Origin: Sediminitomix flava
GTDB lineage: Bacteria; Bacteroidota; Bacteroidia; Cytophagales; Flammeovirgaceae
DNA length: 64,000 bases
Assembly (NCBI RefSeq): GCF_003149185.1
Contig: NZ_QGDO01000003.1
Coordinates: 434,001 to 498,000, forward strand
Direction of reading: 5' to 3'
Below are positions 1 through 64,000 of the stretch, in pieces. The notes under the pieces are model-generated. The model had not been told where the DNA came from. It saw nothing but the letters and a program-made list of their open reading frames with translations, and ran no database searches. The stretch's first letter is position 1. Each line of letters starts with the position of its first letter. The translations under genes and the position numbers were made by a program.

Positions 1-1
1 T

Positions 2-307
2 TCTTCAAGATACTATTCGCCTACTGTTACTGCACAAGGAGAAAGAGAAGATATGGTTTCATTAGACCTAGGATACCGTCAACAGTTTATGGATGGTAAG
101 TTCTCTTTGAATGTAATGGCTAGAAATATTTTGGGAACAATGAATAGAGAACAATATACATACGGTCCAGACTTTGACAGCTACAGAAATTTTGAAATGC
201 TACCTTCATATTCAGTGAGCTTGAGCTATAGAATTAATAACTATAAGCCAAAAAGAGGTAAAAGACCTAGCGGATCTGGCGGAGGTGGAATGGAAGGAGA
301 CTTTTAA
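2..307 (+). CDS. TonB-dependent receptor, C-terminal end (partial)
   Basis: This is the last 101 codons of a gene that begins before the window; the frame is open from base 2. The visible protein has alternating beta-strand segments such as FSLNVMARNIL and YSVSLSYRINNY, like the last strands of a TonB-receptor barrel. It ends in a basic then glycine-rich tail (KPKRGKRPSGSGGGG), a tail seen in the Bacteroidota outer-membrane beta-barrel family OMP_b-brl_3. Such proteins sit in the outer membrane and import ligands using TonB energy. The plug domain and N-terminus lie outside the window, so the ligand cannot be guessed. The ATG at 53 is internal, not the start. A terminator follows at 352-384. 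Confidence 0.7.
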   Translation, partial: SSRYYSPTVTAQGEREDMVSLDLGYRQQFMDGKFSLNVMARNILGTMNREQYTYGPDFDSYRNFEMLPSYSVSLSYRINNYKPKRGKRPSGSGGGGMEGDF

Positions 308-351
308 ACACAATAACAAAAATGTAATCATAATAACTTAGGTTTACTTAT

Positions 352-384
352 AAGGCTATATCACTTTGTGGTATGGCCTTTTTT
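352..384 (+). terminator. Intrinsic terminator after the receptor gene
   Basis: A 9-bp stem, aaggctata (352-360) with tatggcctt (372-380) and one G-U pair, is followed by a T run. It lies 45 bases after the receptor stop codon. Confidence 0.75.
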
Positions 385-440
385 ATTGAAGTGTATGCAT
401 TAATTGCAGTCTAAAGAAATCCTTAATATCCAATTATAAA

Positions 441-476
441 ATTAGAGCCATAGCATTTGTATGCTATGGCTCTAAT
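441..476. terminator. 16-bp perfect hairpin between convergent genes
   Basis: The arms 441-456 and 461-476 are exact inverted repeats around a ttgt loop. T/A-rich flanks on both sides allow it to work in both directions, but it mainly serves the minus-strand EamA gene that ends at 510. Confidence 0.75.
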
Positions 477-509
477 TTTATATAAACCTTATGTAACTAA
501 CTAATATAT

Positions 510-1415
510 CTATTTACCAAAAGCGAAGATGCTTTTAGCTGCTAATCTTTTACAAATAGGATATGCTATTACAGAGCTTAAGATCACAGCTGTACCCATA
601 TAAAATCCAACTGACATAGTTTCACTCTCAGGATAGAATATTAATGCCATAATAATACCATATACAGGCTCTAAATTATTGGTTAAACTAACTTGGAAGG
701 CAGTCATTCTTTTCATCAGTTCAATAGAAACATAGAATGCATAAACTGTACAAACTTGAGTTAGTAACATTAAAAGCCCCCAATCTTTCATGCTTAAATT
801 GTGGAATAAAGCACCGTCTTCAGCAGGGAAATAGTTATCCATAATAGGCATCAGTGCTAGGCTTATTAGGAAACCACCAAGCATTTCATAGAATGTGACT
901 GCTGTAGGGGCATAATCATTTGTATGCTGCGTATTGAAAGCCGAGAATGTAGCTGCAAGAACTGATGCTACCAATGCAAAACCTAATGCACCAACATGAT
1001 TGAACTCAAATTTGAAAATTAGATATAATCCAAAAATAGTAAACATTCCCAGTATAATCTCATAAACCTTTACGCGTTGACGTTTAATTATCGGTTCTAG
1101 AAATGCAGTAAACAAAGAACAAGTAGCAATACCTGCTAAACAGACACTCACGCTTAATTTAGCTGCGATAAAGAAACATATCCAGTGCAATCCTACTAAA
1201 AAGCCTGTACCTATCAGTTTTAGCAAACCTTTGCGGTTTACTAATAGCTTTTCCTTTTTTCCAGATAAAAATAATACTATACCTAATCCTAAAGCTGAAA
1301 ACAACGTACGGTACATCACAAGCTCAGTAGAGTTGATGCTGATTTCTTTCCCCAGAATAGCCGTAAACCCCCAAATGAAAACGATCAAGTGAAGTTTGAG
1401 TTGATCTTTAAGCAT
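510..1415 (-). CDS. EamA-family (DMT superfamily) membrane transporter
   Basis: This 301-residue protein is almost entirely hydrophobic, with about ten predicted membrane helices arranged as two repeated EamA halves, the usual size for the drug/metabolite transporter superfamily. The second half contains NNLEPVYGIIMALIF, which matches the 'LEP' signature of the last EamA repeat. The start HLIVFIWGFTAILGKEIS is also typical. Members export amino acids, metabolites or drugs across the inner membrane; the substrate cannot be read from the sequence. It stands alone, with hairpins on both sides (441-476 and 1491-1527). Confidence 0.85.
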   Translation of the reverse strand: MLKDQLKLHLIVFIWGFTAILGKEISINSTELVMYRTLFSALGLGIVLFLSGKKEKLLVNRKGLLKLIGTGFLVGLHWICFFIAAKLSVSVCLAGIATCSLFTAFLEPIIKRQRVKVYEIILGMFTIFGLYLIFKFEFNHVGALGFALVASVLAATFSAFNTQHTNDYAPTAVTFYEMLGGFLISLALMPIMDNYFPAEDGALFHNLSMKDWGLLMLLTQVCTVYAFYVSIELMKRMTAFQVSLTNNLEPVYGIIMALIFYPESETMSVGFYMGTAVILSSVIAYPICKRLAAKSIFAFGK

Positions 1416-1490
1416 TACTTACTAAAAATTTTGTGAGTGAATTCTGATTTAATTCCGCAAATATAGAAGATTTTAGGTATAAGTAAACCT

Positions 1491-1527
1491 AAAAAAAATA
1501 CCATAGCAGACTAGCTGCTATGGTATT
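1491..1527 (-). terminator. Intrinsic terminator of the lptG-like gene
   Basis: A 13-bp perfect stem (1497-1509 with 1515-1527) is followed, on the minus strand, by a long T run (the A run at 1491-1498). It lies 28 bases past the stop of the permease gene. Confidence 0.8.
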
Positions 1528-1555
1528 ACAATATTTTTAATATTTTGTTTAGAAT

Positions 1556-2632
1556 TTACTTCGGAACGTTGTAGTAAAGAGCTGCTGTAATGGCACTACA
1601 GATTACATTTGGCATCCATGCAGCCACAACGGGTGATAGTGAACCAGCGTCAGCAAAACTTCTACTCATGATTACCATCAGGATATAAGCAAAGGCTAAT
1701 AAGAAACCTACTGCAATTAAGAGACCGCTACCTCCTCGAGTTTTTCTCGATGAAATAACTACTCCAAGTATGGTTAGAATGATCATGGCAAAAGGATATG
1801 CATATCGTTCTTGGATCGCATTTGAATATTTCCCAAGCTTAGCAACACCTCTGGCTTTCTCTGAAGCAATGAAATCATTCAATTCAGGAATAGTAAGAGT
1901 TTCTTCGAGCTTATATCTACTTTGGAAGTATTTAGGTTTGACATTGAGGTCTAGATCTAAGTCTTTTCCTTTTGAGATTGTCATATCTTCTCCTTCAAAT
2001 GAGTATGTAGTGTATTTCTTTACATGCCACATTTGTTTTGTAGAATCCCATTCAATACGGTCTGAAGTTATTTTCTCTTTTAATTGAAGGCTATCAATTG
2101 TTTCAAGTGTGAAACGATACCCACGGTTAATATTATTGTTGTAACTCTCCATGTATAAATATGAAGAATCACTAACTCTTAAATGAATGTCTCTATCTGA
2201 GAAGTAATATTTACTCTTGATGTATTCTTTCTCAAACTCAACCTTTTTCTCTGCAGCTTTTGGAACCAGCCAACCTACATTTACGAAAGTAAGTAAAGCT
2301 AAAAGTACACTACCAATAAGGTAAGGTTGAATAAGTCGTCTGTAACTCATTCCTCCATTTAGCATTGCAACAATCTCAGTGTGCTGAGCTAGGTTTGCTG
2401 TAAAAAATACTACTGCAATAAATACTGAGATAGGGCTTAGGGTACTTAGCCAGTGAATGATTACATAGACGTAGTAATCGCTCATAACCTGCCCAAATGA
2501 CAAATTATTTTTGATGAAGTCATCAGACTTTTCAGTGTAGTCAACTGCTAGAATAATTACAGCTAACAAAAACACTACAAAAAGGAATGTTTTAAAGTAT
2601 TTTCCTAAGATGTATCTGTCAAGGATTTTCAT
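1556..2632 (-). CDS. LptF/LptG-family permease (YjgP/YjgQ)
   Basis: This 358-residue protein has three N-terminal membrane helices (starting ILDRYILGKYFKTFLFVVFLL), a periplasmic beta-rich domain from about residue 125 to 260, and three C-terminal helices. This is the fold of LptF and LptG. In the LptB2FG complex these subunits extract lipopolysaccharide from the inner membrane and pass it to the LptC/A bridge. The segment AMLNGGMSYRRLIQPYLIGS matches the coupling-helix region that contacts the LptB ATPase. A second, longer family member lies at 39470-40912; which is LptF and which is LptG is not certain, though the shorter one is more LptG-like. lptB and lptC are not in the window. Confidence 0.85.
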   Translation of the reverse strand: MKILDRYILGKYFKTFLFVVFLLAVIILAVDYTEKSDDFIKNNLSFGQVMSDYYVYVIIHWLSTLSPISVFIAVVFFTANLAQHTEIVAMLNGGMSYRRLIQPYLIGSVLLALLTFVNVGWLVPKAAEKKVEFEKEYIKSKYYFSDRDIHLRVSDSSYLYMESYNNNINRGYRFTLETIDSLQLKEKITSDRIEWDSTKQMWHVKKYTTYSFEGEDMTISKGKDLDLDLNVKPKYFQSRYKLEETLTIPELNDFIASEKARGVAKLGKYSNAIQERYAYPFAMIILTILGVVISSRKTRGGSGLLIAVGFLLAFAYILMVIMSRSFADAGSLSPVVAAWMPNVICSAITAALYYNVPK

Positions 2633-2750
2633 ACCCAGATTATAAAATGTGGAATTTGATTGAATTGCAATTCTGAAAAAACAACATTGCCGAGTACAAA
2701 AAAAAAGACTTCGCTACAATATTGCAATTTGCATCCCTCAGAAGCTGATT

Positions 2751-2758
2751 CAAATTTA
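2751..2758 (-). promoter_or_regulatory. Possible -7 promoter element for the lptG-like gene
   Basis: On the minus strand this reads TAAATTTG, matching the Bacteroidota TAnnTTTG -7 element, about 119 bases before the start codon. No clear -33 TTG is seen at the expected distance. Confidence 0.35.
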
Positions 2759-2952
2759 TTCGTTGATTTCTCTTTTTTACATATTATAAGACTTAAGACC
2801 TTACAATAGGTAGGCTGTAACTGAATTAAATCTTTGAAATTCAGCTCTAAAAGATGATGTGTCGAATTGCAGAAGTTTTAAAGTTCAATTTAATCATCTC
2901 TCTGTTAAATTTTACTAAATGTGATTTATTTTAGTTTTAGCCTTCGAATCAT

Positions 2953-2981
2953 AAAAAAAGCGATCCCAAAAATGGAATCGC
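2953..2981 (-). terminator. Intrinsic terminator of pyk
   Basis: On the minus strand an 8-bp GC-rich stem (gcgattcc with gggatcgc, one U-G pair) is followed by at least seven T residues, 28 bases after the pyk stop. Confidence 0.8.
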
Positions 2982-3008
2982 CTCAAATAATTATGTTTTT
3001 ATCTGTCT

Positions 3009-4451
3009 TTAAAATGGAGTAACACCTACTTGGCCAATTTTAAGAAGATTAGTTTTATGTCCTTCTCCATGAGGGAATGCCGCGATGTTGATATAAATAT
3101 CATTCTCAGTCAAATCACCCTTATCAGTCAAGAACTGTACGTGCTTTTCTAAAGTGTCACGTAAAGTCTCTTTAATATTTGAAGGGTAAGCTTGAACACC
3201 CCAAACAAGGTTTAGTGTATTTCTTAAGTGAGCATCATCTGTAAAGATATAGATAGGTGCCTTCGGACGATGTCTTGAAATACGGAATGCAGTCCAACCT
3301 GAAGTAGTCATACCGATAATTGCTTTCGCCTTGATTTCTTCCACCAACTTACTAGCGTGTTGTGTAAGGTGGTTCCCCATAAACGTATCCGCTTGAGGAT
3401 TGAACTCATAAGACTTGTTGTAAACCTCGTCAGACTTGTTTTCTACAGAGCGAATGATGTTTTGCATGTGTTGAATAGTCTGAACAGGATATTTACCTGC
3501 CGCAGATTCTGCTGAAAGCATTACGGCATCAGCACCATCCATAACTGCATTGGCTACATCATTTACCTCTGCTCTTGTAGGACGAGGATTAGTAATCATG
3601 CTCTCCATCATTTGAGTCGCAATAATTACAGGCTTAGCTTTCTTATTACATTTTTTTACAATGTCCTTTTGGATCATAGGTACATCAGCCATTTCAACTT
3701 CTACACCCAAATCACCACGAGCAACCATAATTGCATCTGATGCGGTAATGATATCATCGATATTTTTAACAGCTTCAGGACGCTCAATTTTAGCGATAAC
3801 TCTTGCTCTAGAGCCTCTTTCTTTGATTATACCCTTGATATACTCGATATCAGCAGCAGATCTCACGAAAGAAAGTGCAATCCAGTTAAAGTCTTGAGTT
3901 AATCCGAATTCCAAATCAGCCTTATCTTTTGCTGTTAATGAAGCTGCTGAAATATCTGTATCAGGAAGGTTCATTCCTTTTTTAGACTTCAACATTCCAC
4001 CGAAAATCACTTCAGTTTTGATTTCTTCAGCAGTAACTTCTTTAACTTTTACAGAAAGGTTACCATCATCAATCAAAATGAAGTCTCCTTTCTTTACATC
4101 TTTAGTGATGTTGGTGTAGGTTGTACTCACTTTTTGAGAATTACCTACCATTGGCTTATTCGTAATGATTAACTCTTCGCCACCTTTGATTTCCACAGCA
4201 CCGTTTTCAACTTCTCCAATACGGATTTTAGGTCCTTGCAAATCTTGAAGAATCCCGATGTTGTGACCGAAAGTAGCATTAATTTCTCTGATGTGGTTAA
4301 TCACCTCTTGATGAGAGGCGTGATCACCATGAGAGAAGTTCAATCTGAAGATGCTAACACCTGCATGTACAAGTTCTAGTAGTTTTTCCTTTGTATTTGA
4401 GGCAGGACCTACAGTTGCTACAATCTTGGTTTTGTTAAGTGAGTGACTCAT
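3009..4451 (-). CDS. pyk: Pyruvate kinase
   Basis: Pyruvate kinase converts phosphoenolpyruvate and ADP to pyruvate and ATP, the last step of glycolysis. The 480-residue protein shows the whole signature set: KIVATVGPAS at the N-terminus, FRLNFSHG (35-42), DLQGPKIR (70-77), the catalytic lysine segment AKIERPEAV (220-228), the metal-binding ARGDLGVE (244-251), TQMMESM (279-285) and PRPTRAEVNDVANAV. Length matches bacterial type enzymes without an extra C-terminal domain. At the position that determines monovalent-cation dependence (Glu in K+-dependent, Lys in independent enzymes) I read Thr113; that alignment is by eye. It is monocistronic, ending in a strong terminator. Confidence 0.97.
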   Translation of the reverse strand: MSHSLNKTKIVATVGPASNTKEKLLELVHAGVSIFRLNFSHGDHASHQEVINHIREINATFGHNIGILQDLQGPKIRIGEVENGAVEIKGGEELIITNKPMVGNSQKVSTTYTNITKDVKKGDFILIDDGNLSVKVKEVTAEEIKTEVIFGGMLKSKKGMNLPDTDISAASLTAKDKADLEFGLTQDFNWIALSFVRSAADIEYIKGIIKERGSRARVIAKIERPEAVKNIDDIITASDAIMVARGDLGVEVEMADVPMIQKDIVKKCNKKAKPVIIATQMMESMITNPRPTRAEVNDVANAVMDGADAVMLSAESAAGKYPVQTIQHMQNIIRSVENKSDEVYNKSYEFNPQADTFMGNHLTQHASKLVEEIKAKAIIGMTTSGWTAFRISRHRPKAPIYIFTDDAHLRNTLNLVWGVQAYPSNIKETLRDTLEKHVQFLTDKGDLTENDIYINIAAFPHGEGHKTNLLKIGQVGVTPF

Positions 4452-4729
4452 CTTGCGTTTTCAATTTATTTTGTTAGTCAAAAATTGTAAAGTTGAAGCT
4501 CTTAATGCTGTCTAGACTTAATTATAGTTGTCTGCACAGGACCATTTTTAGAACAACGATCCCAAAGATTCAGTTTGAATGCATTGAATTATCCTATTTC
4601 TTTTGTATTTATATTAAGTCCTAAATCGAGAGTTTTGTATAAAATTTATACTTTAGCTGAGCAAAATAGGGCGATATTCAGATAATCAGCACTTTAATGT
4701 AATACTGAACCAATTTTCTATCAAAGTAA

Positions 4730-5503
4730 ATGAATGTACTCAACAAAATGTATGACGCTTGTCAACTAAAAAGGAAACAAGTAGCAGTTTTAATAGATCC
4801 CGATAAAATAGAAGTTAATAAAGTTTCGGGACTGATTAAGAAGGCTGAGGAAATTGGGGTTTCTTATATTTTTATAGGAGGAAGTCTTTTGTTGAAGAAC
4901 CAAGTAGACGCAATTTGTATAGAAATAAAAAAGGGCAGTGATATCCCTGTTGTTTTATTCCCTGGCAATTTATCGCAGCTGTCCCCGTATACCGATGCAA
5001 CTTTATTCCTTTCATTGGTATCTGGAAGAAATGCTGAGTTTTTAATTGGCCAACATGTGGTATCTGCTCCATTGTTAAAGCAAATGAAACAAGAAGTGAT
5101 ACCAACAGCCTATGTTTTGATAGATGGTGGTAGGCAAACGAGTGTTTCTTATATGAGCAATACAACGCCTATACCTGCTGATAAAACGGATATAGCAGCA
5201 AGTACAGCTTTAGCAGGAGAGATGTTAGGAATGAAAATGGTTTATTTGGAGGCTGGGAGTGGAGCACAAAATCCAGTGACAGAAAAAATGATCTCAAGAG
5301 TTAAACAACAACTTAGCGTTCCATTGATCGTCGGTGGTGGGATAAGGTCTGCTAAGAAAGCAACAGCGGCTTTTGAAGCTGGAGCAGATATTATCGTAGT
5401 CGGAACAGCTATTGAGAATGATGTTCAATTTTTGGAAGAACTAAAAGGTGTAATAGCATCTCAGAATACTTTAAAACTACCAAATTCATCAAGTCTAAAT
5501 TGA
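4730..5503 (+). CDS. Geranylgeranylglyceryl-phosphate synthase family prenyltransferase
   Basis: This 257-residue TIM-barrel protein belongs to the GGGPS/PcrB family, which links a polyprenyl diphosphate to sn-glycerol-1-phosphate through an ether bond. Key family segments are AVLIDPDK (19-26), the glycerol-phosphate site YLEAGSGA (172-179), VGGGIRS (201-207) and VVGTAIE (223-229). In archaea the enzyme starts membrane lipid synthesis. Bacteroidota carry a bacterial branch whose product in the cell is poorly defined. The start ATG lacks a Shine-Dalgarno sequence. It is followed after 44 bases by a WYL regulator on the same strand, so the two may be cotranscribed. Confidence 0.88.
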   Translation: MNVLNKMYDACQLKRKQVAVLIDPDKIEVNKVSGLIKKAEEIGVSYIFIGGSLLLKNQVDAICIEIKKGSDIPVVLFPGNLSQLSPYTDATLFLSLVSGRNAEFLIGQHVVSAPLLKQMKQEVIPTAYVLIDGGRQTSVSYMSNTTPIPADKTDIAASTALAGEMLGMKMVYLEAGSGAQNPVTEKMISRVKQQLSVPLIVGGGIRSAKKATAAFEAGADIIVVGTAIENDVQFLEELKGVIASQNTLKLPNSSSLN

Positions 5504-5547
5504 GCTTAGAATAAAATCTTTGATCTGTTAAAAGTCACTTTTTAAAA

Positions 5548-6558
5548 ATGAGAGGAAGTAAACTAGCATTCTTTAGGTATAAATTAATTGATCGGATGAT
5601 CAGAGATAAGCAGAAGCCTTATCCGACAAAAGATGAGCTTTTAGAAGCTTGTGAGCATGAATTTGGAGTGAAATCAATTTCTACGATAGAGAAGGATTTG
5701 CAGTCTATGCGTTTGGAGTTTGATGCACCTATTGCTTACCATAAAAAAATGAAAGGATACTATTATGAAGATAGTAGTTTTCAGTTTGGTGGTGTAAATC
5801 TTAATGAAGATCACTTGATGGCTCTTGAATTTGTGGAGTCTATTCTAAATGAATTCAAGTCTTTTCCTTTTATCAATGAATTTTCTGATGCCATCGAAAA
5901 AGTACTTGATGGGGTTACTATCTCAAGAAACTTTGCAGCAGATGGATCGAATGCTACAAAGAAAATCATGACTGAAAAATCTGCTTATGTAAAACCAAAC
6001 AAATGGTTGAACATTTTGACAAAAGGAATTACAAGTAAAAAGGTCTTTTCGATTGGATATCAGAAATTCGGAGCTTCAGATTCAAGTGTATATACCCTTC
6101 ATCCGTTTATGATTCGAGAGTATAAAGACAGATGGTATGTGGTAGGTTATATTTCTGAAAAAGATGATGTACGGATTTTTGGGATAGATAGAATCACGGA
6201 TTGTCAAGAAGTGGAGACAGACTTTTCCTATGCTCAAGAAAGTAAATTTGATCCGATTGAGTTCTTTAAATACACATACGGAATAACAGCCTTATCTGAA
6301 GAACCTAAAGATGTTGTCTTATCTTTTACACCATATTCTGGGAATTTTGTAAAATCAGCCCCTATTCATTCTTCTCAAGAAACAATTCTAGATGATGATA
6401 ATGAGACACGAATTAAATTGAAAGTCGTTGTTAATTATGAGTTGAAGAATTGGATTATGGGTTTTGGATCGTCGGTAAAAGTATTAGAACCAATTACTTT
6501 GAAAGAAGAGATCAAAGAAGAAATTGAGAAAATGTTACGGAATTATTCAAGTAACTAA
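5548..6558 (+). CDS. WYL-domain transcriptional regulator
   Basis: This 336-residue protein has an N-terminal helix-turn-helix region (about residues 1-60, with VKSISTIEKDLQSMRLEFDA), a WYL domain around residues 150-220 containing RWYVVGY (195-201) and FGIDRI, and a C-terminal WCX-like region to residue 330. WYL proteins sense nucleic-acid or nucleotide ligands and control transcription, often in DNA-damage or defence settings. No defence gene lies next to it here, so a housekeeping role is as likely. It follows the GGGPS-family gene on the same strand and ends at a hairpin terminator. Confidence 0.85.
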   Translation: MRGSKLAFFRYKLIDRMIRDKQKPYPTKDELLEACEHEFGVKSISTIEKDLQSMRLEFDAPIAYHKKMKGYYYEDSSFQFGGVNLNEDHLMALEFVESILNEFKSFPFINEFSDAIEKVLDGVTISRNFAADGSNATKKIMTEKSAYVKPNKWLNILTKGITSKKVFSIGYQKFGASDSSVYTLHPFMIREYKDRWYVVGYISEKDDVRIFGIDRITDCQEVETDFSYAQESKFDPIEFFKYTYGITALSEEPKDVVLSFTPYSGNFVKSAPIHSSQETILDDDNETRIKLKVVVNYELKNWIMGFGSSVKVLEPITLKEEIKEEIEKMLRNYSSN

Positions 6559-6563
6559 AAAAT

Positions 6564-6591
6564 AAAAGCTCTGCCATAAAACAGAGCTTTT
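6564..6591. terminator. Bidirectional terminator between convergent genes
   Basis: A 10-bp perfect stem, aaaagctctg with cagagctttt, has A/T tracts on both sides. It serves the WYL gene (ends 6558) and the Zn-peptidase gene (ends 6615). Confidence 0.8.
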
Positions 6592-6614
6592 TATATAATT
6601 CAGAATTAGATTTC

Positions 6615-7295
6615 TTAGTCTCTATTTAAAGCTGAAAGGTAATAAAGCAAATAACTTAAAGATGCTAGAGCAGAAACAACATACGTCATTGCAGCCCAAT
6701 TTAAAGCTTTTTTAGCATAAGCATTGTCAGTACCTCTCACAACGCCTCTATTTGAAACCCATTGTAGTGCTCTATGACTAGCGTCAAACTCCACCGGTAG
6801 AGTAATAAAACTGAATGCCGTCATGACAAAGTAAGCTCCACAGACTACAGTAAGTAATAATTGGTAATTTAAGCCTAAAGCAAAAGCACCAAAAATTGAT
6901 AGGAAAAACACTGCATTAAGTAGTTTTCCACTTACGTTATAAACAGGGACCATTGCACTTCTGAGCTGTAGTGGTTTGTAGGCTTGTGCATGTTGAACTG
7001 CGTGTCCTACTTCGTGAGTAGCTACAGAAACAGCCGTTACATTTCGACCATAAAATACTTGCTCACTTAAGTTTACAGTTCTATGTTTTGGATCATAATG
7101 ATCAGTGAAATCACCAGGGATACAGTTAATCTGAACATCATAGATTCCATTATCACGCAGCATCATTTGTGCTGCTTCGGCTCCACTAATTTGGTTTGCA
7201 GAAGGTAACTCAGCGCCCTCGGCCATGGTACGTTTCATCTTTCGTTGTACCAACCAGCTTATTAGTAGGAAGAATATAAAAATTAATAAATACAT
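6615..7295 (-). CDS. Membrane zinc metallopeptidase, YugP family
   Basis: This 226-residue protein has an N-terminal membrane helix, a cytosolic stretch with the zinc-protease signature VATHEVGHAVQHA (HEVGH at 94-98; the histidines bind zinc and Glu95 is catalytic), and two or three further hydrophobic helices in the second half. This matches the neutral zinc metallopeptidase family Zn_peptidase_2 (YugP), whose substrates are unknown. The segment YDPKHRTVNLSEQVF before the motif is conserved in the family. It lies 82 bases downstream of rfaE2 on the same strand and may be read from the same transcript. Confidence 0.9.
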   Translation of the reverse strand: MYLLIFIFFLLISWLVQRKMKRTMAEGAELPSANQISGAEAAQMMLRDNGIYDVQINCIPGDFTDHYDPKHRTVNLSEQVFYGRNVTAVSVATHEVGHAVQHAQAYKPLQLRSAMVPVYNVSGKLLNAVFFLSIFGAFALGLNYQLLLTVVCGAYFVMTAFSFITLPVEFDASHRALQWVSNRGVVRGTDNAYAKKALNWAAMTYVVSALASLSYLLYYLSALNRD

Positions 7296-7377
7296 TTTCT
7301 TTCAAATTAATTACCAACATGTATACGTAATTATCCTCCAACAATGTTGCATGACATGAAGCTAAAAAAAGAAAAAT

Positions 7378-7860
7378 TTATTCTCCTTTAATTTTATTAA
7401 TAATGTTGGAGGTCGAATATCCTGCCACAAGTTCTACAGTTTCAACTTTTCCACCATTTGCTAGAACTTCTTTTGCACCAACTATTGTGTCAATGGTATA
7501 ATCATTTCCTTTTACTAAAACATCGGGTAGAAGGGAATTGATCAAGTTAAATGGAGTTTCTTCACCAAAAAGAATAACAGCATCTACAAATTGAAATGCA
7601 GCAAGCATTCTAGCTCTTGCGTAAGCATCATTTATAGGTCTGCTTTCTCCTTTTAATGTTTTTATGGATTCATCTGTATTAAGACCGATAATGAGTTTCT
7701 GACCTAGGTTTCTAGCTTTCTCCAAGTAATCAATATGTCCGAGGTGAACAATATCAAAGCAGCCATTTGTGAAGACTACTTTTAAATTATCTTCTTTCCA
7801 GCTTTGTCTTAGTTCTTTAAGAGAATTAAGATCATTGATGATTTTATTTTCGGTATTCAT
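7378..7860 (-). CDS. rfaE2: D-glycero-beta-D-manno-heptose 1-phosphate adenylyltransferase
   Basis: This 160-residue protein corresponds to the stand-alone C-terminal (nucleotidyltransferase) half of HldE/RfaE. It transfers AMP from ATP to heptose-1-phosphate, making ADP-heptose for the lipopolysaccharide core. VVFTNGCFDIVHLGHIDYL contains the HxGH motif (39-42) that binds ATP, and the family's GNDYT and GYSTSNII segments are present. The kinase half (RfaE1) is not in the window. Its ATG overlaps the stop of the upstream membrane-protein gene by one base (TAATG), suggesting translational coupling. Confidence 0.9.
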   Translation of the reverse strand: MNTENKIINDLNSLKELRQSWKEDNLKVVFTNGCFDIVHLGHIDYLEKARNLGQKLIIGLNTDESIKTLKGESRPINDAYARARMLAAFQFVDAVILFGEETPFNLINSLLPDVLVKGNDYTIDTIVGAKEVLANGGKVETVELVAGYSTSNIINKIKGE

Positions 7861-8864
7861 TATGCCTCTAGTTTAGTCTTTTTACTTAAAAGTGATATCA
7901 TAATAAGAGAAAATCCTCCTACAACTACCACCATAATAGTTTGAGTGCTGTGCATTACAAGAGCATACGTTGAAGCTGATTTTTCAGCCAAACCATAAGC
8001 AACTAAAGTAGCTGTAACAAGTAGATGGTAAGATCCTGTACCTCCTGGGGTAGGAATGGTCATGCCAACTCCACCCATTACAAATGCCGATAAAGCTGCT
8101 GATAAAGGTAAGTTTGCAGTTTCGTCGAGGGCGAAGAACATCACATAACTCATAATAAAATACATTGCCCAAATCACGGCTGTATGAAAAATGAATGCTG
8201 CTTGTGCTTTAGGACTTAATCTGAAAATCCCGATAACGCCGTCTTTTATACCAGAAAGAAGATTAAAGACTTTATTAAAAAGTGGGATTTGAATGAGCTT
8301 CTTCCATCTTAAAACTACGAAACCCATTCCAGCAAGTCCAACAATTGCTATTCCACCTAGTAAATACATTTTAGATTGAAGAAATGGAATAAAGCCTTCA
8401 AATTGACCGAAAATGAGTTCTCCGATTTTATCAAATTCAATGAACACAGTAATCACCATAATCGATAACATGATAATGAAATCAAATGCTCGCTCTGTGA
8501 TCACTGAACCAAAAGCATACTGAGTTGGTACTTTATCTGTTTTATGAAGAGCTCCACATCTTGCAACTTCTCCCATTCTAGGGAACACAAGGTTGGCAAT
8601 ATAGCCTGTCATAACTGCAAGGAATACTCGAAATGTAGGAACTTTATGGCCACCAGGTTCAAGCATTAATTTCCATCGGAAACTTCGACTTATATGGCTA
8701 ATTATAGCTGCAAAAATCGAGATGAAAATCCATTGATAATGTGTTTTTTCAAGTGTTTCAATAATTTCACTTATACTCTGTTCTCTGTAAACATACCAAA
8801 GTAGGACTACCGAAAAACCGATGGAAACTAGGTATTGTATGGCTTTCTTTAGTTTTGTATTCAT
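7860..8864 (-). CDS. Lysylphosphatidylglycerol-synthase-like membrane protein (UPF0104)
   Basis: This 334-residue integral membrane protein has eight or so predicted helices and belongs to the LPG_synthase_TM family (flippase-type half of MprF). Typical segments are ISRSFRWKLML near residue 65, FPRMGEVARCGAL near 95, ERAFDFIIML, and IPTPGGTGSYH near 275. It lacks the C-terminal aminoacyltransferase domain of MprF. Such stand-alone versions are thought to move lipids or glycolipids across the inner membrane. The one-base overlap with rfaE2 suggests a role in envelope or glycolipid synthesis, but that is an inference from position. Confidence 0.85.
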   Translation of the reverse strand: MNTKLKKAIQYLVSIGFSVVLLWYVYREQSISEIIETLEKTHYQWIFISIFAAIISHISRSFRWKLMLEPGGHKVPTFRVFLAVMTGYIANLVFPRMGEVARCGALHKTDKVPTQYAFGSVITERAFDFIIMLSIMVITVFIEFDKIGELIFGQFEGFIPFLQSKMYLLGGIAIVGLAGMGFVVLRWKKLIQIPLFNKVFNLLSGIKDGVIGIFRLSPKAQAAFIFHTAVIWAMYFIMSYVMFFALDETANLPLSAALSAFVMGGVGMTIPTPGGTGSYHLLVTATLVAYGLAEKSASTYALVMHSTQTIMVVVVGGFSLIMISLLSKKTKLEA

Positions 8865-8887
8865 GTTAGTTATAGATTGTGACTAAC

Positions 8888-8928
8888 AAAAAAATCGGAT
8901 ATTCATATAATGATAAATATCCGATTTT
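8888..8928 (-). terminator. Intrinsic terminator of panD
   Basis: A 12-bp perfect stem (8891-8902 with 8917-8928) is followed on the minus strand by a run of T. It separates panD from the LPG-synthase-like gene, so these are different transcripts. Confidence 0.85.
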
Positions 8929-8952
8929 GTCATTGTGACCGTTTAGCTAAGC

Positions 8953-9297
8953 TTAGATTCTGTTGTTTTCATCAGGGAAAACAAGTAGAGGTTTATAAGA
9001 TTTAGCCTCTTCAAATTCCATAGAACAATATGAAATAATGATGAGAACGTCTCCGACTTGTACACGACGAGCTGCAGCACCATTCAAACAAATAACGCCA
9101 CTACCTCTTTCGCCTTTAATTACATAAGTCTCAATTCGTTCACCATTATTATTGTTCACGATTTGTACTTTTTCTCCTTCAATGATGTTGGCCGCATCCA
9201 TAAGATCTTCATCTACGGTAATACTTCCAATATAATTGAGGTCTGCTTGAGTTACTTTAACTCTGTGTATTTTTGATTTTAATATCTCGATAAACAT
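8953..9297 (-). CDS. panD: Aspartate 1-decarboxylase precursor
   Basis: PanD decarboxylates aspartate to beta-alanine for pantothenate and coenzyme A. The ATG at 9297 gives 114 residues; an in-frame GTG two codons earlier is less likely, because with the ATG the N-terminus aligns residue for residue with E. coli PanD. The self-cleavage site then falls at Gly24-Ser25 (NYIGSITVD), and Ser25 becomes the catalytic pyruvoyl group. [13 protein letters not shown] and [19 protein letters not shown] are also family signatures. It lies 154 bases downstream of panC on the same strand, so the two enzymes that make and use beta-alanine form a likely operon. Confidence 0.96.
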
Positions 9298-9451
9298 ATT
9301 CACTTCAAATTTTCAATATCCAAGGGGTGAATTTAGGTCATTAGTACTCTCAACGTAGATTTCCAAACCTCCCTTAGAACACGAATTTGTCTAAATATTT
9401 CCGCAATATGTGAAATTTTCACAAACTTTTGCATTAAGCTCGATATTAAAA

Positions 9452-10312
9452 CTAATTTTCGATCAGTATGTTGTCAATCAAACGAACATTTCCTAACCAT
9501 GCAGCCACACAAATTGCGTAGTTTTGTCCTTTAGAGTATGAGTCTAATTTTTTAAGAGACTTGGTATCTGTAATTTCTAGATACTCAATTTGAAACTGAT
9601 TTGTTTCATCAATCAATTGAGTTCCTTTTTCAATCGCTTTTTCAACGTCTTCAGAACTTTCTAGGATATTTTTAGTCTCTTGAAGTGCTTTGTAAAGTAT
9701 TGGTGCAATTTCTCGCTGACTTTCTGACAGTCTCATGTTTCTTGAAGACAAAGCAAGTCCATCCTCGGCTCTTTCTGTAGGGTGGCCGATCACGTCAATT
9801 GGAAAAGATAATGCGTTGGTGAGTTTTCTGATAATAAGAAACTGTTGAAGGTCTTTCAGTCCAAAATATGCTTTAGTAGGTTGAACGATGTGAAATAATT
9901 TAGAAACTACGATGCCTACACCATTGAAATGCCCTGGACGTTTGGCTCCTTCCATCACGGTTTCTATACTTCCAAAGTTAAACTCTATTAGGTCTTCTTT
10001 ATTTTTTCCTTCAGGATACATAATAGTATCATCTGGGAGAAAGACAGCAGTACACCCAACGTTCTCTAAAAGGTTAATATCTTTATCAATTGTTCTTGGA
10101 TATTTGTCAAGATCATCTGAATTATTAAATTGGGTCGGATTTACATAAATACTACAAATTGTTATATCATTTTCTGCAGTAGACTTCTTGATTAAGGCTA
10201 AATGCCCATCATGAAGTGCTCCCATTGTTGGTACAAAACCTACAGTTTTGGAACTATTTTGTTCTGTTATCAAAAAGTTTCTTAATGAAGTGGTTTCCTT
10301 GAAAATGTGCAT
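9452..10312 (-). CDS. panC: Pantoate--beta-alanine ligase
   Basis: PanC joins pantoate and beta-alanine using ATP to make pantothenate. The 286-residue protein has the nucleotidyltransferase signature VGFVPTMGALHDGHLALIK (HxGH at 34-37), VNPTQFNNSDDLDKYPRT, the pantoate-binding RPGHFNGVGIVVSKLF, YFGLKDLQQ, and the SSRN segment that replaces KMSKS. The length is normal. It is followed by panD and is transcribed away from the GT5-like gene at 10443, with 130 bases between them. Confidence 0.97.
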   Translation of the reverse strand: MHIFKETTSLRNFLITEQNSSKTVGFVPTMGALHDGHLALIKKSTAENDITICSIYVNPTQFNNSDDLDKYPRTIDKDINLLENVGCTAVFLPDDTIMYPEGKNKEDLIEFNFGSIETVMEGAKRPGHFNGVGIVVSKLFHIVQPTKAYFGLKDLQQFLIIRKLTNALSFPIDVIGHPTERAEDGLALSSRNMRLSESQREIAPILYKALQETKNILESSEDVEKAIEKGTQLIDETNQFQIEYLEITDTKSLKKLDSYSKGQNYAICVAAWLGNVRLIDNILIEN

Positions 10313-10382
10313 ATTTTGCTCCTTATTTATAAATTTTAACGCTTAAATTCTCATAAACTGAGCTTTAGGTAGTCTGTAGGGA

Positions 10383-10413
10383 TTGAATTTTCCGCATTTT
10401 CCTCTTATCTTTG
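10383..10413 (+). promoter_or_regulatory. Bacteroidota-type promoter (TTG-N20-TATCTTTG)
   Basis: A -33 TTG (10383-10385) is separated by 20 bases from a -7 TATCTTTG (10406-10413). It is the best complete match to the Bacteroidota promoter consensus in the window and lies 30 bases before the start of the GT5-like gene. Confidence 0.7.
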
Positions 10414-10442
10414 CGGCTAAATTAATGTAAATCCTGCAGAAT

Positions 10443-11258
10443 ATGTCAAAATTAAAAATTCTTTACGTTTCTAGTGAGATTAATCCATTTTTGAAAACTA
10501 CTGAAGTTGCTGATTATGTGCGTAAGTTGCCACAATCAATGCAAGAGAGGGGTATGGAAATTCGAATTTTAGTCCCTCGTTTTGGATTGATCAACGAACG
10601 TAAGAACCGTTTGCATGAAGTTGTCAGACTTTCAGGGATTAATATCACTGTAGGCGAAGAGGAAAAGCCTTTAACTATAAAAGTTGCTTCAATTCCGCAA
10701 GCAAAACTGCAAGTTTACTTTATTGATAATGAAGACTATTTCCAACGTAAATCAGTCTTTACAGATAAGAAAAATGACGATAAGTTTTTCGAAGATAATG
10801 ACGAAAGAGCGATTTTCTTCTGTAAAGGTGTGTTGGAAACTGTGAAAAAATTAGGATGGTCTCCAGATATCGTTCACTGTAATGATTGGATTTCAAGTAT
10901 GATTCCGATGTACTTGAAAACGACTTATAAGAACGATCCGATGTTCAAAGACACTAAGAGTGTTTACACAATCTACAATACTTCTTTTGAGCATAAATTT
11001 GATCCTCAAGGGTTGAAGGAAAAAGTGAAGATGGTTGATATTGAAGATAGTATGTTGACTTTGTTGGAAGATGCCGATTTTAACGCATTTATCAAGATTG
11101 GATCTCAATATGCAGATGTTGTAACTAACGCCAATGCTGATTTAACTGAGAAGTTAGATGCTCTAACAGATGGAGCTTCTGATAGCATCAATACTATTGA
11201 AGTTGGAGATGAGTTTGCAAGTTCTTATTATGACATCTATACGGAATTGATGGGATAA
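10443..11258 (+). CDS. Glycogen/starch synthase N-terminal-domain-like protein (GT5, C-domain absent)
   Basis: This 271-residue protein resembles only the N-terminal Rossmann domain of GT5 glycogen synthases: KILYVSSEINPFLKT, MEIRILVPRFGLI, DIVHCNDWISSMIPMYLKTTY and VYTIYNTSFEHKF. The whole GT-B C-terminal domain is absent. The ADP-glucose-binding KxGGL loop reads KTTEV (18-22), losing both glycines. It is therefore unlikely to be a working glycogen synthase, even though automatic annotation often calls it one. Similar short proteins are, as far as I know, conserved in Bacteroidota beside panC. Its real function is unknown; a regulatory or binding role is possible. It has its own promoter and terminator. 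Confidence 0.8.
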   Translation: MSKLKILYVSSEINPFLKTTEVADYVRKLPQSMQERGMEIRILVPRFGLINERKNRLHEVVRLSGINITVGEEEKPLTIKVASIPQAKLQVYFIDNEDYFQRKSVFTDKKNDDKFFEDNDERAIFFCKGVLETVKKLGWSPDIVHCNDWISSMIPMYLKTTYKNDPMFKDTKSVYTIYNTSFEHKFDPQGLKEKVKMVDIEDSMLTLLEDADFNAFIKIGSQYADVVTNANADLTEKLDALTDGASDSINTIEVGDEFASSYYDIYTELMG

Positions 11259-11282
11259 GACTTATTAGGTATAAAAAATGTT

Positions 11283-11314
11283 AAGCCTTCGGTTATTACT
11301 GAAGGCTTTTTTTT
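11283..11314 (+). terminator. Intrinsic terminator after the GT5-like gene
   Basis: An 8-bp stem, aagccttc with gaaggctt, is followed by eight T residues, 24 bases past the stop codon. Confidence 0.85.
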
Positions 11315-11422
11315 ATTTGTGAGATTATGTGTACAAGAAAAAGAGCAAGAATGAAGTAATTGTCATTCTGCTTCTTATTTTTGTGAAAAAGCTAGATAGG
11401 ATTTTTTTGAGAGAGAAAATAG

Positions 11423-13066
11423 ATGAGTATGACATTTAACATAAACCAATTAAAGCGTGTTTTGTCGAAGGCAAATCTTTTAGGGGCCTTTATTCTTGGA
11501 ACATCTCTATTGAATACATCTTGTAATCAGGATGATATTTTGGAAAATGGAAGTGAACTAGGTGATGGGTCTAATGTAAAAGTATGCTTTGAAGATAATT
11601 TTAGTCTTAGAACAACTACAAAGTTTTTTAGAGACAGTATATTAACTTCAAGTGTATCTAATGCTATAGTTGGTGAGATACAAGAAGGAGATTTGGGAAC
11701 AACTAAGTCTTCTGTTTATTTAAGGCCAAATGTTAGTTCTGGTGTTGCTTTTAATGAGCAAGAAGAATTTGTTGGTTTTGAGTTCTTATTAGTTTTTAAT
11801 GGATATTCATACGGAGATACTTTAAGTGCAATTGAATTTCAAGGAAGAGAGTTAGAGACTGAGTTGGAAATCATCCAAGAAACAGTTGATCAAAGTGGAG
11901 ATACTATTATCGTGAGTGTACCTCGTTACCATTTTGAAATTATTCCTGAAAATTCAATTGGAAATGAACTTTTAAGATTTGATGAAATAGATGAAGAAGT
12001 CTTATTTGCTGATTTAGATATTGATTCTTTTACAAATTCGTCTGATGGGACAACTTCTGAGCGTAAGTTTTTAAGAATCCCAATGGATGAAACATTAGGA
12101 CGTCAATTATTTTCTTTAGATACTATTTCTGATTCTACAGTTATTGATCTATTTAAAGGTATTGCTCTTGATATTGTAGATGAAGGTGTCTACTATGGTA
12201 TTGATGGTTCAAACTCTAAGTTTAGACTACTTTATAATGATAGAGATGAGAATGGTGATATTATTACTGAAGATGTTCAGGGGATAATTAGACCAAAAGA
12301 GTTTACATATGATATGTCCATTGCAGGTTTTTACAATAGCTTATTTGATAAAGGCGATGCTCTTGCTAGTTTAAATCTTGGTGATACTCTTAGCTCTGTA
12401 AGCTTAAATAATACTGGTTTAGTAACTGCTGGTACACCAATCTACTCTGTGATTGACTTTGATGGAGCATTAGAGCTGTTGAATAGAGCTGTAGAGGAAG
12501 GAGATGATAATCCTCTTACAAAAATCATAGTTCAAAGAGCTGAATTAAGTATTAGTGCTGTGGACCCAACAGATAGAAGTGGTACTAGTCAATCTTTAGA
12601 ATACATAAAAAATAATACTCCTCCACCATCGCAAATTATTTTTGCAACATTAACTGATGAACTTGAGAATGATGGACAGATTAGTAGACTTTCAGATGGA
12701 AGTATATCTACGCTATTTACAGAAGCTGGAGATGCAGCTCTTTCGTCTAGTTTCTCAATTGCTAGAAATCAATATGGTACGATAGATATTACATCATATT
12801 TTAATGCTAGACTTAATGTCCTAAATGCAAATAATGATGATAATGTTGATAATATTGAAAGTGGGGATTTTAATTATGCAGGTCCAATGGTTGTGTTGCC
12901 AACGTCAATTTCAACTGGTGTAAATAAATTAACTTTCCCTGATTCAGAAAGTGATGCTTTAGCTCCTTCAACAGGGCTAAACCCTAATGTTCCACTTAAT
13001 CTGAATTTGAGACTGTACTATACAATATTTGGAGGTACTTTAGAATGTGGTGAAACTACAGAGTAA
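11423..13066 (+). CDS. DUF4270 family lipoprotein
   Basis: This 547-residue protein starts with a lipoprotein signal peptide ending LLNTSCNQDD, so the mature protein should be lipid-anchored at Cys34. The rest is beta-rich, with a C-terminal ending LNLNLRLYYTIFGG, consistent with the Bacteroidota-specific DUF4270 family. Its function is unknown. A second ATG two codons in (11429) is an equally good start. The order panC / GT5-like / DUF4270 / glmS recurs in Bacteroidota to my knowledge, which hints at a shared envelope or cell-wall context. A TTTTTTTGA tract precedes the start by 12 bases. It is closed by a perfect 13-bp terminator. Confidence 0.8.
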   Translation: MSMTFNINQLKRVLSKANLLGAFILGTSLLNTSCNQDDILENGSELGDGSNVKVCFEDNFSLRTTTKFFRDSILTSSVSNAIVGEIQEGDLGTTKSSVYLRPNVSSGVAFNEQEEFVGFEFLLVFNGYSYGDTLSAIEFQGRELETELEIIQETVDQSGDTIIVSVPRYHFEIIPENSIGNELLRFDEIDEEVLFADLDIDSFTNSSDGTTSERKFLRIPMDETLGRQLFSLDTISDSTVIDLFKGIALDIVDEGVYYGIDGSNSKFRLLYNDRDENGDIITEDVQGIIRPKEFTYDMSIAGFYNSLFDKGDALASLNLGDTLSSVSLNNTGLVTAGTPIYSVIDFDGALELLNRAVEEGDDNPLTKIIVQRAELSISAVDPTDRSGTSQSLEYIKNNTPPPSQIIFATLTDELENDGQISRLSDGSISTLFTEAGDAALSSSFSIARNQYGTIDITSYFNARLNVLNANNDDNVDNIESGDFNYAGPMVVLPTSISTGVNKLTFPDSESDALAPSTGLNPNVPLNLNLRLYYTIFGGTLECGETTE

Positions 13067-13087
13067 ATAAAAAATTATTATTATTTA

Positions 13088-13123
13088 AAAGGTCTAGTTA
13101 GGTATTCTAACTAGACCTTTTTT
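13088..13123 (+). terminator. Intrinsic terminator after the DUF4270 gene
   Basis: The perfect 13-bp stem (13088-13100 with 13108-13120) is followed by T residues. Confidence 0.85.
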
Positions 13124-13250
13124 ATTTTTTGAATATAATGGGTGTTGGTTATTAGTATTTTAATAATTGTATTGATTAACAGCTTGATAACAAAGAAAAA
13201 TTATAAAACCCTCATAACTTAAAAAGACTTTTATGAGTGAAAAAATTATA

Positions 13251-13258
13251 TAATTTTG
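13251..13258 (+). promoter_or_regulatory. Possible -7 element for glmS
   Basis: TAATTTTG matches TAnnTTTG and lies 75 bases before the glmS start. A 7-bp inverted repeat (ctcataa 13211-13217 with ttatgag 13231-13237) covers the place where the -33 element would be and could be an operator. No glmS-ribozyme-like segment was recognised. Confidence 0.4.
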
Positions 13259-13333
13259 TTTTGATAACAGAGATCAAAAAATAAAAGATAACAATCTTTT
13301 AGACCCATTTTTTACTCCAAAAAATAAAATATT

Positions 13334-15175
13334 ATGTGTGGAATTGTAGGTTATTTAGGTTTTAAAGAAGCAAAAGATATATTAATTAAAGGTCTAAGTA
13401 GGTTAGAATATAGAGGTTATGATAGTTCTGGCGTTGCCATAATGAATGAAAACTTGAAAGTTTTTAAATGTAAAGGCAAAGTATCTGATCTACAAAACTT
13501 AATTGGAGAACAGGATACCCATGGTTCTGTAGGAATTGGACATACTAGATGGGCCACTCATGGTGTACCTAATAACGTTAATGCACACCCTCATTTATCT
13601 TCTGATAGTAGAATAGCACTTGTTCATAATGGAATTATAGAGAATTATGGTTCTCTTAAAAAAGAATTGGAATCTAAAGGACACGAATTCTATTCTGAAA
13701 CAGATACCGAGGTTTTAACCCGTTTCATTGAACAAGTACAAAAAGATAATGAATGTTCATTGGAGGATGCTGTACGTATTGCTTTAACACAAGTAGTTGG
13801 GGCTTATGCTATTGTTTTAGTCTCAGTTAATGAGCCAGGTAAAATTGTTGCAGCGAGGAAAGGTTCACCTCTAGTGGTGGGAGTGGGTGAAGATAAGGAA
13901 GAATTCTTTTTAGCATCTGATGCAACTCCTATCATTGAGTATACTAAAGATGTGGTTTATCTTGATGATGAAGAAGTAGTTGTTCTTACAAAAGGAGATA
14001 TTACAATTACAGATATACGTAACGTAGCAAGAGATACATATATTGAAACTCTTGATATGGAACTTGAGGCAATTGAAAAAGGTGGTTACGATCACTTCAT
14101 GTTGAAAGAAATCATGGAGCAACCAAAATCAATTGAAGATTGTTTGAGGGGGCGTGTAATCGCGGAAGATCTTCATGTGAAATTAGGAGGTATACAACAG
14201 CATTTACCTGATCTACTTAATGCGAATAGAATTATTATCTTAGCTTGTGGTACTTCTTGGCATGCAGGTCTTGTAGCTGAATATGTATTCGAAGAGCTAA
14301 CAAGAATACCTGTGGAGGTAGAATATGCTTCTGAATTTAGATATAGAAATCCAATAGTTGGTAAAGGCGATGTTATTATTGCGATTTCACAGTCTGGAGA
14401 AACAGCCGATACTTTAGCAGCTATTGAAATGGCCAAGGAAAGAGGTGCAACTATATTGGGTGTTTGTAACGTAGTTGGGTCATCTATTGCTAGAGCATCA
14501 CATGAAGGTGCTTATACACATGCTGGACCAGAAATTGGTGTAGCTAGTACTAAAGCATTTACAGCTCAATTGACAGTTCTTACATCTATGGCTCTAATGG
14601 TCGCTAAAGAGAAAAAATCTATTTCTGAAAATAGATTAAGTGAGCTTCTAAGAGATTTAGAGCAAGTACCAGCTAAAGTAGAGCAAGTGTTAAAACTAGA
14701 TTCAGCAATTGAAAGTATTGCTGAAATTTATAAAGATGCTTCAAATTGTCTTTACTTAGGACGTGGCTATAATTTCCCTGTAGCATTGGAAGGTGCGTTG
14801 AAGTTGAAAGAAATCTCTTATATCCATGCAGAGGGGTACCCTGCTGCAGAAATGAAGCATGGGCCTATTGCTTTGATTGATGAGGAAATGCCTGTGATTT
14901 TCATTGCAACTAGAGATAGTTCTTATGATAAAGTAGTGTCAAATATTCAAGAGGTTAAAGCTCGTAAAGGTCGAGTTATAGCAATTGTAACTGAAGGAGA
15001 TGCTCTTATCCCTAAAATGGTAGATCATGTTATTGAAGTACCAAATATTCATGAAATGCTGATGCCAATGATCTCTGTAATTCCTCTACAATTATTGTCT
15101 TATTACATCGCTGTTATGAGAGATTGTAATGTGGATCAACCAAGAAACTTGGCTAAATCAGTTACTGTAGAGTAA
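13334..15175 (+). CDS. glmS: Glutamine--fructose-6-phosphate aminotransferase (isomerizing)
   Basis: GlmS makes glucosamine-6-phosphate from fructose-6-phosphate and glutamine, the entry step to UDP-GlcNAc for peptidoglycan and lipopolysaccharide. The 613-residue protein starts MCGIVGYLG, with Cys2 as the glutaminase nucleophile after Met removal. It then has EYRGYDSSG, GHTRWATHG and HNGIIENY in the class II glutaminase domain (1-240). Two SIS sugar-isomerase domains follow, with ACGTSWHAG, SQSGETADT, VASTKAFTAQL and EGYPAAEMKHGPIAL. It ends in the canonical DQPRNLAKSVTVE tail. Everything needed for activity is present. Confidence 0.98.
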   Translation: MCGIVGYLGFKEAKDILIKGLSRLEYRGYDSSGVAIMNENLKVFKCKGKVSDLQNLIGEQDTHGSVGIGHTRWATHGVPNNVNAHPHLSSDSRIALVHNGIIENYGSLKKELESKGHEFYSETDTEVLTRFIEQVQKDNECSLEDAVRIALTQVVGAYAIVLVSVNEPGKIVAARKGSPLVVGVGEDKEEFFLASDATPIIEYTKDVVYLDDEEVVVLTKGDITITDIRNVARDTYIETLDMELEAIEKGGYDHFMLKEIMEQPKSIEDCLRGRVIAEDLHVKLGGIQQHLPDLLNANRIIILACGTSWHAGLVAEYVFEELTRIPVEVEYASEFRYRNPIVGKGDVIIAISQSGETADTLAAIEMAKERGATILGVCNVVGSSIARASHEGAYTHAGPEIGVASTKAFTAQLTVLTSMALMVAKEKKSISENRLSELLRDLEQVPAKVEQVLKLDSAIESIAEIYKDASNCLYLGRGYNFPVALEGALKLKEISYIHAEGYPAAEMKHGPIALIDEEMPVIFIATRDSSYDKVVSNIQEVKARKGRVIAIVTEGDALIPKMVDHVIEVPNIHEMLMPMISVIPLQLLSYYIAVMRDCNVDQPRNLAKSVTVE

Positions 15176-15197
15176 TGAATTCTAACTAATAGATATA

Positions 15198-15229
15198 AAA
15201 AAAGCCATCAAGTAATTGATGGCTTTTTT
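15198..15229. terminator. Bidirectional terminator between glmS and the amylase gene
   Basis: A perfect 14-bp stem, aaaaaagccatcaa with its complement around a gtaa loop, provides T runs in both directions for two convergent genes. Confidence 0.9.
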
Positions 15230-15248
15230 CATTGTATTATATGATAGT

Positions 15249-16943
15249 TTAGATCGCTTCAAATAACACGATATTATTTGGTGTGTCAATCGTTACTTTA
15301 CCACCTTTTACAGTTGCTGTAGTACCCGAATAGAAGTCTTTTACTTTTTGACCATCTTCAAACACTTTAGCAACTGATATATCTTTTTTCCCTTTTGGAA
15401 GATCAAGACCAACAACTACTTGATCAGAATATTTATCAGATTTAATAGATCTACTAAATACATAAGGAGCTTCTGTAATCATTTGGTGTCTACCAATACC
15501 AACTACAGGGTGTAAGCTTTTAAATTTACCAAGCTTCTGCCAGTGAGAAAGAACATCTTTAGTTTTAAAACCATTTCTTTCACTATTCTTTTCGATTTCA
15601 TCCCAGTTCATGAATGAACGAAGTGTAGCATCACCAACAGTTCCTTCAATGTCTAATGAACGGTTCGTTTCGTCGCCATAATAAACTTGAGCAGAACCTG
15701 GAGCAAGGAATAGGAAGTTTGCAGCCTTGAAAGGCTTTTCACGCATTTTGTCAAAAGGATGCCCATCATCGTGAGATGATACATAATTGACAACTCCTTT
15801 TCCTTTCAATTCATTGTTTAAAATACTATCATAAGAAGCGAATACTTCTTCATAAGACTTTTCATTAGCTTCCCATTTCAAGCCAAAGCTGATTAGTGTA
15901 TTGAAGCCTTCATCGAAATAGTCAACTTCTTTATCTCCATTCATGAAATTTCTACCATTTCCGATATTGTAGCCATATACTTCACCAACCATATAGAAAT
16001 CATTATCATCTAGAACTTTGTCTGGATTTGCTTTTTTCCAGTCTTTGAACGCTGCAATAGCTTCTTTGTGCAAATCACCCCATACACTTTCTTCTGTATG
16101 TTTTACAGTGTCAACACGGAAGCCATCAACGCCAAATTCACGAATGTAATCTGTAAGCCATTTGATGATGTAGAAACGAGGAGCTCTCGGGTAACCCGTA
16201 CGAGCAAAGAATTCATCAAGCTCTTTTTGTTCTTTTTCTAGGCGACCTTCTTTAGTCCATTTTTCAACAAGTGGAGTAGGAATTTCAACGTTCTCATCAC
16301 TACCTGTAAGAACATCTGGTAAGTTTTCTACCAACGTACAGTTTACGAAGTTTTCATATGAATCATATGTACACTGTGGTTCAGTTCTTACCCAATTGTT
16401 ATCCCATACTGGGTCTTGGTCAGTTACAGGGCCTGTGTGGTTGATCACAACATCAAGTATAATTCTGATGCCGTTGTCATGCGCAACTTTTACAAGTTCA
16501 GCAAGGTCTTCTTTTGTGCCAAAGTTAGGGTCAATCTTAGTCCAGTCTTTTGCCCAATAGCCATGGAAAGGATAAGTTTCTCCTGTGCCCTCATCTACAC
16601 TTCCATGAATTTGCTCAACAATAGGAGTGAACCATATTGCATTGATACCTAAGTCTTGGAAATATCCTTCTTTGATTTTCTCAGTGATACCTTTGATGTC
16701 ACCTCCCATGAAACCTCTTAGCTTTGCAGCATTTTCGTTTCTTGGAATAATGTTGTCATTCTCTTTATTTCCGTTATAAAAACGATCAGTAAGAAGGAAG
16801 TAGATATTTGCAGCGTTCCAAATAAATGGTGCTTCAGTTTTAGTTGATTGTGTTTTAGCTGGCTCACATGAACTAAGGTTTAAAAGTCCTAAACCATAGA
16901 ACAAAATGAGTAGACTACTTTTGGTAAGTTTATTCATTTTCAT
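15249..16943 (-). CDS. GH13 alpha-amylase family lipoprotein
   Basis: This 564-residue protein has a lipoprotein signal with lipobox LSSC (Cys26), so it is likely anchored in the envelope. The GH13 barrel shows region I DVVINH, region II GFRVDTVKH with nucleophile Asp278, region III GEVYGY with acid/base Glu321, and region IV SSHDDGH with Asp392. The start NIYFLLTDRFYNGN is typical of secreted alpha-amylases. It should cut alpha-1,4-glucans. No susC/susD pair or other starch genes are adjacent, so it is not part of a visible utilisation locus. A second ATG at codon 3 is possible. Confidence 0.92.
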   Translation of the reverse strand: MKMNKLTKSSLLILFYGLGLLNLSSCEPAKTQSTKTEAPFIWNAANIYFLLTDRFYNGNKENDNIIPRNENAAKLRGFMGGDIKGITEKIKEGYFQDLGINAIWFTPIVEQIHGSVDEGTGETYPFHGYWAKDWTKIDPNFGTKEDLAELVKVAHDNGIRIILDVVINHTGPVTDQDPVWDNNWVRTEPQCTYDSYENFVNCTLVENLPDVLTGSDENVEIPTPLVEKWTKEGRLEKEQKELDEFFARTGYPRAPRFYIIKWLTDYIREFGVDGFRVDTVKHTEESVWGDLHKEAIAAFKDWKKANPDKVLDDNDFYMVGEVYGYNIGNGRNFMNGDKEVDYFDEGFNTLISFGLKWEANEKSYEEVFASYDSILNNELKGKGVVNYVSSHDDGHPFDKMREKPFKAANFLFLAPGSAQVYYGDETNRSLDIEGTVGDATLRSFMNWDEIEKNSERNGFKTKDVLSHWQKLGKFKSLHPVVGIGRHQMITEAPYVFSRSIKSDKYSDQVVVGLDLPKGKKDISVAKVFEDGQKVKDFYSGTTATVKGGKVTIDTPNNIVLFEAI

Positions 16944-17075
16944 AGAATTTACATTTGGTACGAATTTATTGTTTTTTTTAAAATATCAGAGAATTGAGCT
17001 TTAACAAATTGACTTAAAATAGCTTGTTAACTAATATTTGCATCATAAACCAGTAAGTAGACGCTGTAAAAGGTT

Positions 17076-17861
17076 CTATAATTGAAATAAAGTACTGTGA
17101 AGGTGTAGTCCAGATGAAGGAGCAATAAATGCTAGAGCTTGATTGTCTCCTCCATTTAATGATTCTTTGATTTCATCTAGTGATAATTCTCCTGCACCAA
17201 GTTTGAACAATGTTCCCATCATCAATCTCACTTGATGTCTTAGAAAACCTTTACCTTCTATTTTGTAAACAAAGCTTTCCTCTGGAAAAAAGTTAGCTGT
17301 AAGAATATCGTTTTTAATGATTTCACTTTTGATGATTTCTCTTTCAAAAATGGTAGCATCAGAAGGCTTGTAACAGTATTTCTGAAAATTATGAGTCCCT
17401 TCAAACAGTTTGGCCCCTGTTTTCATCAACTCAATGTCAAGATTCTCATGCATATAAACCATGTACGGAGCGCAAAACGGGTGATTTTTTCCACCGTGTG
17501 AGAAAAAGTATAAGTATTCTTTAGTCTTTGGGTTTTGAATGATATTGAATTTTTCATCAGTTTCTTTGACTGAAATCGCTCTAATATCATTTGGGAGGTT
17601 TTTGTTTAATTTCTCAAAGAATAGTTTGGTGTCTAGTTTTTCCCATAAAAATAATTCAAAAGCAGAGTGTTCTGCAGAAACCATAGCATCTGTACGACTT
17701 GCACCTAATGTTTTGAAATTGTCATGTTCTAGAACGAAGTTTATTGTTTTGTCTACCATTCCTTGAATGGTTTTTACATTTGGCTGTTTTTGCCAACCAT
17801 GATATCTAAACCCTAGATATTGGAATTCGATTAAGTAATAAAATCTTTGCCTGTGTGCCAT
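17076..17861 (-). CDS. TruA-family tRNA pseudouridine synthase (divergent motif)
   Basis: TruA converts uridines 38-40 of the tRNA anticodon arm to pseudouridine. This 261-residue protein has the fold signatures: YYLIEFQYLGFRYHGWQKQPNVKTIQGMV, the catalytic segment with Asp58, GKGFLRHQVRLMMGTL, and APSSGLHLHS near the end. The catalytic motif is unusual: GASRTDAMVSAEHSAF instead of the usual GAGRTDAGVHA. The catalytic Asp stays, but the Gly before RTD is Ser, and GVHA is MVSA. It may be a second, specialised TruA paralogue rather than the housekeeping one, so I give no symbol. It is not clearly in an operon. Confidence 0.85.
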   Translation of the reverse strand: MAHRQRFYYLIEFQYLGFRYHGWQKQPNVKTIQGMVDKTINFVLEHDNFKTLGASRTDAMVSAEHSAFELFLWEKLDTKLFFEKLNKNLPNDIRAISVKETDEKFNIIQNPKTKEYLYFFSHGGKNHPFCAPYMVYMHENLDIELMKTGAKLFEGTHNFQKYCYKPSDATIFEREIIKSEIIKNDILTANFFPEESFVYKIEGKGFLRHQVRLMMGTLFKLGAGELSLDEIKESLNGGDNQALAFIAPSSGLHLHSTLFQL

Positions 17862-17942
17862 AAGGCACGAAACTAAAGAGATTTATTTAAAATGAGAAAC
17901 AGGAAGGTCTTCAGAATTAAAGAATAATTCTCACGTTTGATG

Positions 17943-19796
17943 TTATTCTGTAGGAATGAAAATCTTAAAGATTGTACCTTGGTTAACGGCACTTTCGACC
18001 TGTATATTACCGTTTAATTCATCAACTTGACTTTTTACTAAATATAATCCGAGTCCCTTACCTTCATGGCTAGAGTGTAGTTTTTGGTACATGGAGAATA
18101 TTTTTTCTTTATTATTTTTCAAGTCAATACCTACTCCATTGTCTTTTATCTCTAATAAAATTCCGTTTTCAACCTTTGAACTTCTGATGTGAATTACTGG
18201 TGATAGGTATTTTTTTCGGAATTTTAGTGCATTGGTAATGAGGTGGTAAACAATGCTTTCAATATAGCTTTTTATACTTCTGAGTGATCGTGCATCTTCA
18301 GCTAGGTCAACTTCAATTACGGCATTATTTTCATTTATAGCAGTAGATAGACTACTAGTTATTGTTTGAATGATATAATTTAAATCAAGCGTTTTTTTCT
18401 CAAGGTTTGAATTTTGTCTGAAAGAAAGTATTTCAATTAGTCCTTTCAAAAGTAGGTCGAGTTCTTTTGTACTTGAAAGGAGTTTGTCTACAAAAGATTT
18501 ATGTGAGGTCTGGTAATCATCAATTTTCAACAATTCAGCCAACCCAATTACCCTCGCTAATGGAGCACGTAATTTGTGAGATATAGTAAATGCAAATTGC
18601 TCAAGGTTTCTATTATGCTGAATAAGGTCAGTCATAAGTTGTTGACGCTCGATTTCTCCTTTTTTTCTTTCAGTTATAGGATACCCAATACAAAGAATCT
18701 GATATATTTCCCCTTTTTTATTAGATACAGGGCTAAACATTAGGTCTAGCCAAAAAGTGTTACCTGCTTTATCCGTGCTTTGAACCTCTTCTCGCCAAAA
18801 AGAATTCTCATTAGTTTTAGAAGATAACTCTTTGTAGATATTCGGTAATTGTAAGGAAGGAAGTACTTTATTTATATTTTCTCCAATTAATTCGTCGTAG
18901 GAATACTTCGCTTCAGAGCAAAATAAGTCATTCACTTCATTGATATATCCTCTAGGGTCAGTCACACATACCAACGAAGTTCTATTTAGAGCAACCTTAA
19001 AGTTTCTAATCTCATCGAAACTGTTTTTAAGAAGCTCCTCAACTTTTAGACTATTAGTGACTTCTTTTATAAATAATAATATTCCTTCAATATAAACTTC
19101 ATTTGATGTTATTAATGGTGAAATAACAACTTCAAAACTTCGAGTTTGATTGTCTATTTGTAGGGTGATAACTTCTATAACTTTTTGCCCATGGATGGCT
19201 TTCAGAATGCTATTTCTCCATTTTGTATTTTCTCTAAGATCTAGACCAAAGTATATATTTTCAGAGAATATTTGAGTCGATATTCTTTCAAAGTTTTCGT
19301 TATATCTAAGGATTTTACCGTAGCTGTCTAAAAGCATCCAGTTTTCATGACTCAATTCTAATCCTTTTTGTAATTGCTTTTCTGTACTATTTGTGTGTTG
19401 AGTATGAAACATTACACCTACTAGATTTAATCCACTTCCTATTTCAAATAATTGAATATTTGTAGGTGTTTTCTCCCCATTGATTATGAGATTAATATTT
19501 ACATTTTCTGATTTCTTTTTCTGTAAAAGCTCAAAGAAGAATTGCTTTTCTGTACTTGTTTCTGGGAGTAAGTGTGTATTTAGAAAGGTCGAAATTTCAG
19601 ATGGTATATCTGTATTTAAAATTTGATGGGCTTGTTCATTTGAGTAAATAACTTCATTATTTTCAATCTCGAAAATGAGAAAAGCATTGGGGATATTTTT
19701 GAATAGGTTATTCTCTCCAGTTAGAATGTCTACAACATTCAATCCGTCTATCATATCTTCTGCTTTTCTTAATTGATCCAATGTTTTGTTTCTCAT
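17943..19796 (-). CDS. Cytosolic PAS-domain sensor histidine kinase
   Basis: The 617-residue protein has no membrane segment. It carries several PAS-like regions: about residues 25-130, 140-245, and 260-385, the last with RGYINEVNDLFCSEAKYSYDELIGE and a PAC-type end GYPITERKKG. A HisKA region follows with phospho-acceptor His in ISHKLRAPLARVIG (near residue 405). The HATPase domain has HLITNALKF (N box), IKDNGVGID (G1) and KGLGLYLVKSQ (G2). It should autophosphorylate in response to an intracellular signal. No response regulator is adjacent, so it is an orphan kinase here. The H-box style is typical of Bacteroidota. Confidence 0.9.
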   Translation of the reverse strand: MRNKTLDQLRKAEDMIDGLNVVDILTGENNLFKNIPNAFLIFEIENNEVIYSNEQAHQILNTDIPSEISTFLNTHLLPETSTEKQFFFELLQKKKSENVNINLIINGEKTPTNIQLFEIGSGLNLVGVMFHTQHTNSTEKQLQKGLELSHENWMLLDSYGKILRYNENFERISTQIFSENIYFGLDLRENTKWRNSILKAIHGQKVIEVITLQIDNQTRSFEVVISPLITSNEVYIEGILLFIKEVTNSLKVEELLKNSFDEIRNFKVALNRTSLVCVTDPRGYINEVNDLFCSEAKYSYDELIGENINKVLPSLQLPNIYKELSSKTNENSFWREEVQSTDKAGNTFWLDLMFSPVSNKKGEIYQILCIGYPITERKKGEIERQQLMTDLIQHNRNLEQFAFTISHKLRAPLARVIGLAELLKIDDYQTSHKSFVDKLLSSTKELDLLLKGLIEILSFRQNSNLEKKTLDLNYIIQTITSSLSTAINENNAVIEVDLAEDARSLRSIKSYIESIVYHLITNALKFRKKYLSPVIHIRSSKVENGILLEIKDNGVGIDLKNNKEKIFSMYQKLHSSHEGKGLGLYLVKSQVDELNGNIQVESAVNQGTIFKIFIPTE

Positions 19797-19983
19797 CGAA
19801 ATTCAAGTGTCTTGTTCCTCGAAAAAGGTTTAGCTAGTATTTTTTATAGCCTTTGAATACGTGTCTCAATGAAAATTACAAAATATAGGTTAGTCCAAAA
19901 TATTAAAATGAAGGATTTATGACGACGAGTGATTAATGTTATAAGTGAAAGTTGAAAAAGTGAAATTAATATGTTTAATCTCT

Positions 19984-20514
19984 TTATTTGGATAAGCTTT
20001 TTAGATATGCTTTTGTAATATTTTTGATAGATGTGGCACCTATGTCATCTAGCTTAATTTTATCAGCAGCAATAAAAAGAGCTTCAGTAATATCATCTTG
20101 AGCTACGATTTTTTCATAAGGCTCCACTGTGATTTCAAAAGTGAGGTCTAAAGTGAAATATGTTATATCTTGGTATTCATATGTATTCGGGAAGGAACCA
20201 AAATATTTTATACTGCTAACATTAAGTTGGAGTTCTTCAAATATTTCTCTTTTAAGTGCATCTTCTGCGGTTTCAAGTTGATCAACAAATCCGCCAGGTA
20301 AATCAAGCATTCCTTTATAAGGATTAAACTTTCTTCTTGTGAATAATATTTCTCCTTTGTCATTCTTTAAAATTGCTGCAACAGCAGAAGCAGCATTTAT
20401 ATACATTCTGAAATCACAAGAGCTACAAAGGAAAGAGTCATCCTTCTGGTATATAAAGTGATCATGTCCACACTTAGGGCAGTATTTTAGAATATTTTTA
20501 GGATGTGTATTCAT
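19984..20514 (-). CDS. Nudix hydrolase with N-terminal zinc ribbon
   Basis: This 176-residue protein begins with a zinc ribbon made by Cys12/Cys15 (CPKC) and Cys30/Cys33 (CSSC). A Nudix domain follows whose box starts at Gly74 (GGFVDQLETAEDALKREIFEEL), keeping the REUxEE metal-binding glutamates. Such proteins hydrolyse nucleoside diphosphates linked to another moiety. The ribbon resembles NudC-type NAD(H)/RNA-decapping enzymes, but the protein is shorter and the NudC-specific SQPWPFPxS motif is absent, so the substrate stays open. An 18-bp palindrome lies 10 bases before the start codon. Confidence 0.88.
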   Translation of the reverse strand: MNTHPKNILKYCPKCGHDHFIYQKDDSFLCSSCDFRMYINAASAVAAILKNDKGEILFTRRKFNPYKGMLDLPGGFVDQLETAEDALKREIFEELQLNVSSIKYFGSFPNTYEYQDITYFTLDLTFEITVEPYEKIVAQDDITEALFIAADKIKLDDIGATSIKNITKAYLKSLSK

Positions 20515-20524
20515 ATTTATATAA

Positions 20525-20542
20525 TTACCATTTCAATGGTAA
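20525..20542. promoter_or_regulatory. Perfect palindrome at the Nudix start (possible operator)
   Basis: ttaccatt and aatggtaa form an 8-bp inverted repeat with a 2-base spacer, starting 11 bases before the Nudix start codon. Its position could block transcription or translation if bound. No cognate regulator is identified. Confidence 0.4.
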
Positions 20543-20804
20543 GTATACATACTTTCTATTGATTTGCATCTAAAGTTGAGCTTTTTTAAACTTTAATACA
20601 TTACAGATTTTTCAGATTCTAATCTAGATTTGATTTCAATCACCAATTTATTGAAGTATTCTAATGTAGTTCGTTTCAGAAAAAGATTTTTTTAATTGAA
20701 GTCGTTACTTTATGCTTGAAACCTTACAAGGCTATTATTGAGGAATACTCTTTGTAAGTTGACACAAAAGATAACCTTTACTACTAACCCAAACCTAATC
20801 ATTA

Positions 20805-22805
20805 ATGAAACCCAGCATGAATAAAAGTAAATACCTTAGGCTGTGGACTTATGGGCTATTCATATTATGTTTTTTTCAAATACAATTTACAAAGGCTGAT
20901 GATCCATTTGCGAGAATTATAGCAAGTCCTACGGGGGCTATTTGTACAGGCGATACCATTCTGTTTTCTGATAATAGCTTTTCTACCAGTACTGATTTAG
21001 ATACATGGGAGTGGACCTTTAGTGGAGGAACGCCAAGCGTAGCAACTGGGCAGGGGCCACATGAAATTGTATGGAATAGTGCGGGAGATTTTGAGATTCA
21101 ATTGATCGTATCTACCAATGGGATTTCGGATACAACCACCTATGAGGTTAGTGTAGTAGAAGCTCCAATTTCAAATGATTTTACTGAAACTATCGACCTA
21201 TCTAATGGACCTGTAAATGTACAACTAACCCCAGATAACTTTAATAGTAGCTTTAGTTACACATGGATTATAAATGACCTTGTAGAAGGTGAGGTCGTTT
21301 ATAATGAAGCAAATGTTTCGCATTTAATTCAAGTCAATGGAAATCATACGGGGCAGTTAGTAGTAAGTAATGGCAGTTGTTCATCGAGTTATGATGTTTT
21401 GATTACTTCAGCTGGGGGGGAAGGAGATCTAGTTGCCAATTTTACGATCTCAGATACCGTTTCATGTGTTGATTCTTATTTGACTTTTGAACATGAAAAT
21501 ACAGAAGGTGTAACAAGTTGGGAATGGGATTTTGGAGAAGGTGCTCATCCTCGTTTTGCATATAATGGAGGGCCTATTAATGTTTTTTATTCCTCACCAG
21601 GAGTGAAGTCAGTATTATTAGTGGTCGGAAATGGAGGGCTTTCAGAGTCAGTTGAAAGAGAGGTTGTGATAGGTGGTTCTGAAAATGGTATATCTATAGC
21701 TGCTAATCCAAAATTGAGTACAGATGGAGATACTATTTTTGTTCAGCCGTCCTCTGTGATAAGTTTTAGACCTAATGGTGAGTCAGGTTTAGCCAATTCT
21801 TATTTGTGGGATTTTGGAGATCCTTTTGCCCAAGAAGCAGATAGTACCTCTGAAAGTAGAATTGGAGATCATAGTTTTGACACAGGAGGTCTTTATGCTG
21901 TAAAGTTGACTAGGGAAAGCTCGGAAGGTTGCGTGTCAGAGTTTGTACAGTATGTGAGGGTGGTAACGGAATCAGATCAAAGCGGTGACTTTGCAATTTC
22001 TCCTTCAGGCAAAACTTGTGTATTTAATAGCGTTAGTTTTACCAGTAAGGCGAGAGGTTTTGCCCAAGGAGCAGCAGAAGTTGTTTGGTATTTTGGCGCG
22101 GAAGGAGATGCATTTCCACAGTCTTCAGATGGTTTTATCCCCGATTCAGTATACTGGACGCAACCAGGTAAGAAGATTATTAAAGTAGTTTCTAAAAGTT
22201 CTCAAGATTATGAAGACTCAGTTGTACATAGTCTTATCTATGATGTTTTAGCTTATCCAGAAGCGACTTTTTCTTTTAATGATACGGCAATCTGTTCCTC
22301 AAATGCACAAGAGGTTTCTTTTTTGCCATCTATGCAACTAGAGTATGGCATTTACAACTGGTCTGTAGTTGATGAATCTGGAGGTGAGCAATCAAGTTCT
22401 TCAGTAGAACCTAAATTTACCCTTTTGCCAGATGAAAAATATACAGTGTCCTTAGAAGTTTCAAATAGCTATTGTACATCTTCTTATTCTAGAATAATTC
22501 AGACAGGAAGTGGGTGTGATGATATTTGGGCTGGTTTGATCGTACAGCCAGCAAGAGATAATTGTGGGTTGTTGAGATATATAATTGAGGGAGTCGGTAG
22601 TGAAAGTATTCAAAGTTGGGACTTTAATTTTGGCGGAGGAACGGCTGAACCTGAGGCTGATGGGACAAGTAGTGGACCCTTTACTGTAGATTTTCCTCCA
22701 AGTCAATCCGGTAGTCAGATTACCCTTACAGTTGATGATGGAAGTGGGAATGAGGAAACGGTAACTGTTACTTTGGATGGTTCTAATCAAGTAAGAATAC
22801 CATAA
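20805..22805 (+). CDS. Secreted multi-PKD-domain protein
   Basis: This 666-residue protein has a signal peptide (ATG at 20805 or the in-frame ATG at 20817; hydrophobic stretch then FTKADDP). About five PKD-type beta-sandwich repeats follow, with WEWTFSGG, WEWDFGEG, YLWDFGDP and VVWYFGAEG marking the WxFGD-type cores. PKD proteins in Bacteroidota are usually surface adhesins secreted by the type IX system. The next gene, 10 bases on, is PorP/SprF, the usual partner of such proteins. The C-terminus (TVTLDGSNQVRIP) does not look like a type A or B secretion domain, so it may be periplasmic or use another signal. Confidence 0.8.
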   Translation: MKPSMNKSKYLRLWTYGLFILCFFQIQFTKADDPFARIIASPTGAICTGDTILFSDNSFSTSTDLDTWEWTFSGGTPSVATGQGPHEIVWNSAGDFEIQLIVSTNGISDTTTYEVSVVEAPISNDFTETIDLSNGPVNVQLTPDNFNSSFSYTWIINDLVEGEVVYNEANVSHLIQVNGNHTGQLVVSNGSCSSSYDVLITSAGGEGDLVANFTISDTVSCVDSYLTFEHENTEGVTSWEWDFGEGAHPRFAYNGGPINVFYSSPGVKSVLLVVGNGGLSESVEREVVIGGSENGISIAANPKLSTDGDTIFVQPSSVISFRPNGESGLANSYLWDFGDPFAQEADSTSESRIGDHSFDTGGLYAVKLTRESSEGCVSEFVQYVRVVTESDQSGDFAISPSGKTCVFNSVSFTSKARGFAQGAAEVVWYFGAEGDAFPQSSDGFIPDSVYWTQPGKKIIKVVSKSSQDYEDSVVHSLIYDVLAYPEATFSFNDTAICSSNAQEVSFLPSMQLEYGIYNWSVVDESGGEQSSSSVEPKFTLLPDEKYTVSLEVSNSYCTSSYSRIIQTGSGCDDIWAGLIVQPARDNCGLLRYIIEGVGSESIQSWDFNFGGGTAEPEADGTSSGPFTVDFPPSQSGSQITLTVDDGSGNEETVTVTLDGSNQVRIP

Positions 22806-22815
22806 AAATATACCT

Positions 22816-23904
22816 ATGAAACCCAAATATACATCAAGTTTAGTCTTAGCCTCATTTATAATCTTATTGCTTTTTTCTAACCTAGAAATAAAAGCCCAAG
22901 ATAGCCATTTTACCCAGTTCTATGCGATTCCTACTAATTTGAATCCTGCTTTTGCAGGTAATACAAAACAAGGTAGGCTTACTGCAATTTATAGAAACCA
23001 ATGGCCAAATTTAGAATCTAATTATATTACTTATGCAGCTGCATATGATCATTACTTTCCGTCTTTTAATAGTGGTATAGGAGTGTTGTTCAAAAGAGAT
23101 GAACAAGGAGCTAGTATTGGTACTCCATTAGCAAATACTGAAGTTCAAGCCAATTATGCTTATCACGCGCAGTTGAATAATAAGTTTGGGATGTTTTTTG
23201 GATTGAACGTAGGTATTACTCAAAGGCAAATAGATTATAGTAGATTGTTATTAGTTGATCAAGTGGATGATGATGGTAGTGGGACAATTAATCCCCCAAA
23301 CGAGTCATTTCAAACAGGGTCAAAGTTTTATCCAGACATTTCATTTGGCTATTTATTTTTTGGTAAGAATTTTTGGACAGGTTTCTCTTTGTTTCACCTT
23401 AATCAACCTAATATAGCTGTGATTGATGGTACAGGAGATGATATTTTGCCAACCAGATTATCTATTCATGGTGGATACTTATTTCACCTTGGTTGGACTG
23501 GTCGGAGATCAATGATTAAAGATTATAATGATAAAATATTAACTCCTGTATTTGAATACAGAAGACAAAGGCGTACACAGCAGTTAAGCCTCGGAGCTTA
23601 TTTTCTAATGAAACCTTTATTAATAGGTATGTGGTATAGAGGTGTTCCAATAATAGAGTCTGCTGAAGAGTCTGGTATTAATCAAGATGCGATATCGGGT
23701 ATGATAGGATTTAAAATTAAGTCAGTTAATATTGCTTATAGTTATGATTATACTATTTCTTCTCTAACAAATGAAGGAAGAGGTTCCCATGAAATTTCTT
23801 TCAGTTTCGATATCCCTAGAAATTCTGACTTTGGGAATAAAAAGAAAAGTGACAAACCTGGTGTTTCTACCCTTCAGTGTCCCACCCCTTGGGTAAATGA
23901 GTGA
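22816..23904 (+). CDS. PorP/SprF family type IX secretion outer-membrane protein
   Basis: This 362-residue protein has a signal peptide ending KAQDSHFTQFY. The family N-terminus follows (FYAIPTNLNPAFAGNTKQGRL, YRNQWPNL, YAAAYDHYF), and then beta-barrel strands such as FWTGFSLFHLNQPN. PorP/SprF proteins are outer-membrane partners that help specific type IX cargo reach or stay on the surface. The gene is 10 bases after the PKD protein, so the pair is a probable cargo/partner operon. It ends in an unusual Cys/Pro tail (TLQCPTPWVNE). No clear terminator follows; groES begins 171 bases on. Confidence 0.9.
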   Translation: MKPKYTSSLVLASFIILLLFSNLEIKAQDSHFTQFYAIPTNLNPAFAGNTKQGRLTAIYRNQWPNLESNYITYAAAYDHYFPSFNSGIGVLFKRDEQGASIGTPLANTEVQANYAYHAQLNNKFGMFFGLNVGITQRQIDYSRLLLVDQVDDDGSGTINPPNESFQTGSKFYPDISFGYLFFGKNFWTGFSLFHLNQPNIAVIDGTGDDILPTRLSIHGGYLFHLGWTGRRSMIKDYNDKILTPVFEYRRQRRTQQLSLGAYFLMKPLLIGMWYRGVPIIESAEESGINQDAISGMIGFKIKSVNIAYSYDYTISSLTNEGRGSHEISFSFDIPRNSDFGNKKKSDKPGVSTLQCPTPWVNE

Positions 23905-24075
23905 TTTGTCATATTATTTTTACTTTTTGTCAGATACGTTTTAGGTTAATTTGCGTCATTGTGTCAGTAAATATGACAATATTCGGATTTTTTTAAAATG
24001 GCATAAGAAGTGCTTAAATCTCTACAGATTTGAAAATTATATTTTTAATAAAAATACCTTTTAAACTAAAATAAA

Positions 24076-24354
24076 ATGTCAACAGTTAACATTAAACCAC
24101 TTGCAGATAGAGTCCTAGTTGAACCTGCTGCAGCTGAGACAAAAACTGCTTCTGGAATTATTATCCCAGATAATGCAAAAGAAAAACCACAAAGAGGTAC
24201 TGTTGTAGCTGTAGGCCCTGGTTCAAAAGATGAGCCTATGACTGTGAAAGTTGGTGATACAGTGATTTATGGAAAATATTCAGGAACTGAATTAGCTTTA
24301 GAAGGCAAAGACTACTTGATCATGAAGGAAGCTGATATTTACGCTATTGTTTAA
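24076..24354 (+). CDS. groES: Co-chaperonin GroES
   Basis: This 92-residue protein forms the heptameric lid of the GroEL folding chamber. It shows [11 protein letters not shown], the mobile loop [36 protein letters not shown] and the C-terminal [12 protein letters not shown]. It precedes groEL by 63 bases. No CIRCE element (TTAGCACTC inverted repeat) is visible in 23905-24075. An imperfect inverted repeat tgtca/tgaca is present at 23962-23978 and might act in regulation, but this is weak. Confidence 0.98.
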
Positions 24355-24405
24355 GTATTAGCTTTAACCTATTCCAATATCAATTTAATTAAGAATCTTT
24401 TTTAA

Positions 24406-26055
<1,650 letters not shown>

Positions 26056-26103
26056 TCAGTTGACATCAGAAATAACTTAAGCGAAAGCTTAGTATAGATA
26101 TTG

Positions 26104-26137
26104 AGCGGTATAAGTTTTTACTTATACCGCTTTTTTT
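26104..26137 (+). terminator. Intrinsic terminator of groESL
   Basis: An 11-bp perfect stem (agcggtataag with its complement at 26121-26131) leads into seven T residues. It separates groESL from the dcw cluster. Confidence 0.9.
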
Positions 26138-26193
26138 ATGCAATTTATTAAAACATTAACTTCCTTATAAATCATAAGAAATTGCATTTTTTC

Positions 26194-26201
26194 TATCTTT
26201 G
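26194..26201 (+). promoter_or_regulatory. -7 element, probable promoter of the dcw cluster
   Basis: TATCTTTG is an exact match to the strongest form of the Bacteroidota -7 element. It implies a leader of about 150 bases before rsmH. No well-spaced -33 TTG is seen. Confidence 0.5.
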
Positions 26202-26277
26202 TCGTCACTATTCTATATCTAAGAGAAAATTTGTGGGCTTAGGTCGAAAATGACAGAATAAGAGTAGTAATGAAAAT

Positions 26278-26323
26278 GCTATTCATAAATTGAATTTCTA
26301 GTTTGTTTTGTTCTATGAATAGC
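26278..26323 (+). other. Leader hairpin upstream of rsmH
   Basis: gctattcata (26278-26287) and tatgaatagc (26314-26323) form a perfect 10-bp stem around a 26-base loop. It ends 32 bases before the rsmH start. The place is normally taken by mraZ, which is absent. Confidence 0.5.
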
Positions 26324-26355
26324 CTTATTATAAAGTAAAAAGAATTCAAAATAAG

Positions 26356-27255
26356 ATGTATCATATACCTGTAATGCTTGAGGAGTGCCTCGATTGGTTA
26401 AAACTTGAGGATAGAAACACCTATGTGGATGTGACTTTTGGTGGTGGAGGTCATTCTAAAGCAATACTTGAAAGAATCTCTAATGGGAAATTAGTCGCTT
26501 TTGATCAAGATCAAGACGCGAAAAAAAATGCAGATAAAATTGAAAATGAACAATTTTTGTTCGTTCAAAGCAATTTTAGAAACCTTAAGAGATTCTTGAG
26601 ATTACATAATCAAATTCCTGTAGATGGAATTCTTGCCGATTTAGGAATCTCATCACATCAAATTGATTGTGGAGAAAGAGGCTTTTCAACTCGTTTTGAT
26701 GCTGAATTAGACATGAGAATGGATCAGTCTGCTGAGTTATCTGCAAAAGAACTGATTCATGAATATGATGAAGCTGATTTGATTAAAATCTTCAAATTAT
26801 ATGGCGAGTTAAAAAATGCTCGTAAAGTAGCTTCCATAATTACTAGAGAAAGATTAAACTCTTCAATTGAAACCACTGGCGATTTAATGCGTATACTTTC
26901 TTCTTGTGCACCTAAAGGGAAAGAGAATCGTTATTTTGCCCAACTTTTTCAGGCAATAAGAATCGAAGTGAATAATGAAATGGGAGTGTTAGAAGAAATG
27001 CTCTCTCAGTGTGCAGAAGTATTGAAGCCAGGAGGAAGATTGGTTGTCATGTCTTATCACTCTTTGGAAGATAGACTTGTCAAAAACTTTATGAAGTTTG
27101 GGAATTTTGAAGGTAAACCAGAAAAAGATTTCTACGGAAATTTAATTAGACCTTTAAAGCCAAACTTTACTAAACCTATTGTAGCATCTTCAGAGGAAAT
27201 TAGTCAGAATAGAAGAGCTAGAAGTGCAAAATTGAGAGTTGCAGAGAAATTGTAG
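26356..27255 (+). CDS. rsmH: 16S rRNA (cytosine(1402)-N(4))-methyltransferase
   Basis: RsmH (MraW) methylates N4 of C1402 in 16S rRNA at the ribosomal P site. The 299-residue protein begins YHIPVMLEECLDWL and has the SAM-binding DVTFGGGGHSKAIL, DGILADLGISSHQID, RGFSTRFDAELDMRMD and the C-terminal VMSYHSLEDRLVKNFM. These are the usual family landmarks. It is the first gene of the first half of the dcw cluster; ftsL follows after 19 bases. mraZ, usually upstream, is not present in the preceding 300 bases. Confidence 0.98.
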   Translation: MYHIPVMLEECLDWLKLEDRNTYVDVTFGGGGHSKAILERISNGKLVAFDQDQDAKKNADKIENEQFLFVQSNFRNLKRFLRLHNQIPVDGILADLGISSHQIDCGERGFSTRFDAELDMRMDQSAELSAKELIHEYDEADLIKIFKLYGELKNARKVASIITRERLNSSIETTGDLMRILSSCAPKGKENRYFAQLFQAIRIEVNNEMGVLEEMLSQCAEVLKPGGRLVVMSYHSLEDRLVKNFMKFGNFEGKPEKDFYGNLIRPLKPNFTKPIVASSEEISQNRRARSAKLRVAEKL

Positions 27256-27274
27256 ACTTTAATTTTTTGAGAAT

Positions 27275-27652
27275 ATGAAAGCGAAAAACAAACCAAGAAA
27301 TATTCCTTTATCACAAAATAAAACAGAGTATTCTGAACCCATCCGTCCACAAAAGAAACGGGTATTACCTAATGGGTATAGGGATAGTGCTGTTTTTCGC
27401 TTTCTTCCATTTTTTATATATGCTACTATTTTAGGTGTACTTTATATTGGAAATACTTTTTATACCGAGAAGAAGTACACAGAAATTGAGTCTTTGAAAT
27501 CAAAGGTAGATCAGTTACGAATAGATTATCGTACTTTAAAGTATGATTATCTTAACATGGCAAAGAGAAGTAAGATTGATGGGAAAGTGAGAAAAAATGG
27601 TTTGTATCCAACAAACACATCTCCTGTGATTATTGAAGTTGATAAAGATTAA
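27275..27652 (+). CDS. FtsL-like cell division protein
   Basis: This 125-residue protein has a basic N-terminal tail, a membrane helix at about 42-62 (FLPFFIYATILGVLYIGNTF) and a coiled-coil-like stretch at 65-97. That is the layout of bitopic division proteins of the FtsL type. FtsL pairs with FtsB and FtsQ at the septum and helps activate FtsWI. Sequence identity in this family is low, so the call rests mainly on topology and its fixed position between rsmH and the penicillin-binding protein gene. A TTTTTTGA tract ends 4 bases before its ATG. Confidence 0.75.
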   Translation: MKAKNKPRNIPLSQNKTEYSEPIRPQKKRVLPNGYRDSAVFRFLPFFIYATILGVLYIGNTFYTEKKYTEIESLKSKVDQLRIDYRTLKYDYLNMAKRSKIDGKVRKNGLYPTNTSPVIIEVDKD

Positions 27653-27679
27653 TTTTTTTGACTAAGGACTAAAACAATT

Positions 27680-29800
27680 ATGCAAACCAAGAAAAGAGGC
27701 GTTAAAAGAAATATCTTATCTAAAGCTCAAATTTGTTTTTTTCTAGTATTTCTAGTGGCTTTGGCTGCAACCTTCAAATTGGGATATATCCAGTTTTCAG
27801 AAGATGATCATTGGGCCGATGTTGCAGACAAAAGAGGGCTTAGATTTAGAAAGGTTGAAGCGACAAGAGGAAATATTCTTGCTGATAATGGGGCTTTATT
27901 GTCTACTTCAATTCCTTTTTATAAGCTTATCATTGATCCAACTGTTGCTTCTGATGACAAGTTTAATAGTGGAATTGATTCCTTAAGCATTTTACTTTCG
28001 AAGTATTTTAAGGAGCATAATAAAGCTTATTACAAAAACTTACTTATAAGTGATCGAAAGAAAGGAAATAAATATAGGGTTCTTAGTACGAAACTAATTA
28101 AGCATAAAGACCGAAAGATCATTGCTAAAACTTGGCCGATTTTACGAGAAGGTAGAAATAGAGGTGGTGTCATTTTTGAAAAAGAGGAAAGCAGGTTTAA
28201 ACCTTATGGTGACTTAGCGAGGAGAACGGTCGGTTTTCTTAGAGAAGGAAAAGAAGGGAATACCGTCGGAAAAGGACTGGAGTATAGTTTTAACAAAGAA
28301 CTAGAAGGGCTCAATGGACAAGCTTTGTATAAAAGAATTGCAGGCGGAAGATGGATTCCAATGGATGAAGTTGCTGCTATTCGTTCAGTCGATGGTTATG
28401 ATATAAAAACGACTATTGATATTGACATTCAAGAATATGCACACGAAGTACTTCATACAGCGTTGAAGAAGCATGATGCAAATTCGGGTAGTTTTATTTT
28501 AATGGAGGTAAGTACGGGGCAGATCAAGTCTATTGTGAATCTTGGTAAATCCAGAAATGGAAATTATTATGAAGATTACAATTATGCAATTCAACACGTA
28601 ACAGAACCTGGTTCCACTATAAAGTTAGCTTCTTTTATGGCTCTTTTAGAAGAAGGAGGAATATCTCTCGAAGATTCTATAGAAACAGGGCAGGGGAAAT
28701 ATGAGTTTTATGAAGGCGCTGTAATGAAAGACGCTACTTCTTATGGTTATGGTAAGTTGACAGTACAGGAAGTCTTTGAAAAGTCATCAAATGTTGGTAC
28801 TTCCTTACTTGTAGACTCTGTATTCAAAGAAAAACCAGATAAATTTATTAATTACCTTAAAGACTTTCATTTGGTTGACCCGCTTGGTTTCCAAATGAAA
28901 GGAGAAGGTGTTTCAAGAATTAGTACTCCAGATGATGAAAAATGGAGTGGTACATCATTACCTTGGATGTCTATCGGATATGAATTAGCAATTACACCAC
29001 TTCAAGTTCTTACACTTTATAATGCTGTAGCGAACAATGGAAGAATGTTGAAGCCTTATATTGTTGAAGAAATATTACAAGGGAATCATGAAATAAAAGA
29101 ATATGAACCTGTAGTTTTAGACTCAAAAATATGTTCGAAATCGACCTTAGAGAATCTTCAAAAAATGTTGGTTGGTGTTGTTGAAAATGGAACAGCTAGA
29201 AATATTTATTCTGAAGATTATTCGATAGCAGGGAAGACTGGTACAGCTCAAAAAGTGAAGTCTGGTAAATATACTAAAACGTACTTTACGTCTTTTGCTG
29301 GTTATTTTCCAGCTGACGATCCTAAATATTCAGCCATTGTAGTAATTGATGAACCTAGAGGTGATGAGCAATATGGTGGAACAGTTTGTGCTCCTGTTTT
29401 CAAAGAGATTGCAGATAGAGTAGTAATCAAACATATAGATCGATTTATCGAGGTTAATGAAGATCTAGAGATGACGTTGCCTTATATCAAAGCTGGAAAC
29501 TATCAAGACTTGAATCTTTTGAGTAAAGAACTAGGGCTTCAAACTTTAGATCAGCATAAGAATGAGTGGGTGAGAACACAAGTTCAAGGAGATACAATTG
29601 TTTGGGTTGACAATAGAGGAGGGCGTCAGACAGTACCTGATACAAGAGGGATGACTTTAAAGGATGCTATTTATCTTTTAGAGAATCAATCAATGAAGGT
29701 TAAAGTTCTTGGAGAAGGTAGAGTTCAAACGCAATCTGTTGCTCCGGGAACGAAAGTTGTGAAAGGAAGAGAAATTGTTCTAAAGCTTCAAAAGAGCTAG
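27680..29800 (+). CDS. ftsI: Septal penicillin-binding protein 3 with PASTA domain
   Basis: This 706-residue class B PBP cross-links septal peptidoglycan. It has a membrane anchor at 15-36, a dimerisation domain with RGNILADNGALLSTS, and a transpeptidase domain with Ser312 in the STIK motif (EPGSTIK), SSN at 369-371 and KTG at 519-521. A single C-terminal PASTA domain (about 648-705, PDTRGMTLKDAIYLLEN) follows. PASTA-bearing FtsI is the Bacteroidota form. It lies between ftsL and murE in the dcw cluster. Confidence 0.95.
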   Translation: MQTKKRGVKRNILSKAQICFFLVFLVALAATFKLGYIQFSEDDHWADVADKRGLRFRKVEATRGNILADNGALLSTSIPFYKLIIDPTVASDDKFNSGIDSLSILLSKYFKEHNKAYYKNLLISDRKKGNKYRVLSTKLIKHKDRKIIAKTWPILREGRNRGGVIFEKEESRFKPYGDLARRTVGFLREGKEGNTVGKGLEYSFNKELEGLNGQALYKRIAGGRWIPMDEVAAIRSVDGYDIKTTIDIDIQEYAHEVLHTALKKHDANSGSFILMEVSTGQIKSIVNLGKSRNGNYYEDYNYAIQHVTEPGSTIKLASFMALLEEGGISLEDSIETGQGKYEFYEGAVMKDATSYGYGKLTVQEVFEKSSNVGTSLLVDSVFKEKPDKFINYLKDFHLVDPLGFQMKGEGVSRISTPDDEKWSGTSLPWMSIGYELAITPLQVLTLYNAVANNGRMLKPYIVEEILQGNHEIKEYEPVVLDSKICSKSTLENLQKMLVGVVENGTARNIYSEDYSIAGKTGTAQKVKSGKYTKTYFTSFAGYFPADDPKYSAIVVIDEPRGDEQYGGTVCAPVFKEIADRVVIKHIDRFIEVNEDLEMTLPYIKAGNYQDLNLLSKELGLQTLDQHKNEWVRTQVQGDTIVWVDNRGGRQTVPDTRGMTLKDAIYLLENQSMKVKVLGEGRVQTQSVAPGTKVVKGREIVLKLQKS

Positions 29801-29864
29801 ATTGAAAGAGTGATTTTTTGATGATAATTAAATTCTAGAACCAAATATATTCATAGAATTCCTA

Positions 29865-31322
29865 ATGAAATTAAGCACAGTATTAGCGAATATTCCCCAC
29901 ACTTTAGTACAGGGAAATAATGAGGAAGAAGTTTTAAATCTTGAAATTGATTCTCGAAAAGTTTCAGAAGGTGGATTGTTTACGGCAATTGTTGGCGCTG
30001 AAATGGATGGGCATAGCTTTATAGATAAGGCTATTTCGCAGGGAGCTAAAGTTATTGTGCTAGAAAATGTACCTGAAAATTTACAGGATGGAGTGTCTTA
30101 TGTAAAAGTAAAAAACACTTCAGACGTATTGGGTATACTTGCTTCAAATTTTTATGTGCATCCTTCCAAACAGCTTAAAATTGTAGCAGTAACAGGTACC
30201 AATGGTAAAACAACTATTGCTACTTTACTCCAAAAGCTATTTATGGAGTTGGGTCATAATGTTGGTTTATTATCTACTATTGAAAATAAAATCAATGATG
30301 AAATAATACCTACAAAACTTACTACTCCAGATGCAATAACAATCAATAAATTGATGGCTGAGATGGTACAGAAAAACTGTACTCATTGCTTCATGGAAGC
30401 TAGTTCTCATGCAATTGTACAAGGAAGGTTAGGTGGATTAGATTTAGATGGAGCAGTATTTACGAATATCTCCCATGATCACCTTGATTATCATGGTACT
30501 TTCAAAGACTACATAAACGCCAAGAAAAAATTATTTGACGACTTACCTAAGCATGCATTTGCTTTGATTAATCAAGATGATCGAAGAGGTGAGTATATGC
30601 TTCAAAATACAAAAGCTTCAAAAAAGTCATTTGCATTGAAAGCAATGGCTACTTTTAAGGCTAAATTAATTGAAAATTCATTTGAAGGGCTTCATTTAGA
30701 AATCAATAATCAAGAAGTTTGGTGTCGATTGATTGGGGATTTTAATGCTTACAATCTATTAGCTATTTATGGTGTAGCAGTTTTACTAGAAGAAGATGAG
30801 CAAGAAGTGTTACAATTAATTTCTTCATTAGATACTGCCGCAGGTAGATTTGAGCAACTTATTTCTCAAAAAGAGCAAATAAGAGGAATAGTTGATTATG
30901 CACATACACCAGATGCCCTGGAGAATGTCTTAAAGACGATTAATAATATCAGAGATGAATCTGAACGAATAATTACTATTGTGGGATGTGGAGGAAATCG
31001 AGATAAGGAAAAACGTCCAATTATGGCTTCTAAAGCTGTTGAATTGAGTGATCTAGTCATCCTTACTTCCGATAATCCTAGAAATGAAGAACCCGAACTC
31101 ATACTTCAAGATATGCAAAAGGGAGTTGAAATGGGGGCTGCATCTAAGGTAAGAACGATAGTTGACAGAAAAGAAGCAATTGAAAAAGCCTGTGAAATGG
31201 CTTATCCAAAAGATATCATATTAGTGGCAGGGAAGGGCCACGAAACTTATCAAGAAGTAAAAGGAATACGATCACATTTTGATGATAAAGAAGTACTACT
31301 ATCTCTTTTTAGAGATCGATAG
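29865..31322 (+). CDS. murE: UDP-MurNAc-tripeptide synthetase (meso-DAP adding)
   Basis: MurE adds the third stem-peptide residue to UDP-MurNAc-L-Ala-D-Glu. The 485-residue ligase has the ATP loop AVTGTNGKTTIATLL, the FTNISHDHLDYHGT segment with the carbamylated-lysine region downstream, and VDYAHTPDALENVL. It also has the DNPR motif at residues 403-406. DNPR is the specificity mark for meso-diaminopimelate, so the peptidoglycan is expected to be DAP-type. Late motif GHETYQEVKGIRSHFDDKE is complete. It follows ftsI in the same transcript direction. Confidence 0.97.
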   Translation: MKLSTVLANIPHTLVQGNNEEEVLNLEIDSRKVSEGGLFTAIVGAEMDGHSFIDKAISQGAKVIVLENVPENLQDGVSYVKVKNTSDVLGILASNFYVHPSKQLKIVAVTGTNGKTTIATLLQKLFMELGHNVGLLSTIENKINDEIIPTKLTTPDAITINKLMAEMVQKNCTHCFMEASSHAIVQGRLGGLDLDGAVFTNISHDHLDYHGTFKDYINAKKKLFDDLPKHAFALINQDDRRGEYMLQNTKASKKSFALKAMATFKAKLIENSFEGLHLEINNQEVWCRLIGDFNAYNLLAIYGVAVLLEEDEQEVLQLISSLDTAAGRFEQLISQKEQIRGIVDYAHTPDALENVLKTINNIRDESERIITIVGCGGNRDKEKRPIMASKAVELSDLVILTSDNPRNEEPELILQDMQKGVEMGAASKVRTIVDRKEAIEKACEMAYPKDIILVAGKGHETYQEVKGIRSHFDDKEVLLSLFRDR

Positions 31323-31368
31323 TGTGTAAAGGAATGAATACTCGAAGCTAAATAATGAACTAAATATC

Positions 31369-32589
31369 ATGTTATATCACCTTTTTGAATACTTAGAGCA
31401 AAGTTATAATCTTTCAGGAGCAGGACTTTTTCAGTACATTTCCTTTAGGGCATTAATGGCTGCGTTATTTTCAGTATTGTTTGCTACAATTCTTGGAAAA
31501 CGAATTATTTTACTTCTTCAGAAACAACAGATAGGAGAGACTGTAAGAGATTTAGGCTTACAGGGACAGATGGAGAAGAGAGGAACTCCTACTATGGGTG
31601 GTGTAATTATCATTGGTGCTGTTGTACTTTCGGCAATTCTATTCGCCAGACTCGATAATATTTATATCATTCTTTTGATCACTTCAATTCTTTGGACTGG
31701 AGCGATTGGATTTGTAGATGATTATCTGAAAGTTCTGAAAAAAGATAAGGAAGGACTTCGAGGAAAGTTTAAAATCTTTGGTCAAGTAGGTTTAGGAGTC
31801 ATTGTCGGTGTAACCTTGTTGATGAATGAAGGTGTTGTAATCAGAGAATTTAGTGAAGATGTATCAAAAGATACGCCTATCTCTGAAATGGTGAAAGGAC
31901 AAGATTACCAAGATGTAAAGTCACTAAAAACTACAATCCCATTTATGAAAAATAATGAGATGGATTATCACTCTCTTATTCCCTTTGAGAATGAAACTGT
32001 TTCAAATATTTTATATGTATTGGTAGTGATTTTTATTATCACTGCTGTTTCTAATGGTGCAAATATTACGGATGGTCTTGATGGATTAGCAGCTGGTACA
32101 TCCGGAATTATAGGTGTCAGTTTAGCGGCTTTTGCCTATGTGTCGGGTAACTTTATTTTTGCTGATTATCTGGATATCATGTATATCCCAAATACTGGTG
32201 AAGTTGCTATTTTCTGTTTCGCTTTGGTAGGTGCATGTGTCGGTTTCCTATGGTATAATACTTATCCTGCACAGGTATTTATGGGTGATACAGGAAGTCT
32301 TTCATTAGGAGGTGTCATAGCCGTACTTGCTATCATTCTTAGAAAGGAGCTTTTAATACCTGTATTGTGTGGTGTATTCTTAATTGAAAATTTATCTGTA
32401 CTTATACAAGTTGGGTATTTTAAGTATACAAAAAAGAAATATGGAGAAGGAAGACGTGTTTTCCTAATGGCACCATTGCATCATCATTATCAGAAGAAAA
32501 ATATTCCAGAACCTAAGATTGTCAGTAGATTTTGGATTATAGGAATCTTACTAGCTATTCTTACAGTAGCAACGTTGAAAATTAGATAG
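31369..32589 (+). CDS. mraY: Phospho-N-acetylmuramoyl-pentapeptide-transferase
   Basis: MraY moves phospho-MurNAc-pentapeptide onto undecaprenyl phosphate, giving lipid I at the inner membrane. The 406-residue protein shows [57 protein letters not shown] and the HHHYQKK loop with the catalytic aspartates in the usual places. It is about 45 residues longer than the E. coli enzyme because of an insert near residues 155-205 ([14 protein letters not shown] onwards), a form I associate with Bacteroidota. A long hairpin follows before murD. Confidence 0.98.
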
Positions 32590-32607
32590 TCTTAGAATAA
32601 TGAGCTG

Positions 32608-32650
32608 AGAGTTTGAAGTTTAGAAATTTCCTAAACTTCAAGCTCTTTCT
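32608..32650 (+). other. Long intercistronic hairpin between mraY and murD
   Basis: Arms 32609-32623 and 32631-32645 pair over 15 bases with one G-U pair, extendable by one A-T pair. The loop is 7 bases and a short T-rich stretch (tttctttgttt) follows. It looks like a partial terminator, attenuator or RNA-processing site inside the dcw operon. It lies inside an open frame that continues murD upstream, which argues that murD starts at 32670, after the hairpin. Confidence 0.65.
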
Positions 32651-32669
32651 TTGTTTAAATACATTTCAA

Positions 32670-33983
32670 ATGAGTAAAAGGATTGTCGTTTTAGGAAGTG
32701 GTGAAAGTGGAGTAGGAGCTGCTTTACTTGCAAAAAATAAAGGTTTTGATGTGTTTGTGTCTGACTATGGTCAGATTGCGGATAAATATCAAAAAGAACT
32801 AGATGCAAACAATATTTCATACGAATCTGGGAAGCATACAGAAGCTCTTATTCTTAATGCAGATGAAGTGATTAAAAGCCCAGGTATTTCTCCTAAAGTA
32901 CCTATTGTTCAGAAATTAAAAGCAGAGGGTATTCAAATTAGTTCTGAAATTGAATTTGCCAGCAGATATACCGATGCTAAACTCGTTGCAATCACTGGTA
33001 CAAATGGTAAAACGACAACCTCACTTTTAACTCATCATATTCTTAAGCAAGCAGGGCTTAATGTAGGTCTTGCAGGTAATATAGGAGATAGTTTTGCAAA
33101 GAGTGTAATCGAAAAAAACTACGATTACTATGTGCTAGAAATCAGCTCTTTTCAACTTGAAGATATCCATGATTTTCACCCATCGGTAGCCATGCTTCTT
33201 AATATTACTCCAGATCATTTAGATCGTTATGAATATGAGATGGATTTATATGCAGAAGCGAAGTTTAGAATTGCTGAAAATATGCAAAAAGAAGATTGCT
33301 TCATTCTAAATAAAAGTGATGATTATTTGATGGGAATTCACCAATCATTGGCTAATACTAAAGCTACTGAGGTTTATTTTACTGATAAGGATTTTAATGG
33401 GGCAACGTTGAATGTTGATGCTTACTCCTTTAATAATCTATCCTTAAAAGGAGGACATAATGGAATGAATATGAGTGCAGCAGTTCGTGCAGCACTGTTT
33501 TTAGGTTGTGAGGTTTCTGCTATTCAAGAAGGACTTTCTACATTTAAAAATGCTGAGCATCGATTGGAGTGGGTAGCTGATATTAATGGTGTAGATTTTA
33601 TCAATGATTCCAAAGCTACAAATGTTGAAGCAGTACAATTTGCCTTAGATAGTTTTGAAAAACCAATAGTATGGATTGCTGGCGGTACGGATAAAGGTAA
33701 TGATTATTCTACTTTATTTCCTTTGTTAGAAAAGTTAGAAATAAAAGCTCTGTTATGTTTAGGGAAGGATAATACTAAACTTGAAAAAGCTTTTGAAGGC
33801 AAAGTATCAATAATAAGGTCAACTGAGAGTGTCGAAGAAGTCATAGATTGGTCTCTCGAAATAGCTCATAGTGGTGATGTTGTTCTATTATCACCAGCTT
33901 GTGCGAGTTTTGATCTATTTAAAAACTACGAACATAGAGGAAGTTGCTTCAAGGAAGCTGTACTAAAACATAAGAATTCTTGA
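32670..33983 (+). CDS. murD: UDP-N-acetylmuramoyl-L-alanine--D-glutamate ligase
   Basis: MurD adds D-glutamate to UDP-MurNAc-L-Ala. I chose the ATG at 32670 (437 residues, MSKRIVVLGSGESGVGAA) because the Rossmann strand then begins at once, as in other MurD proteins. The in-frame ATG at 32613 would put a strong hairpin inside the coding region. ATP loop AITGTNGKTTTSLLTHH, NITPDHLDRY, EHRLEWVADINGVDFINDSKATN and the C-terminal LLSPACASFDLFKNYEHRG are present. It sits between mraY and ftsW. Confidence 0.96.
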   Translation: MSKRIVVLGSGESGVGAALLAKNKGFDVFVSDYGQIADKYQKELDANNISYESGKHTEALILNADEVIKSPGISPKVPIVQKLKAEGIQISSEIEFASRYTDAKLVAITGTNGKTTTSLLTHHILKQAGLNVGLAGNIGDSFAKSVIEKNYDYYVLEISSFQLEDIHDFHPSVAMLLNITPDHLDRYEYEMDLYAEAKFRIAENMQKEDCFILNKSDDYLMGIHQSLANTKATEVYFTDKDFNGATLNVDAYSFNNLSLKGGHNGMNMSAAVRAALFLGCEVSAIQEGLSTFKNAEHRLEWVADINGVDFINDSKATNVEAVQFALDSFEKPIVWIAGGTDKGNDYSTLFPLLEKLEIKALLCLGKDNTKLEKAFEGKVSIIRSTESVEEVIDWSLEIAHSGDVVLLSPACASFDLFKNYEHRGSCFKEAVLKHKNS

Positions 33984-34044
33984 GTAAGAAAAAATAAATA
34001 GGTATTCTTAGACATAGAACTAAGATTTTTTGACTAGAACGGAT

Positions 34045-35316
34045 ATGAAAAAGCTATTAAACAAACTTGAAGGAGATAAGGTCATTTGGGCGATTTGTAT
34101 TTTGTTGGCGTTGTGGAGTATTCTTGTAGTTTATAGTGCTACAGGCTCCAAATCATATCTCCGTTGGGATGGTAATTCTGAACACTATTTATTTAAGCAT
34201 GTCATCTTAACTCTTCTTGGTTTGGGTACCATGTATATTTGCCATAAAATAGATTACAACTATTACAGAGTTATTTCTCGGATATTCTTAATAGCCTCGG
34301 CTTGTTTGCTTTTATTTGCCTACTTCTTTGGGAGTGAAATCAATAGTGCCGCACGTTGGATTAGAGTACCCGTAGTTGGATTTACTTTTCAACCATCTGA
34401 TATAGCTAAATTGGCACTAATTACTAACATGGCTAGTATGTTGTCTAAACGTCAACGAAGTATCAAGGAGTTTAGAAGAGTATTCTTAAAGCTATTGTCT
34501 TGGACGGGTGTAATCTGCATGCTTATTGGCCTTACCGACTTTTCGACAGCGGCTTTATTGGCTGGTACAATTGTTCTTCTCTTTTTTATCGGGCGTGTTC
34601 CTGTAAAATATATTTCACTTCTTGTATTTGGTGTGATTGTATTTTTGGGAGTAGCCTTGTACAGTGGACAACGTTTAGGAACTGTCGTGAACCGAACCTT
34701 AACTTATTTGGATAAAGATCAAATGAGTGAACAAAGTGTTCAATCGCACATAGCCTTAGCATCTGGAGGTTTTGCAGGTAAAGGAATAGGACAGAGTACT
34801 CAACGAAATTTCTTGCCATTATCATATTCTGATTTTATTTATGCGGTAATTGTTGAAGAATATGGTTTTATGGGTGGTGTATTTTTGATCTTCTTATACC
34901 TAGTCATACTTTGGCGAGGAATGATTACTATAGCCCATAGCAAACGAGCCTTTGGAGGGCTACTCGCAGCAGGTTTAACTTTTAGTGTTGTCATACAAGC
35001 TTTTGTTCATATTTGTGTTGTTGTCGGTATATTGCCACTAACAGGTTTACCTCTTCCTTTTATGAGTATGGGAGGTACATCTTTGGTGTTTACTGGGGCT
35101 ACTCTCGGAATAGTACTAAGTGTTGGACGTACTCAGCTTGAAGAAGAAGAGGAGTCTTTACCATCTTTTCATCCAGAAGATCGAGGTGGTTTGTTAGAAG
35201 ATGAGCCTATTATTGAACAGGAAGAAGCAGTTCAAGAAACTCAAAAGGTTAACACACTTTACGGGGGAAGTTATCGAAAAGGAAGTTCTAGGGTTTCTAA
35301 CTTTAAGAGAGACTAA
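34045..35316 (+). CDS. ftsW: Septal peptidoglycan polymerase FtsW
   Basis: FtsW is the SEDS-family glycosyltransferase that works with FtsI at the septum. From the ATG at 34045 the protein has 423 residues; a TTG five codons earlier is less likely. About ten membrane helices are visible. SEDS landmarks include VVYSATGSKSYL, FTFQPSDIAKLALI, LASGGFAGKGIGQSTQRNFLP, SDFIYAVIVEEYGFMGG and PLPFMSMGGTSL. A cytoplasmic, Glu-rich tail of about 60 residues follows the last helix. A TTTTTTGA tract precedes the start by 11 bases. Confidence 0.96.
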   Translation: MKKLLNKLEGDKVIWAICILLALWSILVVYSATGSKSYLRWDGNSEHYLFKHVILTLLGLGTMYICHKIDYNYYRVISRIFLIASACLLLFAYFFGSEINSAARWIRVPVVGFTFQPSDIAKLALITNMASMLSKRQRSIKEFRRVFLKLLSWTGVICMLIGLTDFSTAALLAGTIVLLFFIGRVPVKYISLLVFGVIVFLGVALYSGQRLGTVVNRTLTYLDKDQMSEQSVQSHIALASGGFAGKGIGQSTQRNFLPLSYSDFIYAVIVEEYGFMGGVFLIFLYLVILWRGMITIAHSKRAFGGLLAAGLTFSVVIQAFVHICVVVGILPLTGLPLPFMSMGGTSLVFTGATLGIVLSVGRTQLEEEEESLPSFHPEDRGGLLEDEPIIEQEEAVQETQKVNTLYGGSYRKGSSRVSNFKRD

Positions 35317-35367
35317 GAACAGACTTTATTTAAGAATGATTTGTTTAAATTTTGAATAGCTAGAGAA

Positions 35368-36471
35368 TTGGAAAAATATAAACTTATTATCAGTGGTGGT
35401 GGAACTGGTGGGCATGTCTATCCAGCCATTGCAATAGCAGATGCATTTAAAGCAAGGTTTCCAGATTCTGAAATCCTTTTTGTGGGTGCTGAAGGGAAGA
35501 TGGAAATGGAGAAAGTTCCTGAAGCAGGGTATCCAATTGAAGGTCTAAAAATAAGTGGGTTACAACGAAAACTGACAGTAGATAACCTTTCATTTCCTTT
35601 TAAGGTGATTTCTAGTCTTTTCAAAGCAAAGAAAATAATTTCAAAATTTAAGCCTGATGCAGTTGTCGGAGTCGGAGGTTATGCCAGTGCCCCAATCATG
35701 GAAATGGCAGTTAGAAATAAGATACCAACCGTTATTCAGGAACAGAATGGTTATGCCGGTTTAGTAAACAAAATTGTGGCTAATAGAGCCTCAAAAATCT
35801 GTGTTGCTTACCCTAAAATGGAGAAGTATTTCCCCGCAGATAAACTTGTAATGACAGGGAATCCAGTTCGAAAAGATATTATTGAATTAGCTCATTTGAA
35901 AGAAGAAGCCTATACACATTTTGAGCTTTCACCAGAAAAGAAAACAGTATTTGTTTTTGGTGGCAGTTTAGGAGCTCTGACCCTAAATGAAAGTATGTTT
36001 AATGGCTTTCAGAGACTTTTGGATGAAGGCTATCAACTAATTTGGCAAACAGGTAAATATTATTACGAAAAATATAAGGATTTACTTCCGAATGAACTTC
36101 CAGAAGGTCTAAAGTTACTTCCTTTTATAAGAAGAATGGATTTAGCTTATGCATGCTCAGATTTAGTTATTTCTAGAGCAGGGGCACTTTCAATATCGGA
36201 ACTATGCTTGGCAAAGTTACCAACTTTATTAGTTCCATCTCCAAATGTGGCAGAAGACCATCAAACTAAAAATGCGATGAATCTTGTAAATGAGGGAGCA
36301 GCAGTTATGGTCAAGGATATTGATGCTAGAGAAAAGTTAATTGATGAAGCTCTTGTTGTTTTAGGCGATGAAAAATGGCAAAACTCATTGAAAGAAAGTA
36401 TGGGGGAATTAGCTAAGCCCGAAGCGGCAAATGAGATTGTTGATGAAATTTATAAATTGATTCAAAAGTAA
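35368..36471 (+). CDS. murG: UDP-GlcNAc transferase MurG (TTG start)
   Basis: MurG adds GlcNAc to lipid I to form lipid II. The 367-residue GT-B protein has SGGGTGGHVYPAIAIAD at the N-terminus, VGVGGYASAP, QEQNGYAGLVNKIV, VFGGSLGALTLNE, ISRAGALSISELCLAKLPTLLVPSPNVAEDHQTKNA. The only sensible start is TTG at 35368, because an in-frame stop lies at 35353 and no ATG occurs before the conserved glycine loop. It is the last gene of the first dcw block and is followed by a terminator; murC and ftsQ do not follow as they usually would. Confidence 0.97.
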   Translation: MEKYKLIISGGGTGGHVYPAIAIADAFKARFPDSEILFVGAEGKMEMEKVPEAGYPIEGLKISGLQRKLTVDNLSFPFKVISSLFKAKKIISKFKPDAVVGVGGYASAPIMEMAVRNKIPTVIQEQNGYAGLVNKIVANRASKICVAYPKMEKYFPADKLVMTGNPVRKDIIELAHLKEEAYTHFELSPEKKTVFVFGGSLGALTLNESMFNGFQRLLDEGYQLIWQTGKYYYEKYKDLLPNELPEGLKLLPFIRRMDLAYACSDLVISRAGALSISELCLAKLPTLLVPSPNVAEDHQTKNAMNLVNEGAAVMVKDIDAREKLIDEALVVLGDEKWQNSLKESMGELAKPEAANEIVDEIYKLIQK

Positions 36472-36476
36472 GAAAG

Positions 36477-36514
36477 AACCCTTCCATAGCGATTAGAACT
36501 ATGGAAGGGTTTTT
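36477..36514 (+). terminator. Intrinsic terminator after murG
   Basis: A 13-bp perfect stem (36477-36489 with 36499-36511) is followed by T residues. It ends the first dcw transcript, which fits the cluster being truly split. Confidence 0.85.
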
Positions 36515-36517
36515 CAT

Positions 36518-37504
36518 TTATAAGAATAACTTTCCTTGCCAAGTATCTTTTTCTTTCAATTTTGCCTCAATCTGATTTAAGATTTGATCCATTCTTAATT
36601 TTCCCCAATCAGGGGCTAATTTAATATTTGGAGGTGCTTCACTAGAAAATCGTTGGATTGAAATATCAGGACGAAGTCTTTCCACAAATTCCACAATAAA
36701 GTCGATGTATTCATCTTTATTGAAAAGCTTAATGAAATCTGGGTTTTCACGGTATTGTTTTGCCATGATTGTCCCTTTGACAATTTGAAGTTGATGAAAC
36801 TTGATTGTATCCAGTGGTAAGTCATTAATTAAATCTACTTGATCTAACATTCTCTGTCTATCATCGCCAGGCAGACCAAATAATAAATGTCCTCCAACTT
36901 GAAAACCTCTGTTTTTAGACATTTCTAAAGCCTTTATTGTATCTTCAAAACTATGTCCTCTATTTACACGATCTAGCGTATCATTATAGCAAGACTCAAT
37001 TCCGTACTCTAGTACTATAATATGTTTTTCCGCAAGCTCTTGTAAATAATCAAGTTGAGCTTCATCAATGCAGTCGGGTCTTGTACCGATTACGAGCCCA
37101 CTAATTTTAGGGTGAGAAAGTGCTTCGGTGTAGACTTCTTTTAATTCATCTAATGAGCCATATGTATTCGTGTAAGATTGGAAGTAACCTACAAAATGTT
37201 TACTTCTATTGTATCTTTTCTCTAAGAACCCTAAACCTTCATTTAACTGATGTGTAATCGTTGATTTTGGTGTGATATATGATGGAGTGAAGCTACTGTT
37301 ATTACAGAATGTACAGCCGCCTTTACCTACTTTTCCATCTCTGTTAGGGCATGTGAAACTAGCATTTATGGAAACTTTCTGAACTCTACCTCCATATTTT
37401 CTCTTCAAATAGGATGTGTAAGCGTAAAATCTTCTATTATCCCAATCGGTAAAATCTTTTGGTTGAGTAAGTGTTTGTTCCATAATTACTTGCATTTTTT
37501 TCAT
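36518..37504 (-). CDS. TIGR01212-family radical SAM protein (YhcC/YtqA-like)
   Basis: The protein shows SINASFTCPNRDGKVGKGG then CTFC, a CX11CX2C cluster-binding motif of this radical-SAM family. Other segments are GLVIGTRPDCIDE, LEYGIESCYNDTLDRVNRGH and GGHLLFGLPGDDRQRML. Members occur widely, but the reaction is not established to my knowledge. The first ATG is at 37504 (about 328 residues). A TTG at 37519 is less likely, and ATGs at 37495 and 37483 are also possible because the family core starts only near YAYTSYLKRKYGG. It is convergent with murG and lies in the segment that splits the dcw cluster. Confidence 0.88.
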   Translation of the reverse strand: MKKMQVIMEQTLTQPKDFTDWDNRRFYAYTSYLKRKYGGRVQKVSINASFTCPNRDGKVGKGGCTFCNNSSFTPSYITPKSTITHQLNEGLGFLEKRYNRSKHFVGYFQSYTNTYGSLDELKEVYTEALSHPKISGLVIGTRPDCIDEAQLDYLQELAEKHIIVLEYGIESCYNDTLDRVNRGHSFEDTIKALEMSKNRGFQVGGHLLFGLPGDDRQRMLDQVDLINDLPLDTIKFHQLQIVKGTIMAKQYRENPDFIKLFNKDEYIDFIVEFVERLRPDISIQRFSSEAPPNIKLAPDWGKLRMDQILNQIEAKLKEKDTWQGKLFL

Positions 37505-37582
37505 TCGAAAACTTTGCAAGGTAGGCTACGATTTTCTGATTCAGAATATTTTCATGTGAATGTATCTGAATACCGTATTAGT

Positions 37583-39289
37583 TTAATCTTGTATAGGGTA
37601 AAGCTTCCCATCTAACATTGTACCCCATACTTTTATATCTTTAATTTTCGTTAATTTCACATCAAATGGATCTTCTTCAAGAATTGTTAGATCTGCTTTT
37701 TTACCTGGTTTAAGACTTCCTATTTCATGATCTAATTCAAGTTCTTTAGCTGCATTTATAGTGACAGCCTTTAAAGCATCCAAAAGGTGTATTTTCTGAG
37801 AAGGAGTTCTTAATTGCCCTTTGAAATCAATTCGATTGGTGGCAATCCATGATTGGAAAAGTGGGCTAGGTGGGCCAATTACATATTGAGAGTAAAAAGA
37901 GGTATTGATCTTTTCATCAAAAAAAGACTTGATTCTATTTAGGTTTTGTATCCGATTAGAATCAGCGAGTTCAATTGTATATTGCTCTGAAGTATAAAGG
38001 TGATAGGGTGCTAGAGATACATAAACATTTTCATCTTTTATCTTTTCAATCAGATTTGGAGTAATGTAAGTGATGTCATGGATGCTGAATCTATGGTCAT
38101 GTTTAGGGTATTCTTGATTTATTTTTCGGAATAATTTTAGAACCTCTTCAATCGCTAAATCACCATTAGCATCTACGATAATTTGATAGTTTTTTTTCCA
38201 ATAGTGTCTGATTGCAATCTCAAGTTCTCCAGGCGGCATTTCCCATTGATCAATATTAGTCTGTATCGGGTTCTTGAGTTTCATTTCATAAGAAAGAAAG
38301 AAACCATCGGTGGGGAATTTTATTTTTCTTGGAAACATTCTCACTTTATTTCCACCTAGGTTAGCCAAAGAATCGATAATGAATTCAGCTTTTACATGAC
38401 TTCCTACTTCATCATATAGCTTTTTACCATTAACCAATAAATAGGTTCTAAAAGGGGTGTCAGCTGTTTCCAAGGCAAGTTTTGTATAGCCTACCTCATT
38501 TACTGTGTTGAAAAGCCCTAGTCCACTGTGGGTAAAAGTGGTGATTCCGCTTCTGTGAATTTGCTGTTTGGCAATATGAAAACTATTGGTGATGTATTCT
38601 TCATTAGTCAACAAATTCCCCAGTTTATTGATCACGAGTTCAAAGCCATGATTATAGAAATAACCTTTTTTCCATTTGATATTAGGATGTTCCTCTAAAT
38701 TTTTACCCTCAAATTGAAGTAACTCTAATGCTTTCGAATTTAAATGAATAGACCTCAGGGTGTGGTGAACAACCACTACAGGTTTTTCAGGAGACATTTT
38801 ATCTAAAATTTTTCTGCTAATATCTCCATGATAATAAGGGTGATAACCCCAAGTTAAAACCCATTCACCATTTACATTTTTAGATGAAATCAGTTCGCTT
38901 AATGCATTTCGATATTGTTTTTGAGAAGTAACTCCTTGATTGATATTATCTGGAAGTTCCCAATGAAAAGGGCTAATCAGTTGCATCGGAAGGATTAGTC
39001 CTGCTAAGGAGAGGTTGATGTGATTATCAATAAAACCTGGTAATATCGTTTTACCTTCAAGTGAATAGTTTACAAGTGCATTTGGGTAGCGTTCTTTTAA
39101 GGTCTTTAGAGATGATATATCGATTATTCTATCTTCTTCAATGGCTATAGCATCTGAAATAGTTAAGTTATCATCCATTGAGATAACCTTACTAGCAACA
39201 TAAATTGTAGGGATTTGCTGATTGGCGTTTTCTCTTTGACAGGAAAATAAGTAAATGAAAAGTATGAATATGGTGCTGCGAATGTTCAT
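37583..39289 (-). CDS. Amidohydrolase-family lipoprotein (YtcJ-like, atypical metal motif)
   Basis: This roughly 568-residue protein starts with a short lipoprotein signal (LFSC). The ATG at 39289 is preferred over a GTG four codons earlier. It has the fold marks of Amidohydro_3 proteins: YVASKVISMDDNLTISDAIAIEEDRI, GKTILPGFIDNHINL, HLNSKALELLQ and the C-terminal GSLKPGKKADLTILEEDPFDV. The HxH metal site reads HIN instead of HxH. The later HAxGD motif reads DANGD. These changes question ordinary zinc hydrolase activity. It may be a diverged enzyme with another metal arrangement, or a binding protein. Confidence 0.82.
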   Translation of the reverse strand: MNIRSTIFILFIYLFSCQRENANQQIPTIYVASKVISMDDNLTISDAIAIEEDRIIDISSLKTLKERYPNALVNYSLEGKTILPGFIDNHINLSLAGLILPMQLISPFHWELPDNINQGVTSQKQYRNALSELISSKNVNGEWVLTWGYHPYYHGDISRKILDKMSPEKPVVVVHHTLRSIHLNSKALELLQFEGKNLEEHPNIKWKKGYFYNHGFELVINKLGNLLTNEEYITNSFHIAKQQIHRSGITTFTHSGLGLFNTVNEVGYTKLALETADTPFRTYLLVNGKKLYDEVGSHVKAEFIIDSLANLGGNKVRMFPRKIKFPTDGFFLSYEMKLKNPIQTNIDQWEMPPGELEIAIRHYWKKNYQIIVDANGDLAIEEVLKLFRKINQEYPKHDHRFSIHDITYITPNLIEKIKDENVYVSLAPYHLYTSEQYTIELADSNRIQNLNRIKSFFDEKINTSFYSQYVIGPPSPLFQSWIATNRIDFKGQLRTPSQKIHLLDALKAVTINAAKELELDHEIGSLKPGKKADLTILEEDPFDVKLTKIKDIKVWGTMLDGKLYPIQD

Positions 39290-39408
39290 TGAAGCGTTCA
39301 CGGTAGAATATTGTTTAATATATCTATTTCTTCATAAGAACAATATTGCCTGCGTTTTAAGTAAGTAGTGATCTTGGATATGTTTAATTGACTCTTGGAA
39401 CGAGTTTA

Positions 39409-39447
39409 ATAAGATAAAAAAAAGCCTTCTGAATAATCAGAAGGCTT
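39409..39447 (-). terminator. Intrinsic terminator of the lptF-like gene
   Basis: An 11-bp perfect stem (39422-39432 with 39437-39447) is followed on the minus strand by a T run from the A tract at 39417-39423. Confidence 0.85.
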
Positions 39448-39469
39448 CATTTATAATTTAAGCTAGCTT

Positions 39470-40912
39470 TTATTTAGAAAACTTAGCTTTGATTTTATTC
39501 AATTGAACAGAGTAGAAGTCTGTATCGAACCAGCTTGCATCAATTCTAGCTTGTGATAAGAAGTAGAATCCGATTATGGCTAGGAAGACATTTGATGTCC
39601 ATGCCCCAATAACAGGATCAACAACCAATTCTTTTACATACTTATCTCCTGTAGTAGTTGTAATGTAGTAAATCACGAAGAAGAATACTGAAATGATAGT
39701 TGGCATACCAATACCTCCTTTTTTAACAATTGCTCCAAGTGGTGCTCCAATCAAGAACATAACAAAGATTGCAACGGCCTGTGTGTAGTTCTTTTGAATC
39801 TCAAGCTTTGATCGTGCAATTTCTTTTCTCTGATTCTTCTGACGATTAGAGTTTGTGTCTACAAGGTTTTTAATACTGTTTGCACTATTGTATGCTGAAG
39901 ATGCAATACGAACAGACTTACTTTTATTTGCTAGGTCTTTTTCGACTTTCTCTTCCATCGATGAAGTATCGATGTTTTTCGTATCAATTTTACCTTGTGT
40001 AGATTTACTACGATAATATCTATGTGCAGAAGTATTTCGAACTAAATTTTCATTATACTTAGCCATCGCCAATTCTGTTGAATCAAGCTCATGAGTAAGT
40101 TGTGCTTCAGTTTTCATCATTGAATGACCAGCAAACAATTGTTCGTCAGTTTGGTCTAGTTCAAATGACTCTAAGCTGAAAAGGAACTCGGCAGAATCAA
40201 ATTCATTTCGAACGTATTCTGTAATATTTTTCTTTTTATTCTTACGGTCTTGAGGCTCAACTTCAGAGTAGCTGTTTCCATCGTAAAGGGTCAATTTCAT
40301 GTATTGATTATTGAATACATAATCCATTCGACCATTATCTGCAACTACGACTTCTTTATTTCCTCTATTATTAAGGTGTTTATAGATGATTACATCTTTG
40401 ATGCTGTTATCATCATTCTTTTCTTCAACCTTGATACTGTAACCATCTAAACCATCATAGAAAGCTCCTTCAGTAAGATCTAGAGCAGGTTTTTTCTGGC
40501 GTACATCATAAAGAAGGCTATAAGCTTTTAACCTTGAAAAAGGAACAACTCTATCGTTGTAAAATACTTGGACTACAGTAATGATAGCTGCAACAAGTGC
40601 AACGGGTCTTAGTATTCTAGTAAGTGAGATTCCTGAACCTTTAATGGCGGTTAATTCAGAATGTTGCCCAAGATTACCAAAGGTCATCAAACAAGCAAAT
40701 AACATTGCAAGTGGCAATGCGGTAGGAACTAAAGATAGTCCAAAATAAAAAAACAATTCAGCAAATACATCCCAACCTAAGTCCTTCCCAACAAAGTATT
40801 TAAACTTTGAGATCATGAATTGAGAGAGGAAAATAAACTCAACGACCCCAAACGCTAGTAAGAAAGGTCCTGTAAATGCTTTGACGATGAGTTTGTCAAC
40901 CTTTTTAAACAT
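39470..40912 (-). CDS. LptF/LptG-family permease, long form
   Basis: The 480-residue protein keeps the family plan: N-terminal helices starting KKVDKLIVKAFTGPFLLAF, the coupling segment ELTAIKGSGISLTRILRPV, then a periplasmic domain, and three C-terminal helices with FLIGAPLGAIVKKGGIGMP. The central region (about residues 140-375) is longer than usual and has a charged, Ser/Lys-rich part predicted as coiled or flexible. With the shorter member at 1556-2632 it probably makes the LptF/LptG pair for lipopolysaccharide export. The GxPLGAIxxKGG segment supports the LptF side, with moderate certainty. Confidence 0.85.
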   Translation of the reverse strand: MFKKVDKLIVKAFTGPFLLAFGVVEFIFLSQFMISKFKYFVGKDLGWDVFAELFFYFGLSLVPTALPLAMLFACLMTFGNLGQHSELTAIKGSGISLTRILRPVALVAAIITVVQVFYNDRVVPFSRLKAYSLLYDVRQKKPALDLTEGAFYDGLDGYSIKVEEKNDDNSIKDVIIYKHLNNRGNKEVVVADNGRMDYVFNNQYMKLTLYDGNSYSEVEPQDRKNKKKNITEYVRNEFDSAEFLFSLESFELDQTDEQLFAGHSMMKTEAQLTHELDSTELAMAKYNENLVRNTSAHRYYRSKSTQGKIDTKNIDTSSMEEKVEKDLANKSKSVRIASSAYNSANSIKNLVDTNSNRQKNQRKEIARSKLEIQKNYTQAVAIFVMFLIGAPLGAIVKKGGIGMPTIISVFFFVIYYITTTTGDKYVKELVVDPVIGAWTSNVFLAIIGFYFLSQARIDASWFDTDFYSVQLNKIKAKFSK

Positions 40913-40960
40913 AAGATATCAATATCAAATAGTGAAATTTTACTACAAAAACTCCCTTTA

Positions 40961-40968
40961 CAAAGGTA
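40961..40968 (-). promoter_or_regulatory. -7 element of the lptF-like gene
   Basis: On the minus strand this reads TACCTTTG, an exact TAnnTTTG, 48 bases before the start codon. No -33 TTG at the expected spacing. Confidence 0.5.
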
Positions 40969-41251
40969 ACAAAGAAGGGAATTTTCTTTATAGCTCTTTC
41001 TTATTTTATCATTTCTTAACGGATCAAGTTCTCGTTTCATTTCATAAGAGTTTAACGAGACTCCTTAAACAGTCAAAATAAGTGCTTTTTTAGAGAAATT
41101 CTATATTCTAAACCCATAACCTTTAGCTTAAAATAGTAGTCAATTAAAAATCAGATTATTATAATTTCTGATGAATGTCCAGTTTTATGTTATCAGATGT
41201 GAATTATTTATTCTGATTCTAGAATAGACTATAATTTCCTTTGAAGCGTTC

Positions 41252-41259
41252 TATTTTTG
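41252..41259 (+). promoter_or_regulatory. -7 element upstream of the SpoIIE-type receptor
   Basis: TATTTTTG matches TAnnTTTG, 76 bases before the start codon. No -33 TTG at the expected place. Confidence 0.4.
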
Positions 41260-41335
41260 TATTTATTTAATGTTTTCTTTAATTTTTAAAGAATTTTAGA
41301 CTTAGGGAAAGAACTGAAACCATTAGAGATGTAGT

Positions 41336-44300
41336 ATGAAAAAGATTAATATAATTTTTTCTTTTATTTTCTTCAGTTTTACTCAGCATATATTAGCTCA
41401 AACCATTGGTAACACTTTTGTTCATAGCTATTCGCCAGTAGCGTATGAAGCCGGTGGTCAAAACTGGGATGCTGTACAAGACGATAGAGGAATTCTTTAT
41501 TTTGCGAATACTGAGGGGGTATTAGTTTTTGATCAATCTTTTTGGAAGTTGATCAAGCTTCCAAATTCAGAAACTGTACGTGGATTGACTGTGAGTGGTG
41601 ATGGTAAAGTTTATGTTCTTGGAGATGAAAATTTTGGTTTCTTATCAAAGAAATCAGATAGTCAAGAACCTCAGTTCAATAACTTAGTAGAACTTTTACC
41701 TGCAGACTTAAGACGAACCAGAGTTACGAAGTTACATGGCACAAAAGAAGGTCTATTTATCTTTGTAGGTAATAAGATTCTGAAATTTGCTAATGAAAAA
41801 GTAACTGAAGTTGAATGGGAGAACAAGGAAGATGAAAAAGGTCGCTTTGCAAATTTCAATGAGCTAGAAGATGAGCTTTATTTCTCTTACACTGATGAAA
41901 GAAGAAGAACAAAGTTCTTTCAACTTTCAACTGGTGAAATTTCCTCGCTTAATAATTTAGGTCGAATCAGTACTTCAAGTCGCCAATTTGTAATCAGAGG
42001 AGATAAAGCAAATGAATTGATTTTCCTTTCAAGTAAAGGAGCAAAAATATATAATCTAGAAACAGAGCAGACGCAAACTCTTTTCGGAGCATTTTCAAGA
42101 AACTTTGTAGAAAAAGGAATTTCATCTGTAGTTAAGCTAAGCCACGGTCTGATTGGTTTGGGTACAAGAACTTCAGGTGTTTTCATTATTAATACAAAAG
42201 GAGAAACGCTAAGAAATATCAATCGTCAAGCAAACCTATATGATAATGAAGTCAATGGTTTCTTCATAGATCAGCAAAAAGGTGTTTGGACGTTGCTTGG
42301 TAACGGTTTGAGTAGAATTGATTTATTCTCTCCATTTACTTTTTGGTATGACGAAGTAGGAGGATGGGTAACAGACATTCTTCCTGACGGTGATGATTTG
42401 TATGTAGCATCTTTAGGTCTTTACAAGAAAACACCTACAGGTTTTACTAACGTAGATGGCATACCTCAGAATGAGCAAGTGTGGTTTGTAGAAAAGTTAA
42501 ACCTTGGAGAAGAGGAAAAAGTAATTGTTGGTACAAGTGCAAATGCTTATACAATTTCAGAGGGGAATGTTCAAGCGTTTTCTATGAAGAATAAGCCTAC
42601 ATCTGGTGCTTATCAATCGTTCTATCAATCTAGAATACGCCCTGAAAGATTTATCTTAGGAGGTAATCGATTTATTGATGTATACGAAATCAAAGACGGG
42701 AAAATAAAATTCATCTCGCGTATGGTAAATAGAAATATTGACCATATCCGTTCTATGCAAGAAGATAATGATGGCGTTTTATGGATTTCTTGTTATAACA
42801 AAGGATTTTATAAAACCGAGAACTTTGATTTAAGTGCTAAAGAGCTTGCTTCAAAAAAGGACTTTGTAGCTGAGCACATGAACCAAGATAATGGTCTGCC
42901 GGGTGTTTACGGAAACCGTCTACATTACTATCATGGTGGCTTGATCTATTCTACAGGCAAAGGTATTTATACTTATAAAAAAGAAAGCAACACTTTTGAG
43001 CCTGACCCTAGGTTTGCTAAACTTTTTGAAGAAAGAAATGCATCTGCTGAAGTTTTATGGCATAATTCGAATGATGCTGAAGATAATGAATTGATTGTTT
43101 CAGCAGTAAAAAATAAAGAACAAGCTATTGCAATCTTGTTTGAAGGAAGTGAAGGATCTTATTGGTATGATATTCCTTTTAAGAGATTACCTGTATTTGA
43201 GGTTGAAGTATTAGCAAAGTCAGATGATGATGTGATTTGGGTTGGTGGCTCAGGAGGTTTATTTAAATATAATCCTGTTGTTGAGCGTGACTTTGGAGCT
43301 GAATTCAAAACTTTACTGAGAAGTGTAGAAGTTGGTAAAGACTCTATCATATACAGTGGTCTTGATTTTATTAATTCAGATTCAGTAAATGCACAAGAAG
43401 CATCTTTTAGTCAACTTGGTACTAAAATCGATTTTAGTTCAAATGATATTGCATTTAAATATTCTGCTCCTTTCTATGACATTAATCAAGTCGGAAACTT
43501 TTATCAATATACATTAGAAGGTTTCGATGATAAATGGTCGGAGTGGACAACGCAAACTTACCAACGTTTTACCAATTTGAACCCTGGTAATTATTCGTTC
43601 AAGGTAAGAAGTAAAAACGTTTACGGTACAATCAGTGAAGAAGCTAGTTATGATTTCACAGTATCTGCTCCTTGGTTCTTTAATGTTTGGAGTATCATAC
43701 TTTATGTAGCTACTCTTTCAGTTGGGGTTTTGGGAGTAATTAGATGGAACTCTAAACGTCTGAATGAGAAGAATAAAGAGCTTGAAAGCGTAGTTACAGC
43801 AAGAACAAAAGAAATTGCTGAAAGTAAGATTGAAATAGAAAAAGCATACGAAAATATTCATGCACTTAGTGTTATTGGTCAAAAGATTACATCAACTTTG
43901 GAAATGACAGAGTTGAATAAAATTATCTTTGAGCATATCAGTAAGCTGATGGATGTGAGTACGTTTGGAGTTGGTGTTGTAAACGAGCAGATTAAGAAAC
44001 TTGAGTTTAGAGGATTTATTGAAAATCAGAAAGTTTTCGATTATCAAGGGATAAACCTTTCTTCAGGTAATAACTTCTCAATCAACTGTTACAACAACAA
44101 GGAGATTATCTTGATTGATGATTTGGAGGCTGAGTATCCTAAATTATTTGATGGGAAAACAATCACGGTTGATGCAAATACACCACTATCATTGATTTAT
44201 GTTCCTCTTATTTTAGATGGGAGAGTAGCCGGTATTATGACAGTTCAAAGTAGAAAGAAAAACGCCTTTTCTGAGAAAGAGAAGTCACTTCTTGAAAACT

Positions 44301-45124
44301 TAGCATCATACGTAACTATTGCGTTATCAAATATATTCTCTTATAACGTGATCAAGGAAAAGAATTCTATGATTACGGATAGTATTCACTACGCTGAGAA
44401 TATTCAAGCAGCTTTTCTACCTTCAAAATCATATTTGAGTGAGATTTTCCACAATCATTTCTTGATCTATAAGCCAAAAGATATCGTAAGTGGAGACTTC
44501 TATTGGTTTAGTCACCAAAAAGAAAAGTTATATGTTGCTGTAGTTGACTGTACAGGACATGGAGTTCCTGGAGCATTTATGTCTATGGTTGGTACTGCAA
44601 TTCTTAATGATGTGGTGAAAAGTTCAGCTCAAGTTACTCCAGGAGATATTCTTTTGAAGTTGCATAAAGGAATTAGGAAGTCATTTAATCAGTATGAAAC
44701 GAACAACCAAGATGGAATGGATATTTCACTTTGTTGTATTGAGCCTACTGATGACCTTCGCTTGAAAGTTACATTCGCAGGAGCGAAGTTACCTCTTTAT
44801 GGTATCAGAAAAGGAGAGTTTTTCGAAATTAGAGGTGACAATAAATCAATTGGTGGTTATCAGAAAGAAAAAGAAAGATTCTACACTGATCAAGAATTGA
44901 TTTTAGATGGTGGAGATGTTATTTACCTTGCTTCAGATGGATTTGCTGGTCAAAACAATGCAAATCGTAAGAAGTATGGTAGTGTGAAGTTTAAACAACT
45001 TCTTCAAGATAATGCTCATTTACCAATGAGTGAGCAAGGGATCTTGATCGAAAATGAACTAGAAAGTTATATGGAGGGCGTTTCACAACGTGATGATATT
45101 ACAGTATTTGGTATTAAATTGTAA
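41336..45124 (+). CDS. Beta-propeller / Y_Y_Y sensor with GAF and SpoIIE phosphatase output
   Basis: The 1262-residue protein has a signal peptide (to about residue 22) and a periplasmic sensor of repeated propeller blades (about 30-680). A Y_Y_Y domain follows (FYQYTLEGFDDKWSEWTTQTYQ), then one membrane helix near residues 780-800, a coiled coil, a GAF domain (about 850-1000) and a C-terminal PP2C/SpoIIE phosphatase. The phosphatase has metal-binding aspartates in VSGDFYWF and VDCTGHGVPGAFMSMVG. The sensor half is the hybrid two-component type usually joined to a histidine kinase. Here the output dephosphorylates a partner, probably an anti-sigma antagonist. No such partner is adjacent. Confidence 0.9.
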   Translation: MKKINIIFSFIFFSFTQHILAQTIGNTFVHSYSPVAYEAGGQNWDAVQDDRGILYFANTEGVLVFDQSFWKLIKLPNSETVRGLTVSGDGKVYVLGDENFGFLSKKSDSQEPQFNNLVELLPADLRRTRVTKLHGTKEGLFIFVGNKILKFANEKVTEVEWENKEDEKGRFANFNELEDELYFSYTDERRRTKFFQLSTGEISSLNNLGRISTSSRQFVIRGDKANELIFLSSKGAKIYNLETEQTQTLFGAFSRNFVEKGISSVVKLSHGLIGLGTRTSGVFIINTKGETLRNINRQANLYDNEVNGFFIDQQKGVWTLLGNGLSRIDLFSPFTFWYDEVGGWVTDILPDGDDLYVASLGLYKKTPTGFTNVDGIPQNEQVWFVEKLNLGEEEKVIVGTSANAYTISEGNVQAFSMKNKPTSGAYQSFYQSRIRPERFILGGNRFIDVYEIKDGKIKFISRMVNRNIDHIRSMQEDNDGVLWISCYNKGFYKTENFDLSAKELASKKDFVAEHMNQDNGLPGVYGNRLHYYHGGLIYSTGKGIYTYKKESNTFEPDPRFAKLFEERNASAEVLWHNSNDAEDNELIVSAVKNKEQAIAILFEGSEGSYWYDIPFKRLPVFEVEVLAKSDDDVIWVGGSGGLFKYNPVVERDFGAEFKTLLRSVEVGKDSIIYSGLDFINSDSVNAQEASFSQLGTKIDFSSNDIAFKYSAPFYDINQVGNFYQYTLEGFDDKWSEWTTQTYQRFTNLNPGNYSFKVRSKNVYGTISEEASYDFTVSAPWFFNVWSIILYVATLSVGVLGVIRWNSKRLNEKNKELESVVTARTKEIAESKIEIEKAYENIHALSVIGQKITSTLEMTELNKIIFEHISKLMDVSTFGVGVVNEQIKKLEFRGFIENQKVFDYQGINLSSGNNFSINCYNNKEIILIDDLEAEYPKLFDGKTITVDANTPLSLIYVPLILDGRVAGIMTVQSRKKNAFSEKEKSLLENLASYVTIALSNIFSYNVIKEKNSMITDSIHYAENIQAAFLPSKSYLSEIFHNHFLIYKPKDIVSGDFYWFSHQKEKLYVAVVDCTGHGVPGAFMSMVGTAILNDVVKSSAQVTPGDILLKLHKGIRKSFNQYETNNQDGMDISLCCIEPTDDLRLKVTFAGAKLPLYGIRKGEFFEIRGDNKSIGGYQKEKERFYTDQELILDGGDVIYLASDGFAGQNNANRKKYGSVKFKQLLQDNAHLPMSEQGILIENELESYMEGVSQRDDITVFGIKL

Positions 45125-45142
45125 TCTCCATTAAATCATAAA

Positions 45143-45925
45143 TTAAGAGTTACTCTTTCCAGAGTGGCTCTTTTTTTTGTCTTCTGTTTTCATCATCAAG
45201 TCCCAAAAATTAAAATAGAGCCCGTAGTTATAATTGAATTTTCTATGGTGTATGTCATGATGTTTTGCTCCAATGATATTTTTGAGAATCCATTTTTTGC
45301 TCCAATTAATAGGGTAAACTTCTACTCCTGCATGATTAATTGTCGCAGATACGGTCATTATGATTAGGATAAACAAAATAGCATAGATATGTAGCGGAAG
45401 GAATATGGTGAATAGTGGAATAGGAATAGCTTGCAGAACTGATTCAATAGGATGAAAAGAGAATGATGTCATAGCTGAAGTATGGATACTTTCATGGTGA
45501 ACCTTATGAATTAGCTTATAAACTTTTGGTAAGTGCATCCAACGGTGTAACCAATAATAATAGGTGTCATGAAGAAATAGTACGATTAAAATACTCACTG
45601 GAATATACCAAATAGGGTATGAATCTAAGTTTAGATAAATAGCACTTATCCCATTCTGCCATAAAATGATCATTAAAGTGGTCAGAAGACCGAATATAAA
45701 AGCACTGATAAATGACCAATAGATTTCTTTATAGAGTTGTCTTCTTTTCGTCTTTTTACTATTTAAAAAGTGCTTTTGATATTTTTTTCTGAAAAGCTCG
45801 AAGAATAGATAATGGTAGAAGCTTGAAAAAAGTAAATATCTAAAGAATACAATACTGCTTATAGCTAGAAATGTAATTAGAAAAGTAATTGGGTCTAAAA
45901 AGTCGATTTGCTCTAAGCTATCCAT
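45143..45925 (-). CDS. Fatty-acid hydroxylase / sterol desaturase superfamily membrane protein
   Basis: The 260-residue protein has about four hydrophobic helices and the three histidine clusters of this di-iron superfamily: HDTYYYWLHRWMH, HKVHHES and GAKHHDIHHRKF, with a further conserved NHAGVEVYP. These ligate a di-iron centre that hydroxylates or desaturates lipid chains at the membrane. The substrate cannot be deduced; fatty acids, ornithine lipids and carotenoids are all known for the superfamily. The 3' end overlaps the terminator of the convergent receptor gene, which encodes part of the tail KKSHSGKSNS. Confidence 0.88.
   Translation of the reverse strand: MDSLEQIDFLDPITFLITFLAISSIVFFRYLLFSSFYHYLFFELFRKKYQKHFLNSKKTKRRQLYKEIYWSFISAFIFGLLTTLMIILWQNGISAIYLNLDSYPIWYIPVSILIVLFLHDTYYYWLHRWMHLPKVYKLIHKVHHESIHTSAMTSFSFHPIESVLQAIPIPLFTIFLPLHIYAILFILIIMTVSATINHAGVEVYPINWSKKWILKNIIGAKHHDIHHRKFNYNYGLYFNFWDLMMKTEDKKKSHSGKSNS
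45145..45178 (+). terminator. Terminator of the receptor gene, inside the opposite gene's 3' end
   Basis: A 12-bp stem with two G-U pairs (45145-45156 with 45161-45172) leads into a T run. It lies within the last codons of the minus-strand hydroxylase gene, whose stop codon is at 45143-45145. Confidence 0.8.
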
Positions 45926-45958
45926 TCAATGAAATTAATAATTGGGTAAAAGATAAAC

Positions 45959-45990
45959 TTGTGATGAGTAATGAAAATTACTCATCACAA
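45959..45990 (-). terminator. Hairpin after the YhdH-type gene
   Basis: A perfect 14-bp stem (45959-45972 with 45977-45990) has a 4-base loop and lies 20 bases after the oxidoreductase stop on the minus strand. The T tail is weak, so it may be a processing or stability hairpin instead. Confidence 0.6.
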
Positions 45991-46009
45991 ATATTAGAGC
46001 TGAAATATA

Positions 46010-47008
46010 TTACTTTGTTAAGTTAAGGACAACTCGTCCTGAAACTTGTCCTTTCAAAATAAGATCAATTTTTTCATTTATTTGATCGAGGGAAACTTCT
46101 TCAACGATGTCTAAAAGAGCGTCGGGTTTCCAATCTGTAGCCATAAGTTGCCATACTTTTTCTCTTAGTGACATCGGGAAATTTTGTGAGTCAATCCCTA
46201 CAAGGCTTACACCTCTTAGGATAAATGGAAATACCGTCAAATTTAGCTTTGGAGAAGCAACATTACCACATGAGGTCACTACGCCCATCGGGTTAGTTTG
46301 TTTGATGATGTTTTCAAGGATAACACCTCCAACAGTATCAACGGCTCCAGCAAATTGACTTCTGAGCATTGGTCTTTTTTCTTCTTGACCAATTTCATCT
46401 CTTGAAATAATTTCAGAGGCTCCAAGGTTTTTCAAGAACTCATGAGAGTCAGCTTTGCCTGTAATTGCAACTACATCATAACCTAACTTTGATAGAAAGG
46501 CTACGCTCATTGAACCTACTCCTCCAGTTGCTCCAGAAACAATGATTTTACCATCCTCAGGCTTTATTTGTTCAACCAATTTGAAAACAGACATTGCTGC
46601 GGTTAAACCAGCAGTACCATAGGCCATAGCTTCTTTCATACTCAAGCCAGTAGGGAGTTTTAGAACCCAATCCGAAGGAACTCTAATGTATTGTCCAAAA
46701 CCGCCAGAAGTATTCATTCCTAGATCATAGCTAGTCACAATTACTTCATCACCTTCTTTGAACTTATCATTGTTAGAGCTATCTACTTTACCAACAGCAT
46801 CAATTCCAGGAGTGTGTGGATAGTTTCTTGTAACTCCTTTATTTCCGATTGCAGAGAGCGCATCTTTGTAGTTTAAAGAAGAATACATGACTTCTACCAA
46901 AACATCACCTTCTGGTAGTTCATCAATTGATTTTTGTTCAATACTTCTAATGAAGTTTTCTCCTTCTTCTTTGATTACAAGTGCTTTAAAATTTTCCGTT
47001 TTCGTCAT
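46010..47008 (-). CDS. YhdH/AcuI-family NADPH-dependent oxidoreductase
   Basis: This 332-residue medium-chain reductase lacks the zinc ligands of alcohol dehydrogenases and has the YhdH/YhfP pattern: SSLNYKDALSAIGNKGV, YPHTPGIDAVGKV, YGTAGLTAAMSVFKL, the nucleotide loop VSGATGGVGSMSVAFLSKLGY, and QNFPMSLREKVWQLMATDWKP. E. coli and Rhodobacter relatives reduce acryloyl-CoA to propionyl-CoA with NADPH, protecting the cell from a reactive thioester. The same role is probable here but not proven. It is monocistronic, transcribed away from the CAT-like gene. Confidence 0.9.
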   Translation of the reverse strand: MTKTENFKALVIKEEGENFIRSIEQKSIDELPEGDVLVEVMYSSLNYKDALSAIGNKGVTRNYPHTPGIDAVGKVDSSNNDKFKEGDEVIVTSYDLGMNTSGGFGQYIRVPSDWVLKLPTGLSMKEAMAYGTAGLTAAMSVFKLVEQIKPEDGKIIVSGATGGVGSMSVAFLSKLGYDVVAITGKADSHEFLKNLGASEIISRDEIGQEEKRPMLRSQFAGAVDTVGGVILENIIKQTNPMGVVTSCGNVASPKLNLTVFPFILRGVSLVGIDSQNFPMSLREKVWQLMATDWKPDALLDIVEEVSLDQINEKIDLILKGQVSGRVVLNLTK

Positions 47009-47152
47009 AGTGTTTTATAGTAATTATAGAAAGTCAAGATTAGCGAATACGATAGTTTTATATACAAGAACTCTCGGTAATAAAACTTAACCTAATTGAG
47101 AAAATTAATCAGTCATACCATTTGAAAACATTATACTCTTCAGACAAATTGC

Positions 47153-47160
47153 TAGATTTG
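47153..47160 (+). promoter_or_regulatory. -7 element of the CAT-like gene
   Basis: TAGATTTG matches TAnnTTTG, 20 bases before the start codon. A TTTG at 47121 is too far upstream for a normal spacer. Confidence 0.45.
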
Positions 47161-47180
47161 CAAAAAAATATCGGGAGTAT

Positions 47181-47810
47181 ATGAAAAAGCTAGATCTTAA
47201 GAATTGGAATAGAAGGGAGCATTTCGAGTTTTTCTCAAAGTTTGATGAGCCATTTTGGGGACTTGTAGCTGATGTAGATTGTACTAAAGCTTATGAATTA
47301 TCGAAGAAAGAAGGGTATTCTTTTTTTGCATACTATCTATATCAAGCTTTAAGAGCGGCAAATCAAGTTGAAGAATTTAAGTATAGAATTCAAGAGGGAG
47401 AGGTCTTTGTCTGTGATCAAATAAATGCATCTCCTACGATTGGAAGAGCAGATCATACATTTGGTTTTTCATTTATTAAATTTCAAGAGTCTTTTGTAGA
47501 GTTTGAAAAAAACTTGAAAGAAGAGGTTGAAAATGTTCAAAATTCGGAGGGTTTAAGATTGAGCGAAGAAACAGGAAGAATTGATGTAATCCATTTTTCA
47601 TCTATACCATGGAGTTCGTTTACAAGTTTATCACATGCTAGAAATTTTCAATATGCAGATTGTGTCCCTAAAATAACTTTTGGGAAAACTTTAAATAAGC
47701 ATGGTAAAATGATTCTTCCATTATCAATTCATGTACATCATGGTTTAGCTGATGGTTATCATGTTGGGAAGTTTCTTGAAATTTTTCAAAAATGTTTAGA
47801 TGAAGCATAG
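47181..47810 (+). CDS. CatA-like acetyltransferase
   Basis: This 209-residue protein belongs to the chloramphenicol acetyltransferase fold family. It has FFAYYLYQALRAANQVEEFKYRI, SFTSLSHARN and the catalytic HHxxxDG motif (HHGLADGYHV, His187 and Asp191). CAT enzymes move acetyl from acetyl-CoA onto chloramphenicol, but many chromosomal relatives act on other substrates or are uncharacterised. Its sequence is not close to any resistance variant I can recall, and no mobile element is near. An AG-rich GGGAG at 47173-47177 precedes the ATG by 3 bases, too close for a normal Shine-Dalgarno. Confidence 0.85.
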   Translation: MKKLDLKNWNRREHFEFFSKFDEPFWGLVADVDCTKAYELSKKEGYSFFAYYLYQALRAANQVEEFKYRIQEGEVFVCDQINASPTIGRADHTFGFSFIKFQESFVEFEKNLKEEVENVQNSEGLRLSEETGRIDVIHFSSIPWSSFTSLSHARNFQYADCVPKITFGKTLNKHGKMILPLSIHVHHGLADGYHVGKFLEIFQKCLDEA

Positions 47811-47832
47811 TTTGTCAGTAGAAATAATTAAT

Positions 47833-47863
47833 AGGCAAGGAAATTAATTTCTTGCCTTTTTTT
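47833..47863 (+). terminator. Intrinsic terminator of the CAT-like gene
   Basis: aggcaag (47833-47839) pairs with cttgcct (47851-47857), followed by T residues. Confidence 0.75.
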
Positions 47864-47968
47864 ATGCTCAATCCTTAAATCACATATTTAAGATGGTGGG
47901 TACAAATTGCATTTTTCATGCTCTTTATTCTAATATCTAGCTTTTTGTACATTATAAAATTCCAACCT

Positions 47969-50209
47969 ATGAAGAAGTCTATTTATACCATCCTTATACT
48001 TTTTGTATTATCAGCATGCTCTAAAGATAATTTCCAAGATGAAGATATTTTAGAATACGTCGATCCATTTATCGGAACTGGTTTTCATGGACATACTTTT
48101 CCAGGAGTGGTACTCCCAAATGGGATGGTACAACTTAGTCCAGATACTAGAGTGAATGGGTGGGATGCTAGTAGTGGATATCATTATTCCGATAGTACAA
48201 TTCTTGGTTTTAGTCATACGCATCTTAGTGGTACAGGAATTGGTGATATGGGGGATGTTTTAGTACTTCCCTTTGTAGGAGAGAAATCAAATGCTTTGAA
48301 AGCTACTTTTTTAAAGGAAAATGAGAGTGCAGAAGTAGGAGCTTATAAAGTGAAGTTTGATAATGGAATTTCGGCAGAACTAAGTGCTTCATTAAGAGCT
48401 GGATTTCATAAATACATATTTCCTGAAGGTGAAACTCCAAAAGTGCAATTCGATTTAGGGCACACACTTCAACTCACTTGGGATCATCAGCCAATTAGTT
48501 CTCAAATTGAAGTGATAGATGCATATACAATCAGAGGTACAAAAGTTACCTGTGGTTGGTCATTTGATGATCCTGTACATTTTTATGCGAAGTTCTCAGA
48601 GCCAATTATTGAACAGGTTTTTACAGAAAATGGGGTAGAGGTTAAATCGGGAAAATCTGTAGAAGGAAAACTATTGAAGTTGTTTCTTACTTTTAATCCG
48701 TCAATTAAAGATTTAAAAATTAAAGTGGGGATTTCTTCTGTAAGTCAGGAAGGGGCTGAGAAAAATCTTAATCAAGAAATTGATCATTGGGATATTGAGA
48801 CTGTAAAATCAAATGCTATAAGTGAATGGAAGAAGCGTTTAGATAAAATTTTGATTGAAACAGCTGATGAAACAATTAAAAAGAATTTCTACACAGGGAT
48901 GTATCATAGTCTCATTGCACCAATTACATTCCAAGATGTAGATGGAAGTTATAGAGGTATGGATAAAAAAATCCATATAAATACAGTTGGGATAAATTAC
49001 TCAGTGTTCTCAATGTGGGATACATTTAGGGCTTTACATCCACTGTTAACGATTATCGAACCAGGTCAGACGGGAGAATATGTGAAGAATCTACTCCAAA
49101 AATATGATGAAGGTGGAATGTTACCAAAATGGCCTCTTTCTGCAAATTATACATCTACTATGGTCGGTTATCCTGCGGTTTCTATAATTGCAGATGCATT
49201 TAGTAAAGGATTAGTTGATGAAAAGTACCTAGACAAAGCTTTGGAGGCATCCATTTTTAGTTCTGAATATCATCCTGAAATAGTAAATAAGTTGAGTGAG
49301 AAAAGAGCTAAAACCTTGATGGGATTACCAAATAAGTATGTGAATTTGGGTAGCGGATTGATTCCTGCAGATTCAACTTCAGAATCAGTGTCATATGGTT
49401 TAGAAATGGCTTATTATGATTGGTGTATTTCATTATTGGCTCAAAGGGCTAAAAATGATAGTATAACTGAAAAATATCAAGAACGCTCAAAATACTATGC
49501 TCATTATTTTGACCCAAATACAGGATTTATGAGAGGTCGGAATGCTGATGAGACTTGGAAAGAACCTTTTAGTCCAAAATATTCTAACCATGAAAATGGA
49601 GACTTTACCGAAGGGAATGCATACCAATGGTCTTGGTTTGTTCCTCATGATGTAAATGGTTTGATAAGTTTATTTGGGTCCGAAAAGCTGTTTTCTGAAA
49701 AATTAGATGAGCTTTTTTCTGAAAGTTCAGAAATAGAAGGTGAGCACGCTTCCGCGGATATAACAGGGTTAATTGGGCAATATGCACATGGCAATGAGCC
49801 GAGTCATCATACCGCATACTTATATAATTATGTTGGGGAAAGTTGGAAAACACAATCTTTGATAGATCAAATCTTGTATGGATTATACAGTCCTACCCCT
49901 GAGGGTATTTGTGGAAATGAAGATGTGGGGCAAATGTCTGCTTGGTACATTTTGAATGCTTTGGGTTTTTATCAAGTCGCACCTGGTGAGTCAATTTATA
50001 CAATTGGTAGACCAATAATTGATAAAGCAAGTATTCAACTTGAGAATGGTATATTTGAAGTAGAAGTAAAGAATAATTCAAAAGAAAATAAATATGTAAA
50101 GGAGGTTTATTTAAATGGTAAAAAGTTAGAGACACTATTTTTTGATCATGATGAAATAAAAGCGGGAGGTCAGCTTTTATTTGAAATGACAAATAAGCCA
50201 ATTAGATAG
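47969..50209 (+). CDS. GH92 alpha-mannosidase lipoprotein
   Basis: This 746-residue protein starts at the ATG at 47969, because that start gives a clean lipoprotein signal with lipobox LSAC (Cys17). An upstream in-frame ATG at 47918 adds only a second hydrophobic stretch. GH92 marks are YVDPFIGTGFHGHTFPG, PNGMVQLSPDTRVNGWD, FSHTHLSGTG, SMWDTFRALHPLL, GNAYQWSWFVPHD, GNEPSHHTAYLYNYVG and the acidic pair in GNEDVGQMSAWY. These calcium-dependent enzymes remove mannose from alpha-mannans or N-glycans. It stands alone without SusC/D, so its glycan source is uncertain. Confidence 0.95.
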   Translation: MKKSIYTILILFVLSACSKDNFQDEDILEYVDPFIGTGFHGHTFPGVVLPNGMVQLSPDTRVNGWDASSGYHYSDSTILGFSHTHLSGTGIGDMGDVLVLPFVGEKSNALKATFLKENESAEVGAYKVKFDNGISAELSASLRAGFHKYIFPEGETPKVQFDLGHTLQLTWDHQPISSQIEVIDAYTIRGTKVTCGWSFDDPVHFYAKFSEPIIEQVFTENGVEVKSGKSVEGKLLKLFLTFNPSIKDLKIKVGISSVSQEGAEKNLNQEIDHWDIETVKSNAISEWKKRLDKILIETADETIKKNFYTGMYHSLIAPITFQDVDGSYRGMDKKIHINTVGINYSVFSMWDTFRALHPLLTIIEPGQTGEYVKNLLQKYDEGGMLPKWPLSANYTSTMVGYPAVSIIADAFSKGLVDEKYLDKALEASIFSSEYHPEIVNKLSEKRAKTLMGLPNKYVNLGSGLIPADSTSESVSYGLEMAYYDWCISLLAQRAKNDSITEKYQERSKYYAHYFDPNTGFMRGRNADETWKEPFSPKYSNHENGDFTEGNAYQWSWFVPHDVNGLISLFGSEKLFSEKLDELFSESSEIEGEHASADITGLIGQYAHGNEPSHHTAYLYNYVGESWKTQSLIDQILYGLYSPTPEGICGNEDVGQMSAWYILNALGFYQVAPGESIYTIGRPIIDKASIQLENGIFEVEVKNNSKENKYVKEVYLNGKKLETLFFDHDEIKAGGQLLFEMTNKPIR

Positions 50210-50214
50210 TTTAC

Positions 50215-50250
50215 AAAACCTATTCTCAATGTATTTTGAGAGTAGGTTTT
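50215..50250 (+). terminator. Intrinsic terminator of the GH92 gene
   Basis: A 15-bp stem with one G-U pair (50215-50229 with 50236-50250) ends in T residues, 5 bases after the stop codon. Confidence 0.8.
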
Positions 50251-50314
50251 TCTTTTTGGAGGTGATTGTTTATGCTTGTATTATACAATATAGAAACTCA
50301 CATATTTTTTATAC

Positions 50315-51268
50315 ATGAATATCGTTTTTTTAGATCGTGAAACACTTGGAGATACTGACGTAGAAACAATGCTAGCTCACATTGGAGCAGTGAAAATTTA
50401 TCAATCAACAAAAAAGAATGAAGTAATTGATAGATGTAAAGAATCAGACATTATTCTAACAAATAAAGTAAGGATTGATAAGGAAGTAATTGATCATTGC
50501 CCTAAGCTGAAATTGATTTGTGTAACAGCAACAGGGATGAATAATGTGGACTTAGAGTATGCTCGTTATAAAGGGATTGGAGTAAAGAATGTAAGTGGTT
50601 ATTCATCAAATAGTGTAGCGCAAATAACATTGAGTCTAGCGCTTAATTTCCTTGCTCCAATTGGTTATTATAATGATTATGTAAAGTCTGGTGCTTACGC
50701 ACAAAACAATTCATTTACACATTTAGGAATGCCAATCGAGGAGCTTTCAAATAAAAAGATTGGAGTTATTGGATTAGGTGCTATCGGAAAAAGAGTAGCA
50801 GAGTTATTCTCAGCTTTTGGAGCCAAAGTATATTATTATTCGAGTTCGGGTATAGATCGATCAGATGTTTATGAACGATTGGAGCTGGATGAATTATTAG
50901 ACTATTCTGATATAATTACAATCCATGCACCTTTGAATTCTAAGACAGAAAATTTGATTGCTAAAGATGAATTACTAAAAATGAAGTCATCTGCAATTCT
51001 AATAAATACAGGGAGAGGAGGAATCGTGAATGAAGAGGATCTAGTAGAGGCCTTGAAAAATAATGTAATTAGGGCTGCTGCAATTGATGTCTATGCTCAT
51101 GAACCAATCAAATCAAATCATAAATTTTTAGAGCTTCAAAGTGATCGAAAATTGATTTTAACTCCTCATATAGCATGGGCTAGTGAAATATCTAGAAAAA
51201 ATCTTATGAACGGAGTAGTTGAAAATATACAGGATTTCTTAAAGAAAAATAAAAAGGCAAACAGATGA
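50315..51268 (+). CDS. D-2-hydroxyacid dehydrogenase (hydroxypyruvate/glycerate type)
   Basis: The 317-residue protein has the NAD-binding loop GVIGLGAIGKRVAELFSAFG, the catalytic arginine region INTGRGGIVNEEDLVEAL, DVYAHEP, and the catalytic His in LTPHIAWAS. PHIAWAS and the total length resemble glycerate dehydrogenase / hydroxypyruvate reductase rather than phosphoglycerate dehydrogenase, because there is no ACT domain. It would interconvert a 2-ketoacid and its D-hydroxyacid with NAD(P)H. Substrate is not certain. The coding end overlaps the 5' arm of its terminator. Confidence 0.88.
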   Translation: MNIVFLDRETLGDTDVETMLAHIGAVKIYQSTKKNEVIDRCKESDIILTNKVRIDKEVIDHCPKLKLICVTATGMNNVDLEYARYKGIGVKNVSGYSSNSVAQITLSLALNFLAPIGYYNDYVKSGAYAQNNSFTHLGMPIEELSNKKIGVIGLGAIGKRVAELFSAFGAKVYYYSSSGIDRSDVYERLELDELLDYSDIITIHAPLNSKTENLIAKDELLKMKSSAILINTGRGGIVNEEDLVEALKNNVIRAAAIDVYAHEPIKSNHKFLELQSDRKLILTPHIAWASEISRKNLMNGVVENIQDFLKKNKKANR

Positions 51269-51281
51269 TGTTTGCCTTTTT
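51251..51281 (+). terminator. Terminator overlapping the dehydrogenase coding end
   Basis: A perfect 12-bp stem (51251-51262 with 51270-51281) contains the last codons of the dehydrogenase in its left arm, with the stop codon in the loop. Confidence 0.8.
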
Positions 51282-51301
51282 AGGTACTAAGAAATGAGGT
51301 T

Positions 51302-52108
51302 TTAATCCCATTGAGCGTAGAAGTGTTTTATAGGTCCATGCCCTTCTCCAATTTTGTAATCTTTACCTTCCAAAATTGCATTATGGATATAATTCTTAGC
51401 CTTTCTGACAGCTTGTTCCAATGTATCTCCTAAGGCAAGAAAACTAGCAATAGCACTCGATAGAGAGCAGCCTGTGCCATGCGTATTTACTGAAGGGATT
51501 TTTTCCGATTCAAACCAAATTGCTGGAGTGTTTGGTAAGAGCAAAAGATCACTTGAAGAATCTTCAAGATGTCCGCCTTTCAGTAATACTGCTTTAGCAC
51601 CATCTTTGAGGAGTTGTTGTGCTGCTACCTCCATGTCTTTTTTATCTTTTATCTTTAGTCCTGTGAGAACTTCAGCCTCTGGAATGTTTGGTGTAATTAA
51701 TGTGACTACTGGAAGTAATAAATTACGAATTGCATCAACACCATTTTGCTTGAGCAGTAGATCTCCGCTTGTCGCTACCATAACAGGATCTAATACAATA
51801 GGAATATTAGAAGTACTCAATCTTTTGTGAATGCTAAAAACTATCTCATCAGAGTGTAACATTCCAATTTTTATTGCATTTAGGTCAAAGTCTGTAATTA
51901 CAGAATCTAGCTGAGCTTCAACTATTGAAGGAGGTAATGCTTCAACTGCTTGTACTCCAGTTGTATTTTGAGCGGTTATTGCCGTGATGACAGTTGTACC
52001 AAAGCAGCCTAATGATGAAAAAGTTTTTAGGTCAGCTTGAATGCCTGCTCCACCACCACTATCTGAACCTGCTATAGATAGTACAATTTTATATCTTTTA
52101 GTTTTCAT
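51302..52108 (-). CDS. thiD: Hydroxymethylpyrimidine/phosphomethylpyrimidine kinase
   Basis: ThiD phosphorylates 4-amino-5-hydroxymethyl-2-methylpyrimidine twice for thiamine synthesis. The 268-residue ribokinase-fold protein has SIAGSDSGGGAGIQADLKTF, GTTVITAITAQNTTGV, VLDPVMVATSGDLLL, TPNIPEAEVLTG and the anion-hole GTGCSLSSAIASFLA with catalytic Cys in the HGTGC motif. No other thi gene is nearby, so it is a lone salvage or pathway gene here. No TPP riboswitch was recognised upstream. It converges with the dehydrogenase gene. Confidence 0.97.
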   Translation of the reverse strand: MKTKRYKIVLSIAGSDSGGGAGIQADLKTFSSLGCFGTTVITAITAQNTTGVQAVEALPPSIVEAQLDSVITDFDLNAIKIGMLHSDEIVFSIHKRLSTSNIPIVLDPVMVATSGDLLLKQNGVDAIRNLLLPVVTLITPNIPEAEVLTGLKIKDKKDMEVAAQQLLKDGAKAVLLKGGHLEDSSSDLLLLPNTPAIWFESEKIPSVNTHGTGCSLSSAIASFLALGDTLEQAVRKAKNYIHNAILEGKDYKIGEGHGPIKHFYAQWD

Positions 52109-52203
52109 ATAAATGAAGGCTGGTTATCAGTTTAGTATAATTATATTATATGAATTTGAATATTTTGTTCTATTGAATTTTTATAATTTCAATAGATATT
52201 GTT

Positions 52204-52211
52204 TAATTTTG
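52204..52211 (+). promoter_or_regulatory. Possible -7 element of ftsQ
   Basis: TAATTTTG matches TAnnTTTG and lies 46 bases before ftsQ. A local promoter is expected because the preceding gene, thiD, runs the other way. Confidence 0.45.
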
Positions 52212-52257
52212 TGTGTAAAATAGTGTATAATACTTCCTCGAATTAAACGAAAAGCAC

Positions 52258-53013
52258 ATGAGCTTACAACTTTTAAAGCTAAAATGGGGGATATTGGTAG
52301 CTGTTTTTCTTCTGATTCTATCAGCTTTTTATGTGTTTAATAAGGGCTATCAAGTATCTGATGAAAAATATACAATTCAAATTTCCGATAGGCATGTTTC
52401 TAAGTTTGTGAATGATAGCGAGATTAAAGATATTATTACACAATTTAATGCTGAAAACTTAGACATAGAGGATAATGAGTATCTTCTGCGTTTAGAACAA
52501 AAGTTGAGAAAATTGGATTTTATCCAGTCTGTTCAAGTTGCGAGAGACCCAAATGGGAGGCTTTTAGTGAATATTGAACAGGATGGACCATTGGCAAGAG
52601 TTTTAACTCCTGAAGGAAAAGGGGCTTATGTAACTCAAGATGGAAAAGTAATTCAATTGTCTCAAAAGTTTACATCAAGAGTCGTGATGTTGACAGGTAA
52701 AGGGGCTAATAAATTATTGAAACCAAATTTTTATAATACATTAGAAGGATATAAAATACTGAGATTTTTAAGGTATATTTTTCACGATGAATTCTTCAAA
52801 TCCAACATCTCACAATTGTCATTTGGAGCCGATAATCAAATTTTGATCTATACTCAAATTGGTAATCAAACCTTTGAATTTGGAACAGTTGAGGACTTTG
52901 AAAGTAAATTAGACAAAATGAAGATTTATTATAATGATATTGTGAAAAGTGAAGGGTGGAATACTTACAAACTTGTAAAGTTGCAATATTCAAATCAAAT
53001 TGTATGTAAGTAA
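52258..53013 (+). CDS. ftsQ: Cell division protein FtsQ
   Basis: This 251-residue bitopic protein has an N-terminal membrane helix at about 10-30 and a periplasmic part with a POTRA-like start (IIT..FNAENLDIEDNEYLLRLEQKLRKLDFIQSVQV). A beta domain follows (VNIEQDGPLARVLTPEGKGAYVTQDGKVIQLS). FtsQ connects early and late division proteins and binds FtsB/FtsL. Sequence alone is weak, but the position immediately before ftsA and ftsZ makes the call firm. It restarts the dcw genes after the 15.7-kb interruption. murC, which normally precedes it, is not here. Confidence 0.9.
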   Translation: MSLQLLKLKWGILVAVFLLILSAFYVFNKGYQVSDEKYTIQISDRHVSKFVNDSEIKDIITQFNAENLDIEDNEYLLRLEQKLRKLDFIQSVQVARDPNGRLLVNIEQDGPLARVLTPEGKGAYVTQDGKVIQLSQKFTSRVVMLTGKGANKLLKPNFYNTLEGYKILRFLRYIFHDEFFKSNISQLSFGADNQILIYTQIGNQTFEFGTVEDFESKLDKMKIYYNDIVKSEGWNTYKLVKLQYSNQIVCK

Positions 53014-53133
53014 TATGGTTTGGTATTGAATAAAGAATTTTATCTTTTTCAAGGTTTTTTGAACTTGACTTAACTATCTCGCAAAGGATTGATCTAGACC
53101 AAATATTCTCTAATTATCCAAAATTATCTAACG

Positions 53134-54486
53134 ATGCAAGATGACAAAATAGTTGTTGGGCTTGATATCGGTACAACTAAGATATGTGCTATTGTTAGCC
53201 GAGTAGATACTTATGGCAACCTAGAAATTCTAGGTTCAGGCGTTTCATCTTCGGAAGGGGTGAAGGAGGGTAGCATTAATAACCTAACAAAAACCGTATC
53301 GGCAATTCGACAAGCTGTAAAGAAAGCTGAAGAATCTTCAAACATTTCCATTAATGTGGTAAATGTTGGTATTTCTGGTAAACACATTCGTTGTTTTGAA
53401 CAACGAGGTAGTTACACACGTCCTCATCATGATGCTATAATTTCAGTTGAAGATGTAGAGCGTTTGTTTGACGATCAGCTAAAAACTGTGACCTCTCCAG
53501 GTACAGATATCCTGCATGTCTTACCTCAGTATTTCTCTGTAGATTATGAAAATAATGTAAAAGATCCAGTTGGAATGGCAGGTGTAAAGCTTGAAGCAGA
53601 TTTCCAATTAGTGACAGCTGAGATAAATGAGATAAAGAAGATCAGAAATTGTTTAGAACAAGCTGGTTTAGAAATCGAAGGTTTATACTTAGATCCTTTG
53701 GTTACAGGGCTTGCTACTTTGAACAAGGAAGAGAAAGAGGCTGGTGTTGCAGTTATAGATATTGGAGGAGGTACAACTGATATTGTAGTTTACTACGATG
53801 GTATTGTGAGACATACTGCAGTAATTCCTTTTGGAGGAAATATCATTACTTCAGATATCCGTCATGGATGTTCTGTGATGCCTTCACATGCTGAAACTCT
53901 TAAAGTGAAGTTTGGTAAGGCTTTAGCAGAAACTGCATCTGATTATGAATATATCTCTATTCCAGGTTTTAGAAATATGGAAACAAAAGAGATATCTCTT
54001 AAAAACCTTTCATATATCATAGAGGCAAGAGTTGAAGAAATCTTTGACTTGATTCTTATGGAACTTGAAAATTCAGGTTTCAAAGATAAGCTTTCTTGTG
54101 GTGTTGTGTTTACGGGAGGTAGTGCTCTTCTTAAAGATATTTGTAAGTTGTTCTCTTACAGAACTGGCTTGGATGCTCGTATTGGTTACCCTAATGAATA
54201 TGTAGGGAAAACTCAAGACGAGATCATCAAAAATCCTAAATATGCTACTTGTTTAGGGCTTGTTCTTGCAGGGTTCAGGTCTTTGGATGATAGAGATGAA
54301 GATCGTTTAGAACCTCAAGCAGTTGAGGAGAAACAACATCATCAAGAAATTCCATATGTACCTATGGAGGAAAAATCTTCTATTCATATTGAAAAAGAAG
54401 AACGTAAGGGTACTATTTTTGATAAAATCCTAGATAAAACAAAGCAATTTCTTAAGGATGACTTTGATGATAAAAGTAATTATTAA
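53134..54486 (+). CDS. ftsA: Cell division protein FtsA
   Basis: FtsA is an actin-like protein that tethers FtsZ to the membrane. The 450-residue protein has the ATP-site segments VGLDIGTTKICAIV, VIDIGGGTTDIVVY and VFTGGSALLKDICKLF. It has a SHS2/1C domain region with ISGKHIRCFEQRG and ends in an amphipathic helix (TIFDKILDKTKQFLKDDF) expected to insert in the membrane. An extra linker of about 50 residues before this helix is rich in Glu, Gln and His. Upstream sequence (53055-53062) has the TTTTTTGA tract. ftsZ follows after 201 bases. Confidence 0.96.
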   Translation: MQDDKIVVGLDIGTTKICAIVSRVDTYGNLEILGSGVSSSEGVKEGSINNLTKTVSAIRQAVKKAEESSNISINVVNVGISGKHIRCFEQRGSYTRPHHDAIISVEDVERLFDDQLKTVTSPGTDILHVLPQYFSVDYENNVKDPVGMAGVKLEADFQLVTAEINEIKKIRNCLEQAGLEIEGLYLDPLVTGLATLNKEEKEAGVAVIDIGGGTTDIVVYYDGIVRHTAVIPFGGNIITSDIRHGCSVMPSHAETLKVKFGKALAETASDYEYISIPGFRNMETKEISLKNLSYIIEARVEEIFDLILMELENSGFKDKLSCGVVFTGGSALLKDICKLFSYRTGLDARIGYPNEYVGKTQDEIIKNPKYATCLGLVLAGFRSLDDRDEDRLEPQAVEEKQHHQEIPYVPMEEKSSIHIEKEERKGTIFDKILDKTKQFLKDDFDDKSNY

Positions 54487-54551
54487 TCTGACATCAAATC
54501 AGAAGCTTTAAGATTAACAACTTAATACTTCTTATTAGTGACGAATACTCT

Positions 54552-54559
54552 TATCTTTG
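54552..54559 (+). promoter_or_regulatory. -7 element of ftsZ
   Basis: TATCTTTG is an exact strong form of the -7 element between ftsA and ftsZ, giving a leader of about 125 bases. It implies that ftsZ has its own promoter besides read-through from ftsA. Confidence 0.55.
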
Positions 54560-54620
54560 AAATCCAAAAAAATATTTGCAATTTTAAATGTGAAATAGCT
54601 AAAGGGTACACTATTTTTTA

Positions 54621-54647
54621 TGTGATAGAGGTATTAGGTGTATCACA
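54621..54647 (+). other. Inverted repeat tgtgata/tatcaca in the ftsZ leader
   Basis: Seven-base arms (54621-54627 and 54641-54647) are separated by 13 bases. It could be an RNA hairpin or a widely spaced operator; the spacing does not match a Crp site. Confidence 0.4.
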
Positions 54648-54660
54648 AAATACTAAAGCT

Positions 54661-54678
54661 AATTAAGGAGGCTTAATT
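54661..54678 (+). promoter_or_regulatory. ftsZ Shine-Dalgarno core in a hairpin loop
   Basis: aattaag (54661-54667) and cttaatt (54672-54678) form a perfect 7-bp stem whose loop is GAGG. The full AAGGAGG (54665-54671) is thus half in stem and half in loop. It is 16 bases from the ftsZ ATG, too far for direct use, while a second AAGGA lies at 54681-54685, very close to the ATG. Strong Shine-Dalgarno sequences are rare in this window. Confidence 0.6.
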
Positions 54679-54687
54679 ATAAGGACT

Positions 54688-56244
54688 ATGGAAGCAACGG
54701 GTTACGAGTTTAATATACCACAAGGCGGAAGCGATTCTAAAATTATAAAGGTAATAGGTGTAGGTGGTGGCGGTGGAAATGCCGTTAAATATATGTATGA
54801 AATGGGGATTCATGATGTAGACTTTTACATTGTGAATACTGATATTCAAGCATTGAATTCTAGCCCTATACCAAATAAAGTTCAGATAGGTACAGCTTTA
54901 ACTGCTGGTTTAGGTGCAGGTGCAAAGCCTGTAGTTGGAAGAAATGCAGCTGAAGAAAGTAGAGAAGAACTTGAAAAGTTACTAGGTGATAACACTAAAA
55001 TGGTGTTTATTACTGCTGGTATGGGTGGTGGAACTGGTACTGGTGCCGCTCCTGTCATTGCTGAAATAGCCAAAAGTCTAGATATACTTACTGTAGGTAT
55101 TGTTACAATGCCTTTCAAATTTGAAGGTGCGCCTAAACAAAGACGCGCTCAAGAAGGTATTGATGAGCTTAGACAGTATTGTGATACCGTACTTGTGATT
55201 TTAAATGAGAAACTTCACGAAGTTTATGGAAAGACTTCATTCAAAGAAGCTTTCTCTCATGCAGATAATGTATTAACGATTGGAGCTAAATCAATTGCAG
55301 AAATTATTACTGTAGAAGGCGTTATCAATGTCGATTTTGAGGATGTTAATACAGTAATGAAAGACTCTGGTGCTGCGGTAATGGGCTCTGCTGTTGCTGA
55401 AGGTGAAAATAGAGCAATTCGTGCAACTCAAGGAGCAATTGCTTCTCCATTGTTGAATAACACAAATATTCATAATGCGAAATACGTATTATTGAGCCTT
55501 GTTGTAAGTGATCTTGACTCTTTCCAAATGGAAGAATTGGATGAGATTACTGAATATATCAGATCACAAAGTAGCCAAGATACGGAAGTGATTTTTGGTG
55601 TTGCAACAGATCAATCTTTGGGTGAGTCTATCTGCGTAACAATTATTGCAACTGGTTTTCCAAACAGAGAAAACCCGAACGATGAAGAAGCAGTAGTTGA
55701 AAAAAAGACTATTCATGAAATAGATAGTTCGGAGTCTTTTGTTCGTCAGTCAAAAGAGTCTATTTCATCTGAACAACAGGCAGTGAAACCTGTTTATAAA
55801 GCTCCTGCTACTCCTGAACCAGCTCCTGTAGAAGCTAAGTCTACGCCAGAACCTTCTATTCAAACTTCAGAACCTACTGAAAACAGTGAGTTCATTATTC
55901 ATGAAGTAGAAAAACCTTCTGTGCCTAATTTTGAGGAACCAAAGGTAAATAGAAGACCAGAAAAGAAAATTTTCGATATCAACGATGAATATCCATCGGA
56001 TTCATTGAACGAAAATCCTGTCGTAAATAATGCTCGACCTTCAAGATTGAGAGTATCTCAATTGAAGTCTATTTCTGATATGTCACCAGATGAAATTAGA
56101 GAGAGACAAGAGGAGCCTGCTTTTAGAAGAAAAGGAGTTCAGTTAAATGAATCTGAAGGAGAAAGTAATGATCCTTCAAGATATCAAGTTAAGAAAGACG
56201 GTATTGATGGAGGAAATAGATTTTTACATGATAATGTAGACTAA
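54688..56244 (+). CDS. ftsZ: Cell division protein FtsZ
   Basis: FtsZ is the tubulin-like GTPase that forms the division ring. The 518-residue protein has GVGGGGGNAVKYM, the tubulin signature GMGGGTGTGAAPVIAE, MPFKFEGAPKQRRAQEG, and the T7 loop INVDFEDVNTVM. A long, Pro/Glu/Ser-rich linker (about 330-470) follows the globular core. A FtsA-binding-like peptide EEPAFRRKGVQL (475-486) sits about 32 residues before the end rather than at it, and the tail ends NRFLHDNVD. This extended tail is longer than in E. coli FtsZ. It is followed by a terminator. Confidence 0.98.
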   Translation: MEATGYEFNIPQGGSDSKIIKVIGVGGGGGNAVKYMYEMGIHDVDFYIVNTDIQALNSSPIPNKVQIGTALTAGLGAGAKPVVGRNAAEESREELEKLLGDNTKMVFITAGMGGGTGTGAAPVIAEIAKSLDILTVGIVTMPFKFEGAPKQRRAQEGIDELRQYCDTVLVILNEKLHEVYGKTSFKEAFSHADNVLTIGAKSIAEIITVEGVINVDFEDVNTVMKDSGAAVMGSAVAEGENRAIRATQGAIASPLLNNTNIHNAKYVLLSLVVSDLDSFQMEELDEITEYIRSQSSQDTEVIFGVATDQSLGESICVTIIATGFPNRENPNDEEAVVEKKTIHEIDSSESFVRQSKESISSEQQAVKPVYKAPATPEPAPVEAKSTPEPSIQTSEPTENSEFIIHEVEKPSVPNFEEPKVNRRPEKKIFDINDEYPSDSLNENPVVNNARPSRLRVSQLKSISDMSPDEIRERQEEPAFRRKGVQLNESEGESNDPSRYQVKKDGIDGGNRFLHDNVD

Positions 56245-56273
56245 ACCTCTAGATAATTTTGGATATTAAAAAT

Positions 56274-56325
56274 GGATTGAGTTTTAGATTGTTTAGAAAA
56301 ACAATTTAGAATTCAATCCTTTTTT
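56274..56325 (+). terminator. Terminator of ftsZ
   Basis: ggattga (56274-56280) pairs with tcaatcc (56313-56319), and an inner stem attgttt/aaacaat (56288-56305) completes a two-part hairpin before a T run. Confidence 0.75.
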
Positions 56326-56340
56326 ATTTAGGATACTTTT

Positions 56341-56385
56341 TAAACAAATAGAGGAATCAATAAGCTTGATTCCTCTATTTGTTTA
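56341..56385 (-). terminator. 20-bp perfect hairpin after ispH
   Basis: Arms 56341-56360 and 56366-56385 pair without mismatch around a 5-base loop, the longest perfect stem in the window. A T-rich stretch follows on the minus strand, 17 bases after the ispH stop. Confidence 0.85.
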
Positions 56386-56401
56386 TTTATAAATTACTTT
56401 C

Positions 56402-57280
56402 TTATAAGCTTCTAATGTAGGTAGCAACTTGTTCCATAAGCCACATTGGGGTAGAAGTAGCTCCACATATCCCAATTTTATCATTTTCTTTAATCCAATT
56501 AGGATCTATTTCATCTTCATTTTCCACGAAATAACTTCTAGGATTATTTTGAAGACAAACGCCATAAAGTGCTTTACCATTTGAACTTTTCTTTCCACTC
56601 ACAAAAATGATAACATCATTTTCAGATGAGAATTTAACCATCTGAGGCTCTCTATTAGAAACTTGACGGCAAATAGAGTCATTGGCATCGAATAACTCTA
56701 AAGTAGCATCTTCACCATGGATTTGAGTTAATCTCTTTTCGATTTCCTCTTTAAGTCCATAAAATCCTTTTGTACTTTTCGTAGTTTGGCTGAATAATAC
56801 GATAGGACGGTTGAAATCTACTTTTTCAAGATCATCAATGGTTGTGACAATAATCGCTTGATTACCTGTCTGCCCATTAAGACCAATAACTTCAGCATGA
56901 CCATCTTTTCCATAAATGACCATTTGCCCATTTATTTCTTTAGCACGATCATAAGCATTTTTTACTCTATTTTGTAGCTTCAAAACCACAGGGCAAGAAG
57001 CATCTATTAGCTCGATATTATTTTCAATCGCAGTTTTGTATGTTGCAGGTGGTTCACCGTGTGCTCTGATCAGAACTTTACAATCTTTAAGTGTAGCAAG
57101 TTCATCTCTATCAATGACACGTAATCCTTTTGCATGAAGTCTTTTCACTTCCATACTATTATGAACGATATCTCCTAAGCAGTATAAACTACCAGATTCA
57201 TTCATTTCTTCTTCAGCCATTTGAATGGCAAACTCAACTCCGAAACAATAACCAGATTTTTGGTCAATAACTACTTCCAT
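56402..57280 (-). CDS. ispH: 4-hydroxy-3-methylbut-2-enyl diphosphate reductase
   Basis: IspH makes isopentenyl and dimethylallyl diphosphate in the last step of the MEP pathway, using a [4Fe-4S] cluster. The 292-residue protein has the cluster cysteines in SGYCFGVEFAI (Cys12), DASCPVVLK and DSICRQVSNREPQM. It also has the catalytic region GKDGHAEVIGLNGQ and the SSNGKALYGVC diphosphate-binding segment near the end. It is 80 bases downstream of cmk on the same strand, so the two may share a transcript. Confidence 0.97.
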   Translation of the reverse strand: MEVVIDQKSGYCFGVEFAIQMAEEEMNESGSLYCLGDIVHNSMEVKRLHAKGLRVIDRDELATLKDCKVLIRAHGEPPATYKTAIENNIELIDASCPVVLKLQNRVKNAYDRAKEINGQMVIYGKDGHAEVIGLNGQTGNQAIIVTTIDDLEKVDFNRPIVLFSQTTKSTKGFYGLKEEIEKRLTQIHGEDATLELFDANDSICRQVSNREPQMVKFSSENDVIIFVSGKKSSNGKALYGVCLQNNPRSYFVENEDEIDPNWIKENDKIGICGATSTPMWLMEQVATYIRSL

Positions 57281-57360
57281 AAATTTGTTTAGCTTGAGTA
57301 GAATATTGTGGGAAATATATTTAAAGGATTACCCTTTTAATCCAAAAACAGTTTAATCTA

Positions 57361-58044
57361 TTAATTGTTTTTAATAAGCGCATTTGCCCAATCAACAATT
57401 TGTTTTACTTGATCATCAAACTTGAGATTTGTAGTGTCAAGTACTAAAGCATCATCAGCTTTTCTGAGTGGACTTTCCTCTCTTGTAGAGTCAATGTGAT
57501 CTCTTTCCTTAAGGTTTTCTACAATTTCTTCAAAAGAAGCCGTAAGTCCTTTAGATTCCATTTCTATTTGTCTTCTTCTAGCTCTTTCCTCAACATCTGC
57601 AGTCATGAAAACCTTGAGTTCAGCAGTAGGAAAAACGACAGTTCCAATATCACGACCATCCATGACAATGCCTTTTTCAATGCCCATTTTTTGCTGTTCT
57701 GCAACTAAGAATGTACGAACAGATTTTATAGCACTGACATTACTTACATTATTTGTGACTTCCATTGTACGGATGTGAGCTTCAACTCTTTCTCCATTGA
57801 GAGTAACTTCAATTGCTCCCGTCTCAGGATTTTTATCAAAACCTACAGTGATTTTCGCTAATTCACTTTCTACATCATCTAAATTTTCAAGATTAATCTT
57901 GTTTTCTAAGAAGTGAAATGTAACAGCACGATACATCGCCCCAGTATCTATATACACATACCCTAACTCTTTTGAAACGATCTTTGCCGTTGAGCTTTTC
58001 CCACAACCTGCATGTCCATCTAAGGCAACTATTATTTTCTTCAT
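57361..58044 (-). CDS. cmk: Cytidylate kinase
   Basis: Cmk phosphorylates CMP and dCMP to the diphosphates. The 227-residue protein has the P-loop ALDGHAGCGKSSTAK, the CMP-binding YIDTGAMYRAVTFHFL, MDGRDIGTVVFPTAELKVFMTA with DRDS-like loop, and RDHIDSTREESPLRKADDAL. All are typical of bacterial CMP kinases. Its neighbour ispH, 80 bases on, is often found near cmk. Confidence 0.97.
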   Translation of the reverse strand: MKKIIVALDGHAGCGKSSTAKIVSKELGYVYIDTGAMYRAVTFHFLENKINLENLDDVESELAKITVGFDKNPETGAIEVTLNGERVEAHIRTMEVTNNVSNVSAIKSVRTFLVAEQQKMGIEKGIVMDGRDIGTVVFPTAELKVFMTADVEERARRRQIEMESKGLTASFEEIVENLKERDHIDSTREESPLRKADDALVLDTTNLKFDDQVKQIVDWANALIKNN

Positions 58045-58161
58045 CGTGTCTTATTATTAAAAGAAGTAAAGATAAAATAATTATGATCTAAGACCAATCT
58101 AACAGAAATCTATAATCAGATATTTAGAAAACAGACTTCAACTTAAAACCTATATACTATT

Positions 58162-58806
58162 ATGAAAAAACTATATTTAATATTCTCGATAGCATGTTTA
58201 CTGACATTTAATATAGATTCATTATTAGCTCAAGAAAATATCAGCGAAGTACAAGAGTTGACAAAAGAGGAGAAAAAGGCATTAAAAAAGGAGCAGAAAC
58301 AAAAGAAAAAAGAGGAACGTCAGAAAGAAAAAGAACTAAGGAAAAGTCAAGAAAGTGCAATTAAGAATGCAGAATTTGAATTGGCTAAAAAAAGCTTAGA
58401 AGATACAACATTTCTTTTGAGTGCTGATTATCTCTTTACTAAGAGAGGTAGAATGATTCCTGTGACAGAAAGGACAAATTTTATTTATGTAAAAGATGGT
58501 GAAGCCACTTTACAATTAGCATTTAATGGTTTTATGGCACCGGGTCCGAATGGTATAGGAGGTATTACGCTAGAAGGGAGAATATCTGATATAAAGTGTA
58601 CCACAACAAAAAATGGCTCGATAAGCTATAGGTTTAATGTCATGGGATCGGGGCTTATGGCAAATGTAACGGTTCATCTAGTGTCAGGAAGTAATGTAGC
58701 AACAGCTACAGTGAACTCAAATGTGAGTAGTGGAAGGATAGAATTTAAGGGGACGCTCACTCCTTTAGATGAAAATGCAATCTATAAAGGCATGCGATCT
58801 TTCTAA
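58162..58806 (+). CDS. DUF4251 domain protein, secreted
   Basis: This 214-residue protein has a signal peptide ending SLLAQEN and a very basic lysine/glutamate-rich helix at about 32-70 (KKEQKQKKKEERQKEKELRK). A beta-rich domain follows with FLLSADYLFTKRGRMIPV, NFIYVKDGEATLQLAFNG and GGITLEGRISDI. This matches DUF4251, a Bacteroidota family of unknown function, usually periplasmic. The charged helix is an extra feature that may bind acidic partners or nucleic acid, but this is only inference. The gene stands between divergent cmk and the gapA block and has its own terminator. Confidence 0.8.
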   Translation: MKKLYLIFSIACLLTFNIDSLLAQENISEVQELTKEEKKALKKEQKQKKKEERQKEKELRKSQESAIKNAEFELAKKSLEDTTFLLSADYLFTKRGRMIPVTERTNFIYVKDGEATLQLAFNGFMAPGPNGIGGITLEGRISDIKCTTTKNGSISYRFNVMGSGLMANVTVHLVSGSNVATATVNSNVSSGRIEFKGTLTPLDENAIYKGMRSF

Positions 58807-58833
58807 TATTGAAAAAATATCTACCTAAAATAT

Positions 58834-58862
58834 AACTCTAAGAAGAATCTTAGAGTTTTTTT
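58834..58862 (+). terminator. Intrinsic terminator of the DUF4251 gene
   Basis: A perfect 10-bp stem (58834-58843 with 58848-58857) ends in a run of T. Confidence 0.85.
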
Positions 58863-59000
58863 AATTCTTTTATTTAGACATAAATAATATGATATCCTTC
58901 TAACTAAAATCAATTATCTTGATTTTTAATTGATTACAAAATATTATACCAATAAGTGTCAAAAGTACAGAATATATCTTGGAAAAGATCAATTTAAAGA

Positions 59001-59014
59001 ATGATAAATATCAT
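59001..59014. promoter_or_regulatory. TGAT-N4-ATCA palindrome, possible Crp/Fnr-family site upstream of gapA
   Basis: atgata and tatcat form a perfect 6-bp inverted repeat with a 2-base spacer, containing TGAT-N4-ATCA as in FNR-type boxes. Its centre is about 33 bases upstream of the centre of the -7 box at 59037, equal to about -40 from a start site, the usual class II activator place. Confidence 0.45.
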
Positions 59015-59036
59015 TATATATCCTGCGAGGAGTTGG

Positions 59037-59044
59037 TATGTTTG
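59037..59044 (+). promoter_or_regulatory. -7 element of gapA
   Basis: TATGTTTG matches TAnnTTTG, 117 bases before gapA. No -33 TTG is at the expected distance; the palindrome at 59001 lies just upstream of where it would be. Confidence 0.5.
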
Positions 59045-59158
59045 CAATGTCATCGATCGGGATTCTTTTCATAATTTTCATGTTATAAGAGAAATTGATC
59101 CTTGACAGGAACAACTATTGAGTTAACAAATTTTATATATCCTTTAACCACATTCTAG

Positions 59159-60181
<1,023 letters not shown>

Positions 60182-60203
60182 TTGATATAGATACCAAAAT
60201 TGT

Positions 60204-60233
60204 AAAAGGCGAGCTTTTCGAAGCTCGCCTTTT
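60204..60233 (+). terminator. Terminator of gapA with a UUCG tetraloop
   Basis: A 13-bp perfect stem (60204-60216 with 60221-60233) is closed by a ttcg loop and ends in a T-rich stretch. Confidence 0.9.
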
Positions 60234-60283
60234 CTTTTCTCTATTTGTTTCTATATAAAATAGACCTCCCATTTTACTTACAA

Positions 60284-60862
60284 ATGAATTCTGAAATAGC
60301 TTTAAAGTTTAGACTACATTTAGAGGAATTAATTTCTTTGACTGATGATGAGTTTGAAGATATTTATTCCTATTTCAACTTAAAGAAGTTAAGAAAGCAT
60401 CAATTCTTAGTTCAAGAAGGCGATTCTGTAAATCACGAATACTGGGTAGTTGAAGGATTGCTTAAAACATATGCTATCGAGGAAAATGGCAAAGAACATA
60501 TTCTTCAGTTTGGAGCAGAGAATTGGTGGGTTTCTGATTATGAAGCTTTTTTTCAGTCAGAAAAAGCGACTATCAATATTGATTGTATCGAAAATTCAAT
60601 TCTTCTAGGTCTAAGCCTAAATGATCGGAAATCCCTTTGTGAGAAGTATCCTAAAATGACCATTTTTTTACTTCGTAAATCGAATCTTGGATATGTTGCT
60701 TTGCAGAAGCGATTACTTTCAATGATGAAAGATTCGGTAGATAAAAGGTATGAAGATCTGATTTCATATAACCCAGATTTATTTCAACGCTTACCAAAAA
60801 CCTTGATAGCAGCTTATTTAGGGGTGTCTCGAGAAACACTAAGTCGATTAGGTAAACGATAG
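60284..60862 (+). CDS. Crp/Fnr-family transcriptional regulator
   Basis: From the ATG at 60284 the protein has 192 residues (a TTG 13 codons earlier would add only a poorly conserved extension). An N-terminal cyclic-nucleotide-binding-like beta roll at about 15-115 (FLVQEGDSVNHEYWVVEGLLKTYAI) is joined by a helix to a DNA-binding domain. Its helix reads LGVSRETLSRLGKR (180-192). SRETLSR keeps the three side chains (Arg, Glu, Arg) that E. coli CRP uses to read TGTGA half sites. No CxxC or Fe-S cysteines are seen, so it is not an oxygen-sensing Fnr. A perfect TGTGA-N6-TCACA site starts right after its stop codon. The ligand is unknown. Confidence 0.88.
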   Translation: MNSEIALKFRLHLEELISLTDDEFEDIYSYFNLKKLRKHQFLVQEGDSVNHEYWVVEGLLKTYAIEENGKEHILQFGAENWWVSDYEAFFQSEKATINIDCIENSILLGLSLNDRKSLCEKYPKMTIFLLRKSNLGYVALQKRLLSMMKDSVDKRYEDLISYNPDLFQRLPKTLIAAYLGVSRETLSRLGKR

Positions 60863-60878
60863 TGTGATCTAAGTCACA
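60863..60878. promoter_or_regulatory. Perfect CRP-type operator TGTGA-N6-TCACA
   Basis: tgtga (60863-60867) and tcaca (60874-60878) are separated by tctaag, with the exact spacing of the E. coli CRP consensus. The centre is about 55 bases upstream of a near-consensus -7 box gatatttg (60923-60930), close to the class I activator distance. It sits 83 bases before the secreted DJ-1-family gene. Confidence 0.65.
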
Positions 60879-60960
60879 TCAAAATTGTGCGTTTCTTCCT
60901 GTTTTAGCCTCTAAAAGAAGGTGATATTTGTATCGTTAATTAAACAAATCAAATATAAAG

Positions 60961-61719
60961 ATGAAACGCATATTATTATTCTTAAGTATTAGCCTCTCTT
61001 TCTTAGCAATAAACTCAACTTTTGCTCAATCAGAAAAAGCTCAAAAAATCCTATTTGTACTTTCTAGTCACTCAGAATTAGGAGATACAGGGAAGGAAAC
61101 TGGATATTATTTAAGTGAAGCAGCTCACCCATATGAAGTTCTTCATAAAGCAGGTTACCAAATTGATTTTGTAAGTCCAAAAGGTGGTAAAGCTCCTGTA
61201 GATGGATTTGACCTTGATGATAAAGTTAACAAAGCGTTTTGGGAGAATGAAGAAATCCAAAAGCAATTGAATAATACATTGAAGCCGTCTCAAGTAAAAG
61301 CTAAAGATTACGTAGCGATTCATTACGTAGGAGGTCATGGTACGATGTGGGATTTTCCTAACAATAAAAAATTAGCAAAAATTGCTCGCGATATTTATGA
61401 AAATGAAGGTGTTGTTAGTGCTGTTTGCCATGGCCCTTCAGGTTTACTAAATATCAAATTGAGTAATGGAGAATACTTGATTGAAGGAAAAAATGTTAGT
61501 GTCTTCACTAATGAAGAAGAAGAAGCTGTAAAACTAACAGAAGTAGTACCTTTTTCATTGGAAGATGAATTTATAGCTAAAGGAGCTAAAGTAGATAAAG
61601 CTGAAAACTGGGCTTCAAAAGTTTCTGTGGATGGTAGATTAGTGACGGGGCAGAATCCTGCTTCAGCAAAAGAGGTTGGAGAAGCGATCATAACTTTGCT
61701 TTCTGAAAAAGTAAACTAA
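60961..61719 (+). CDS. Secreted DJ-1/PfpI-family protein (Hsp31-like)
   Basis: This 252-residue protein has a signal peptide (to about residue 22, ending TFAQ) and a DJ-1/PfpI domain. The nucleophile elbow reads SAVCHGPSG with Cys156 and His157, the partner Glu46 is in KETGYYLSEAAHPYE, and GGHGTMWDF precedes it. The ETGxxxxEAxxPY pattern is that of the Hsp31/glyoxalase III-like branch. Such enzymes detoxify methylglyoxal or act as chaperones, but export is unusual. The neighbouring Crp/Fnr regulator and its candidate site suggest regulated expression. Confidence 0.9.
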   Translation: MKRILLFLSISLSFLAINSTFAQSEKAQKILFVLSSHSELGDTGKETGYYLSEAAHPYEVLHKAGYQIDFVSPKGGKAPVDGFDLDDKVNKAFWENEEIQKQLNNTLKPSQVKAKDYVAIHYVGGHGTMWDFPNNKKLAKIARDIYENEGVVSAVCHGPSGLLNIKLSNGEYLIEGKNVSVFTNEEEEAVKLTEVVPFSLEDEFIAKGAKVDKAENWASKVSVDGRLVTGQNPASAKEVGEAIITLLSEKVN

Positions 61720-63057
61720 ATAGAGGTATAATAACTAAACTAATAAACACTTAAGTCTAAAGATTTAAGATTTAAGATTAGTATTTACCATAGTTAAGTT
61801 TTAGGTAATAGATTAAGCCAATTGGATCATTTAAATTATCCAATTGGCTTTTATTTTTTGTAATTTTTCGCCTTAATTATCCTTTTTTTATGATCAATTA
61901 GATTCTGATTTGCTTAGTTATTTAGATTTATTGACAGAAGCCTGTTTTACTTGAATTCTAGTGTTACGTAATTGTTACGTGTTTACCTTTTTTAAATAAT
62001 AACTCATATTAATCGATTGATTATGAGTCGAAAAAAGGACTTTGTTTTCTCTTTAGATATTTCCTTCCCTGATTCATATAATTTTTACACGTAAAATGCT
62101 GTTTTCAATTGTTTACCATTTATGCGGTAAGTTATAGATAATGAGGTTTCTACATATTTATTTTCAAGTGCTGTTTACGTTGTTATTGTGCTATCCGTTA
62201 ACCTTATATTAATATGAAAGTTGTGATATATCGATTTTTTTCCTCGAATATTGCACTGTCTTTTAGAGCAAGGCTTGAAAGAAAAGCATTGTTGTGTAAC
62301 AAAAAGATTTGCTTGTAAAAAGTCTGTACCGAATGGGCAGCAATAATAATTCATTGAAATTTTTGATTGATCTATCTAACGAAATGAAATAAAGTCTAGT
62401 ATTTTGATGCAGTAGGTTTGGCAACTGCAGTTCTAGCAATGTAAGTATATAGCGATGCCAGCAAGATTATTGCCTAGATTATACTTGCAAGTTTATTCTA
62501 CTATCCATTAGCAGAATTGTTATTTGGTTAGTTAGAATCAATCATGATCAACTCTATAATTGTCAATTTAATAGTAATCTGAGCTTTAATGAATAGGTCT
62601 ATTTATTCTAATTAATATAAGCCTATTGATACATACGATAGCATCGTATTATATAAAAGAAGTGAAATAGATAAACCTGAATAAACGGTGTTTCACCTAG
62701 CACATTTATTCAATTATATGACTGACAATCCCTTCCTAAAAAAGTCTTATAAATCAGTATAAATTTTAGTCTCACAGATTAGCTAAACATTGTTGTTTAC
62801 ACCTGTTTATCAGAGAGTAAAGTTTCTTCAAATTTTAGTTAATGTGGGAGATCAACCTAAAAGGAAAAAAGTTTAGGATAAGCATTTCAAAGCATATTAA
62901 ATGAAATGTGAGATTTGATAAGAAAAAGTAGTCAAATCATAATAAGCTGATCGAGCTTTATAATAGAATTTACAGATACAAATTTCTACAATCGATAACC
63001 TGATATGGAATAAACAACTGCTTCCTATTCAGGTATGAATTATCAAGATTAAAGAAA
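61720..63057. other. 1.34-kb region without a convincing gene
   Basis: No frame with family similarity, tRNA or known riboswitch was recognised. The region holds the DJ-1 terminator (61815-61859), two gttacgt direct repeats 11 bases apart (61963 and 61974), four GTTTAC-containing sites (61981, 62111, 62173, 62795), a 10-bp palindrome aactgcagtt (62423-62432) and several perfect short hairpins between 62580 and 62910. A -7-like TAGGTTTG lies at 62413. The longest candidate small frame is 34 codons (62214-62318). Confidence 0.4.
61815..61859 (+). terminator. Intrinsic terminator of the DJ-1-family gene
   Basis: A perfect 13-bp stem (61815-61827 with 61838-61850) is followed by a T-rich tail. 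Confidence 0.85.
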
Positions 63058-64000
63058 ATGAGTGATTCGAATGAATTAACAAACAAAATCCAAAAGATTT
63101 TGGTACAAGCATTTAAGCTGGTAGCTGTAATGTTTGTGTTCTTGGTAGCGTTGAACCTTATGAGTTCAGGATTTAAGTTGCTTGGTAAAGATATTGCAAC
63201 AGAAATGATCACGCTAACATCAAACCCGTTTGTTGGACTTTTCATTGGTCTTTTAGCAACAGCACTGGTTCAAAGTAGCTCTACAACTACGTCTATGATT
63301 GTAGCAATTGTTGCATCAGGTTCTTTGTCTTTACAAAATGCAGTTCCTATGATCATGGGGGCAAACATCGGAACTTCAGTGACAAGTACTATTGTAGCGT
63401 TAGGTCACCTTTCTGATAAAAGTGCATTTAATAAAGCTATCGGAGCAGCTACGGTTCATGATTTCTTTAACCTAATTGTCGTATTGATTCTATTTCCACT
63501 CGAAGTTTATTTTGGAGTACTTTCTTCTGTTGGGGCGTTTGCTTCAAGTATTTTCTATAACGAACAAACAGAAAATACCAAGATGTTTAGCATCATGGGA
63601 GTGACCGTTAAGCCCGTAGTGAAATATCTTTCAGTAATGATGTCTAAAAATGCTTATATGATTATTACAGTGTCTACAATGACATTGTTTATCTCATTGC
63701 ATCAAATGACTTCATTATTGAAAAAACAATTGGTTGGCAAAGCACAAGAAAGTATTGATAGTACGTTATTCGGTTCTCCAATCAAATCATTGTTTTGGGG
63801 TACAGTAATTACTGCTGGTGTACAATCTAGTTCGGTAACTACATCACTTGCAGTTCCATTAGTTGCAGCTGATAAAATCTCATTAAAGAAAGCATTCCCA
63901 TTTTTGATGGGAGCAAATATAGGAACCACAGTTACAGCTATGATCGCGGCATTATCACAAAATGAAGCTGCTCTTGCTGTAGCATTCTGTCACCTTGGTT
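63058..64000 (+). CDS. Na+/phosphate symporter family protein (partial)
   Basis: The gene starts at ATG 63058 and runs past the window end; about 314 codons are visible. It contains both halves of the Na/Pi-cotransporter (NptA/SLC34-like) repeat: LVQSSSTTTSMIVAI and GVQSSSVTTSLAVPL, each followed by a GANIGTxVT segment. The QSSS motifs form the substrate and sodium site. Membrane helices alternate with short loops throughout. It should import phosphate with sodium across the inner membrane. The long upstream region could carry its leader. The C-terminal part, which may include a PhoU-like domain, is outside the window. Confidence 0.92.
   Translation, partial: MSDSNELTNKIQKILVQAFKLVAVMFVFLVALNLMSSGFKLLGKDIATEMITLTSNPFVGLFIGLLATALVQSSSTTTSMIVAIVASGSLSLQNAVPMIMGANIGTSVTSTIVALGHLSDKSAFNKAIGAATVHDFFNLIVVLILFPLEVYFGVLSSVGAFASSIFYNEQTENTKMFSIMGVTVKPVVKYLSVMMSKNAYMIITVSTMTLFISLHQMTSLLKKQLVGKAQESIDSTLFGSPIKSLFWGTVITAGVQSSSVTTSLAVPLVAADKISLKKAFPFLMGANIGTTVTAMIAALSQNEAALAVAFCHLG

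Follow-up and report, generated by a model that had tools for sequence, protein, structure and literature searches.

The locus lies within the window, by which we mean the whole 64 kb stretch of Sediminitomix flava DNA that was analysed. On the forward strand it reads as a GAPDH-like gene (named by eye), a Crp/Fnr-type regulator gene encoding 192 aa (60284-60862), the palindrome TGTGATCTAAGTCACA and a DJ-1/PfpI family gene encoding 252 aa (60961-61719), the putative target. The palindrome occupies 60863-60878, has perfect halves and begins directly 3' of the regulator's TAG stop (60860-60862). An earlier sequence-only reading had placed an exact TGTGA-N6-TCACA palindrome at this point, next to a protein whose recognition helix keeps the base-reading residues of CRP. 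Both were recovered, the helix VSRETLSRLGKR being encoded at 60824-60859 (+ strand), and the distance of 83 bases given for the DJ-1 gene was corrected to 82 bases between the site and the ATG at 60961. A hairpin scan detected a terminator-like hairpin 3' of the GAPDH gene (60204-60233, + strand), one such match against a shuffle mean of 0.5 and weak evidence when taken alone; it suggests that the regulator is transcribed apart from the GAPDH gene.

The DJ-1/PfpI protein was assigned by its Pfam domain match (DJ-1_PfpI, 1.8e-15, 57.6 bits against a cut-off of 26.6), and it also matched NCBIfam HchA at 3e-20, under the HchA cut-off. By eye, the protein carries a nucleophile-like AVCHGP stretch; its N terminus resembles a signal sequence, and the protein looks exported. 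In the approximately 1.25 kb 3' of this gene (61720-62969), no ORF of at least 80 aa was listed and there was no Rfam match.

The regulator and its relatives

Relatives of the regulator were collected from genome searches (58 rows) and from named genome records (80 rows), the latter chosen partly via the peptide LGVSRETLS. Removal of 10 duplicate or mis-started entries (L155 and L167 are fragments) reduced these 138 rows to 128 distinct regulators; one regulator match, G066:C90, was left out of the set. The helix motif S/T-RETLSR was present in 124 of the 128, hereafter the RETLSR regulators.

The window regulator scored above the cut-off for the Pfam cNMP_binding domain (PF00027, 7.9e-11). 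All helix-turn-helix Pfam models scored below their cut-offs, HTH_Crp_2 among them (profile positions 21-42 of 70), likely because the C-terminal wing is missing: all 124 RETLSR regulators end 1-15 residues after RETLSR, and therefore lack the wing of a winged helix. An AlphaFold2 model (pLDDT 94, recognition helix at residues 183-191) contained the beta-roll sensor, dimer helix and Crp-type helix-turn-helix of the Crp/Fnr superfamily and aligned to CRP and FNR chains with Z scores of 16.4-19.9. The NCBIfam equivalog models of the two named proteins were not matched at their cut-offs, with 24.5 bits against 266 for CRP (PRK11753.1) and 34.1 bits against 228 for Fnr (PRK11161.1).

E. coli CRP recognises the consensus TGTGA-N6-TCACA, and its promoters are grouped into classes I, II and III. 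With E. coli crp from NC_000913 as the reference, the regulator had in common with CRP its fold (1g6n, Z 16.9 over 172 residues), the equivalents of the base-reading residues R180, E181 and R185 (124/124, which for R, E and R holds by the RETLSR selection), and the operator, including its inner YNTANN tendency and the occurrence of tandem sites upstream of the promoter. The two differ in the wing and in the Bacteroidota type of the -7 box, and nothing in the S. flava genome points to a global regulon. They differ also at Arg82, the residue that holds the cAMP phosphate in CRP, which was present in 0/124 RETLSR regulators and replaced in all of them by A, S, G or T. The position of CRP Glu72 was Asp in 124/124, and the mapping of Thr127/Ser128 is unsure owing to a gap in the alignment. 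Trp82 and Asp85 were invariant (128/128), and the aromatic residues suggest that the former cAMP pocket has changed. Cys101 (codon at 60584-60586, + strand), in the sensor domain, was found in 122/128 regulators overall and in 121/124 RETLSR members (absent in 3), a degree of conservation that makes it a candidate redox or electrophile sensor. A search for a class III cyclase, which covered the PF00211 class alone, gave no PF00211 match in the S. flava genome.

Among the best full-length structural matches was FNR of Aliivibrio fischeri (5E44 and variants), with Z scores of 19.7-19.9 for chains 8qto, 9qmc, 9qly, 9qll and 5e44. FNR senses through an Fe-S cluster at its N terminus and recognises half-sites of the TTGAT type, whereas the regulator sequence contains no N-terminal Cys cluster of the Fe-S motif kind, its first Cys being Cys101, and its operator is of the TGTGA type. 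The closest solved relative by sequence was 3DN7, a cyclic nucleotide binding regulatory protein of Cytophaga hutchinsonii (6.8e-31), which also aligned best with the sensor domain in structure, with a Z score of 21.5 over 148 residues, and has the WW-SDY motif in common with the regulator. However, 3DN7 carries GFTPEYLSEIRK in place of GVSRETLSR in its recognition helix and Ser at the Cys101 position, and therefore falls outside the RETLSR group. A functional likeness is offered by DdrI, a CRP-family protein from another phylum (Deinococcus radiodurans), which is reported to take up a DNA-binding conformation in the absence of cAMP (PMC11253593). PMC8510549 takes its CRP and FNR matrices from E. 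coli, and its accessible part makes no mention of Bacteroidota or YceI. Among the papers listed by the literature searches, judged by title and opening of the abstract, we found no study of this regulator, its operator or the cassette, although 'Crp/Fnr' is an unsearchable term and one may have been missed.

Operator conservation and promoter geometry

We scored the site in a span from 12 bp before the regulator stop to 300 bp after it. Among the 124 RETLSR regulators, 55 carried an exact site, 46 a site with one mismatch, 17 with two, and 6 with three or more. A site with at most one mismatch was thus present at 101/124 loci, compared to 0.7% of composition-shuffled 300-bp downstream stretches. 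The two sources of relatives were also scored separately over 420 bp downstream: the named set alone (n=71) yielded 26 exact, 28 one-mismatch and 14 two-mismatch sites with 3 loci having none, and the other set (n=53) yielded 29, 18, 3 and 3, respectively. Within the inner six bases, position 6 was T or C in 107/118 site-bearing loci, and the T and A of TA at positions 8-9 occurred in 108 and 102 of the 118. One of the four non-RETLSR regulators (L131) had a one-mismatch site, 195 bp downstream.

The same search was applied to 34 loci of paralogues that carry different helices, drawn from S. flava and related genomes, a set that keeps L007 (no protein obtained) and L013 (no helix-turn-helix end). 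RETLSR was absent from every frame of these loci, and a site with at most one mismatch lay downstream in 0/34 and upstream in one; in this comparison helix and clade are confounded, the control paralogues being more distant than the RETLSR group. The six RETLSR regulators without a site divided evenly. In three the absence has an explanation, namely displacement of the operator by an insertion (L105, with the operator at L244), a site upstream instead (L112) and a contig end (L118); the other three (L141, L146 and L211) have no evident excuse. Judged by conservation, the TGTGATCTAAGTCACA of the window is not a chance match.

A second element with the consensus TGTGAYNTANNTCCT was detected downstream of the site in 101/118 site-bearing loci, at an offset of exactly 23 bp in 96/118; the same finder applied to shuffled spacers returned an element in 12% and an element at 23 bp in 0.4%. 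The finder required TC at positions 12-13 plus 6/8 matches within 18-44 bp, so that conservation of TC at these positions is by construction, while that of the 23-bp offset, the following CT and the spacing to the -7 box is not; it also labels some loci 'single' where the proximal site is just weak. The right half of the proximal site was mostly TCCT and not TCAC (C14 in 85/96, T15 in 88/96), and selection there may act on something other than a second half-site. In the window, the proximal operator TGTGCGTTTCTTCCTG lies at 60886-60901 (+ strand), with a GTG left half and a TCCT right half, and is a poor site (TGTGC...TTCCTG).

According to the accessible part of PMC7366714, the primary sigma factor of Bacteroidota reads TAnnTTTG at -7 and TTTG near -33. 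The TTTG of the -7 box lay 30 or 31 bp past the proximal or single site in 106/118 loci, compared to 1% of shuffles; with TTTA or TTCG also allowed, this spacing was found in 96/101 tandem and 12/17 single loci. The 12 single-site promoters of the latter count thus have their site at the proximal spacing, and 7 of them precede RidA genes. The window box is GATATTTG (60923-60930, + strand), the 'gatatttg' to which the sequence-only reading had pointed; it is one mismatch off TAnnTTTG, its position is conserved, and its G lies 30 bp past the end of TCCT. By eye, no TTTG stands at the expected -33 place in the window. A sigma-70-type promoter was rejected, its scan being at shuffle level (3 vs 3.3).

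The -7 box predicts a transcription start at about 60934 (±2, + strand), which therefore places the proximal centre at about -40.5 and the distal centre, that of TGTGATCTAAGTCACA, at about -63.5. A class II or tandem CRP-type promoter has a site near -41.5 at a fixed distance from the core and may have a further one upstream, and the sequence geometry observed here agrees with that description. With the start so predicted, the layout would be that of a CRP class II promoter with an additional upstream site. The class I geometry suggested by the sequence-only reading holds in that the perfect site is distal and class I-like; it was incomplete in that the second site, at the class II position, had been missed.

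Downstream genes and the operator-first search

Target families were assigned by clustering followed by Pfam on representatives. Downstream of the 124 RETLSR regulators lay genes of the DJ-1/PfpI (44), tautomerase (28), RidA (13), YceI (8), DoxX (5), OYE (3), SDR (3), flavodoxin-like quinone-reductase (3) and MRJP/SGL (2) types, and 15 others that included aldo/keto reductase, SGL protein, PhzF and cupin genes. In the loci that were read, tautomerase genes were followed by an SDR gene. A quick tree was built for the 128 regulators, in which 58 of 125 inner branches are open and several end branches are long; at least 16 changes of the classified target label are required on it. Targets therefore seem to have been exchanged without a change in promoter geometry.

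To avoid picking loci by their regulator, we searched for the tandem pattern GTGA-N6-TCAC-N9-GTG-N7-TCCT on its own. The search of 194 genomes of the order returned 35 matches, against 0 for the reversed control. Most of them (26/35) lay at most 400 bp downstream of a clade regulator and on its strand, and two were upstream of and opposite to one (G055:C23 and G040:C2). A further match was the operator of G036, 2.7 kb from its own regulator and still before a DJ-1 gene (L244). Two preceded SDR genes, the fetched stretch showing no Crp/Fnr gene at either (L242 and L243), two adjoined a DJ-1 gene (at one of these, L247, with a Crp/Fnr gene of another type on the far side), and two were inside ORFs (L245 and L246). 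By genome, a tandem match was found in 26/38 that have the regulator and in 1/156 that lack it (Fisher p 5e-22); one of the 26, G147, had only an ORF-internal match, and the sole match among the 156 is likewise inside an ORF. The remaining 12 of the 38 regulator-bearing genomes had no match to the strict pattern. Across 395 genomes of the phylum, the pattern gave 10 matches (control, 1), 9 of them beside a RETLSR regulator; the 10 comprise the window, G128 and eight new loci, of which seven have a RETLSR helix end just upstream and one does not.

Several of these loci have features of their own. At L244 (G036:C39:5400-13500), ParDE-type toxin-antitoxin-like genes (by eye; approximately 2590-5000, some in repeated copies) part the regulator from the operator and DJ-1 gene, and the 3' end of the regulator is repeated just before the operator. 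At L242 (2393-2452) and L243 (2447-2507), three operator copies 23 bp apart precede the SDR gene; these genomes carry several clade regulators, and the arrays may be targets in trans. At L247 (G055:C8) and L240 (G040:C5), a tandem GTGATTCAAATCAC operator precedes the DJ-1 gene with the same 23-bp and 30-bp spacings, and at L247 the Crp/Fnr gene on the other side has the helix STVHLSR. The tandem layout may, from these two loci, be older than the RETLSR group.

Proposed mechanism and alternative explanations

On sequence comparison, we consider it probable that the adjacent Crp/Fnr protein reads a tandem operator of which TGTGATCTAAGTCACA is the distal half, and that it would activate the next gene as a dedicated regulator independent of cAMP. 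The comparison argues for this through the co-occurrence of regulator and operator, the second site at 23 bp, the fixed distance to the -7 box, the proximal spacing of most single sites and the apparent swapping of the downstream gene among families that are for the most part of reductase or detoxification type. It likewise gives strong support to the local regulator-target pair put forward in the sequence-only reading, the search with the operator alone having led back to the regulator. In the proposed mechanism, a regulator dimer bound to the perfect distal site (about -63.5) would help another dimer to occupy the imperfect proximal site (about -40.5); this second dimer would touch RNA polymerase as a class II activator and substitute for the missing -33 element.

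Most of the target families have quinones, enals, dicarbonyls or oxidants as substrates or give protection from them, and for this reason we propose an electrophile or redox signal. Judging from the DJ-1/PfpI, OYE, tautomerase/SDR, RidA, quinone-reductase-like and DoxX neighbours, it may be stress from reactive electrophiles, quinones or oxidants; Cys101, or a hydrophobic ligand bound where cAMP once was, could serve to sense it. The idea is less apt for the YceI and MRJP/SGL neighbours, and the nature of the signal is the least certain step, which we advance tentatively.

The regulator could instead be a repressor, or a dual regulator, that keeps its target off until the signal arrives. Detoxification genes are often controlled by repressors, and Crp/Fnr proteins can repress. 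At this promoter, however, both sites lie upstream and neither overlaps the -7 box or the predicted start; their class II and class I-like positions, the spacing fixed to the -7 box and the lack, by eye, of a TTTG where the -33 element of the window promoter should stand are features of activation. We regard repression as unlikely.

We also consider it very unlikely that the site is part of a global cAMP-CRP-like regulon under the control of some other Crp/Fnr protein of S. flava. Its sequence is identical to the CRP consensus of E. coli, and the genome holds 15 matches to the regulator at E <= 0.001, but RETLSR occurs in no frame of the 14 other Crp/Fnr loci (3.3-3.6 kb each), no PF00211 cyclase was matched, and across genomes the operator tracks the RETLSR clade. 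The motif counts also show no excess. The exact motif TGTGATCTAAGTCACA has its sole match in the window at this locus, where composition predicts about 1e-4 per 100-bp gap, and occurs 6 times in the 6.6 Mb genome, compared to about 7 expected from the base composition of the window and 2 for a reversed control pattern; four of the remaining five sites are inside ORFs and one is intergenic. The degenerate consensus with one mismatch allowed gave 65 genome matches against 81 for the reversed control. A genome-wide regulon in S. flava was rejected on these counts. The sequence-only reading had held that a motif frequent and randomly placed genome-wide would speak against the pair. The count is indeed chance-like, and the pair stands because one site suffices for a dedicated local regulator; the evidence for the site is its conservation, since the motif count alone is what chance would give.

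The only other intergenic exact site of the genome (L045 position 2001, G000:C1:1855934) lies upstream of a run of genes that by eye are HlyD-like or of efflux type. Counted by eye, about 35 bp separate it from the nearest TTTG, which is off the 30-31 bp rule. Near-consensus sites with zero mismatches were also seen at G000:C1:1831036 and C2:360878.

That the palindrome is a chance match, or an RNA hairpin or terminator at the 3' end of the regulator gene, is hardly credible: the chance-level frequency of the motif and a 7-bp hairpin that can form are in its favour, but the hairpin z-score is -0.97, the terminator-like hairpin scan has no match at the site, the site is conserved at 101/124 loci with fixed spacing to the downstream promoter, and the operator stays with DJ-1 when split from the regulator (L244) and stands before SDR genes at loci with no Crp/Fnr gene in the fetched stretch (L242 and L243). 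An RNA element was rejected as a candidate, with no Rfam match in the window at the gathering threshold.

Returning to the dedicated activator, it is possible, and we offer this as a tentative generalisation, that the RETLSR regulators form a Bacteroidota family of cAMP-independent stress sensors that kept the CRP operator and lost cAMP binding and the wing. Regulator, tandem operator and class II promoter would then make up a portable cassette into which electrophile or redox genes are swapped, with a reaction at Cys101 or a pocket ligand as the switch. The recurrence of the same regulator, operator and fixed spacing before varied detoxification-type genes in many Bacteroidota suggests such a portable control unit, of which we found no prior description. 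For this group of Bacteroidota Crp/Fnr genes, on which we found no study, in a phylum whose promoters are unusual, the analysis predicts a regulator, its operator, the geometry of the promoter and a set of targets. The cassette would also be a natural experiment in which the target, and perhaps the signal, changes while the DNA code of the regulator stays fixed, and its compact promoter is a possible tool in Bacteroidota.
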